The notes under the pieces: model-generated
The model's input: the letters and a program-made list of their open reading frames with translations, nothing else
The model's database searches: none
What the model was told of the DNA's origin: nothing
In this document: positions 1-38,158 of the stretch, piece by piece
Layout: the number at the start of each line of letters is the position of its first letter
Numbering within the stretch: position 1 is the stretch's first letter
From: Vicingaceae bacterium
GTDB lineage: Bacteria > Bacteroidota > Bacteroidia > Flavobacteriales_E > Vicingaceae
Assembly (NCBI GenBank): GCA_029210015.1
Contig: JARGOE010000005.1
Coordinates: 11,473-49,630, forward strand
DNA: 38,158 nucleotides
Direction of reading: 5' to 3'
Program-made: the position numbers and the translations under genes

Positions 1-451
1 CAGCTAAGTTTCCCCCAATAAAACAACTTCCTTTACTTGCTGGGTCAGGTGGATAAAACAACCCTTTTTCTTGAACAGCTTCTTGAAACACTTGTGTTAT
101 AACCCCAGGTTCTATAGTAGCTTGAAAATTACGTTCATCAATTTCTAATATTTGGTTAAATCTCTCCATAGAGAGCAACACACCTTTATTTATAGGTAAG
201 GCTCCTCCACTTAACCCAGTTCCAGCTCCTCTAGGAGTTAATGGGATATTATGTTGATTACATAATTTAATTATTTCAGAAATTTCTTGTGGTGTTCTTG
301 GGAGCGCTACAACTTCTGGATAAAATATTAAGTCTTCAGTTTCATCATGCCCATATTTTTTAAATGCATCTTCACTATAGAGAACATATTTTTCTCCAAT
401 AATTGAAATGATTAATTGAATAAACTCCTGGTTAACTGAATTGTAATCCAT
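1..451 (-). CDS. FAD-linked oxidase, GlcD-like (3' part outside window)
   Basis: This is the N-terminal 150 codons of a GlcD/D-lactate dehydrogenase-type flavoprotein that oxidises a 2-hydroxy acid. The gene runs off the left edge, so its C-terminal half is not visible. The start is the ATG at 451 and the protein begins MDYNSVNQEF. The FAD_binding_4 (PCMH-fold) signature is clear: PRTPQEISEIIKLC, then RGAGTGLSGGALP around residue 76, then EPGVIT and GLFYPPDPAS further on. The last visible residues, GSCFIGGNLA, match the conserved segment that contacts the FAD diphosphate. The substrate (glycolate, lactate or another hydroxy acid) cannot be decided from this part. Nor can I tell whether a C-terminal Fe-S domain is fused, as it is in many bacterial homologues. 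The family call is firm. Confidence 0.88.
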   Translation of the reverse strand, partial: MDYNSVNQEFIQLIISIIGEKYVLYSEDAFKKYGHDETEDLIFYPEVVALPRTPQEISEIIKLCNQHNIPLTPRGAGTGLSGGALPINKGVLLSMERFNQILEIDERNFQATIEPGVITQVFQEAVQEKGLFYPPDPASKGSCFIGGNLA

Positions 452-510
452 ATGCTAAAATATTAGCTTTAAAATTAATTAATTACTTAGATTTAATTAG
501 CAATTAATTT

Positions 511-518
511 TATATTTG
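511..518 (+). promoter_or_regulatory. Bacteroidota -7 element for tRNA-Arg
   Basis: TATATTTG is an exact match to the Bacteroidota -7 consensus TAnnTTTG. It lies 10 bases before the tRNA, so transcription would begin near 525, giving a very short 5' leader. I see no clear TTG at -33. Confidence 0.6.
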
Positions 519-528
519 CAGAAATGAT

Positions 529-602
529 GGCCCTGTAGCACAACTGGATAATGCACCTCGTTACGGCCGAGGAGATTTGGGGTTCGAATCCCTACAGGGT
601 CA
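529..602 (+). tRNA. tRNA-Arg (anticodon ACG)
   Basis: A full cloverleaf can be drawn. The acceptor is GGCCCTG pairing with CAGGGTC, with one G-U pair at the second position. The anticodon stem is CCTCG/CGAGG around the loop TTACGGC, so the anticodon is ACG at 563-565. The T arm is TGGGG TTCGAAT CCCTA. The discriminator base is A602. CCA is not encoded, so it must be added after transcription. ACG is read as ICG after deamination and decodes CGU, CGC and CGA. Confidence 0.97.
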
Positions 603-603
603 C

Positions 604-637
604 AAAAAAAAAGCCCACTCATAGAGTGGGCTTTTTT
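604..637. terminator. bidirectional rho-independent terminator
   Basis: GCCCACTC (613-620) and GAGTGGGC (624-631) form an 8-bp stem with the loop ATA. It is flanked by A9 on the left and T6 on the right. It can stop the tRNA-Arg transcript (rightward) and the MATE operon transcript (leftward). Confidence 0.92.
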
Positions 638-647
638 AATTATGGAA

Positions 648-1979
648 TTATATTTGAACCTTACCCCAGTTTCCCCATTTTAAATAGGCAAATGACATAA
701 TGCCTAATAGTCCAAAATAGATAAATTCGGTACACCAAACATATGGCAAACTCATTTTTAGTTGGATTGCTATATAGTAGGTAATAACTAGATATATTGA
801 AATTGTAATTGCTTCAATTATTAATGAAACTTTAGTGTTTCCTGTACCACTTACTCCATTAAAAAAGATAAATGCTGTAGCAAAAAAGAACATAGTGAAA
901 CTTATAACAGTTAAAGTGGAGAGGCTAGCACTAATCAACCCTAAATCATTGGTGTAAAACCCTAAAATTTGTGTTGGAAATAGCTGTGTAATTGTAAACA
1001 TTATAAGTGTACTTATTAAACTTAGTATAATTACTCGTTTTATTAAAGTTAAAACCAAATTGTTATTTCCTTGTCCAATTAGGTTACTAACTAAAGTGTT
1101 GGTAGCAGAACTAAAACCAAACAAAGGAATCATTAATACCATATAAATACTTCTTATAATGTGAGAAATGGCTAAATCACGTTCTCCCAATTTTTCTATT
1201 ATCATAAAGAAAATAAACCAAGAACTTAATGATAAAAAATTCTGCATCATTATTGGGCTACCAACATTTAGTATTCGTTTAAAAACATTAGTGTTAAATT
1301 TTTTGAAGCCAAAAAGATTGTATTTTTTTAAATCAACTTTTATATATGTATAGAAGATGAAATAAAATAATGCTGTAACTTCAGCCAATACTGATGCTAA
1401 TGCTGCACCTTTTATTCCCATTTCTGGGAAACCAAAATTTCCGAAGATTAAAACATAATCTAAAAATACATTTACTAACATTAAAATGACGGTGGTATAA
1501 ATTAAAACCCGTGTTTTAGTTGTTCCTACATAAAATGCTATAAATGTAAAATTGATGAAGGCGAAAAGAATCCCAAAAGCTCTATAGTCTAAGTATTCAA
1601 CTGATGCTGCTAAAATATTTTCTGATTTGGTAATTCCACTTAATAAATAAGGTGAACCAAATTTTATTAATAGAAACAATAAAAAACCAAGAGGTATAAT
1701 AAAGTAGATGCAGTGGTCGAAAATATTACCTATTTGAGAATAGTTTTTTTCTCCATTTCTTCTTCCAATAATAATTTGAGCTCCAGTAGTAAAACCCATA
1801 CCCGTTATTACTAATACAAAATAGAAGATACCTGCATTTCCTCCAGCACCTAAAGCAACTTCACCAAGTCTACCTAAAAACATAGTGTCAGTAACATTAA
1901 TTACATTTTGGGCCACTCCACTAATAATAATGGGTAGGGCAATCATTAAAATGTTTTTATAGGAAATATTTCCCTCCAT
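648..1979 (-). CDS. MATE family multidrug/sodium antiporter
   Basis: A 443-residue polytopic inner-membrane protein with about 12 hydrophobic segments, the normal size for MATE exporters of the NorM/DinF type, which use a Na+ or H+ gradient to expel cationic compounds. The N-terminal MatE repeat shows the family pattern: ALPIIISGVAQNVINVTDTMFLGRLG in halves around residues 14-39, then GAGGNAGIFYF. The second repeat starts near residue 235 with VGSPIMMQNF. The ATG overlaps the rsmD stop by one base (TAATG), so the two genes are translationally coupled. It is the last gene of the DUF3822-rsmD-MATE unit and ends just before the terminator at 604-637. The substrate is unknown. Confidence 0.9.
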   Translation of the reverse strand: MEGNISYKNILMIALPIIISGVAQNVINVTDTMFLGRLGEVALGAGGNAGIFYFVLVITGMGFTTGAQIIIGRRNGEKNYSQIGNIFDHCIYFIIPLGFLLFLLIKFGSPYLLSGITKSENILAASVEYLDYRAFGILFAFINFTFIAFYVGTTKTRVLIYTTVILMLVNVFLDYVLIFGNFGFPEMGIKGAALASVLAEVTALFYFIFYTYIKVDLKKYNLFGFKKFNTNVFKRILNVGSPIMMQNFLSLSSWFIFFMIIEKLGERDLAISHIIRSIYMVLMIPLFGFSSATNTLVSNLIGQGNNNLVLTLIKRVIILSLISTLIMFTITQLFPTQILGFYTNDLGLISASLSTLTVISFTMFFFATAFIFFNGVSGTGNTKVSLIIEAITISIYLVITYYIAIQLKMSLPYVWCTEFIYFGLLGIMSFAYLKWGNWGKVQI

Positions 1980-2512
1980 TAAATTTCGAAAATGCTAAAA
2001 TTTACATTGCCACACTTACGATGTTTACTAAAGTTAGGGTATTCAGAAAAATCCCAGTTCCTGTCATGCTCAACAATCAACATTCCGTTTTCATTTAATA
2101 ATCCTTTCTCAAAAACTAATTCAGGAATTTCATTGATGTTTTTTAAATCATAAGGGGGGTCAGCAAAAATAATATCGTATTGTTTTGGGTATGTTCTTAG
2201 GTACTTAAAAACATCATTTTTAAATACACTAATTTGTTTAAAGTCTAGTTCTCTGCTCGTTTTTTTTATATAACTCACACAATGAAAACTGCCATCAATA
2301 CAAGTTATTTCTTTAGCACCTCGAGATGCAAATTCATATGATATATTACCTGTTCCACTAAATAAATCTAAAACACTTAACTGGTCAATATCATAATCAT
2401 TAGTAATGATATTAAATAGAGATTCTTTGCCAAAATCGGTTGTTGGACGAACAGGTAAATTTTTAGGTGCAGTTAATCTTTTGCCTTTATACTTTCCACT
2501 AATTATTCGCAT
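1979..2512 (-). CDS. rsmD: 16S rRNA (guanine966-N2)-methyltransferase RsmD
   Basis: RsmD methylates N2 of G966 in 16S rRNA within the assembled small subunit, using S-adenosylmethionine. The protein has 177 residues, close to the family length. It opens with RIISGKYKGKRL and RPTTDFGKESLFNI, both typical of RsmD. The SAM motif I is DLFSGTGNISYEFASRGA at residues 49-66. The catalytic motif IV is DPPY at 118-121. The gene overlaps the end of the DUF3822 gene by 10 bases and shares one base with the MATE start. This is consistent with a single transcript. Confidence 0.95.
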   Translation of the reverse strand: MRIISGKYKGKRLTAPKNLPVRPTTDFGKESLFNIITNDYDIDQLSVLDLFSGTGNISYEFASRGAKEITCIDGSFHCVSYIKKTSRELDFKQISVFKNDVFKYLRTYPKQYDIIFADPPYDLKNINEIPELVFEKGLLNENGMLIVEHDRNWDFSEYPNFSKHRKCGNVNFSIFEI

Positions 2513-3366
2513 AAAAACTGATTAAATAGGGAATGATGAAAATGATTAGGAGTTTCTTCTAAAATGTAACTATAAGTTATGTTATTGTTACGGTTAGCAA
2601 AGTTAATGGTGTTGATGTATTTATAAAGTGCTTTATAAATCTCATCGTTTTTAGTGATATTTCCAGTTAAAGTAATGATAGCTTCTTCATTATTTATACC
2701 CTGTTGGTCAAGAACAAAAAGTAGATAATAAATAAAATCTTCATTACTCTTATAATCAAAAGAATTATAGAGTGCTAGTTTTTGATTTTTGATAATAATA
2801 ACTTGAAACGATTCTTTCATTACATTAACATACACGGAAGAAATAGCTTTATTTGCTTTAGCATCTGTTAAAGCGGCTTCAATTAGAGAAGAAGAAAAGT
2901 GATTGAATTTTACATTAATAAAATCACTAAAAAGTGTGCTAATAAAATTTGGAATACTATATATGTTAGCTGCTGATAAATTAATAAGCTTGTCTGCTAT
3001 GTAATAATCATCTTCGCTTACAGAAAAATTAAACTTGTGGTATTCAGCTAATTTTTGTTGGTCTAAAATTGCATTAGGAATTAAAGTTGAGCGATTGTTA
3101 ACATAAGAAACATTAATGTTCTTAAAGTTCAGTTTGTAAAGAGTATTAATTGTTAATATTTCTTTTAGAATTTCAGCTAAAGCATGTTCGTTATAAATAT
3201 TTTCAAATTGATAACTCTCAAAACCAATAAAGGTTTTTGTGTTGAGGTCTAAAATGGTTTGTTTTAAACCATTTGTGCTTATTTCCATATAAAGCTTGTA
3301 ATGCAATGCATTACCCTTATTAAAGGATTTATCAAATAAACTAATATGTTGTTTGGGAGCTGACAT
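2503..3366 (-). CDS. DUF3822 family protein
   Basis: A 287-residue soluble protein without a signal peptide or membrane segment. Its sequence and its position directly upstream of rsmD match DUF3822, a Bacteroidota family predicted to have an actin-like ATPase (ASKHA/FtsA-like) fold. Recognisable parts are the N-terminal segment LYMEISTNGLKQTILDLNTK (residues 26-45) and the end ITYSYILEETPNHFHHSLFN. I see no intact nucleotide-binding loop that would prove ATPase activity. The role is unknown. The 10-base overlap with rsmD suggests linked expression, perhaps in ribosome maturation or a shared growth-related regulon. That last step is inference from gene order only. Confidence 0.78.
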   Translation of the reverse strand: MSAPKQHISLFDKSFNKGNALHYKLYMEISTNGLKQTILDLNTKTFIGFESYQFENIYNEHALAEILKEILTINTLYKLNFKNINVSYVNNRSTLIPNAILDQQKLAEYHKFNFSVSEDDYYIADKLINLSAANIYSIPNFISTLFSDFINVKFNHFSSSLIEAALTDAKANKAISSVYVNVMKESFQVIIIKNQKLALYNSFDYKSNEDFIYYLLFVLDQQGINNEEAIITLTGNITKNDEIYKALYKYINTINFANRNNNITYSYILEETPNHFHHSLFNQFLCE

Positions 3367-3383
3367 TAACTAAGGCTAAGTTA

Positions 3384-3418
3384 TAAAAAAAGGATGTGAA
3401 AAACTCACATCCTTTTTT
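3384..3418. terminator. rho-independent terminator, A/T tracts on both sides
   Basis: AGGATGTGA (3391-3399) pairs with TCACATCCT (3405-3413) around the loop AAAAC. The hairpin is flanked by A7 and T6. On the minus strand it ends the 3441-4034 gene. It lies only 18 bases before the DUF3822 start, so that operon must start inside this short gap or depend on read-through. Confidence 0.9.
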
Positions 3419-3440
3419 ATAAATATTTTATAGTAGGTTT

Positions 3441-4034
3441 TTACCAGTTTCCATTAGTAGTTGGATCTTCCATTGAGCCAATAGATAATGAATCTAACAT
3501 GTCATAACCTTCGTTTTCAGTTTTTAAACCAGCATATATATCTTTAAAGTAAGCAGTAACAGCAAATACTTTAACATTTACTTTTCCTTTTTCAACTTCA
3601 CCTGCATTTATTGAAAAGGTTTTGCCTCCAGCAAAAGGTACGTAAGGCATAGAATCAACTATTGCATCAAAATTATCAGTAAAAAGAATACTTCTTACAG
3701 GTATTTTTGTGGTATCCCTAGTAATAATACCTAATTCTAAAGCTTTTGCTTCTTGTCCTAATAAACTATCAGGTACTTCACCCTCCATTTTTACTTGTAC
3801 AATAGAATCGTTAGCTAAAAAATCGGCTAGTTTCTCAAAAGAGTTAGCATATTCTCCTCTAACTTTTTTGTACTCTACTTGAGCGTCTCTAATTTGTTCT
3901 AGTTTAGCTTGAACAACTTTGTTTCTAGTTTCAACAGTTTCAGTTAAAACAATTTTACTCTCAATACTATTCCATATTAAGTAGCCTATAAATATAGATA
4001 ACGCTACTAAACCTAATTGAATTCCTATTTTCAT
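3441..4034 (-). CDS. membrane-anchored periplasmic protein of unknown function
   Basis: I do not recognise a named family for this 197-residue protein. It has one N-terminal membrane segment (about residues 4-21, IGIQLGLVALSIFIGYLIWN) that looks like an uncleaved anchor. A charged helical stretch rich in K, E and Q follows at about 37-60 (VETRNKVVQAKLEQIRDAQ), then a soluble domain of about 130 residues with no cysteines. The helix-then-EYANSFEKLADFL pattern recalls pseudopilin-like or membrane-tethered coiled-coil proteins, but the similarity is weak. It is a single gene with its own likely promoter (TAGATTTG on the minus strand at 4060-4067) and a strong terminator. It is divergent from the RecD-like helicase. 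Confidence 0.75.
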   Translation of the reverse strand: MKIGIQLGLVALSIFIGYLIWNSIESKIVLTETVETRNKVVQAKLEQIRDAQVEYKKVRGEYANSFEKLADFLANDSIVQVKMEGEVPDSLLGQEAKALELGIITRDTTKIPVRSILFTDNFDAIVDSMPYVPFAGGKTFSINAGEVEKGKVNVKVFAVTAYFKDIYAGLKTENEGYDMLDSLSIGSMEDPTTNGNW

Positions 4035-4059
4035 AAATTACATTTTAATCTAATCATCA

Positions 4060-4067
4060 CAAATCTA
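4060..4067 (-). promoter_or_regulatory. Bacteroidota -7 element for the 3441-4034 gene
   Basis: On the minus strand this reads TAGATTTG, an exact TAnnTTTG match. The predicted start of transcription is near 4053, about 19 bases before the ATG at 4034. A TTG lies upstream (4093-4095) but at a longer spacing than usual. Confidence 0.5.
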
Positions 4068-4181
4068 CAATTTTTTTTATGCTATAATAACTCAATTTGA
4101 AAATTTAATATTATAAAAACATTTATTAATTAACAAAAGGGAGTATTTGTTCATTAAAGGTTAACTTGGTAAGTTGAAAAT

Positions 4182-5606
4182 ATGCAGAACCTTTTTTACA
4201 AATCATTATTAGAAAACTTTGGTTTTCAACCAACTAAAAATCAGTTAACAGTAATAGGAGAATTAACCGATTTTATTTTTTTGAAGATGCAAAAGCATCT
4301 TTTCGTACTGAAAGGATATGCGGGAACAGGTAAAACTTCTTTAGTTGGTGCTTTAGTAAAAACATTACCAACTATAAATTACGATTCTGTATTGTTAGCA
4401 CCAACAGGTAGGGCAGCAAAAGTATTATCAAACTACTCCAATAAACCTGCTTTCACTATTCATAAAATGATTTACCAATTAAGGAGTGGAGGAGATGGGT
4501 ATACCCGGTTTAGTATTAAACAAAACAAGTTTCAAAATACTATATTTTTAGTTGACGAATCAAGTATGATTAGCGATAGTGGAGGTTTAACTTCTTCAAG
4601 CTGGGGGGAGCAAAAAAGTTTATTGGATGACTTGTTAGAATATGTTTATTCTGGTATCAATTGTAAGTTGGTATTAATTGGAGATACAGCACAATTACCT
4701 CCAGTTGGTATGGAGTTAAGCCCTGCTTTGGATGAGAATTTCTTATATCATTCATATCGATTAAATATTGAATTTAATGAGTTAAGCGAAGTAGTTAGAC
4801 AAGCAGAAGATTCCGAAATATTGACTAATGCAACATTTTTAAGAGACAAAATTGCTTCTAAAAAAATGGATTTGCCTTTGTTTAAAAGCGTAAACAAGTC
4901 AGATGTAAAAACTATAAACGGAATTGAATTAGAAGATGAATTAGATAGTGCTTACGGTAAGTTTGGTGATGATAATGTAATGGTAATTACCAGAAGTAAT
5001 AAACGAGCTAACTTATTTAATTTACAGATACGTTCTAGAATTAGGTGGATGGAAGATGAAATTGCTTCTGGCGATTTTATGATGGTGGTAAAGAACAATT
5101 ATTTTTGGTTAGATGATGCTTCAAAAGCTGGCTTTATTGCCAATGGAGATATTGTAGAAATACTAAAAATTAGTGGGGAAGAAGAAATGTACGGTTTTCG
5201 ATTTGCAAACCTTACCATTAGAATGATAGATTACCCCAATGAACCCAATTTGGAAGTGAAAATCTTAATGGATAGCATTTTATCAGATACTCCATCTTTA
5301 CCAAGTGAAAAATTTAGAGAACTGTACGATGCTGTTTCAGAAGATTACAGTTTTGAACCTAATCGTAAAAAAAGGAACGAGTTAATTCGTAAAAACCCTT
5401 ATTATCAAGCTTTACAAGTTAAGTTTGCTTATGCAATAACTTGCCATAAATCGCAAGGTGGACAATGGGATGCAGTTTTTGTAGATCAAGGTTATTTAAC
5501 CGATGAAATGATAAATGTAGAATATTTACGCTGGTTGTATACAGCTATAACTAGAGCTAAAAAAGAATTGTATCTAGTTAATTTTAGTGAGCAGTTTTAT
5601 TCGTAA
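4182..5606 (+). CDS. RecD/Dda-like superfamily 1B DNA helicase
   Basis: A 474-residue ATP-dependent helicase of the RecD/Dda/Pif1 group, which moves 5' to 3' on single-stranded DNA. Walker A is GYAGTGKT at residues 45-52. Motif Ia follows as LLAPTGRAAKVL. Walker B is LVDESSMIS near residue 124, and motif III is VLIGDTAQLPPVG near 165. The UvrD_C_2 segment TCHKSQGGQWDAVFVD lies near 422, with the closing motif LYTAITRAKKELYLV. It lacks the long N-terminal regions of RecD and RecD2, so it is closer in size to phage Dda. It is not beside recB or recC and probably acts alone in replication or repair. A conserved link to the DUF3822-rsmD block in this phylum is my recollection and was not checked. 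Confidence 0.88.
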   Translation: MQNLFYKSLLENFGFQPTKNQLTVIGELTDFIFLKMQKHLFVLKGYAGTGKTSLVGALVKTLPTINYDSVLLAPTGRAAKVLSNYSNKPAFTIHKMIYQLRSGGDGYTRFSIKQNKFQNTIFLVDESSMISDSGGLTSSSWGEQKSLLDDLLEYVYSGINCKLVLIGDTAQLPPVGMELSPALDENFLYHSYRLNIEFNELSEVVRQAEDSEILTNATFLRDKIASKKMDLPLFKSVNKSDVKTINGIELEDELDSAYGKFGDDNVMVITRSNKRANLFNLQIRSRIRWMEDEIASGDFMMVVKNNYFWLDDASKAGFIANGDIVEILKISGEEEMYGFRFANLTIRMIDYPNEPNLEVKILMDSILSDTPSLPSEKFRELYDAVSEDYSFEPNRKKRNELIRKNPYYQALQVKFAYAITCHKSQGGQWDAVFVDQGYLTDEMINVEYLRWLYTAITRAKKELYLVNFSEQFYS

Positions 5607-5620
5607 ATATTGAAATAAGA

Positions 5621-6073
5621 TTATTTACTTAAACACCTTCTCACTTTTCGTTCGTGAGCTTTTTTCTCATCCATGGTGTTTTGCTTAGCAGCAAACATAA
5701 TTTTACATTCTCCAGTTTTCATAGCTTCAATATCTGCCATCGCTTTATCAAAATCTTCATCAGAAGTATTTTCTCCCATCATAATGTCTTGTAACTCTTT
5801 GTTCTTTTTAACACAATCACAAAAACTCATTCCACCTTCTTCAACTTCTGGCTCTGAATTAGAACCTTGCATAGCTTCTTGTAAACTTTGAGGTTCTTCA
5901 CTAACTTCTTCTTGATAAACACCTGTAGAACTTGTATCAGCAGCTGTGATTTCAGCATTTGGATCATCCACAACAACTTCTTCAATTACTTCCTCAACTG
6001 GCTCATCACCACCGCAAGAAGTTAAAAATAAAACAAAAGTAAAGATGCTTAAAAGTGCTACTAATTTTTTCAT
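5621..6073 (-). CDS. acidic lipoprotein with four conserved-looking cysteines
   Basis: The 150-residue product has a lipoprotein signal: MKKLVALL, a hydrophobic core, then the lipobox LTSC with Cys20 as the acylation site. After it comes a very acidic low-complexity linker (residues 23-80). The C-terminal domain (82-150) carries Cys85 and Cys87 in FCDCVKKN, then Cys123 and Cys147. The four cysteines could form two disulfides in the periplasm or bind a metal. I know no function. It is probably exported to the outer or inner membrane. The GGDE that follows Cys20 resembles acidic surface-export signals of Bacteroidota, but this is tentative. It lies 68 bases after the ABC exporter gene on the same strand and meets the helicase gene tail to tail. 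Confidence 0.8.
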   Translation of the reverse strand: MKKLVALLSIFTFVLFLTSCGGDEPVEEVIEEVVVDDPNAEITAADTSSTGVYQEEVSEEPQSLQEAMQGSNSEPEVEEGGMSFCDCVKKNKELQDIMMGENTSDEDFDKAMADIEAMKTGECKIMFAAKQNTMDEKKAHERKVRRCLSK

Positions 6074-6141
6074 AAGTGTTTATTTAAGTTAGGAATTTTA
6101 AAAGTAATAAAAAGTTTGTGAATTTGAATTGTGATGTTCAT

Positions 6142-7968
6142 CTAACTCGCAAATGTTTGTAAATCAGATAGCTTTTTATAAACGCCTGACTGATTTAACA
6201 ATTCTGTATGCGTACCTCTCTCAACAATCTCTCCTTGCTGTAATACTAATATTTCATCAGCATGTTGTATAGTAGATAGTCTGTGAGCAATAACAATAGA
6301 TGTTCTGTTTTGCATTAATTTAAATAAGGCGTCTTGAACTAATTTTTCAGATTCAGTATCTAAAGCAGAAGTCGCCTCATCTAGAATTAAAATAGGTGGG
6401 TTTTTTAGTACTGCTCTGGCAATACTGATACGTTGTCTTTGTCCGCCAGATAATTTCCCTCCTCTATCACCAATGCTAGTCTCATATCCTTTTTCCATTT
6501 GCATGATAAAATCATGGGCATTTGCAATTTTTGCTGCTTCAATAACTTGCTCTTTGGTTACATTTTCTGTTCCTAAAGTAATGTTATTAATGATAGAGTC
6601 ATTAAACAAAATAGATTCTTGCGTAACAATTCCCATTAAGTCTCGGAGATTATTTAGCCCTATTTCTTTTATGTTTACACCATCAATAAGAATTTCTCCT
6701 TTGTGGATATCATAAAAACGTGGGAGTAAATCTGCAAGGGTTGACTTTCCTCCTCCAGATTCACCAACGAGAGCAATGGTTTTACCTTTGTTAATGGTAA
6801 TGTTAATACCATTTAAAACTGTTTTTTCTTCGTATGCAAACTCAACATCTTTATAAGTAATAGCATCAGAAAAATTAGTTACTTTTTTTGGAGTTGCAGA
6901 ATCTGTAATGTCATTTTTAGCTTGTAAAACTTCTTCAAGTCTATCAGCTGAAGCAGCACCTTTTAATACAATTGCATAAGCAGTAGAAAATGCCTTAACT
7001 GGAGTAAGTAATCTGGCAAATAAAATAATATAAGCCATAAATTCACTACCACTAAAATTAGAGTCTCCTTCTAAAACTAAATTACCACCGTAAAAAACCA
7101 AGATAACCATAACAGTTATACCCATAAATTCACTTAAAGGAGCTGCAGCATCTCTTTTACGAGCCATTTTTAAAGTTAACTTGGTGTGTTGCTCATTTAT
7201 ATTATTGAATTTGTTTTTGATATGAGTTTCTGCATTAAAAGCTTTAATAATTCTAAGTCCTCCAAGAGTTTCTTCGATGCTAGATAATATGTTTCCTACC
7301 ATTTCTTGAACCTTGGTAGAAGACCGTCTTAAACTTTTACCTAATTGACCGATTATAACACCACTTACAGGTAGTAGTATCATTGCAAATAGGGTTAACT
7401 CGGCATTCATTATAATTAAAGTAGTTACATATAAGATTACTGCAATAGGCTCTCTAAACATAAGTTCTAAAGAGTTTAATATCGACCATTCTACTTCTTG
7501 AACATCCGAAGTCATTCTAGCCATGATGTCTCCTTTTCGTTGTTCAGAATAATAAGAGAGAGGTAATTCTAATGTTTTTGAATGAATTTTTTTACGTAAA
7601 TCACGAACAACTCCAGTCCTTAAAACGGAGATATAATACAAAGCCCCATAACGAAATACATTTTTAAATAGAGATAAAACACCAACAGAAACACATACAA
7701 ATAATAATGCTGCTGCTTTATCATTGTCCCCAATATACTGCTGCATGGTATAATTAAAATAATCTGCAGCAAATTCTTTAGTGTAAGCAAAAGTTGGCTC
7801 TGCAGCTATAATTTCTGTTTCCTGATTGAATAGCAAATTCAACAATGGAATAAAAAGCATTAAGGAAAGAAGTTCTAAAATAATCGATAAAATATTACAA
7901 AATACATTAATGAAAGCATATTTCTTATACCCAGCAGCATACTTTAATATTTTAGCAAAACTTTTCAT
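6142..7968 (-). CDS. MsbA-like ABC exporter (fused permease and ATPase)
   Basis: A 608-residue half-transporter in the inner membrane that would act as a homodimer. Residues 1-340 hold the six-helix ABC_membrane domain. The coupling region KKIHSKTLELPLSYYSEQRKGD in parts (around 130-150) and GDIMARMTSDVQEVE are typical of MsbA/lipid A flippases. The ATPase domain (about 365-600) has Walker A GESGGGKST near 403-411, signature LSGGQRQR near 510, Walker B ILILDEATSALD near 531 and the switch histidine in IAHRLST. An MsbA-type lipid or lipid A export role fits the family, but drug export cannot be excluded. The start directly abuts the purB stop, so the two are cotranscribed. Confidence 0.9.
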   Translation of the reverse strand: MKSFAKILKYAAGYKKYAFINVFCNILSIILELLSLMLFIPLLNLLFNQETEIIAAEPTFAYTKEFAADYFNYTMQQYIGDNDKAAALLFVCVSVGVLSLFKNVFRYGALYYISVLRTGVVRDLRKKIHSKTLELPLSYYSEQRKGDIMARMTSDVQEVEWSILNSLELMFREPIAVILYVTTLIIMNAELTLFAMILLPVSGVIIGQLGKSLRRSSTKVQEMVGNILSSIEETLGGLRIIKAFNAETHIKNKFNNINEQHTKLTLKMARKRDAAAPLSEFMGITVMVILVFYGGNLVLEGDSNFSGSEFMAYIILFARLLTPVKAFSTAYAIVLKGAASADRLEEVLQAKNDITDSATPKKVTNFSDAITYKDVEFAYEEKTVLNGINITINKGKTIALVGESGGGKSTLADLLPRFYDIHKGEILIDGVNIKEIGLNNLRDLMGIVTQESILFNDSIINNITLGTENVTKEQVIEAAKIANAHDFIMQMEKGYETSIGDRGGKLSGGQRQRISIARAVLKNPPILILDEATSALDTESEKLVQDALFKLMQNRTSIVIAHRLSTIQHADEILVLQQGEIVERGTHTELLNQSGVYKKLSDLQTFAS

Positions 7969-9321
7969 TTAAAATAACTCTACTCCTGTAAAGTTGTATG
8001 GTGTAATTTGTTTTAGTTCAACTTTAATTTCTTCATTTACATTTAATGTATCAATAAAATTAGCGATTGATGTAGCAGTAATTTTTTCGTTAGTTCTGGT
8101 CAATTCTTTTAATGCTTCATAAGGTTTTGGATAACCTTCTCTTCTTAACACAGTTTGAATTGCTTCAGCAGCAACAGCCCAATTGTTCTCTAAATCAGCT
8201 GCAATTTTATCTTCGTTAATTAACAATTTATTTAATCCTTTAATTAAAGAAGCTAAAGCTAAAACAGAATGACCAATTGGTACACCAACATTTCTCAAAA
8301 CAGTAGAGTCCGTTAAATCTCTTTGCAAACGAGAGATAGGTAATTTAGCTGATAGGTGTTCAAATATTGCATTAGCAATTCCTAAGTTTCCTTCAGAGTT
8401 TTCAAAATCAATAGGGTTAACTTTATGGGGCATAGCAGATGAACCTATTTCACCAGCTTTAATTTTTTGTTTGAAATAATCCATAGAAACATAAGTCCAA
8501 ACGTCTCTATCTAAATCAATTAATATGTTATTGATTCGTTTTAAACCATCAAATAAGGCAGCTAAATTATCATAATGTTCAATCTGAGTGGTAGTTTGTG
8601 AACGATCTAAACCTAATCCATTGTTAACATAATTATTAGCAAAATCTACCCAGTTATATTCTGGGTATGCAACGTGATGTGCATTTAAGTTTCCTGTTGC
8701 ACCACCAAATTTTGCAGAGTAAGGTACAGCTTTAACTTGGGCTAATTGTTTTTCAATTCGCTCAATAAAAACATAAAATTCTTTACCTAATCGAGTAGGA
8801 GAAGCTGGTTGGCCATGTGTTTTGGCAAGCATTGGAATGTTTTTCCATTCGGTAGCTTTAGTTTTTAATAACGCAATAGCTTCATCTAATAAAGGATAAA
8901 AAACATCATTCAATGCTTCTTTTATAGATAATGGAACAGAGGTATTATTGATATCCTGAGAAGTTAATCCGAAGTGTACAAACTCTTGTTGTTCTCCAAT
9001 ACCTAAATCGGTAAATTTATTTTTAATAAAATACTCAACCGCTTTAACATCATGATTGGTAGTTTTTTCAATTTCTTTAACTGCTAAAGCATCTTCATTG
9101 CTAAAGTTTCTATAAATATCTCTAATTGGCTCAAAAAGTGATTTGTCAAAATCAGCTAGCTGAGGTAATGGTAATTCGCACAACGCAATAAAATATTCAA
9201 TTTCTACTCTTACTCTGTATTTTATTAAAGCAGCTTCCGAAAAATAAGTGCCTAATTCTTTTGTTACTCTTCTATATCTGCCATCTATTGGCGAAATTGC
9301 TGTTAATGCAGTTAATTCCAT
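7969..9321 (-). CDS. purB: adenylosuccinate lyase
   Basis: PurB splits SAICAR to AICAR and adenylosuccinate to AMP, each with release of fumarate, in purine synthesis. The protein has 450 residues and starts ELTALTAISPIDGRYRRVTK, as in the E. coli-type subclass. The fumarase/aspartase superfamily signature GSSAMPHKVNPIDFENSEGN is present near residue 293. The conserved HGQPASPTRLGKE and VHFGLTSQDINNTS segments carry the catalytic His and Thr/Ser positions of the family. A -7 promoter match lies 31 bases upstream on the minus strand. The gene leads a purB-ABC exporter unit, and the lipoprotein at 5621-6073 may follow on the same transcript. Confidence 0.97.
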   Translation of the reverse strand: MELTALTAISPIDGRYRRVTKELGTYFSEAALIKYRVRVEIEYFIALCELPLPQLADFDKSLFEPIRDIYRNFSNEDALAVKEIEKTTNHDVKAVEYFIKNKFTDLGIGEQQEFVHFGLTSQDINNTSVPLSIKEALNDVFYPLLDEAIALLKTKATEWKNIPMLAKTHGQPASPTRLGKEFYVFIERIEKQLAQVKAVPYSAKFGGATGNLNAHHVAYPEYNWVDFANNYVNNGLGLDRSQTTTQIEHYDNLAALFDGLKRINNILIDLDRDVWTYVSMDYFKQKIKAGEIGSSAMPHKVNPIDFENSEGNLGIANAIFEHLSAKLPISRLQRDLTDSTVLRNVGVPIGHSVLALASLIKGLNKLLINEDKIAADLENNWAVAAEAIQTVLRREGYPKPYEALKELTRTNEKITATSIANFIDTLNVNEEIKVELKQITPYNFTGVELF

Positions 9322-9351
9322 TCTTTGAACTATTAAAGTTTGTTAAAAAAA

Positions 9352-9359
9352 CAAAAGTA
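9352..9359 (-). promoter_or_regulatory. Bacteroidota -7 element for purB
   Basis: On the minus strand this reads TACTTTTG, an exact TAnnTTTG match. It predicts a transcription start near 9345 and a leader of about 24 bases to the purB ATG at 9321. No clear TTG at -33. Confidence 0.55.
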
Positions 9360-9395
9360 ACGCTTTTAGCGAGAATAATGCGGCTGATTATTGCG

Positions 9396-9403
9396 TATAT
9401 TTG
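9396..9403 (+). promoter_or_regulatory. Bacteroidota -7 element for the EI24-mqnA operon
   Basis: TATATTTG matches TAnnTTTG exactly, with a predicted transcription start near 9410 and a leader of about 16 bases. It is back to back with the purB promoter, with 36 bases between the two elements. Confidence 0.55.
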
Positions 9404-9425
9404 GTATAAGTTTTTAATATAGAAA

Positions 9426-10256
9426 ATGAGTTTATTTAAAAATTTTGGAGTAGGGTTTAGTTCTTATGGAAAGGCAATAGAATTGTTGTTTACTAAAGGA
9501 TTGATATGGTATATGGTTTTTCCGTTACTATTAAATATTTTGTTTTTAGTTGCAGGTTGGTTGGGAATAGGCTCTTTAACTGAGTGGGTAGAAAACTGGT
9601 TGCAAAATGCCATGAAAATTGAAGATAATTCCTTTTTTGGAGCAGAATATTTAACCTCAGTATCTACTTATATTTCAACCGTTGCTAGTGGATTTGTATG
9701 GGTTGTTATGAAATTTATTTTCTTCTTTGTTTTTGCTTATTTTGGAGGGTATATAGTTCTAATTTGTTTATCTCCAGTATTTGCTTTCTTATCTGAAAAA
9801 ACGGAAGAAATCTTAACTGGAAATAAATATAAGTTTAATGGAGACCAAATGATGCGTGATGTTGTGAGGGGTATATTGTTAGCTCTTCGAAACTTGTTTA
9901 TTGAATTGTTTTATATGATAATAATATTCTTTTTAGGCTTGTTTATTCCATTGTTAGGTGGTATTATCGGTGGTGTATTATTGTTTTTTATCAGCTCTTA
10001 TTTTTATGGATTTTCATTTATTGATTATACAAACGAACGAAGAAGAATGAAATTAAAAGAGAGTGTGAAGTTTATTAGAGCGAACAAAGGCCTAGCAATT
10101 GCCAATGGAATGGTATTCTCTTTTATGCTATTAATTCCATTCTGCGGAACAACTTTAGCAGGTTTTGTAGCTATAATTTCTGTAATTGCAGCAACGGTTG
10201 CAACACATAAAGTGGTAGATTTGTCGGATAATCCTTACGCACAAAAGCAAGAATAA
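9426..10256 (+). CDS. EI24 domain-containing (CysZ-like) membrane protein
   Basis: A 276-residue inner-membrane protein with about five or six hydrophobic segments (near residues 25-50, 80-122, 152-190 and 223-260). The opening, LFKNFGVGFSSYGKAIELLFTKGLIWYM in its pattern, and the LSPVFAFLSEKTEEILTG segment (about 118-135) are typical of the EI24/CysZ family. CysZ itself admits sulfate for cysteine synthesis, but Bacteroidota members are not characterised and no sulfur genes lie here. It is followed after one base by mqnA, so the two are one operon. Whether that pairing is functional is unknown. Confidence 0.82.
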   Translation: MSLFKNFGVGFSSYGKAIELLFTKGLIWYMVFPLLLNILFLVAGWLGIGSLTEWVENWLQNAMKIEDNSFFGAEYLTSVSTYISTVASGFVWVVMKFIFFFVFAYFGGYIVLICLSPVFAFLSEKTEEILTGNKYKFNGDQMMRDVVRGILLALRNLFIELFYMIIIFFLGLFIPLLGGIIGGVLLFFISSYFYGFSFIDYTNERRRMKLKESVKFIRANKGLAIANGMVFSFMLLIPFCGTTLAGFVAIISVIAATVATHKVVDLSDNPYAQKQE

Positions 10257-10257
10257 A

Positions 10258-11025
10258 TTGAAGGTTAGAGTTTCAGCAGTATCTTATTTAAATACATTAC
10301 CATTTATTCATGGGATAAATCAATCAGATTTGCGAAATGAAATAGATTTATCTTTAGATATTCCATCAGATTGTGCCCAAAAGTTACTAAATGATGAGGT
10401 AGATTTAGGGTTAGTTCCGATTGCTGTTATTCCTCAATTAAAGGAACATTATATAATTTCTGATTATTGTATAGGGGCAGAAGGTAAAGTAGATACAGTT
10501 GCCCTATATAGTGATGTCCCTTTGGAAGAAATCACACATGTTTATTTAGATTTTCATTCTAAAACATCCATTAACTTGGTTCAAGTATTAGCTCGAGAAT
10601 ATTGGGAGATTTCACCAAATTGGATGGATGCAGGAAAAGAGTTTATTCAAGAAATTGGAGGTAAAACCGCTGGTGTTATTATTGGAGATAGAACTTTTGC
10701 CTTACCAAAATCTTTTAATTACAAATACGATTTAGCTGAAGAATGGAAAAAGATGACTGGTTTACCATTTGTTTTTGCTTGTTGGGTAGCAAATAAAAAA
10801 TTACCTCAATCATTCATAGATAATTTTGATAAGGCATTAAGTATTGGGGTTAATGCTATTGAGGATGTGATAGAGTCTAAAGATAAAAGGGCAATTACTA
10901 AAAAAGAATTGAGTAATTATTTAACCCACAATATAGATTATAATTTAACTAATGATAAGTTGAAAGCACTGTCTAAATTTCTTGATTATATAAAGGCAAA
11001 TGAGATAAGTAATACCTTTTCTTAA
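10258..11025 (+). CDS. mqnA: chorismate dehydratase MqnA (futalosine pathway)
   Basis: MqnA removes water from chorismate to give 3-(1-carboxyvinyloxy)benzoate, the first step of the futalosine route to menaquinone. The 255-residue protein has the family opening VRVSAVSYLNTLPFI at residues 3-17, and later NDEVDLGLVPIAVIP and GDRTFAL. These belong to the periplasmic-binding-protein-like fold shared with MqnD. The start is a TTG one base after the EI24 stop. No ATG lies near it, and the homologous start MKVRVSAVSYLN fits this codon exactly. The tight spacing suggests translational coupling, which would help a weak TTG start. The partner genes mqnB and mqnD lie about 9 kb away in another operon. 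Confidence 0.93.
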   Translation: MKVRVSAVSYLNTLPFIHGINQSDLRNEIDLSLDIPSDCAQKLLNDEVDLGLVPIAVIPQLKEHYIISDYCIGAEGKVDTVALYSDVPLEEITHVYLDFHSKTSINLVQVLAREYWEISPNWMDAGKEFIQEIGGKTAGVIIGDRTFALPKSFNYKYDLAEEWKKMTGLPFVFACWVANKKLPQSFIDNFDKALSIGVNAIEDVIESKDKRAITKKELSNYLTHNIDYNLTNDKLKALSKFLDYIKANEISNTFS

Positions 11026-11103
11026 CAGTTGTTAATATATATAGTTTTATATCCATTTCTAAATACTTATTTTTGTTAGTGTACAAAGGCATAGTCTGTA
11101 TCC

Positions 11104-11111
11104 TACATTTG
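11104..11111 (+). promoter_or_regulatory. Bacteroidota -7 element for the PD40 protein gene
   Basis: TACATTTG is an exact TAnnTTTG match. It predicts transcription from about 11118 and a 31-base leader to the ATG at 11149. The nearest TTG upstream (11073-11075) is further away than the usual spacing. Confidence 0.55.
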
Positions 11112-11148
11112 GCATAATTGCTGTGTAATACGGATAAAAAAAACAAAT

Positions 11149-12783
11149 ATGAGGAAATATTTACTACTATTTTTTGCTGTTACTCTTCTGAGTACAGCGG
11201 GTTTTTCACAAGAAGATAAAAAAGCAAGCAAGGTAACTTATAAGAAAAAAATGATGGATGCCCGTCATGAATATTTAACTGAAAATAACGTAAGAGCAGC
11301 TTTAAATATTTATCGTGAGTTATTAAAAGATTTTACCAATGATGCAAAAGTGAATTACAGAATTGGTGAATGTCATTTTAGAATGAAAAACTTTGAGTTA
11401 GCTGTAGAATATTTTCAGAATGCTAAAAAACTAGACGAAGAAGTTGATGATGAATTGTTTTTTAACTTAGGACAAGCTTATCATAGAAATGGGCAGCTAG
11501 ATGAATCTTTAGAGGCTTATAACATATATAATTCTACTGCTTCAAAGAAAGACCGTAAATTTCATAATGTAGCATTGCGTATTTCTCAGATAGATTATGC
11601 TAAGAAAATGATGGCTAGTCCAGTAAAAGTTACGATTGAAAATTTAGGAGATAATATTAATTCAAGAGGTGGTGATTATGCCCCTTCAATTTCTGCTGAT
11701 GGTAAAACTATGATATTTACTTCTAGAAGATCAGATACTAAAGGTGGTGGAGTAGATAAAGCAGGAGATTTTAAGTACTTTGAAGATATTTATATTTCTC
11801 ATTGGGATTCAGCTGAAAATATTTGGGGAAAAGCTAGACCAATTGAAGGGAAATTAAACACTGAAGGGCATGATGCTGGATTAAGTATTTCTCCTGATGG
11901 AAATCAAATTTTTATTTATCGTAATGACGGAGTACTTTATATTGGTGACATTTTTGTGTCGAAAAGAAGAAAAAGCTCAGGAACTTGGGGAACACCTAAA
12001 CCTCTTGAAAAGCCAATAAATACTTCTTACTACGAAAGTTCAGCCTGTCTTACTGCAGATGGAAATAGAATGTTTTTTGTAAGTGAAAGAATTGGGAAAA
12101 AGAATGGTGCTCAGGGACGTGGAGATATTTATGTAGCGGAAAGAATTTCAAAATCTGTTTGGGGAGAGCCTAAAAATTTAGGACCAGTTGTTAATACTCC
12201 AGAAGATGAAGCAGCTGTATTTATTCATCCAGATGGTAAAACAATCTTTTTTAGTTCTAATGGTCATTTAGGCCTAGGAGATTATGATGTATTTATGTCC
12301 AGAATGAATGAGGATAGTACTTGGACTAAACCAGAAAACTTAGGTTACCCTATTAATACTATTGGAAAAGATGCTCATTTTGTATTAAGTACTGATGGAA
12401 AAACTGCTCATTATTCTACTGTAAAAGAAGATGGTATGGGAGAAAGAGATATTTACAAAATAGATATGAGTAATTATCCTGTATTAACTGAGGGTGTTTC
12501 TATTAACCTTTCTATATTAAAGGGGACTATTAAAAATGGTGAGGATAATATCGTAGGTCAACTTACTTTTAAAGATGATTCTGGAAAGGAAGTTGCCAAG
12601 ACTGTTTGTAATGATGATGGGGACTTTTTTATAACCTTACCTGGAGGTAAAAAATATAATGTTTCCGTTTCTGCTAAAGGATATACACCTAAAGATGTAG
12701 TTGTTGATTTAGCTTTAGGAAAGGGTTCTACACATTCTCATACTGAAGTGATTGATTTGGTTAAATTACCAGAACAAGAATAA
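11149..12783 (+). CDS. exported TPR-PD40 propeller protein, PorE-like but without OmpA domain
   Basis: The 544-residue protein begins with a signal peptide (MRKYLLLFFAVTLLSTAGFSQ, cut near residue 20). TPR-like helices follow at about 30-130 (AALNIYRELLKDF, YRIGECHFRMKNFELAVEYF). A beta-propeller of PD40 repeats spans about 170-435, with the recurring pattern SxxDGKxxxFxS (for example PSISADGKTMIFTSRR). A carboxypeptidase-regulatory-like beta domain ends the protein at about 458-530 (GQLTFKDDSGKEVA). This order matches PorE, a periplasmic T9SS component, and related OmpA-family proteins, but these continue into a peptidoglycan-binding OmpA_C domain. Here the reading frame stops at 12783 and the neighbouring yigZ stop codon follows at once. 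It may be a shorter paralogue acting in envelope scaffolding or T9SS assembly. Confidence 0.85.
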   Translation: MRKYLLLFFAVTLLSTAGFSQEDKKASKVTYKKKMMDARHEYLTENNVRAALNIYRELLKDFTNDAKVNYRIGECHFRMKNFELAVEYFQNAKKLDEEVDDELFFNLGQAYHRNGQLDESLEAYNIYNSTASKKDRKFHNVALRISQIDYAKKMMASPVKVTIENLGDNINSRGGDYAPSISADGKTMIFTSRRSDTKGGGVDKAGDFKYFEDIYISHWDSAENIWGKARPIEGKLNTEGHDAGLSISPDGNQIFIYRNDGVLYIGDIFVSKRRKSSGTWGTPKPLEKPINTSYYESSACLTADGNRMFFVSERIGKKNGAQGRGDIYVAERISKSVWGEPKNLGPVVNTPEDEAAVFIHPDGKTIFFSSNGHLGLGDYDVFMSRMNEDSTWTKPENLGYPINTIGKDAHFVLSTDGKTAHYSTVKEDGMGERDIYKIDMSNYPVLTEGVSINLSILKGTIKNGEDNIVGQLTFKDDSGKEVAKTVCNDDGDFFITLPGGKKYNVSVSAKGYTPKDVVVDLALGKGSTHSHTEVIDLVKLPEQE

Positions 12784-13389
12784 TTAAGCGGTTCTTAAAA
12801 AACTTATTTTTAAACCATCAATTTTTTCTAGTAACTCAATAATGGTTATGGCTTCGCTTTGCCTAATTCTAAACTGAATAGTTCCTTTTTCTTCAAGTAC
12901 TTGTGAAATAATATCTAGTTGATGTTGTTTAACAAAATTCATTACATCACTCAAGATTTCATATCCAAACTCTAGTTGGTAAAAATTATCAACGGTACGG
13001 TCTACAATTTTACTATTCTGCAACGCTTCTTTTGCAGCTTCCTTATAAGCAGTAATCAATCCTCCAACACCAAGCTTGGTTCCCCCAAAATATCGTACTA
13101 CAATTATTGCTATATTAGTAACATTAAAAGATTGAATTTGCCCGTAGATTGGAGCTCCAGCTGAATTGTTAGGTTCACCATCATCATTATAACGATATTC
13201 ATTCTCACTTAGTCCAATTTTAAAAGCATAGCAATGGTGACGAGCATCATGATATTCTCTTTTTATTTCGTTTTGAAATATCTTAAATTCATCTTCAGAG
13301 TATATAGGTGAAGCAATAGCAATAAACTTACTTCCTTTTTCTTTGTAAATTCCTTTAGAATTAGCTGCTATGGTTTTATATATATCGAT
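12784..13389 (-). CDS. yigZ: YigZ/IMPACT family protein, non-canonical (ATC) start proposed
   Basis: YigZ/IMPACT proteins share an N-terminal ribosomal S5-like UPF0029 domain. The bacterial function is not settled, and the eukaryotic relative IMPACT regulates GCN2. Reading the minus strand in one open frame gives YKTIAANSKGIYKEKGSKFI, then YHDARHHCYAF (near residue 60), DDGEPNNSAGAPIYG, VVRYFGGTKLGVGGLITAY and the C-terminal DUF1949-type region. All of these are family hallmarks. The frame has no ATG, GTG or TTG between an upstream stop and the conserved start. The best-fitting codon is ATC at 13389-13387 (I/M-D-I-Y-K-T-I), giving 201 residues, the normal length. The only TTG (13059) would delete more than half of the protein. 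The stop abuts that of the PD40 gene. Confidence 0.85.
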   Translation of the reverse strand: MDIYKTIAANSKGIYKEKGSKFIAIASPIYSEDEFKIFQNEIKREYHDARHHCYAFKIGLSENEYRYNDDGEPNNSAGAPIYGQIQSFNVTNIAIIVVRYFGGTKLGVGGLITAYKEAAKEALQNSKIVDRTVDNFYQLEFGYEILSDVMNFVKQHQLDIISQVLEEKGTIQFRIRQSEAITIIELLEKIDGLKISFLRTA

Positions 13390-13396
13390 AGTTAAG

Positions 13397-13404
13397 CAAA
13401 GGTA
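13397..13404 (-). promoter_or_regulatory. Bacteroidota -7 element for yigZ
   Basis: On the minus strand this reads TACCTTTG, an exact TAnnTTTG match. The predicted transcription start is about 13390, one base before the proposed ATC start. The mRNA would then be leaderless or nearly so. Confidence 0.45.
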
Positions 13405-13447
13405 ATTATATTAGAATAATTTCCTTTAAAACAACTACTTTTACGGT

Positions 13448-14233
13448 ATGAATAAGTTTAAGCAAGCATTAGATTTTGCAAAATATCGACTTAAATCTGG
13501 GAATGAGCATAGTATTCATTCTCCTTTTGTTTTTGAATTATACAATGATGTAATTACAGATGATAATCCTTTTTATATTTATAATGATATAGAATCGATA
13601 AGGGCAAAGCTGTTGTTAACAGATATGGAAATCTCTATAGATGACCATGGTGCTGGATCAACTGTTAATTCATCTAATAAAAGAAAGATTAAAGATATAG
13701 CTAAACACACTTTAAAGTCTCCTAAGTATGGGCAATTATTGTTTAGGTTGGTTAATCGATTTAAACCTAAAACCATTTTAGAATTAGGAACATCTTTAGG
13801 TGTTAGCACCATGTATATGGCTGCTGTGGCAAAAAACATTAATGTAATTACAGTTGAAGGTTGTAATAATACTGCAAAGGTAGCTCAGGTTAATTTTGAT
13901 AAGATAGGGTTTGAAAATATTACTTTGAATCACGATACTTTTGATAGTTTTTTACCGTCATATCTTAAAACTGTTAATCATCTTGATTTTGTTTTTTTTG
14001 ATGGGAACCATACAAAAGAGGCCACTTTGAATTATTTTAATTTATGTGCAAACAAAGCGAATCAAGAGGCTGTATTTGTTTTTGATGATATACATTGGAG
14101 TGAAGGAATGACTGAAGCGTGGGAAATAATAAAACAAAACGATAAGGTAACTACTACCATAGATTTACACTTTGTAGGAATAGTCTTTTTTAATCCTGAA
14201 TTAAGTAAAGAAAATTTTTTATTGAAGTTTTAA
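13448..14233 (+). CDS. class I SAM-dependent methyltransferase (Methyltransf_24-like)
   Basis: A 261-residue cytoplasmic protein. The Rossmann-type SAM motif I, ILELGTSLGVSTMYMA, lies near residues 109-124. The acidic residue that ends strand 2 is in VITVEGCNN. Motif II/III-like HLDFVFFDGNHTKEATLNYF follows near 178-197, and VFVFDDIHWSEGM near 212-224. The FDG/DDIH pairs resemble O-methyltransferases that bind a divalent metal, such as the catechol O-methyltransferase group. The substrate is unknown. The first 105 residues, which include HSIHSPFVFELYNDVI, form a conserved N-terminal extension seen in Bacteroidota homologues. It lies upstream of ffh but is probably separate from it, since ffh has its own promoter match. 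Confidence 0.85.
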   Translation: MNKFKQALDFAKYRLKSGNEHSIHSPFVFELYNDVITDDNPFYIYNDIESIRAKLLLTDMEISIDDHGAGSTVNSSNKRKIKDIAKHTLKSPKYGQLLFRLVNRFKPKTILELGTSLGVSTMYMAAVAKNINVITVEGCNNTAKVAQVNFDKIGFENITLNHDTFDSFLPSYLKTVNHLDFVFFDGNHTKEATLNYFNLCANKANQEAVFVFDDIHWSEGMTEAWEIIKQNDKVTTTIDLHFVGIVFFNPELSKENFLLKF

Positions 14234-14274
14234 TTTGAGGTAAGTTAAGCCTTTCTTAATCGCTCAATAAATGT

Positions 14275-14282
14275 TAAATTTG
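14275..14282 (+). promoter_or_regulatory. Bacteroidota -7 element for ffh-folD
   Basis: TAAATTTG is an exact TAnnTTTG match, with transcription predicted from about 14289 and a 16-base A-rich leader to the ffh ATG at 14305. No -33 TTG at normal spacing. Confidence 0.5.
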
Positions 14283-14304
14283 TGTTTGTTAAAAAAGAAA
14301 ATAA

Positions 14305-15636
14305 ATGTTTGATAGTTTAAGTGATAAGTTAGATAGAGCCTTTAAGGTATTAAAAGGACAAGGACAAGTAACAGAAATAAATGTTGCTGAGACGGTTAAG
14401 GAAATTCGTAGAGCATTATTGGATGCTGATGTTAGCTACAAAGTAGCAAAGCAATTTACAGATACAGTAAAAGAAAAAGCATTAGGGCAAAATGTGATTA
14501 ATGCAGTATCGCCTAATCAATTAATGGTTAAAATTACTCATGATGAGTTAGCTGGATTGATGGGTGGCGGAATGTCTGACATCAATATTCAAGGTAGTCC
14601 TGCTGTAATTTTAATTTCTGGTTTACAAGGTTCTGGTAAGACAACTTTTTCTGGGAAACTAGCACTACATTTAAAATCTAAAAAAGGTAAGAATCCTTTA
14701 TTAGTTGCAGGGGATGTATACAGACCAGCGGCAATTGACCAATTACATGTTTTAGGTGAGCAAGTAGGAGTTGAAGTTTGGAGTGATAAGGAAAATAAAA
14801 ATCCGGTTGATATTGCTAAGCAAGCAGTTATTCATGCTAAGAGCAAAGGGCATAATGTGGTTATAATAGATACAGCTGGACGTCTAGCAGTTGATGAGCA
14901 AATGATGACTGAAATTGCAGAGGTTAAAAAAGCAGTAAGTCCACAAGAAACATTATTTGTTGTAGATTCTATGACAGGGCAAGATGCTGTAAATACAGCT
15001 AAAGCTTTTAACGATAGATTAGATTTTGATGGAGTTGTATTAACAAAATTAGATGGAGATACAAGAGGTGGAGCTGCATTGTCGATTAGAAATGTAGTTG
15101 ATAAACCAATTAAGTTTGTAGGTACAGGCGAGAAAATGGAAGCATTAGATGTTTTCTATCCTGAACGTATGGCAGACAGAATACTGGGAATGGGAGATGT
15201 TGTAAGTTTAGTTGAACGTGCCCAAGAACAATATGATGAGGAAGAAGCAAGAAAACTTCAAAAGAAAATTGCTAAAAATCAATTTGATTTTAATGACTTT
15301 TTAAGTCAGATAGCCCAAATTAAAAAAATGGGTAATGTAAAAGATTTAATGGGAATGATTCCTGGCGTGGGTAAAGCAATGAAAGGAGTTGATATAGATG
15401 ATGATGCTTTTAAAGGCATAGAAGCAATTATACATTCTATGACACCATATGAAAGAGAAAACCCGAAAGCATTAAACGGAAGTAGGAGAAAAAGAATTGC
15501 TTCTGGTAGTGGAACAAACATTCAAGAAGTAAATAAATTAATTAAGCAGTTTGACCAAACTAGTAAGATGATGAGAATGATGGGAGATAAGAAAAAGATG
15601 GCTCAAATGATGCGAAACATGCCTAAACAACGATAA
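14305..15636 (+). CDS. ffh: signal recognition particle protein Ffh (SRP54)
   Basis: Ffh binds signal sequences of nascent inner-membrane proteins together with 4.5S RNA and delivers the ribosome to FtsY. The 443-residue protein has the helical N domain (residues 1-90, MFDSLSDKLDRAFKVLKG). The GTPase G domain follows with G1 GLQGSGKTT near 106, the insertion box, G3 DTAGRL near 190 and G4 TKLDGD near 248. The methionine-rich M domain (about 300-443) contains the RNA-binding GSRRKRIASGSGT near 392 and ends MMRNMPKQR. All parts are intact and of normal length. The folD start lies three bases beyond its stop. Confidence 0.98.
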   Translation: MFDSLSDKLDRAFKVLKGQGQVTEINVAETVKEIRRALLDADVSYKVAKQFTDTVKEKALGQNVINAVSPNQLMVKITHDELAGLMGGGMSDINIQGSPAVILISGLQGSGKTTFSGKLALHLKSKKGKNPLLVAGDVYRPAAIDQLHVLGEQVGVEVWSDKENKNPVDIAKQAVIHAKSKGHNVVIIDTAGRLAVDEQMMTEIAEVKKAVSPQETLFVVDSMTGQDAVNTAKAFNDRLDFDGVVLTKLDGDTRGGAALSIRNVVDKPIKFVGTGEKMEALDVFYPERMADRILGMGDVVSLVERAQEQYDEEEARKLQKKIAKNQFDFNDFLSQIAQIKKMGNVKDLMGMIPGVGKAMKGVDIDDDAFKGIEAIIHSMTPYERENPKALNGSRRKRIASGSGTNIQEVNKLIKQFDQTSKMMRMMGDKKKMAQMMRNMPKQR

Positions 15637-15639
15637 ACT

Positions 15640-16521
15640 ATGGAACCAACTATTGTAAGCGGAAAAGAAGTTTCTAATAAAGTAAAAGATGACATTGCTT
15701 TAGAAGTTGAACAGATAAAAGTAAATGGAGGGAAAGTACCTCATTTGGCTGCTATATTAGTTGGAGACGATGGTGCAAGTAGAACTTACGTAAATGCAAA
15801 AGTAAAAGCTTGTGAGCGTGTTGGTTTTGGTTCTACCTTAGTTAAGTTAGATGCAGATATTAGTGAAGCAGATTTATTAACTGAAGTTCAAAAATTGAAT
15901 AACAACCCTGAAATTGATGGGTATATTGTTCAATTACCTTTACCTAAACACATTGATGAGCAAAAGGTAACTGAAGCTATTGCTCCAGAAAAAGATGTGG
16001 ATGGTTTTCATCCTGTTAGTTTAGGGAAAATGTTATTGGATTTACCAAGTTTTTTACCTGCTACACCTGCTGGAATTGTTGAAATGCTAAGACATTACAA
16101 TATTCCTACAGAAGGAAAGCATTGTGTGGTTATTGGAAGAAGTCATATTGTTGGTTCACCAATGAGTGTGTTAATGGCACGTAATGCTTATCCTGGAAAT
16201 TGTACAGTAACTATTACACATAGTAGAACACAAAACTTAAAAGAAATTACTAATCAAGCTGATATATTGATTGTAGCTTTAGGTAAGCCTGAATTTTTAA
16301 CTGCAGATATGGTTAAAGAAGGCGCTACGGTTATTGATGTTGGTATTCATAGAATTGAAGACAGTTCTAAAAAATCTGGATTTAGATTATTAGGAGATGT
16401 TAAATTTGATGAGGTAGCACCAAAGTGTGCTTTTATTTCTCCAGTTCCTGGTGGAGTAGGGCCAATGACAATTGCTAGTTTATTGAAAAATACCTTGTTG
16501 GCTGTTAAACTAAATGGTTAA
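15640..16521 (+). CDS. folD: bifunctional methylenetetrahydrofolate dehydrogenase/cyclohydrolase FolD
   Basis: FolD converts 5,10-methylene-THF to 10-formyl-THF in two steps with NADP+, supplying one-carbon units for purines and initiator tRNA. The protein has 293 residues. It shows the catalytic [14 protein letters not shown] (Tyr-x3-Lys, near residue 48), QLPLPKHI near 99, the [11 protein letters not shown] segment and the nucleotide-binding [15 protein letters not shown] near 165. The C-terminal [18 protein letters not shown] is also present. It shares a transcript with ffh. Its 3' end overlaps the opposite DUF1572 gene by 12 bases. Confidence 0.97.
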
Positions 16522-16950
16522 TCTTCTATGGTAATTTATTTGACCTAAGTGATAATTTAGGTGAGTAGATAAATGTAATAGAAAAAATTCTGTAGTCATT
16601 TCATGTCCAAAAACTTCAATTGGAAAAGCTGAATTTAAATCTTCTTGAGATAGTCCTGAAATTATTTGTTTTACTACTCCCTTTACATCATCTATTTGTT
16701 TACTCATTTCAGCAACGGGAATATTTTTAGCACTAAATTCAAGTTCTCTTTGCCTAATATACCCGGTATTACCTAGAGCATCTCCAATAAAATGGTTTAA
16801 ATTTCCGATTAAGTGTAAACACAGATTTCCCCCAGAATTATTAATGTTACTGTTTGTAATCCAAAGATTATTTTCGTTAGAGTATGAATTAATTTCATTT
16901 TTTAAAGCTTCCAAATCTCTTTCGAAAAGCTGTGTTAAGGATTTCGTCAT
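16510..16950 (-). CDS. DinB-superfamily protein, DUF1572-like
   Basis: A 146-residue soluble protein with the four-helix DinB/YfiT-like pattern. The putative metal site is given by the histidine in [16 protein letters not shown] (near residues 43-58) and by [18 protein letters not shown] at the C-terminus (about 126-143). These correspond to the three-histidine site of DinB-like enzymes, which often transfer bacillithiol or mycothiol or act as thiol-dependent S-transferases. The actual function is unknown. It is the last gene of the seven-gene operon that starts at 22614, one base after rarA, and overlaps folD tail to tail. Confidence 0.8.
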
Positions 16951-16951
16951 T

Positions 16952-18232
16952 TTAATAGTTGTATTTGTCTTTCCACTTATCTTTTAAATCTTTTCTAAAA
17001 GAAGTTTCTTTAGGGTTGTTGCCAGGCTCATAAAGTTTGGTGCCTTTTATTTCATCAGGTAAATATTCTTGTGCTTCAAAATTACCTTCATATCCATGAG
17101 AATATTTATAGTCTGCACCATAACCAATGTCTTTCATTAATTTGGTAGGAGCGTTTCTTAGGTGTAATGGTATAGATAAGTTGCCTGTTTGCCGAACTAA
17201 CTGCTGAGCTTTTCCGATGGCTTCATAAGAAGCATTGCTTTTTGGTGAGTTGGCTAAATAAACAGCAGTTTGAGAAAGGATAATTCTTCCTTCTGGGAAA
17301 CCAATAACATTAACAGCTTGAAAACAATTGTTAGCAATAACTAAAGCTGTTGGATTTGCATTTCCAATGTCTTCTGATGCAGATATTAATAATCTACGGG
17401 CTATGAACTTCATATCCTCTCCACCTTCGAGCATTCTGGCAAGCCAATATACTGCCCCGTTAGGGTCGCTACCTCTAATAGATTTTATAAATGCAGAAAT
17501 AATATCATAATGTTGATCACCAGCTTTATCGTAGCGAACAATATTCTGTTGTACAATATCAACAACAATATCATTGGTAATTTCAATTGTGTCAGAATCA
17601 AAACTACTCACAACTATTTCTAGGGTGTTCAATAATTTACGAGCATCACCACCAGAAAGCTGTAATAAAGATTCATGTTCTTTAATTGTTATTTTTTTTG
17701 TACTTAGTACTTCATCTTGAGTTAAAGCAATATCAATTAACTTAAGTAAATCTTCTTTTGTTTGCTCTTTTAAAATATATGTTTGACAACGGGAAAGTAA
17801 TGCCGAAATAACTTCAAACGAAGGATTTTCAGTAGTAGCACCAATTAAAGTAATAATACCTTTTTCTACTGCTCCAAGTAATGAGTCTTGCTGTGATTTA
17901 CTAAAACGATGAATCTCATCTATAAATAAGACAGGATTATTAGTTCCAAAAAATTGTTGAGATTTTGCTTTTTCAATAACTTCTCTAACATCTTTTACAC
18001 CAGAGTTTATTGCACTTAAAGTGTAAAAGGGACGTTTTAAATGATTGGCAATAATGTTTGCCAATGTAGTTTTTCCTACTCCTGGAGGCCCCCAAAATAT
18101 CATAGAAGGGACAATGCCTTTTTCTATAAAATTACGTAAGGTTGAGCCTTCACCAATAAGGTGCTGTTGACCAATATAATTCACAAAAGTATTGGGTCTT
18201 AAACGCTCAGCTAATGGAGTAAGGTTTTGCAA
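16952..18232 (-). CDS. rarA: replication-associated recombination protein RarA (MgsA)
   Basis: RarA is an AAA+ ATPase that acts at stalled replication forks and belongs to the clamp-loader group (yeast Mgs1/WRNIP1). The protein has 426 residues and starts PLAERLRPNTFVNYIGQQHL, typical of the family. Walker A is FWGPPGVGKTTLA near residue 46, Walker B is VLFIDEIHRFSKSQQD near 100, and sensor 1 is GATTENPSFEV. The arginine finger is in LLSRCQ near 145. The C-terminal tetramerisation domain has GGDARKLLNTLE and IRGSDPNGAVYWLARMLEGGED. It sits in the middle of the operon between the DUF1697 and DUF1572 genes. Confidence 0.96.
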   Translation of the reverse strand: MQNLTPLAERLRPNTFVNYIGQQHLIGEGSTLRNFIEKGIVPSMIFWGPPGVGKTTLANIIANHLKRPFYTLSAINSGVKDVREVIEKAKSQQFFGTNNPVLFIDEIHRFSKSQQDSLLGAVEKGIITLIGATTENPSFEVISALLSRCQTYILKEQTKEDLLKLIDIALTQDEVLSTKKITIKEHESLLQLSGGDARKLLNTLEIVVSSFDSDTIEITNDIVVDIVQQNIVRYDKAGDQHYDIISAFIKSIRGSDPNGAVYWLARMLEGGEDMKFIARRLLISASEDIGNANPTALVIANNCFQAVNVIGFPEGRIILSQTAVYLANSPKSNASYEAIGKAQQLVRQTGNLSIPLHLRNAPTKLMKDIGYGADYKYSHGYEGNFEAQEYLPDEIKGTKLYEPGNNPKETSFRKDLKDKWKDKYNY

Positions 18233-18247
18233 TTGTGTTATTCTTAA

Positions 18248-18781
18248 TTAGCTAGTAAATTTAGCCATTTCTAATAACTTTTTGGTGGTATTTAAGTTCC
18301 GAGATGTAGCCATCACTTTTAATTTACTTTCAAAGAAATTGTTGCTCATTTTAGCACGCCCTGCTCCATTAGGACAATGGAAATAAATTACCTTGTCAAT
18401 TAACTCATAATATTCTTCATAAAAAGAATAAGCATATAACTTTTCAATGTTTTCTTTGGCAGGCGTTTCTGCTAAAAAAGTAAAATACATTTTGTCTATA
18501 TCCATAAAGGGATTGTTGTTTAATGCTGTTTCAATTTCTGTAGGCGGTAGAATTAAATTAGGGACTTCAAAACCGTAATGTTTTTGAATAGCATCAAAAA
18601 TTATCTTTTGTAATGCTGTCGCAGTGGTTTCTTTGTATTCAAAAACTACATTTCCACTTTGTATATAAGTCTGAACATTTTCAAAACCTAAATTTTCATA
18701 AAGGTTTTTTAAGTCGGCCATTTTAATTTTTTTCTGACCGCTTACGTTAATTCCTCTTAGTATGGAGATGTAGGTAGGCAT
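18248..18781 (-). CDS. DUF1697 family protein
   Basis: A 177-residue cytoplasmic protein. Its opening YISILRGINVSGQKKIKMADL (in its two halves, residues 4-24), then NVQTYIQSGNVVFE at about 35-48 and the C-terminal ATSRNLNTTKKLLEM, are the hallmarks of DUF1697. The fold is ferredoxin-like and the biochemical role is unknown. It starts on the last base of hldD (TGATG overlap), so translation is coupled. rarA follows after 15 bases. Confidence 0.92.
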   Translation of the reverse strand: MPTYISILRGINVSGQKKIKMADLKNLYENLGFENVQTYIQSGNVVFEYKETTATALQKIIFDAIQKHYGFEVPNLILPPTEIETALNNNPFMDIDKMYFTFLAETPAKENIEKLYAYSFYEEYYELIDKVIYFHCPNGAGRAKMSNNFFESKLKVMATSRNLNTTKKLLEMAKFTS

Positions 18782-19746
18782 CAGTAATAGTTCTTCTCTA
18801 CTAAATAATTTTTCACATAATCTTGAACACCTTCTTCTAAGGTATGGAAAGGTTTGTCAAAACCAATAGATTTAAGCTTGTTCATATTAGCTTCAGTAAA
18901 ATATTGATACTTGTCTCTAATGTCTTCTGGTGTTGGAATAAAACCAATATTAGGCTCTATGCCTAAAGCTTTAAAGGTGTTTTTTACCAAATCTAAAAAC
19001 GTTCTTGCTGTTCCTGAGCCTAAGTTATATAAACCAGAATCTTTTCTGTGCTCTAATAAGAACATACAAACTTCAACTACATCTTTTACATAAACAAAAT
19101 CACGTAGTTGTTCCCCATCTTTATAATCTGGGTTGTGTGAAGCAAACAAATTCATTCCGCCAGTTTCGTTAATCTGCTTAAAGGCATGAAAAATAACTGA
19201 AGCCATTCTTCCTTTATGAAATTCATTAGGTCCGTAAACATTAAAGAATTTTAAGCCCGCCCAGAAGTAAGGTTGTTTTTCTTGTTTTAAAGCCCATTTA
19301 TCAAAGTCGTTTTTAGAATCTCCGTAAGGGTTTAGTGGTTTTAATTTTTCAACCACTTCATGATTATCTTCATAACCATATTCTCCTAGTCCATAAGTGG
19401 CAGCAGAAGAAGCATAAACTAATGGGATGCCACTTTCTACACAAATATTCCAAATGTCTTTGGTGTAATTTAAGTTCAATTTGTCAAAAATTTCTTTATC
19501 AAATTCTGTGGTATCTGTTCGTGCACCAATATGAAAAATGAATTGAACAAAATGCTCGTTTTCTTTTAGCCAATCAATAAAGTTTGCTCTATCTACTTTT
19601 TGAGAATAGGTTTTCCCTTCAAAGTTTTTGTTTTTTTCTTCTTTAGAAAAGTCATCTACTAATACAATATCCTTAAACCCTTCTTGATTCAGTTTGCTTA
19701 CTAAACAACTTGCAATAAATCCTGCTGCTCCTGTTACTATAATCAT
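18781..19746 (-). CDS. hldD: ADP-L-glycero-D-manno-heptose 6-epimerase
   Basis: HldD (RfaD) interconverts ADP-D-glycero- and ADP-L-glycero-D-manno-heptose, the last step in making the heptose donor for the LPS inner core. The 321-residue SDR protein has the NAD(P)-binding IIVTGAAGFIAS at residues 2-13, the base-binding VDDFS at 30-34, and the catalytic Ser/Ala area SSAATYG at 113-119. The YxxxK pair is Y141/K145 in NPYGDSKNDFDKW. The GLKFFNVYGPNE and HKGRMASVIFHAF segments are specific for this family. No other heptose gene is in view. It sits three bases before mqnD's stop on the same transcript. Confidence 0.93.
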   Translation of the reverse strand: MIIVTGAAGFIASCLVSKLNQEGFKDIVLVDDFSKEEKNKNFEGKTYSQKVDRANFIDWLKENEHFVQFIFHIGARTDTTEFDKEIFDKLNLNYTKDIWNICVESGIPLVYASSAATYGLGEYGYEDNHEVVEKLKPLNPYGDSKNDFDKWALKQEKQPYFWAGLKFFNVYGPNEFHKGRMASVIFHAFKQINETGGMNLFASHNPDYKDGEQLRDFVYVKDVVEVCMFLLEHRKDSGLYNLGSGTARTFLDLVKNTFKALGIEPNIGFIPTPEDIRDKYQYFTEANMNKLKSIGFDKPFHTLEEGVQDYVKNYLVEKNYY

Positions 19747-19749
19747 ATC

Positions 19750-20586
19750 TTAATCTATAAATATGTTTTCCTTTATTTCAGGAATAATTTCTTTTTGTTG
19801 TGCTAAGTTAAACATTTGTGTAATGGCATCTTTTCCCTCAACACCTAAATCAATAGAGTACTTATTTACATACAATTCTACATGCTGTCTCATTACAGCT
19901 TCATCCATTTCTTGTGAGTTTTGCAGCATGTATTTATAAGGTTCATTAGGGTTGCTAAATGCAAACTGAATACTTTTTCTGATTAAACGATTTACTTTTT
20001 CAATGATTTCTGTGGAGAGATTCCTTTTAATAATAATTCCTCCTAAAGGTATTAAAGCACCTGTTGTCTGTTCCCAATACTCACCTAAGTCAATTATTTT
20101 TTCTAATCCTTTTTCTTGGTAAGTAAAACGGTTTTCATGTATAATTAAGCCAGCATCAACTTCATTATTTAAAACTGCGTTTTCTATATCAGAAAATAAT
20201 AATTCAGTTTTGTTGGTTGCCTCAGGGTGAGCTATACTTAATAAAAAATTGGCAGTTGTATATTTTCCAGGGATAGCAATTTTAGCCGACTTTAAATTAG
20301 GTGTTTTTGAAGCATCTTTTGTGATTAAAAGTGGTCCGCAACCTTTCCCCAAAGCACTTCCTGAATTCAGCAAAACATATTTGTCAGTTAAATATCCAAA
20401 AGCATTATAGCTAATTTTTGTGATGTCTAATTCGTTATTAAAAGCTTTTTGATTTAAATCTTCTACATCACCTAAGTAAACATCAAAATCTAATCCTTCG
20501 GTATCAATTTTATGGTGTACTAAAGCATCAAAAATAAAAGTGTCGTTAGGACAAGGAGAAAAACCTATGCTAAGTTTTTCACTCAT
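19750..20586 (-). CDS. mqnD: 1,4-dihydroxy-6-naphthoate synthase MqnD
   Basis: MqnD turns cyclic dehypoxanthinyl futalosine into 1,4-dihydroxy-6-naphthoate in the futalosine menaquinone pathway. The 278-residue protein shows the family opening IGFSPCPNDTFIFDALVHHK near residues 7-26. It continues with YLGDVEDLNQKAF near 37 and KISYNAFGYL near 57, followed by GSALGKGCGPLLI. It is a periplasmic-binding-protein fold enzyme related to MqnA but acts in the cytosol. Its ATG overlaps the mqnB stop by four bases (ATGA), a sign of translational coupling. Confidence 0.96.
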   Translation of the reverse strand: MSEKLSIGFSPCPNDTFIFDALVHHKIDTEGLDFDVYLGDVEDLNQKAFNNELDITKISYNAFGYLTDKYVLLNSGSALGKGCGPLLITKDASKTPNLKSAKIAIPGKYTTANFLLSIAHPEATNKTELLFSDIENAVLNNEVDAGLIIHENRFTYQEKGLEKIIDLGEYWEQTTGALIPLGGIIIKRNLSTEIIEKVNRLIRKSIQFAFSNPNEPYKYMLQNSQEMDEAVMRQHVELYVNKYSIDLGVEGKDAITQMFNLAQQKEIIPEIKENIFID

Positions 20587-21263
20587 AGTGTATTAATAAT
20601 TTGTAGGGTAGTGGAGCATAAGTTTTTCACAGCCAAAGGAATATCCCAGTTGTCTTTTTTTCTTTTTTCTACTTTATTAGAAACGCTTCTTATTTGGGCA
20701 CAAGTTATCCCTTCTAACAAACAGGCATAAAAGAATGAAGCTCCTTCCATACTTTCAACTTGAGGGTTAAATAAATCTTTAACTTTTTTTATCGATTCAT
20801 CATCTCCGTGAGTGGTGTTTACACTTATAGCTTTAACTTTTTTTAGAGAATCAATAGTTGGATTTTCGATACAAATGGTATTTTCCATTTCACCATTATT
20901 TAAGATGAAATCTTCATCCATAATTAAATCCATATCTATTAAAGATAAAAAGCTCTCTCCGTCTTCAGCGCCTAATTCTGAAATTTGATCAGAAGTGATA
21001 TTTACTACATCTCCAACATTAATAATATCTGTGAAGCTACCGGCTAAACCCACATTTAATGCAGTGTCATAGAGTTTTGATGCTAATGTTTTTCCAAGCC
21101 AATAAGCTGTGCAGGTCATTCCAACACCTGGAATTAGTACATCTATATTATGATTTTTGTAAGTGTATCGTTTTAACTTTTGATTAACTTCTTTCTCAAA
21201 AGAAAACATTAATAATAGTGGCTCTATTTCTATGTAAGTAGCTGATACAAGTAAAATATTCAT
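20583..21263 (-). CDS. mqnB: futalosine hydrolase MqnB
   Basis: MqnB splits futalosine or 6-amino-6-deoxyfutalosine-derived intermediates into dehypoxanthinyl futalosine and the free base. The 226-residue protein belongs to the nucleoside phosphorylase/MTAN family. Visible motifs are VGLAGSF at residues 71-77, LGAEDGESF near 97, VESMEGASFFYACLLEGI at 169-186 with the conserved Glu-Met-Glu core, and RSVSN at 192-196. The combination of GAEDG and adjacency to mqnD separates it from MTA/SAH nucleosidase. The upstream gene ends four bases before its start. Confidence 0.93.
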   Translation of the reverse strand: MNILLVSATYIEIEPLLLMFSFEKEVNQKLKRYTYKNHNIDVLIPGVGMTCTAYWLGKTLASKLYDTALNVGLAGSFTDIINVGDVVNITSDQISELGAEDGESFLSLIDMDLIMDEDFILNNGEMENTICIENPTIDSLKKVKAISVNTTHGDDESIKKVKDLFNPQVESMEGASFFYACLLEGITCAQIRSVSNKVEKRKKDNWDIPLAVKNLCSTTLQIINTL

Positions 21264-21267
21264 TTTT

Positions 21268-22614
21268 TTAATAAAAAGTAGGATTTACGTCTTTTTCAGT
21301 AAAGTTAATACCATAATTTTCTAATTCATCCAAAATTGGATTGTAAATTTCTTTGGTAATTGGAACATGAACACCAGGTGTTGAAATTGTGCCGTTCAAT
21401 ATCATTTTAGTGGCAATTGCTACTGGTAGGCCAACTGTTTTTGCCATAGCTGTATATTTTTGATCATCTCCTTTAACTACCATTGAAGAATGAATTTCTT
21501 TATCTTCTCCGTTTTGTTTAAACCTGAAACGATGCCACATAGCAATCATATCTTTGTCCTTAGGATCTAACTTCCATTTTTGCTCTAAAATGTGTTGTAA
21601 AATTTGAGCAGGGGTAGCCTCTTTTAAACCAATTTTAGTATCCTCAAAAATCCCTAACCATTCGAACTTTTCATACATTTCAATATCATCTTGTCTAATA
21701 TTGAAATAGTGTTTGAATTTTAGTTCAACCGAATCATCAGGATTATAAGGTAAAAATGAATTAATGAATTGGCGGTTAGTCATGTTTTCAGAATCTTCCA
21801 TAATGTAAGAATCATCAGTAACACCTAATTTAACAAAATAGTGCCATGCTTTACAAAATCCAGGTCTTCTTAAAGTACCTCTATACATAGTAGGAATATC
21901 CTCTAAGTTATAAATTTCTCTATATTGCAATGAGTCACGGTTTGCATAACCTTCAAATTTACCGTAACCATCTATTTCAATAATTTCTGTTCTTCTAAAT
22001 AGTTTATGATATGGGATGTACTTGTATCTATGATTTTGAATGAATTTACAAACACCTTGGCCTGCTAAAACAACATTTCTTGGATTCCAAGTGAATTTAT
22101 AATTCCAAGGGTTGTTATCACTTTCTGGAGCAACTAATCCTCCTGTAAAAGTTTCAAAGGCTTCAAGTTCACCACCTTCGTTTCGAATTTGATCAATAAC
22201 TCTCATGGCAGAAAGGTGATCTATACCAGGGTCTACACCAATCTCATTCATTATAATAATCCCGGCATCTTTTGCTTGCTGACTAAGCGCTTTCATTTCT
22301 TTAGAAACATAAGAAGCTGTAACCATGTGTTTTTTATATTTAATGCAATCTTGTGCAACAGAAATATGCATATGAGCAGGAAGCATTGAAACAATTAAAT
22401 CATGCTCGTCTATTAACCTATTTCTTTCTTCTTCGTTGTTTACATCAAATGCAATTGCTTTGGCTAAACTATTATTGTTAGCCGCTTCAACTGCTAAATC
22501 TTTAGATTGGTCAGCAATGGTAATAAACCAATTTTCAGTTTCAGCATTAAATAATAAATATTGAATTAATGAAGATGTTGATCTTCCCGCACCTATAACA
22601 AGTATTTTTTTCAT
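21268..22614 (-). CDS. saccharopine dehydrogenase family protein (Lys9-like)
   Basis: A 448-residue oxidoreductase of the saccharopine reductase/dehydrogenase (Lys9) group, which joins or splits lysine or 2-aminoadipate semialdehyde and glutamate. The NAD(P)-binding IGAGRSTSSLIQYLL opens the Rossmann fold at residues 7-21. The marker segment NEIGVDPGIDHLSAM follows near 122-136, and TFTGGLVAPESDNNPWNYKFTWNPRNVV in its pattern near 158-185. It ends with PTFY and is full length. In bacteria such genes usually serve lysine breakdown or a related amino acid dehydrogenation. No companion lysine-ketoglutarate reductase is in the window. It is the first gene of the operon with mqnB and mqnD. Confidence 0.88.
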   Translation of the reverse strand: MKKILVIGAGRSTSSLIQYLLFNAETENWFITIADQSKDLAVEAANNNSLAKAIAFDVNNEEERNRLIDEHDLIVSMLPAHMHISVAQDCIKYKKHMVTASYVSKEMKALSQQAKDAGIIIMNEIGVDPGIDHLSAMRVIDQIRNEGGELEAFETFTGGLVAPESDNNPWNYKFTWNPRNVVLAGQGVCKFIQNHRYKYIPYHKLFRRTEIIEIDGYGKFEGYANRDSLQYREIYNLEDIPTMYRGTLRRPGFCKAWHYFVKLGVTDDSYIMEDSENMTNRQFINSFLPYNPDDSVELKFKHYFNIRQDDIEMYEKFEWLGIFEDTKIGLKEATPAQILQHILEQKWKLDPKDKDMIAMWHRFRFKQNGEDKEIHSSMVVKGDDQKYTAMAKTVGLPVAIATKMILNGTISTPGVHVPITKEIYNPILDELENYGINFTEKDVNPTFY

Positions 22615-22719
22615 ATATCCCTTAGAATTATTACCGTGAAATTCGTGAAATATTTAACCGTTTCTGCCTTTTTTTGTTGAATTTTACTAACAAATTAGTA
22701 TTTATAATTATTCTGCATT

Positions 22720-23115
22720 ATGAACAAATCGATATTGATAAAAGCAGCTATTTTGGGTGTTATTGCTGTAGTTGGTGGTGCTTTTGGAGCTCATGCTTTA
22801 AAGGAAGTTTTAAGTGCTGAACATTTGGCTAGTTTTAATACTGGAGTTAGGTATCAATTAATACATTCAGTTGTATTATTGGTGCTGTTTTTATTGAAAG
22901 ATAGATTTGATTTAAAGCAATTTAAAATTGCAGCTAGTTTAATATTTTGGGGCGTTGTTTTATTCTCGGGCTCAATTTATTTGTTGACTTTGAAAAATAT
23001 TATAGGAGCAGAGTGGTTAAAATTTGCTGGACCAATTACACCAATAGGAGGAACATTAATAATTACTGGTTGGGTGTTTATAATTTTAGGAGGGATGAAA
23101 ATAAAAAAGAATTAA
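22720..23115 (+). CDS. DUF423 (YgdD-like) small membrane protein
   Basis: A 131-residue inner-membrane protein with four hydrophobic segments. The family hallmarks are GAFGAHALKEVL (residues 21-32), the TGVRYQLIHSVVLL segment (41-54), LFSGSIYLLTL (about 80-90) and AGPITPIGGTLIITGW (about 103-118). The function of DUF423/YgdD is unknown. It is a single gene whose stop codon shares the bases TTAA with the opposite phosphatase gene. I see no terminator between the two. Confidence 0.93.
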   Translation: MNKSILIKAAILGVIAVVGGAFGAHALKEVLSAEHLASFNTGVRYQLIHSVVLLVLFLLKDRFDLKQFKIAASLIFWGVVLFSGSIYLLTLKNIIGAEWLKFAGPITPIGGTLIITGWVFIILGGMKIKKN

Positions 23116-25151
23116 ATTCTAACCCCAATAACACAAACATCATCAAGTTGTTCTAAATTTCCTCTCCAATTTTCAAAAGCTTCATCTATCAATTGCTTTT
23201 GTTTTTCCATGGATTCTTTTTGGATGGAAAGTAGCAGTTTTTTAAAGTTAGCAGTCTTCAATTTTTTACCTTTCTCTCCACCAAACTGATCTGCATAACC
23301 ATCTGAAAAGATGTAGATACTGTCTCCCTTTTGTAATTCTAGCGTATGCGTGGTGTAAGGCTCAGGATTGTCAAACTGACCTATAGGTTGTTTGTTGGCT
23401 TTTGTTTCTATTAACTCTCCATCTCTTATTATCCATAATGGATTATGTGCTCCTGCATATTGTAACTTGTTTCCTTCTAATGAGCATAGTGCGATATCCA
23501 TTCCATCTTTTACTTCCTCTTCACTCTTTTCAAATTCTTGTACAACAATCTCTCTTGTCTTGTTTAGAATCTCTCCTGGGTCAGTTAAACCATATTCTCT
23601 TACACTTCTGTTTAATCCATTATTACAAACCACACTTACCATTGCTCCAGGAACTCCGTGACCAGTACAGTCTGCAGCAGCAAACAATACTTTTGAGTTT
23701 TCATTTTCGCCCAGTCTGGGCACGGACTCTAACCAATAAAAATCTCCTGCCACTATATCTTTTGGTTTGTAATAAATAAAGCTTTCTTGTAAATATTCCT
23801 TTACAACTTTATTTGGAGGTAGTATAGCATTTTGTATTCGTTTCGCATACTGAATACTATCTGTTATTTCTTTATTTTTTTCTTCCAACTCAGTATGGGC
23901 CAGTTCAACAACAGTTTTTTGTTTTTCTACTTCTGTTTTTTGTTCTTCAATAATATTTTTTTGCTTACGAGTTACCTTTAATCGGTTAAATACTACTAAA
24001 AGGAATATACCTACTAATCCTAATCCACCAGCAGTAGCATAAGTTAATATAGTTTGTTTTTCTTTAGCTTCTTGCTCTATGGCTATTTCTTTTTCATGTT
24101 CTGCATCATCTACTGCTTTTTGTTTTTCATATTCGTATTTGGCCATTTGTTGGATGGCAGATTTTTGAGCACTTTCATTTTTTAAGGAGTCATTAATAAT
24201 TATATATTCTTTATAAAACTTAAGTGCTTTGCTATATTCCTTTTGGCCTTCATAGACGAAAAATAAATTCTGGCTCAAATACTTTTTTAAATCTATTAAG
24301 CCAAGTTTAGTTGCTAAATTATAGCCATTTGTAAGGTATTCTTCAGCTAAGTCAATTTTTTTGTTTTCTAGATAAACTCTTCCAATTAGATTATAAGTCC
24401 AAGCTAAATTAGAAGAGTCCTTTAGCATGTTAAATATTTCTTCAGAATTTTTATAATTAGCTAAAGCTTTTTCTGCCTGCCCTTTTTTGTTCAAAATAAC
24501 ACCAATATTATTGAATGAAATGGCTTTAAAGTAAAGATTATCTAATTTTGACCAAACACTTAAACTACGAGTGTGGTATTCTAGTGATTTTTCAAATTGT
24601 TTTTGCTTCTGGTAAATATCACCTAGGTTATTGCAAATTATCCCAACACCTTCATGGTTATTAGTTTTGGCATATAGTTTAAACGCTTTTTCTGAAAAAG
24701 TAATAGCGTTTTCAATATCTTCTTGTTGTAAAAATGCAGACCCTAGATTATTACATATGTCAGCAATTGTAAGAGTGTCTTTAGCTAATTCAGCTAGTTT
24801 TAATCCTTTAAAGTAGTTATCTATAGATTTATCTGAAATGCCTTGATGTTTATACATAAACCCAATACTATTATAGGCTTGAGCTTTAAAAGAATTAAGG
24901 TCAGCTATTTTTAATTGATTAGTCTCTTTTAATAAAATTGTATCACACAATGAGATAAGTTGATTGGCATAAAATTCAATATCATTTATTTCACAATTTT
25001 CTGAGATAGATAGTAATATTTTTGCCTTACTAAAATTATTAGGAGGGTTTTTAAGTTCATTTTGCAATGAATCAAGAAAGAAATTAGCCCTTATAATAAG
25101 AGTAAAAGCTAGACAAGAAATTAATAATATTAATCGATAGGTTCTTCTCAA
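23112..25151 (-). CDS. TPR-containing membrane SpoIIE-type PP2C phosphatase
   Basis: The 679-residue protein has an N-terminal signal-like segment (about 1-22) and a sensor region of roughly six TPR repeats (about 60-320, with SIGFMYKHQGISDKSIDNYF and similar units). A membrane helix lies near 368-390 (LTYATAGGLGLVGIFLLVVF) and a coiled coil near 392-435. The SpoIIE/PP2C-type Ser/Thr phosphatase domain covers 440-679. Phosphatase metal residues appear in GDFYWLES, in AAADCTGHGVPGAMVSVVC near 490-508 and in YIFSDGYADQFGG near 615. The layout suggests a sensor that controls a partner, for instance an anti-sigma or anti-anti-sigma protein, but no such partner is in view. It ends the operon that starts with the NTF2-like lipoprotein. 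Confidence 0.92.
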   Translation of the reverse strand: MRRTYRLILLISCLAFTLIIRANFFLDSLQNELKNPPNNFSKAKILLSISENCEINDIEFYANQLISLCDTILLKETNQLKIADLNSFKAQAYNSIGFMYKHQGISDKSIDNYFKGLKLAELAKDTLTIADICNNLGSAFLQQEDIENAITFSEKAFKLYAKTNNHEGVGIICNNLGDIYQKQKQFEKSLEYHTRSLSVWSKLDNLYFKAISFNNIGVILNKKGQAEKALANYKNSEEIFNMLKDSSNLAWTYNLIGRVYLENKKIDLAEEYLTNGYNLATKLGLIDLKKYLSQNLFFVYEGQKEYSKALKFYKEYIIINDSLKNESAQKSAIQQMAKYEYEKQKAVDDAEHEKEIAIEQEAKEKQTILTYATAGGLGLVGIFLLVVFNRLKVTRKQKNIIEEQKTEVEKQKTVVELAHTELEEKNKEITDSIQYAKRIQNAILPPNKVVKEYLQESFIYYKPKDIVAGDFYWLESVPRLGENENSKVLFAAADCTGHGVPGAMVSVVCNNGLNRSVREYGLTDPGEILNKTREIVVQEFEKSEEEVKDGMDIALCSLEGNKLQYAGAHNPLWIIRDGELIETKANKQPIGQFDNPEPYTTHTLELQKGDSIYIFSDGYADQFGGEKGKKLKTANFKKLLLSIQKESMEKQKQLIDEAFENWRGNLEQLDDVCVIGVRI

Positions 25152-25168
25152 AAGAATAAATAAATTGG

Positions 25169-25960
25169 TTAGCTAAAGTAACCTTTTTGCCACAAAGCTG
25201 CAATATCCATAGTAATTGCTACAGAATAATGAATAGCAATACCTAACCAAATAGATTTGCTCTTTAGACTTAGTGAGCCTAAAACTACTCCAGCTATAAT
25301 AGCTCCAATAGTTTCAGGCATTGGTTTTTGAAAATGAATCATGCAATATGGTATCATCATTATAAAAATAGAATAGTACCCAAATTTTTTCTTTAATCCA
25401 TGAACCATAAACCCTCTAAAGAAAAATTCTAAAGCAAAAAATTGAACAAAATAAAAGCATTGCCAAACAAAGAAATTTGGATATAAGCTTTCGTTGTTAG
25501 GATTGTAGAATGGGTATTTATTTTGAAAACTATCTGAATAAGAAACTCCAATAACTAATGGGAACATGAATAGAAAAAAGATTAAATAAATTTTATAACT
25601 TTTAAAAACGCCTTTAAATGATAATCCATAGTCTATCAAACTTTGCTTTAAAACTGTTTTAATAAAGATTGCGGGGAGTATAAAATAAGAGACAAAAATA
25701 ATGCTAACCCAATAAATTAGTTCAAATAATCGATTGTTTGGGAGTGCTTTTTGAACTTCATTTAAAAGGTTGTTTAACCAATTAACATCTAATGATTTTA
25801 TGAAGCTTAAATCTCCAAAATATTGAATAAAAACTAAGCTTAGCGCACAAGTGATAAAAATTAAAAAAATATTTTTGTTAAAATGAGTAGATTGATCTTT
25901 TTCTAATTCAACTTTTTTAAAAGTGTCAACAAAAATACTATTCCAAATACTCCAAAGCAT
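25169..25960 (-). CDS. CPBP-family membrane protein, catalytic residues partly lost
   Basis: A 263-residue polytopic protein (about seven hydrophobic segments) of the CPBP/Abi (Rce1-like) family of intramembrane glutamic proteases. The first motif is normally EExxxR. Here it reads L177-E178-F-F-F-R182, so the first, catalytic glutamate is replaced by leucine. The second motif (FxxxH) is Y205-C-M-I-H209, with histidine kept. The third (HxxxN/D) is H244-Y-S-V-A248, with the final residue lost. The fold and membrane topology are convincing, but protease activity is doubtful. The start overlaps the lipoprotein stop by one base (TAATG), and the phosphatase gene follows after 17 bases. Confidence 0.82.
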   Translation of the reverse strand: MLWSIWNSIFVDTFKKVELEKDQSTHFNKNIFLIFITCALSLVFIQYFGDLSFIKSLDVNWLNNLLNEVQKALPNNRLFELIYWVSIIFVSYFILPAIFIKTVLKQSLIDYGLSFKGVFKSYKIYLIFFLFMFPLVIGVSYSDSFQNKYPFYNPNNESLYPNFFVWQCFYFVQFFALEFFFRGFMVHGLKKKFGYYSIFIMMIPYCMIHFQKPMPETIGAIIAGVVLGSLSLKSKSIWLGIAIHYSVAITMDIAALWQKGYFS

Positions 25961-26379
25961 TAGTTAGTATGGTCAATAGTTATCACCCATTTTGCATCTA
26001 TTTTTTTCCAATAGAGTGTGAAATACCCATTTGGATTATCTGCCTTTCTGATTAAACTCCACTTACCCAACATATATGCAGTATTGTTATTTACTTCAAG
26101 GTTTAGGACTTCAAATTCTAATTTTCCCATTGCAGCTTTATCGGGGTATGATTTTTTATAATTGTCAAGGGTAGTTTGCCAACCATATTTAATGCCATTT
26201 TTACCAATAAACATTAAGGAGTCTGACTGCCAATATCCTTGCATAAAACCTTCAATATTTCCAGTACTCCAATCTTTTTCTTGTTGATTCATTACTGAAA
26301 GAATTGCAGCTTGTTCATTAGTGCTGTTTGTGCATGAAATCATAAAAGTAACTAGTATTAAATAGAATAAGGTTTTCAT
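25960..26379 (-). CDS. NTF2-like (DUF4440/SnoaL-type) lipoprotein
   Basis: A 139-residue product with a lipoprotein signal, MKTLFYLILVTFMISC, where Cys16 would be lipidated. The remaining 120 residues show the NTF2-like cone fold pattern of DUF4440: MNQQEKDWSTGNIEGFMQGYW (about 29-49), SDSLMFIGKNGIKYGW (about 52-67), and the strands LEVNNNTAYMLGKWSLI and GYFTLYWKKIDAKWVI. Such domains bind small ligands or act as adaptors. No catalytic residues can be named. The start codon sits directly behind the T-run of a strong terminator (26380-26415), so its expression is a puzzle. It heads the lipoprotein-CPBP-phosphatase operon. Confidence 0.85.
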   Translation of the reverse strand: MKTLFYLILVTFMISCTNSTNEQAAILSVMNQQEKDWSTGNIEGFMQGYWQSDSLMFIGKNGIKYGWQTTLDNYKKSYPDKAAMGKLEFEVLNLEVNNNTAYMLGKWSLIRKADNPNGYFTLYWKKIDAKWVITIDHTN

Positions 26380-26415
26380 AAAAAATCCCGCTCCTGATTA
26401 GATAGGAACGGGATT
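26380..26415 (-). terminator. terminator abutting the next gene's ATG
   Basis: On the minus strand AATCCCG (from 26415) pairs with CGGGATT (ending at 26384), extended by TCCT/AGGA with one mismatch. A T-run of six follows, and then immediately ATG of the NTF2-like gene at 26379. It terminates the 26438-30511 gene. Only 22 bases separate that gene's stop from the hairpin. Confidence 0.88.
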
Positions 26416-26437
26416 AAAATTATCAATTATTATTGAG

Positions 26438-29400
26438 TTATCTAACCACTAATTTTTTTGTGATTTTCTGATTTCCAGAGATAACAGTAACAAAATAAAA
26501 CCCTGAATGTAGTTTGTCATTAAATCTAAGAGTTCCACTATAGCTATCAATATCAACATCAAGTTGTTGTTGTTGAACTACTTTTCCAGAAATGTCTGTA
26601 ATGAATAACTCTGTACCAGATTTAACTCCAGATAAATCGATATAAACAAAATCTCCTTGGTTAGGGTTAGGGTAGACAATTAAATCAAGAGGTATTTTTT
26701 GGTTATTATTGACCATATTAATAATTTCTTCATTTGTATATGGCTCACCTAATCTAATTGTTGAAGGAGTAGTTATTTGGCAAATAGTACTATAATTGCC
26801 AACAATACTATTAACAGTTGCTTTAACTTTAATATCATAAGTTGTGTTTGGTTGTATTGAATTTCCCCACCAGTCAAGATTTACATATCTTCCACCAAGT
26901 GTAATGGTTCGATTAAATGATAAAAGAGTGTTGGAAATCTCAAAAGTATAATTAGTTGCGCCACTTATAGGTTTTGCATATATAGGGGTATTAATGTTGT
27001 TTAAAGTGATACCACATTGAGTTGTAATAATTTGGGTGTTAAGTACTGGGTTTCCAGGCGTAGTTATAGGGCATACAGTACTATAATTGCTGACGTCACA
27101 ATTACTAGTCCTTATTCGCACTTCTACATTATAAGTGGTGTTAGTTTTGATTCCAGGAATATCCATTAATCTTATCCATCTAGCTGTATGCCACCATTTT
27201 GTTTCATAGGTAAAGTTTAAGGAGGAGTTTGTCACTCTAAATTGGTAATGTGTTGCACCAACGACAGGGTCTGCATAAATTATTTTTGAAGCAGAACTTA
27301 AAGTGATTCCACAATCTACTGCTCTTATTTGAGTAGTAGGTTGAGATGGACCAGTAGGGGTATTTACTGTAATGTAACTACTTTTAGTAATTGGGTTACT
27401 TCCTGAACCATTTGAAGCTGTTAGTGTAACGTTATATGTTCCAGCAGTATTGTAAGTAATTGTTGGGTTTTGAGCTGTTGATGTTGAAGGTGTACCTCCA
27501 GGGAACGACCAAGACCAACCAGTAGGAGTGTTAGTGCTTAAGTCTGTATAAGTTACAGAATTACCTTCACATAGAGTTCTAGGTGCTCCACTAAAGTCTG
27601 CAACGGGAGCTCCTGCACAAACATTAACATTAATAGCCTTATTATTTGAACCTCCATTTCCACAACTATTAGATGGTGTTACAGATACATTTCCACTATT
27701 TGTTCCGAAATTAACGGTTATACTTGTAGTTCCTTGTCCAGAAGCTACTGTTGCTCCAGCAGGAACAGTCCAATTGTAATTGTTAGCTCCTGTAACAGCT
27801 GAAATAGAATAGGCTATTCCTGTCGCATTTTCACATTCACTAGTTGAACCAGTAATTACTCCTGCATTACCAGGAACACTATTAACGGTTATATATCCGG
27901 TTTTAGTAACAGGAGAGCTAGGACCAGAAACATTAGTTGCGGTTAAAGTAACATTGTATGTGCCTGCTGTATTATAAGTAATTGTAGGGTTTTGTGCAGT
28001 TGAAGTAGCAGGATTTCCTCCAGGGAATGACCAACTCCAAACAGTAGGACTATTAGTACTTTGATCAGTGAATGTTACGGTGTTTCCTTCACATAAAATA
28101 GTAGGTGTTCCACTAAAATCAGCAACAGGAACATTTGATGCAGGTATGGCTGTAGTGAATAAGCCTCTACCGTGAGTTGCAGCAAGTATTGTTTTATCAG
28201 AACTTCTATACTGAAGCATATCTGTTCTAACATTTGCTAGCCCATTATTTGTAGGAGACCATTTTACACTAGATGCGGTTAAATCACTAGTAGACCAAAC
28301 TCCAACTTCAGTTGCTATAAAGGCTTGAGTTCTATCGTCAGGATTATATAAAGCCCACCTTACAGGCATATCTGGTAAATCACCTTCTTTATTTGTCCAT
28401 GAAGAACCACCATTAAGTGTTTCATAAACAGAGTTTATACCATAGTTTGAAAGAGTAACTAGAAGCTGTTGTTCTGATACACCAATTTCTATACAGGAAA
28501 TATTTCCAGCAGGTAAACCACCACCAATATTTGTTACTGTAGGAGAGCTGCCTTGTGCATTAGAAACTTTATAAACATCACCAGCAACTGTTCCAACGAA
28601 TACTGTTGAATTTCCCCCAGATGCATAAGGAGAAGCAGATATATGAGATACATCACTACTTCCAGTAGCTACTACTACTGTTCCTGAAGTAGCAGCTCCA
28701 AAAGGGTTTATTTTTCTTAATAGCCTAATTGCTGTTCCATTTGCATGGCCAGAATAATAGATGTCCTCTTTATCATCATATTCGGAAGGGTTTATAAATA
28801 AACCAGTGCTTTGGCTATTGTTAATAATTGAAGCAGATCCCCAGTTATTTGTAGTTCTGTATATAACATTCCTTACATACTGACTAATTTGATTGTTGCC
28901 ATTAGATTGATCAATGTGGCAAAAAGCTCCATCACCACCAGTAACCTCAGTTGTTGAATTGATTCCGGCTGAAGTATATTTTTGTGTGCCATTATCTTGT
29001 GCTCCAGCTATCATATTATTTGAACCCGAAGTTCCATTAATTGCTCCAGCATAGTATTGAGTTACGTTATAACCATTTATTCTATCATTAATTGTTGGTG
29101 TAGTAGCAGTAGCATTACTTGAATATGAAACTCCACCATCATGACCAAAAAGAATTTCAGTACTAGATCCTGGTTTATATACAGCAGTGTGTTGATCTGC
29201 ATGAACCATAGAAACATTCAGTGATGCAAGATTGTTATTATTAGACCATTTAGATACTTGAGACCAAGAAGATCCACCATTTGTTGATCTAAATAAATCA
29301 ATACCCCCTACAAATAGCTTATTATCATCATTTGGATCAACCGCCATAGAAAGGTCATACCACGCTTGTCCTCTTGTGAAATCATTAGCGGGAATACCAT

Positions 29401-30511
29401 TATCTACATCATTTGGAATTGCTAGACTTGACCAATTTGCACCTTTATCACTTGATCTGTATAGTCCATCTATTGCAGAGCCATTATCTTGAACGATAGC
29501 ATATATTACATTTGCGTTACTTGGCGCACATGCAATCTCTATTCTTTGAATATTAGATGAAGGAAAACCATTTGAACCTGTATTTAATTTTGACCATGAA
29601 CCACTATTTCCAGTGGTTGAACTGTAAACTCCGTCAGTTGAGAATATAAGGCCAATTGCTGCAAATATTGTTCCATCTGAAGCTATTTCAAGGTCAGCAG
29701 ATCTATTAGAAGAAGCTCCTAAGCCAGACCCTAATACTTTTGACCATGTCGTTCCTCCATTTTGAGATCGTTGAACTCCAGAAAACTTAGTACAAGCATA
29801 AACATCACCTGTCGTAGGGTGAACTACTATTTTTTGAACATATTGAAAAGAACTAGTACTATTTAATCGGGACCAAGAAGTTCCTCCATTTGTGGATTTC
29901 CATATTCCACCTCCCCTTACAGCATCTACATTATAATAGCCTTCCCCAGTACCAGCATACATTGTAGTGGTAGTTGATGGATCAAAAGCAAGAGTAGTAA
30001 TTGCAATATTATCCCAAAAATCATTAATTGGCGTCCATTGGGTTGAATTGTTTGTTATATCTGTATTCTTCCATAGACCACCAGCAACACCACCAGAAAA
30101 AACAGTTTTTCCAGAAGGGTCATTAGGATCCCACATTATTGCTCTAGTTCTACCCCCTACATTATTAGGACCTCTTTCTGCCCATACAATTCCAGGAATA
30201 GCAGTTTTGTTTTGTTGTACATAAATATCTGTGATTTTATGAGCATTTATTAACCCGTTTGCTGGGACCATGCCTGTTGAAGGGTCTAATGTTTGAAGAA
30301 AATTTTGCTCATTTGCTAAATCAGGCCTATCATTTTTTGGGATAGCTTTAAGCTCCTTTTCAGTTAAATGATTTCGTTTTTTGAATTCGTGATTTTTCAA
30401 AAATTCTTTATAGTCTTGTTTTTTTTGGTAGTAATATTCATCAGAATATTGTGAAAAAGCCAAGCTTGAAGAAATAAGCATTATAGCTAAAAAAGATAGA
30501 ATTCTTTTCAT
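26438..30511 (-). CDS. secreted Asp-box/PKD protein with type A T9SS sorting signal
   Basis: The best start is the ATG at 30511. It gives a clean signal peptide (MKRILSFLAIMLISSSLAFSQ) and 1357 residues. The earlier ATG at 30562 adds 17 residues in front of the signal and probably precedes transcription. After a propeptide-like region, the protein has sortilin/VPS10-like Asp-box (BNR) propeller repeats (SxNGGxxW units such as KSTNGGTSWSRL, RSQNGGTTWSKV, RSTNGGSSWSQV) to about residue 780. Next come PKD 1 (about 795-877), a PKD-like/Ig domain (to about 966) and PKD 2 (to about 1050). Two Fn3-like repeats follow, each with a CGITL and a STxC motif. The C-terminal Por_Secre_tail starts near 1285 (DLIVYPNPNQGDF) and ends KKLVVR. 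It is probably exported and anchored at the cell surface, possibly as an adhesin or glycan-binding protein. Confidence 0.88.
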   Translation of the reverse strand: MKRILSFLAIMLISSSLAFSQYSDEYYYQKKQDYKEFLKNHEFKKRNHLTEKELKAIPKNDRPDLANEQNFLQTLDPSTGMVPANGLINAHKITDIYVQQNKTAIPGIVWAERGPNNVGGRTRAIMWDPNDPSGKTVFSGGVAGGLWKNTDITNNSTQWTPINDFWDNIAITTLAFDPSTTTTMYAGTGEGYYNVDAVRGGGIWKSTNGGTSWSRLNSTSSFQYVQKIVVHPTTGDVYACTKFSGVQRSQNGGTTWSKVLGSGLGASSNRSADLEIASDGTIFAAIGLIFSTDGVYSSTTGNSGSWSKLNTGSNGFPSSNIQRIEIACAPSNANVIYAIVQDNGSAIDGLYRSSDKGANWSSLAIPNDVDNGIPANDFTRGQAWYDLSMAVDPNDDNKLFVGGIDLFRSTNGGSSWSQVSKWSNNNNLASLNVSMVHADQHTAVYKPGSSTEILFGHDGGVSYSSNATATTPTINDRINGYNVTQYYAGAINGTSGSNNMIAGAQDNGTQKYTSAGINSTTEVTGGDGAFCHIDQSNGNNQISQYVRNVIYRTTNNWGSASIINNSQSTGLFINPSEYDDKEDIYYSGHANGTAIRLLRKINPFGAATSGTVVVATGSSDVSHISASPYASGGNSTVFVGTVAGDVYKVSNAQGSSPTVTNIGGGLPAGNISCIEIGVSEQQLLVTLSNYGINSVYETLNGGSSWTNKEGDLPDMPVRWALYNPDDRTQAFIATEVGVWSTSDLTASSVKWSPTNNGLANVRTDMLQYRSSDKTILAATHGRGLFTTAIPASNVPVADFSGTPTILCEGNTVTFTDQSTNSPTVWSWSFPGGNPATSTAQNPTITYNTAGTYNVTLTATNVSGPSSPVTKTGYITVNSVPGNAGVITGSTSECENATGIAYSISAVTGANNYNWTVPAGATVASGQGTTSITVNFGTNSGNVSVTPSNSCGNGGSNNKAINVNVCAGAPVADFSGAPRTLCEGNSVTYTDLSTNTPTGWSWSFPGGTPSTSTAQNPTITYNTAGTYNVTLTASNGSGSNPITKSSYITVNTPTGPSQPTTQIRAVDCGITLSSASKIIYADPVVGATHYQFRVTNSSLNFTYETKWWHTARWIRLMDIPGIKTNTTYNVEVRIRTSNCDVSNYSTVCPITTPGNPVLNTQIITTQCGITLNNINTPIYAKPISGATNYTFEISNTLLSFNRTITLGGRYVNLDWWGNSIQPNTTYDIKVKATVNSIVGNYSTICQITTPSTIRLGEPYTNEEIINMVNNNQKIPLDLIVYPNPNQGDFVYIDLSGVKSGTELFITDISGKVVQQQQLDVDIDSYSGTLRFNDKLHSGFYFVTVISGNQKITKKLVVR
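27362..28129 (-). repeat. two near-identical PKD-coding repeats flanking a PKD-like domain
   Basis: The minus-strand segments 28129-27881 and 27607-27362 encode PKD domains that share PVADFSG, LCEGN, WSWSFPGG, TSTAQNPTITYNTAGTYNVTLTA and YITVN, with only a few changes. The DNA is also clearly similar. The intervening 27880-27608 encodes a different PKD-like domain (VPGNAGVI to VCAGA). This points to in-gene duplication. Confidence 0.85.
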
Positions 30512-30551
30512 TATAGGTTGATTTAAGTTTAAAATTAGTTTTATGTTCTTC

Positions 30552-30559
30552 GAAAGATA
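30552..30559 (-). promoter_or_regulatory. possible -7 element of the type A T9SS gene
   Basis: On the minus strand this reads TATCTTTC, one mismatch from TAnnTTTG. Transcription from about 30545 would begin downstream of the ATG at 30562 and 34 bases before the ATG at 30511. This supports the shorter start. Weak on its own. Confidence 0.3.
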
Positions 30560-30617
30560 CATAAATACTACGAATACACCACTAATAAGGTTGGAATCTT
30601 AATGCCAAAAATCAGTT

Positions 30618-30635
30618 AAAATAGGGTTCCTATTT
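30618..30635 (-). terminator. weak hairpin terminator after hutH
   Basis: AAATAGG/CCTATTT form a 7-bp stem with a 3-base loop overlapping the hutH stop codon. On the minus strand it is followed by only a short T-run, so termination may be partial. Confidence 0.4.
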
Positions 30636-32145
30636 ATATGAAATCAATAGGCTTTAGCTCAATAGTAAATGCTTTTACAAAAAGAATACTTTGTTCCATT
30701 AAAGGCTGCATTTCAACATCATCATTTACAAATGGTATAGTAGTCCTATATTCTTTAAGAAGGTTTTCAATAAAATTGGAAGATTTTAAAGGTTTTCTAA
30801 ATTCTAATCCTTGGGCTGCATTCATTAATTCAATACCCAATATTTTTTCTAAATTATCTACTATTCTGTAAACTTTGGTCGCAGCATTTGCGCCCATACT
30901 TACATGGTCTTCCTGTCCGTTGGATGAATCTATTGTATCAACAGAACAAGGTGTAGCTAATTGTTTGTTTTGACTTACAACAGAAGCTTGAGCATATTGT
31001 GGAATCATAAATCCACTATTTAAACCTGGGTTAGCTACCAAGAAAGCAGGCAAACCTCTTTCTCCACCAATTAACTTATAAGTTCTTCTTTCAGATATAC
31101 TACCTAATTCTGCAACTGCTATTCCTAAGTAATCTAAAGCAATTGCTAAAGGTTGTCCATGAAAATTACCTGCTGAAATAATTTCATCTTCATCAGGAAA
31201 AATGGTAGGGTTATCTGTTACTGAATTAATTTCTTTTTCAAAAACAGATTGCACATGGTTTATGGCATCTTTACTTGCTCCGTGTACTTGTGGAGAACAT
31301 CTAAAAGAATAAGGATCTTGAACATGTGCTTTTTCTTGCTCAATAATTTGGCTACCAGCTAATGCTTTTTTTATGTTCTTAGCAGTTATAAATTGTCCAT
31401 CATGCGGTCGAACTTTATGAACTAAATCATTAAATGGAGATATTCTTCCATCATATGCATCTATTGATATTGCAGCAACAACATCACAAAATGTACTTAG
31501 TTTTTTTGCTCTTAGTAAAGAGTGTATTCCATAAGCACTCATAAATTGAGTTCCATTTAATAAGGCTAAACCTTCTTTAGATTTTAAAGAGATAGACTGC
31601 CAACCCATTTCTAGGTTTACTGCTTCTGCAGTAGTTCTTTTGCCTTGAAAATTTACTTCGCCTAATCCTAATAGTGCTAATGATAAATGGGCTAGGGGAG
31701 CTAAATCTCCTGAGGCACCTAATGAACCTTGTTGGTAAACAACAGGTAAAACATCATTATTATAAAAATCTACTAAACGTTGTAGGGTAACCAATTGTAC
31801 TCCTGAATGACCATAACTTAAACCTTGAATTTTTAATAAAATCATTAGTTTAACTATGTCTTGAGGAACTTCTTCTCCCAAACCACAGGCGTGAGACATT
31901 ACTAAGTTACGTTGTAGTTTTTCTAAATCGTTTTTAGATATTTCGGTATTGCATAAAGAACCAAACCCTGTATTGATGCCATAAATTGGAGAATGGTCAT
32001 CCTTAAGTTTATTGTCTAAATATTTTCTACACTTTTCAACTAAAGCTATTGCATCTTCTGATAATTCAATTTTTTTATTGTTAGATATGATATCATTGAT
32101 AGTTTCTAAGGTTAACCAGTTTTTGTTAATTAAATGTGCTCCCAT
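30634..32145 (-). CDS. hutH: histidine ammonia-lyase
   Basis: HutH removes ammonia from L-histidine to give trans-urocanate, the first step of histidine use. The 503-residue protein has the Ala144-Ser145-Gly146 triad in GSLGASGDLAPLAHL, which cyclises to the MIO electrophile. It also has the active-site Tyr55 in YGINTGFG and His85 in LVMSHACG. The His85 position and GLNSGFMIPQYAQAS favour histidine over tyrosine lyases. QEDHVSMGANAATK near 410-425 is also typical. No hutU, hutI or hutG is present, so the rest of the pathway must be elsewhere, or urocanate has another use. hisS lies 89 bases upstream on the same strand. Confidence 0.93.
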   Translation of the reverse strand: MGAHLINKNWLTLETINDIISNNKKIELSEDAIALVEKCRKYLDNKLKDDHSPIYGINTGFGSLCNTEISKNDLEKLQRNLVMSHACGLGEEVPQDIVKLMILLKIQGLSYGHSGVQLVTLQRLVDFYNNDVLPVVYQQGSLGASGDLAPLAHLSLALLGLGEVNFQGKRTTAEAVNLEMGWQSISLKSKEGLALLNGTQFMSAYGIHSLLRAKKLSTFCDVVAAISIDAYDGRISPFNDLVHKVRPHDGQFITAKNIKKALAGSQIIEQEKAHVQDPYSFRCSPQVHGASKDAINHVQSVFEKEINSVTDNPTIFPDEDEIISAGNFHGQPLAIALDYLGIAVAELGSISERRTYKLIGGERGLPAFLVANPGLNSGFMIPQYAQASVVSQNKQLATPCSVDTIDSSNGQEDHVSMGANAATKVYRIVDNLEKILGIELMNAAQGLEFRKPLKSSNFIENLLKEYRTTIPFVNDDVEMQPLMEQSILFVKAFTIELKPIDFI

Positions 32146-32234
32146 TTTAAGTTGTTTTGTGCATTGTAGGAACGAATCAATTTATCAATTGTCATCTAAG
32201 AACTAGCGTAACAATCAATTCACAATGGCGGTTA

Positions 32235-33584
32235 TTATTTTTGTATTAAAGTTATTAATTCTTCAGCTGTTTTAAATTGTATTTTATCTTGATTGTCAGA
32301 TTTTTTCACAAATAATTCTCCATCGAAATTTGACGAAACTATATATTCTATATTCTTTTTAGAAGCGTAGTTCATCTGACGTTTCCATTTTACTTCATCA
32401 GGATATATCTCAGCGTTTATACCAGCATCTCTTAATTTAAAAAGCATAGGTAAGAATACTTCTTCATCATTTCCGGTTTGATTAGTAAACAATACTTGCG
32501 TAGAGTCCCCTTCAAATTTTGGATATAAATTGTTATCTAATAGCACATCATAAATACGATCTGCTCCAAAAGAAATACCTACACCCGAAACATCTTTTAA
32601 TCCGAACTTACCAGTTAAATCATCATAACGCCCACCACCACAAATGCTCGGGAAGTTTTCTACTTTAACTTCTATAATAGTTCCAGTGTAATAACCTAAA
32701 CCTCTAGCTAAGGTTGGGTCGAAAATAACATTCTTATTAATTAATCCTATTTGATTGATAGTTGTCCGAATATATTCAAGTTCTTCAATCCCTTTGAGTC
32801 CTATTTCAGAATTAATAAACTTATGTTTTAGTAGATCAAAAGGATTAGAGTTAGTAATTAATTCTCTTATAAAAAGAGAGATTTCTGTTGAAAATGATTT
32901 TTTCTCTAACTCTTTTACTACACCATCAATCCATATTTTATCTAACTTATCAATTATGACTGTCATTTCTTCCAACCTCTCTTCAACACCAAATGATTCG
33001 GCTATACCAGCTAAAATTTTACGGTTATTGAAAGAAACTTTATAGTTCAATTTTCCTTGAAACAATTCCGAGAAAACATCATCAATAATCTTTATTAAAT
33101 CCACTTCATTTAATAATGAGTTAGAACCAATGATATCAGCATCGCACTGGTAAAACTCACGGTATCTTCCTTTTTGTGGTCTATCAGCTCTCCAAACGGG
33201 TTGTATCTGGAACCTACGGAATGGAAAAGTAATATCGTTTTGGTTTTGTACTACATACCTCGCAAATGGCACTGTTAAATCATAGTGTAAGGCTTTTTCA
33301 GCAATAGAACGAGTTAAACCATTAGAGTCCTTATCGTTTAATGCTTTTTCATCAGCTTTCTTTAAATAGTCTCCACTATTTAAAATCTTAAATATTAGCG
33401 TATCACTTTCATCTCCACCGGTTCCAATTAAAGTGTTTAAGTTTTCCATAGCAGGAGTTTCTATCTGTTGGAAACCATATTTTTTGTAAACCTTTTTAAT
33501 GGTATCAAAAATGTAGTTTCTTCTCGCCATTTCAATTGGCGAAAAATCTCTTGTCCCTTTTGGTATGCTAGGCTTATTACTCAT
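32235..33584 (-). CDS. hisS: histidyl-tRNA synthetase
   Basis: HisS, a class II synthetase, charges tRNA-His. The 449-residue protein starts SIPKGTRDFSP, the family opening. Motif 2 is represented by FRRFQIQPVWRADRPQKGRYREFYQCDAD in its pattern near 122-150. The HisA-type signature LARGLGYYTGTIIEV lies near 292-306 and motif 3 GVGISFGADRIYDVLL near 332-347. The C-terminal anticodon-binding domain runs from about 365 to the end. Length and order are normal. Its -7 promoter is not obvious in the 78-base gap shared with the opposite HD gene. Confidence 0.97.
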   Translation of the reverse strand: MSNKPSIPKGTRDFSPIEMARRNYIFDTIKKVYKKYGFQQIETPAMENLNTLIGTGGDESDTLIFKILNSGDYLKKADEKALNDKDSNGLTRSIAEKALHYDLTVPFARYVVQNQNDITFPFRRFQIQPVWRADRPQKGRYREFYQCDADIIGSNSLLNEVDLIKIIDDVFSELFQGKLNYKVSFNNRKILAGIAESFGVEERLEEMTVIIDKLDKIWIDGVVKELEKKSFSTEISLFIRELITNSNPFDLLKHKFINSEIGLKGIEELEYIRTTINQIGLINKNVIFDPTLARGLGYYTGTIIEVKVENFPSICGGGRYDDLTGKFGLKDVSGVGISFGADRIYDVLLDNNLYPKFEGDSTQVLFTNQTGNDEEVFLPMLFKLRDAGINAEIYPDEVKWKRQMNYASKKNIEYIVSSNFDGELFVKKSDNQDKIQFKTAEELITLIQK

Positions 33585-33662
33585 TACTTTATATTGAGTT
33601 GCTAAATTAATAATCTATTGGTTTACCTCGTATTTTATAGTAATTAATCTTAACTTTATTTT

Positions 33663-34241
33663 ATGGACTTTAAGAATGCTAAAAAATATATTTTAGATCG
33701 ATTAGAGGGAGAATTAAAACCAAACCTTCATTATCATGGTGTTCATCATACAGTAGATGTATATGAAGCATCTATTCGTATTGCTGAGTTAGAGGGTTTA
33801 AATCAAGATGAAAAAGTAATTATTAATACAGCGGCTTTGTATCATGATGCTGGCTTTATTTATCAGTATGAGCATAATGAAGAGGTAGCAGCTCAGTTGG
33901 TGAAAGTAGTGTTGCCTAAGTTTGGGTACCAAGAAAAAGAAATTAATGAGATTGAGAAAATAATTCTTTCAACTAAAATTAAGGCAAGACCAAGCACCTT
34001 GTATGAGAAAATAATGAGTGATGCTGATTATGATTACTTAGGTAGAAATGATGTTGCTAAAATTGCAGAAACTTTACATAAAGAATTGTTTGAATATGAT
34101 TTTAAGTTTTCTGAAGATGAATGGAATGAAGTTCAAATAAAATTTTTAGAGAAACATTTGTATTATACAGGATCTTCATTGACTTTAAGACGTCCTAAAA
34201 AATTAGAGTACTACGAACATGTTAAGAGTCTTCTTAAATAA
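33663..34241 (+). CDS. HD domain-containing phosphohydrolase-like protein
   Basis: A 192-residue soluble protein with the HD metal-binding pattern. His28 and His29 lie in YHGVHHTVDVYE, the His61-Asp62 pair in ALYHDAGF, and a distal acidic site in MSDADYDYLG near residue 122. HD proteins are metal-dependent phosphohydrolases acting on nucleotides or similar substrates. The actual substrate is unknown. It is transcribed alone, divergently from hisS, and is followed by a strong terminator. Confidence 0.87.
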   Translation: MDFKNAKKYILDRLEGELKPNLHYHGVHHTVDVYEASIRIAELEGLNQDEKVIINTAALYHDAGFIYQYEHNEEVAAQLVKVVLPKFGYQEKEINEIEKIILSTKIKARPSTLYEKIMSDADYDYLGRNDVAKIAETLHKELFEYDFKFSEDEWNEVQIKFLEKHLYYTGSSLTLRRPKKLEYYEHVKSLLK

Positions 34242-34266
34242 TTAAAACACTCCTGAATTTGGGAAT

Positions 34267-34304
34267 AAAAAAAGGCTTGAAATTTTTATTTCAAGCCTTT
34301 TTTT
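34267..34304. terminator. bidirectional rho-independent terminator
   Basis: GGCTTGAAAT (34274-34283) pairs with ATTTCAAGCC (34288-34297) around TTTT. It is flanked by A7 and T7, and serves the convergent HD gene (plus) and the type B T9SS gene (minus). Confidence 0.95.
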
Positions 34305-34320
34305 ATTTTTAATAATTCAA

Positions 34321-36468
34321 TTATCGAATCATTGTTATGTTTCCTTTATGTAAGGTGTTTAATGCGTTCCCTAATTCTAATAGGAAGAAGTAAGTTCCAT
34401 CAGAGTAATTGTCTCCATCCCAATCATTTTGATATCCGTTTTTCTCATAAACTATTTGGCCCCATCTGTTGTAAACAACTAATTTGTTATCTGGATAATA
34501 TTCTAAGTTTTCAAAAACTAAGAAATCATTTGAACCATCTCCATTAGGAGTAAATACGTTAGGAATTATAATTTGACAAGCAATAACCTCTAAATCTAAA
34601 TTTCCAATTTCTTGATTACCACAATTATCGGTAACTACTAAGTTTAAGTTAAAAATTCCTGGAGAACTAGTAGGGAATAGAAGAGGGTTTCCAGAGAAGG
34701 TATTAGTTCCCTCTGTCCAGTTGTATGAATAAGTAGATCTGCCATCTGTAACACTAGCAGAAACCGTCATTAGCTCACCTATACATACTGGTTCTACTGG
34801 GTTTATTGTTAAAGACATAGGCGTGTAATCTGTATTTACAACTACAGTATCAAACATGGTAATAGTATTACAAGAGTCTACCATAGAAATAATGTAGGAA
34901 GTTGTAGTTGTTGGGCTAACAGTAATGCTTTGTGTATTTCCGCCCGGTGTCCAATTGTAAATGTATCCTGGTTGTCCACCTCCCCCAGTAGCTGTAAGTG
35001 TAATAGATCCACCTGGACACAATGAAGTATCATTTGGAACGGTTAAGGTTAAAGGAGGTATATTAAGTGTAACTATAATAGTATCTGTGACAGTTATTAA
35101 ATTACAACTATCTGTGACATCAACATAGAAAGTATCAGTTTGAAGTCCTTGGACTGTTATAGTTGGACTATTACCACCAATTGGATTTCCATTAGAATTA
35201 GTCCAGGAATAAGTATATGGTGCTGGGCCTCCTGAAGCTATAACCGTTAAAGGTAAGGTAGCTAGCGGACAAGGTAAGTTTGTATCAGGAGCCAAAGTCT
35301 GTAAGTCGGGTAAATCTAAAATATAGATTACACCAACTGAGGTTATCGTATCACCACAAGCGTTAACAGTGAATATTGTTATTATAATAGTATCTTGACC
35401 TTCAGGAAGTAAATCTGGTAAAGCAGTAATAGTTAGGCTTGTAGTGTCTTGTCCTGCATTGAAGGTTACACTATCAGCAATAGGACTATAATCAACACCA
35501 TTTATAGCATTTCCGCCAATGTTAAAATGAACCGTATATTGTCCAGTAGTATCAGGTCTAGTAAAGTTTAGAACTGCTCCAGCACATCCTTCAATAATTG
35601 CAGAATCACCAGTTACCGTTGTTACATCTACTTGAACTAATTCATCCGAAGTGAAGCTAGATGCTTCAAGAAATACGCCTGTATCTAACCAATCATCTTG
35701 ACAATCTGCAATAGCAAATTTAAAATGATAAGTCTGACCACATTGAACTGGGTAAGCAATTGATATTGTAGTAGTAAACCCATTAAATTCATGATTAGCT
35801 TCTGTTGTATTACTAATGTAATATTGTGAGTTTAATCCTGGGTGTATTGAGCTAATAGTAATAGGTGTTGTGGTCATTGGTACCTGAGCTAAATTAATTG
35901 CACCATTTGGAAAAGCAACAGGAGCTGAATAAGGGCCGGTAATTCCAGGGCCACTTAAGAAGAAAGCAAAAATATCGTTGAATGCTGTGTTAATGTATGT
36001 AGTATATTCTTCAGATGCAAATACAAAATTAAACTTAATAGAATCCCCAACAGGAGTAAAATCAAACTCTAAAAAAGCGCCATCCTGTGTAGATGTAATT
36101 GTAGAAGAGGCTGGGTTAGTTGTTACAGATTGAGCGATTGATAAAAGATCTGGATCTCCAGGACCAGAATACTGTCCAACATCTGGCTGATTACCTCCCG
36201 GAGGTATATCGCCTACATCACCTGATGAAATGACTACTCCTGAATCAAGCCCTAAACTAGGAGCTCCAACTAAACCGTTATTAAAAAAACCAATTTGAGC
36301 ACTTTGTCCAACAAAAGTAATGTTGGTTGCAGTAACCCCAGTACCTAATAGTACATTATTCACTAAATGTACAGGGTTGTTATACGGAGCAGTTGTGCTC
36401 ACATTCATTTGCGCGGAAACCAATGAGGTTAAACCAATAAAAGAAAATAATGTTAAGACTTTTTTCAT
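34321..36468 (-). CDS. choice-of-anchor-L protein with type B (CHU_C) T9SS sorting domain
   Basis: The 715-residue protein has a signal peptide (MKKVLTLFSFIGLTSLVSAQ). Residues about 25-270 form a choice-of-anchor L domain (VNNVLLGTGVTATNITF, LGLDSGVVISSGDVGDIPPG, FNFVFASEEYTTYI, NDIFAFFLSGPGI). A Calx-beta-like domain follows at about 276-385 (NGVDYSPIADSVTFNAGQDTTSLTI and EGQDTIIITI). Three Ig/PKD-like repeats span about 390-630 (SGGPAPYTYSWT, GGGGQPGYIYNWTP, DGRSTYSYNWTEG). The gliding-motility-type C-terminal sorting domain starts near 632: PNVFTPNGDGSNDF, VVYNRWGQIVYE, DGTYFFLLEL. It is probably a large cell-surface adhesin exported by T9SS. Confidence 0.92.
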   Translation of the reverse strand: MKKVLTLFSFIGLTSLVSAQMNVSTTAPYNNPVHLVNNVLLGTGVTATNITFVGQSAQIGFFNNGLVGAPSLGLDSGVVISSGDVGDIPPGGNQPDVGQYSGPGDPDLLSIAQSVTTNPASSTITSTQDGAFLEFDFTPVGDSIKFNFVFASEEYTTYINTAFNDIFAFFLSGPGITGPYSAPVAFPNGAINLAQVPMTTTPITISSIHPGLNSQYYISNTTEANHEFNGFTTTISIAYPVQCGQTYHFKFAIADCQDDWLDTGVFLEASSFTSDELVQVDVTTVTGDSAIIEGCAGAVLNFTRPDTTGQYTVHFNIGGNAINGVDYSPIADSVTFNAGQDTTSLTITALPDLLPEGQDTIIITIFTVNACGDTITSVGVIYILDLPDLQTLAPDTNLPCPLATLPLTVIASGGPAPYTYSWTNSNGNPIGGNSPTITVQGLQTDTFYVDVTDSCNLITVTDTIIVTLNIPPLTLTVPNDTSLCPGGSITLTATGGGGQPGYIYNWTPGGNTQSITVSPTTTTSYIISMVDSCNTITMFDTVVVNTDYTPMSLTINPVEPVCIGELMTVSASVTDGRSTYSYNWTEGTNTFSGNPLLFPTSSPGIFNLNLVVTDNCGNQEIGNLDLEVIACQIIIPNVFTPNGDGSNDFLVFENLEYYPDNKLVVYNRWGQIVYEKNGYQNDWDGDNYSDGTYFFLLELGNALNTLHKGNITMIR

Positions 36469-36525
36469 AAAAAAACTTTAAAGTATACTGTGAAGACTGT
36501 TTTACTTAACAGTTAGTTGCACGAA

Positions 36526-36568
36526 TTTAAAAAAATAATGCCCAATTATTTTAATAATAATTGGGCAT
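36526..36568 (-). terminator. rho-independent terminator after ettA
   Basis: ATGCCCAATTATT (36538-36550) pairs perfectly with AATAATTGGGCAT (36556-36568) around TTAAT. The minus-strand transcript continues into a T-rich run of seven. It separates ettA from the type B T9SS gene. Confidence 0.88.
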
Positions 36569-36593
36569 ATATAATATTCTTATTAACAGTTGA

Positions 36594-38158
36594 TTATTTA
36601 ACTAACTTCTTGTATTTAAATCTTGTTGGTTCGGTGCCTAATCGTTTATGTCTATTCTCTTCGTATGCAGAATAGTCACCTTCAAAAAATACTACTTTAG
36701 AATCACCTTCAAAAGCAATGATATGAGTACAAATTCTATCTAAAAACCATCTATCGTGAGAAATAACAACTGCACATCCAGCAAAGTGCTCTAAACCTTC
36801 TTCTAAAGCTCTAATAGCATTTACATCTAAATCGTTGGTTGGTTCATCAAGTAATAATACGTTTGCTTCTTGTTTGATGGCCATTGCTAAATGGAGTCTG
36901 TTTCTTTCACCTCCGGATAGAATTCCTACTTTTTTGTTTTGATCAGAACCTTGAAAATTAAATCGAGATAGATAAGCACGAGAGTTAATTGTTCTACCTC
37001 CAAACTCCATCATTTCTGTTCCTCCAGAAAATACTTCAAATATGGTTTTATCATCATCTAAATCTTCATGAGATTGATCTACATATCCAATTTTCACTGT
37101 GTCTCCAACTTTGAAACTTCCAGTATCAGGAGTTTCTTCACCCATTATCATTCTAAATAAAGTGGTTTTCCCAGCACCATTAGGTCCAATAATCCCAACA
37201 ATACCTGCAGGAGGAAGTTTAAAGTTTAAGTTTTCATATAACAATTTATCATCATATCCTTTAGAGATATCAATAACATCTAATACCTCATTTCCTAATC
37301 GAGGTCCGTTAGGAATAAACAACTCTAATTTTGCTTCTTTCTCGTTAGCACTTTCACTCAATAGCTTTTCGTAATTAGCTAAACGAGCTTTAGATTTAGA
37401 CTGTCTTCCTTTGGCATTCATACGGGTCCATTCTAACTCTTTCTGTAAGTTTTTTCTTCGCTTACTTTCTGTTTTTTCTTCTTGCTCTAATCGTTTTGAT
37501 TTTTGATCTAACCAAGATGAATAGTTTCCTTCCCAAGGAATACCATGACCTCTATCTAATTCTAATATCCAACCAGCAACATTATCTAAGAAATATCTAT
37601 CGTGTGTAATTGCGATAACTGTTCCTTTATATTGTTGTAAATGTTGTTCTAACCAATATACAGATTCTGTATCCAAGTGATTGGTAGGCTCATCTAATAA
37701 TAGAATGTCAGGTTGTTTTAATAATAAACGACAAAGAGCAACTCTTCTTAATTCTCCTCCTGATAAATTTTTAATTAATGCATCTTCAGGTGGACAGTTC
37801 AATGCATCCATTGCACGCTGTAATTTAGTATCTAATTCCCAAGCATCTAATGCATCAATTTTATCTTGTAATTCAGCTTGTCGCTTCATTACTTCCTCCA
37901 TTTTATCAGGATTGTCTAATACTTCAGGGTCTCCAAAACTGTTATTTACCGCTTCATACTCAGCTAAAACATCAATGGTTTCTTGAGCACCTTCTTGAAC
38001 TATTTCTTTTACTGTTTTTGTTTCGTCTAACTTAGGTTCTTGCTCTAAATACCCAACAGAGTATCCTTTGGCAAAAGTTACATCTCCTTGATATTTTTCC
38101 TCTACACCAGCAATAATTTTCATTACTGTAGATTTACCAGAACCATTTAAACCAATAA
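36594..38158 (-). CDS. ettA: ABC-F protein EttA (5' end outside window)
   Basis: EttA (energy-dependent translational throttle protein) binds the ribosomal E site and links the first peptide bond to ATP/ADP levels. The visible part has the first Walker A, IGLNGSGKSTVMKI, at the right edge, so the gene begins beyond it. The EttA hallmark GYLEQEPKLDETKTV follows. Next are the first signature NLSGGELRRVALCRLLL, Walker B LLLDEPTNHLD, the linker KELEWTRMNAKGRQSKSKAR, the second Walker A IIGPNGAGKTTLFR, LSGGERNRLHLAMAI and LLLDEPTNDLD. It lacks membrane segments, as expected. The sequence reads open through the edge, so the ATG near 38123 is an internal methionine. Confidence 0.95.
   Translation of the reverse strand, partial: IGLNGSGKSTVMKIIAGVEEKYQGDVTFAKGYSVGYLEQEPKLDETKTVKEIVQEGAQETIDVLAEYEAVNNSFGDPEVLDNPDKMEEVMKRQAELQDKIDALDAWELDTKLQRAMDALNCPPEDALIKNLSGGELRRVALCRLLLKQPDILLLDEPTNHLDTESVYWLEQHLQQYKGTVIAITHDRYFLDNVAGWILELDRGHGIPWEGNYSSWLDQKSKRLEQEEKTESKRRKNLQKELEWTRMNAKGRQSKSKARLANYEKLLSESANEKEAKLELFIPNGPRLGNEVLDVIDISKGYDDKLLYENLNFKLPPAGIVGIIGPNGAGKTTLFRMIMGEETPDTGSFKVGDTVKIGYVDQSHEDLDDDKTIFEVFSGGTEMMEFGGRTINSRAYLSRFNFQGSDQNKKVGILSGGERNRLHLAMAIKQEANVLLLDEPTNDLDVNAIRALEEGLEHFAGCAVVISHDRWFLDRICTHIIAFEGDSKVVFFEGDYSAYEENRHKRLGTEPTRFKYKKLVK

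Follow-up and report, generated by a model that had tools for sequence, protein, structure and literature searches.

A proposed AUC start codon in a yigZ-like gene of a Vicingaceae bacterium, and apparently recurrent AUC/AUU-type starts in yigZ and ribD of related Bacteroidota

Where does translation begin in a gene whose reading frame offers no ATG, GTG or TTG ahead of the conserved N-terminal block of its product? The question is raised by a yigZ-like gene in a stretch of 38,158 nucleotides from a Vicingaceae bacterium (contig JARGOE010000005.1, positions 11,473 to 49,630), hereafter called the window. The frame lies on the minus strand and is open from 13410 to 12784. Reading from the in-frame TAA at 13413-13411 (the original prediction had placed this stop at 13410-13412, which is corrected here), the codons TAT AAT TAC CTT TGC TTA ACT ATC (Y N Y L C L T I) lead into the conserved block GAT ATA TAT AAA ACC ATA (D I Y K T I), and codon reading bears out the earlier observation that the frame is open without any in-frame ATG, GTG or TTG between the stop and YKTI. 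The wider claim that none occurs in any frame that could lead in holds for the yigZ frame but not beyond it, as a TTG is present in another frame at 13399-13397; it is followed by a stop after seven codons and would be usable only with a frameshift. The first canonical start in the yigZ frame is a TTG located 117 codons after the stop, whereas the remaining 31 of the 32 genes called in the window by a crude procedure have an ATG (28) or a TTG (3) no further than 25 codons from the preceding stop. The reading that we favour, with a probability of about 0.87, is that translation begins at the ATC at 13389-13387, which stands at the position originally given for it. Under this reading, the gene would extend over 12784..13389 on the minus strand and encode 201 residues.

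The family assignment rests on the open frame and on profile scores. The UPF0029 domain (Pfam PF01205) is recognised at residues 18-123 with 123.5 bits against a cut-off of 27, and the NCBIfam YigZ model TIGR00257 yields 149.8 bits (E 7e-44). Since the latter score is below the curated cut-off of 167.95, the product is classed here as a YigZ-type protein of the UPF0029/IMPACT family, and not as a certified TIGR00257 member. A divergent gene on the plus strand (13448..14233) codes for a predicted methyltransferase (Pfam Methyltransf_24), and 58 bp separate its ATG from the ATC of yigZ. On the other side, a convergent plus-strand gene delimited from frame calls (11149..12783) adjoins the yigZ end, and DNA resembling its 3' end was also seen by eye behind yigZ in four relatives (L002, L006, L010 and L011). 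In E. coli, the ATG of yigZ overlaps the pepQ stop.

Fourteen genomes of the window's genus were searched, and nine gave a yigZ match. Comparison of the codon in such close relatives had been put forward as a check in the original prediction, and ATG proved not to be general there: in four of the nine genes (the window genome G000, G003, G005 and G011) ATC directly precedes GAT or GAC, with no canonical start within 12 codons, and in the other five the ATG lies one codon before this position, with AAA, TCT, ACA, ATT or ATT as the next codon. In g5, which by yigZ similarity is the closest genus outside that of the window, TTG occupies the ATC position in three of four genes (L005, L008 and L111), and in L009, the remaining gene, ATG is at codon -2, one codon upstream of that position. 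The notion that ATC occupies precisely the initiator position of homologues is thus right for three g5 genes and for three further species of the genus, but not for its five ATG-bearing members or for L009. A change of a single base from ATG to ATC, offered initially as an alternative, was rejected: in the nearest relative (L002, ATG AAA GAC), aligned without gaps by eye, the ATG falls on the window's ACT and the AAA on its ATC, so that the ATG sits one codon upstream, and ATC recurs in three other assemblies of the genus.

The surroundings of this codon differ among the four genes. It lies 2 nt after the stop of the upstream gene in G005 and G011, and 52 nt after it in G003; ATC has therefore been kept despite differing upstream contexts. 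In G011, CTG and ATT precede it (CTG ATT ATC in a row), which renders the start of that gene ambiguous. ATC represents 8 of the 88 Ile codons of the four genes, and this rarity makes four ATC starts notable. On a yigZ tree, the window gene is placed apart from the other three, so the state either arose more than once within the genus or was lost by other members. From these comparisons, the putative AUC start is common to part of the genus and is one case of a recurrent pattern, and the use of AUC proposed originally is well supported, by these four of nine members as well as by the cases found elsewhere.

With regard to Bacteroidota more broadly, 327 loci yielded 306 distinct yigZ genes, of which L259 (genome G710), with a frame that opens within the conserved block, was left out, leaving 305; that gene is possibly broken or affected by an assembly fault. 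The class-level sample comprised 30 loci and 40 stretches from the better-scoring end of 256 matching genomes, and that of family f54 comprised 30 loci and 80 stretches from the better-scoring end of 346. For genus g248, 35 of 38 genomes matched a query with an ATT start, by which they were ranked, and the best 30 loci were taken. Identical sequences in named records led us to infer that f54 corresponds to Flavobacteriaceae, g248 to Lutibacter and g103 to Polaribacter. Among these better-scoring matches, 24 of the 305 genes have no ATG, GTG or TTG within 12 codons of the conserved start: four in the window's genus, 17 in the Lutibacter group, one in each of two other f54 genera (L186 with ATC and L246 with ATT), and one in a Flavobacteriales metagenome-assembled genome (L039, ATT). 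All 24 possess ATT or ATC at codons -6 to -1, compared with 62 of the 281 canonical genes (Fisher p 4.6e-15, kinship ignored), although this latter figure implies that mere presence is weak evidence. At least 11 changes between the canonical and non-canonical states are needed on the FastTree yigZ tree, which was built without the start region.

In the Lutibacter group, 17 of the 30 genes shown from the best 30 loci are non-canonical. By eye, 16 of these 17 carry ATT at codon -4, the position at which canonical yigZ genes start most often (131 of 281); the ATG of the group's ATG genes is mostly at -5, not at -4. Three further genes counted as canonical on account of a GTG at -11 or an ATG at -7 (L066, L098 and L310) also have ATT at -4. 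An isolate, Lutibacter maritimus DSM 24450 (L070), is among the carriers of ATT in yigZ.

Other genes of the same loci served as controls. Across the 306 loci, the longest frames that do not overlap were re-clustered, and ten families besides yigZ and ribD were considered; a canonical start within 25 codons was missing in 0 of 1094 members of these neighbouring families, and by the same rule in 22 of 300 yigZ and 9 of 162 ribD genes, one of the nine (L218) having ATA and not ATC or ATT. Against this background, the missing starts of yigZ exceed chance. A first, cruder control run had returned no missing starts in families 2-6, and some in families 7 (5/22), 8 (8/19), 9 (2/13), 10 (10/13) and 11 (5/12); we judged families 7-9 to be antisense frames, and 10 and 11 to result from an anchor placed before the Met. 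As a positive control, the ten infC genes of the window's genus all start with ATA (nine) or ATC (one, in G005), that of the window genome itself being L345 (G000:C29:9789-9992), and 20 of 27 relatives (L329-L355) likewise have an infC without a canonical start.

The ribD genes were followed up in the Polaribacter group, in a sample made of the best 30 of 96 matching genomes (97 searched) with 17 named loci added, three duplicates removed and one locus without a match removed. A canonical start is lacking within 14 codons in 18 of the 43 distinct genes, a proportion which overstates the true frequency since the sample was ranked by similarity to a ribD with an ATC start. All 18 show ATC (13) or ATT (5) at the position where, by eye, 16 of the 25 others have TTG, GTG or ATG. 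The ribD genes recorded as having no ATG, GTG or TTG within 14 codons are L049, L051, L059, L080, L086, L099, L386-L389, L391, L393, L396, L400, L403-L407 and L412, and the isolates P. vadi, P. porphyrae and P. glomeratus (L049, L059 and L080) are carriers of ATC. Weak starts of the AUC/AUU type thus appear to have been reached repeatedly by related bacteria in both yigZ and ribD.

Several other explanations of the window gene have to be weighed against an AUC start. Its genome is metagenome-assembled, in 121 contigs and 82.3% complete, and a sequencing or assembly error could in principle mask a true ATG; the recurrence of ATC in three further assemblies of the genus, the ATT and ATC codons of the Lutibacter and Polaribacter isolates and the absence of missing starts from the ten control families make this highly implausible, the least probable account of those considered. 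Hardly more credible is a pseudogene whose start has been lost and whose translation has ceased, although two features would fit it, namely, the lack of a canonical start in the first 117 codons and the separation of the gene from an EamA-like gene which precedes yigZ in several relatives. The frame is open over its full length, and the dN/dS ratios are low: 0.053 for L006/L007, 0.100 for L006/L011 and 0.114 for L007/L011, and 0.155 and 0.156 for the window gene (L001) versus L006 and L007, all of these genes having ATC. The dS of the five pairs ranges from 0.87 to 1.61, exceeding 1.4 among L001, L006 and L007, values above 1 being near saturation. Seven pairs of the Lutibacter group gave ratios of 0.055 to 0.177, except for one of 0.26 with a dS of 0.17. 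Judged by these ratios, the YigZ proteins are under purifying selection and not in decay. Initiation might also take place elsewhere, at a canonical codon that is out of frame or well upstream, or at a near-cognate CTG, ATT or GTT beside the ATC. The out-of-frame TTG of the window, the open frames of G005 and G011, which reach back beside the upstream gene to a TTG 20 codons away, and the CTG ATT ATC series of G011 would be in line with it. We nevertheless hold it to be improbable, given that the window's TTG leads to a stop so soon and that ATC is, by eye, the sole candidate start common to all four ATC genes.

Another account, compatible with an AUC start but rather doubtful, is that AUC is used on a nearly leaderless mRNA. 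In Flavobacterium, the refined -7 element is TAHHTTTG, placed 4-5 nt from the transcript start; leaders exceed 10 nt in 87% of the genes with a probable promoter, and Bacteroidota are described as a phylum without Shine-Dalgarno (SD) use (PMC6847099). The TAnnTTTG reported originally at 13397-13404 is indeed present, as TACCTTTG at 13404-13397 on the minus strand, 7 nt before the ATC, and it fits the refined consensus. The published spacing would set the transcript start at 13392 or 13391 and leave a leader of 2-3 nt, where the original prediction had expected a start about one base before the ATC. In addition, a 14-mer that spans this element (TTACCTTTGCTTAA, window 13392-13405) recurs just once across 415 loci, where it precedes a trkA-like gene of the window genome. 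Against the leaderless account, TAnnTTTG occurs in the window at chance frequency (64 found versus 66.5 expected), and it is absent within 70 nt upstream of the genus's three other ATC yigZ genes, two of which follow the stop of an upstream gene by 2 nt. Moreover, a -7 element is located 19-22 nt upstream in 17 of the 24 genes with a non-canonical yigZ start, implying leaders of about 14-18 nt, so the use of AUC or AUU does not depend on a leaderless mRNA; the idea that leaderless promoters generally underlie AUC starts finds no support here, though for the window gene such a promoter may apply. Leaderless mRNAs are described in PMC6847099 as having an AUG at or near the 5' end, and the codon of the window gene is AUC. 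Finally, excess IF3 is described as inhibiting leaderless mRNAs too (PMC2268962), and leaderlessness alone would thus not free AUC from IF3.

The stretch before the ATC, which holds the candidate promoter, resembles the tail of EamA-like genes (a family named by resemblance to L002) when the two are anchored at their ends. Over 20-22 nt, 16 of 21 positions are shared with L006 (reached in 4 of 5000 shuffles) and 15 of 21 with L002 (8 shuffles), followed by 13 of 20 with L004 (70 of 5000) and 14 of 22 with L003 (84); no likeness was seen with L009, and free local alignment with L006 did not rise above shuffles. This end-anchored similarity is suggestive of a 'promoter' derived from an EamA-like tail, which again would speak against a leaderless transcript. 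An EamA-like gene precedes yigZ in several relatives, not in the window; it is intact on another contig of the window genome (C45), from which it follows either that yigZ has been separated from it or that a contig is misjoined. The second copy of TTACCTTTGCTTAA is found on that contig (L415, G000:C45), between the intact EamA-like gene and the trkA-like gene, the latter named by eye, and the EamA-like gene of C45 ends in a different tail. A trkA-like neighbour behind yigZ in relatives might have accounted for the shared 14-mer, but a search of the flanks of 11 loci by its N-terminal motif returned none. Most Lutibacter-group loci have in common a promoter-like sequence around GATATATTTG, some 20 nt ahead of the yigZ start.

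If translation does begin at AUC, the codon would be read by the initiator tRNA, which pairs with the AU of AUC and is mismatched at the third base, and the product would begin with fMet-Asp-Ile-Tyr-Lys-Thr-Ile. Initiation would probably be weak, and the expression of yigZ should be low and dependent on IF3. By analogy with infC and sigR, IF3 may repress initiation at the yigZ AUC, in which case YigZ would be kept at a low level that rises when IF3 is scarce. Ribosomes could initiate directly or, in G005 and G011, reinitiate after the upstream stop, both routes being possible. The sequence around the codon gives little sign of compensation for a weak start. A 4-nt SD core at positions -18 to -4 is present in 0 of the 24 non-canonical and 2 of the 281 canonical yigZ genes, and no clear Kozak-like enrichment in A was observed, with A at -3 in 10 and at -6 in 14 of the 24. 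As for the codon itself, ATT represents 210 of the 303 Ile codons of the Lutibacter set, and 1 of the 11 conserved Ile columns is also entirely ATT; constraint on the third base of the start ATT is at best weakly indicated, being not clearly above that on other Ile codons.

Start codons of this class are best known from infC, which begins with ATT in E. coli and ATC in Streptomyces (PMC5472188), and with AUA in S. aureus (PMC13009471). The AUU, AUC or AUA start of infC, through which IF3 regulates its own synthesis, thus belongs to the same class as the proposed start of the window yigZ, whereas in the yigZ family a weak start is confined to 24 of the 305 genes. To our knowledge, YigZ is not an initiation factor, and hence, unlike for infC, a feedback loop acting on the codon where its synthesis starts is not known.

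There are parallels outside infC as well. Streptomyces sigR, which starts with GTC, is, like yigZ, a non-infC gene with a start outside ATG, GTG and TTG, and was wrongly annotated; it differs by its codon and phylum, and repression by IF3 is described as shown by experiment in its case (PMC5472188). In S. aureus, cvfC1 (AUU) and ccpN (AUA) are reported to carry conserved near-cognate starts that lower expression, at sites with a predicted extended SD sequence (PMC13009471), in contrast to the complete lack of an SD core in the non-canonical yigZ genes. The Borrelia burgdorferi gene pncA/BBE22 also resembles yigZ in having a near-cognate start (AUU) overlooked by databases, and the longer protein was confirmed there; the account concerns a single gene, and, as far as its available text goes, repeated evolution is not a topic (PMC13398362). 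A further non-infC case is pcnB of E. coli, which Binns and Masters reportedly found in 2002 to be limited by its AUU start. E. coli uses SD sequences, unlike the setting of yigZ described here.

Taken further, these observations allow a broader proposal, which we advance tentatively and consider possible, though not probable. In Bacteroidota, AUC and AUU starts may be a regular device outside infC; yigZ and ribD would gain and lose them repeatedly and form, together with infC, a small set of genes whose output follows the IF3 level, the class of the start codon alone, without SD, setting and regulating their expression. Very few non-canonical bacterial start codons have been characterised experimentally, according to PMC5472188, and the AUC/AUU class is met here in an SD-free phylum, at several points of the tree. 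It affects two genes other than infC, and named isolates are among its carriers. Among the literature matches listed, no title or abstract mentions AUC or AUU starts in yigZ or ribD, or outside infC in Bacteroidota, and a prior report may exist. Gene finders restricted to ATG, GTG and TTG would truncate or drop such genes, as is apparent from the window, where the first canonical start lies so deep in the frame. The class also makes it testable how ribosomes without SD pairing pick one AUC or AUU among others nearby.

Starts other than ATG are in any case common at these loci. TTG and GTG are frequent in yigZ (104 of 300 genes in the surveyed loci), and they are also very frequent in ribD (88 of 162) and in the EamA-like family (65 of 137) of the yigZ loci; several families adjoining yigZ begin nearly always with ATG.
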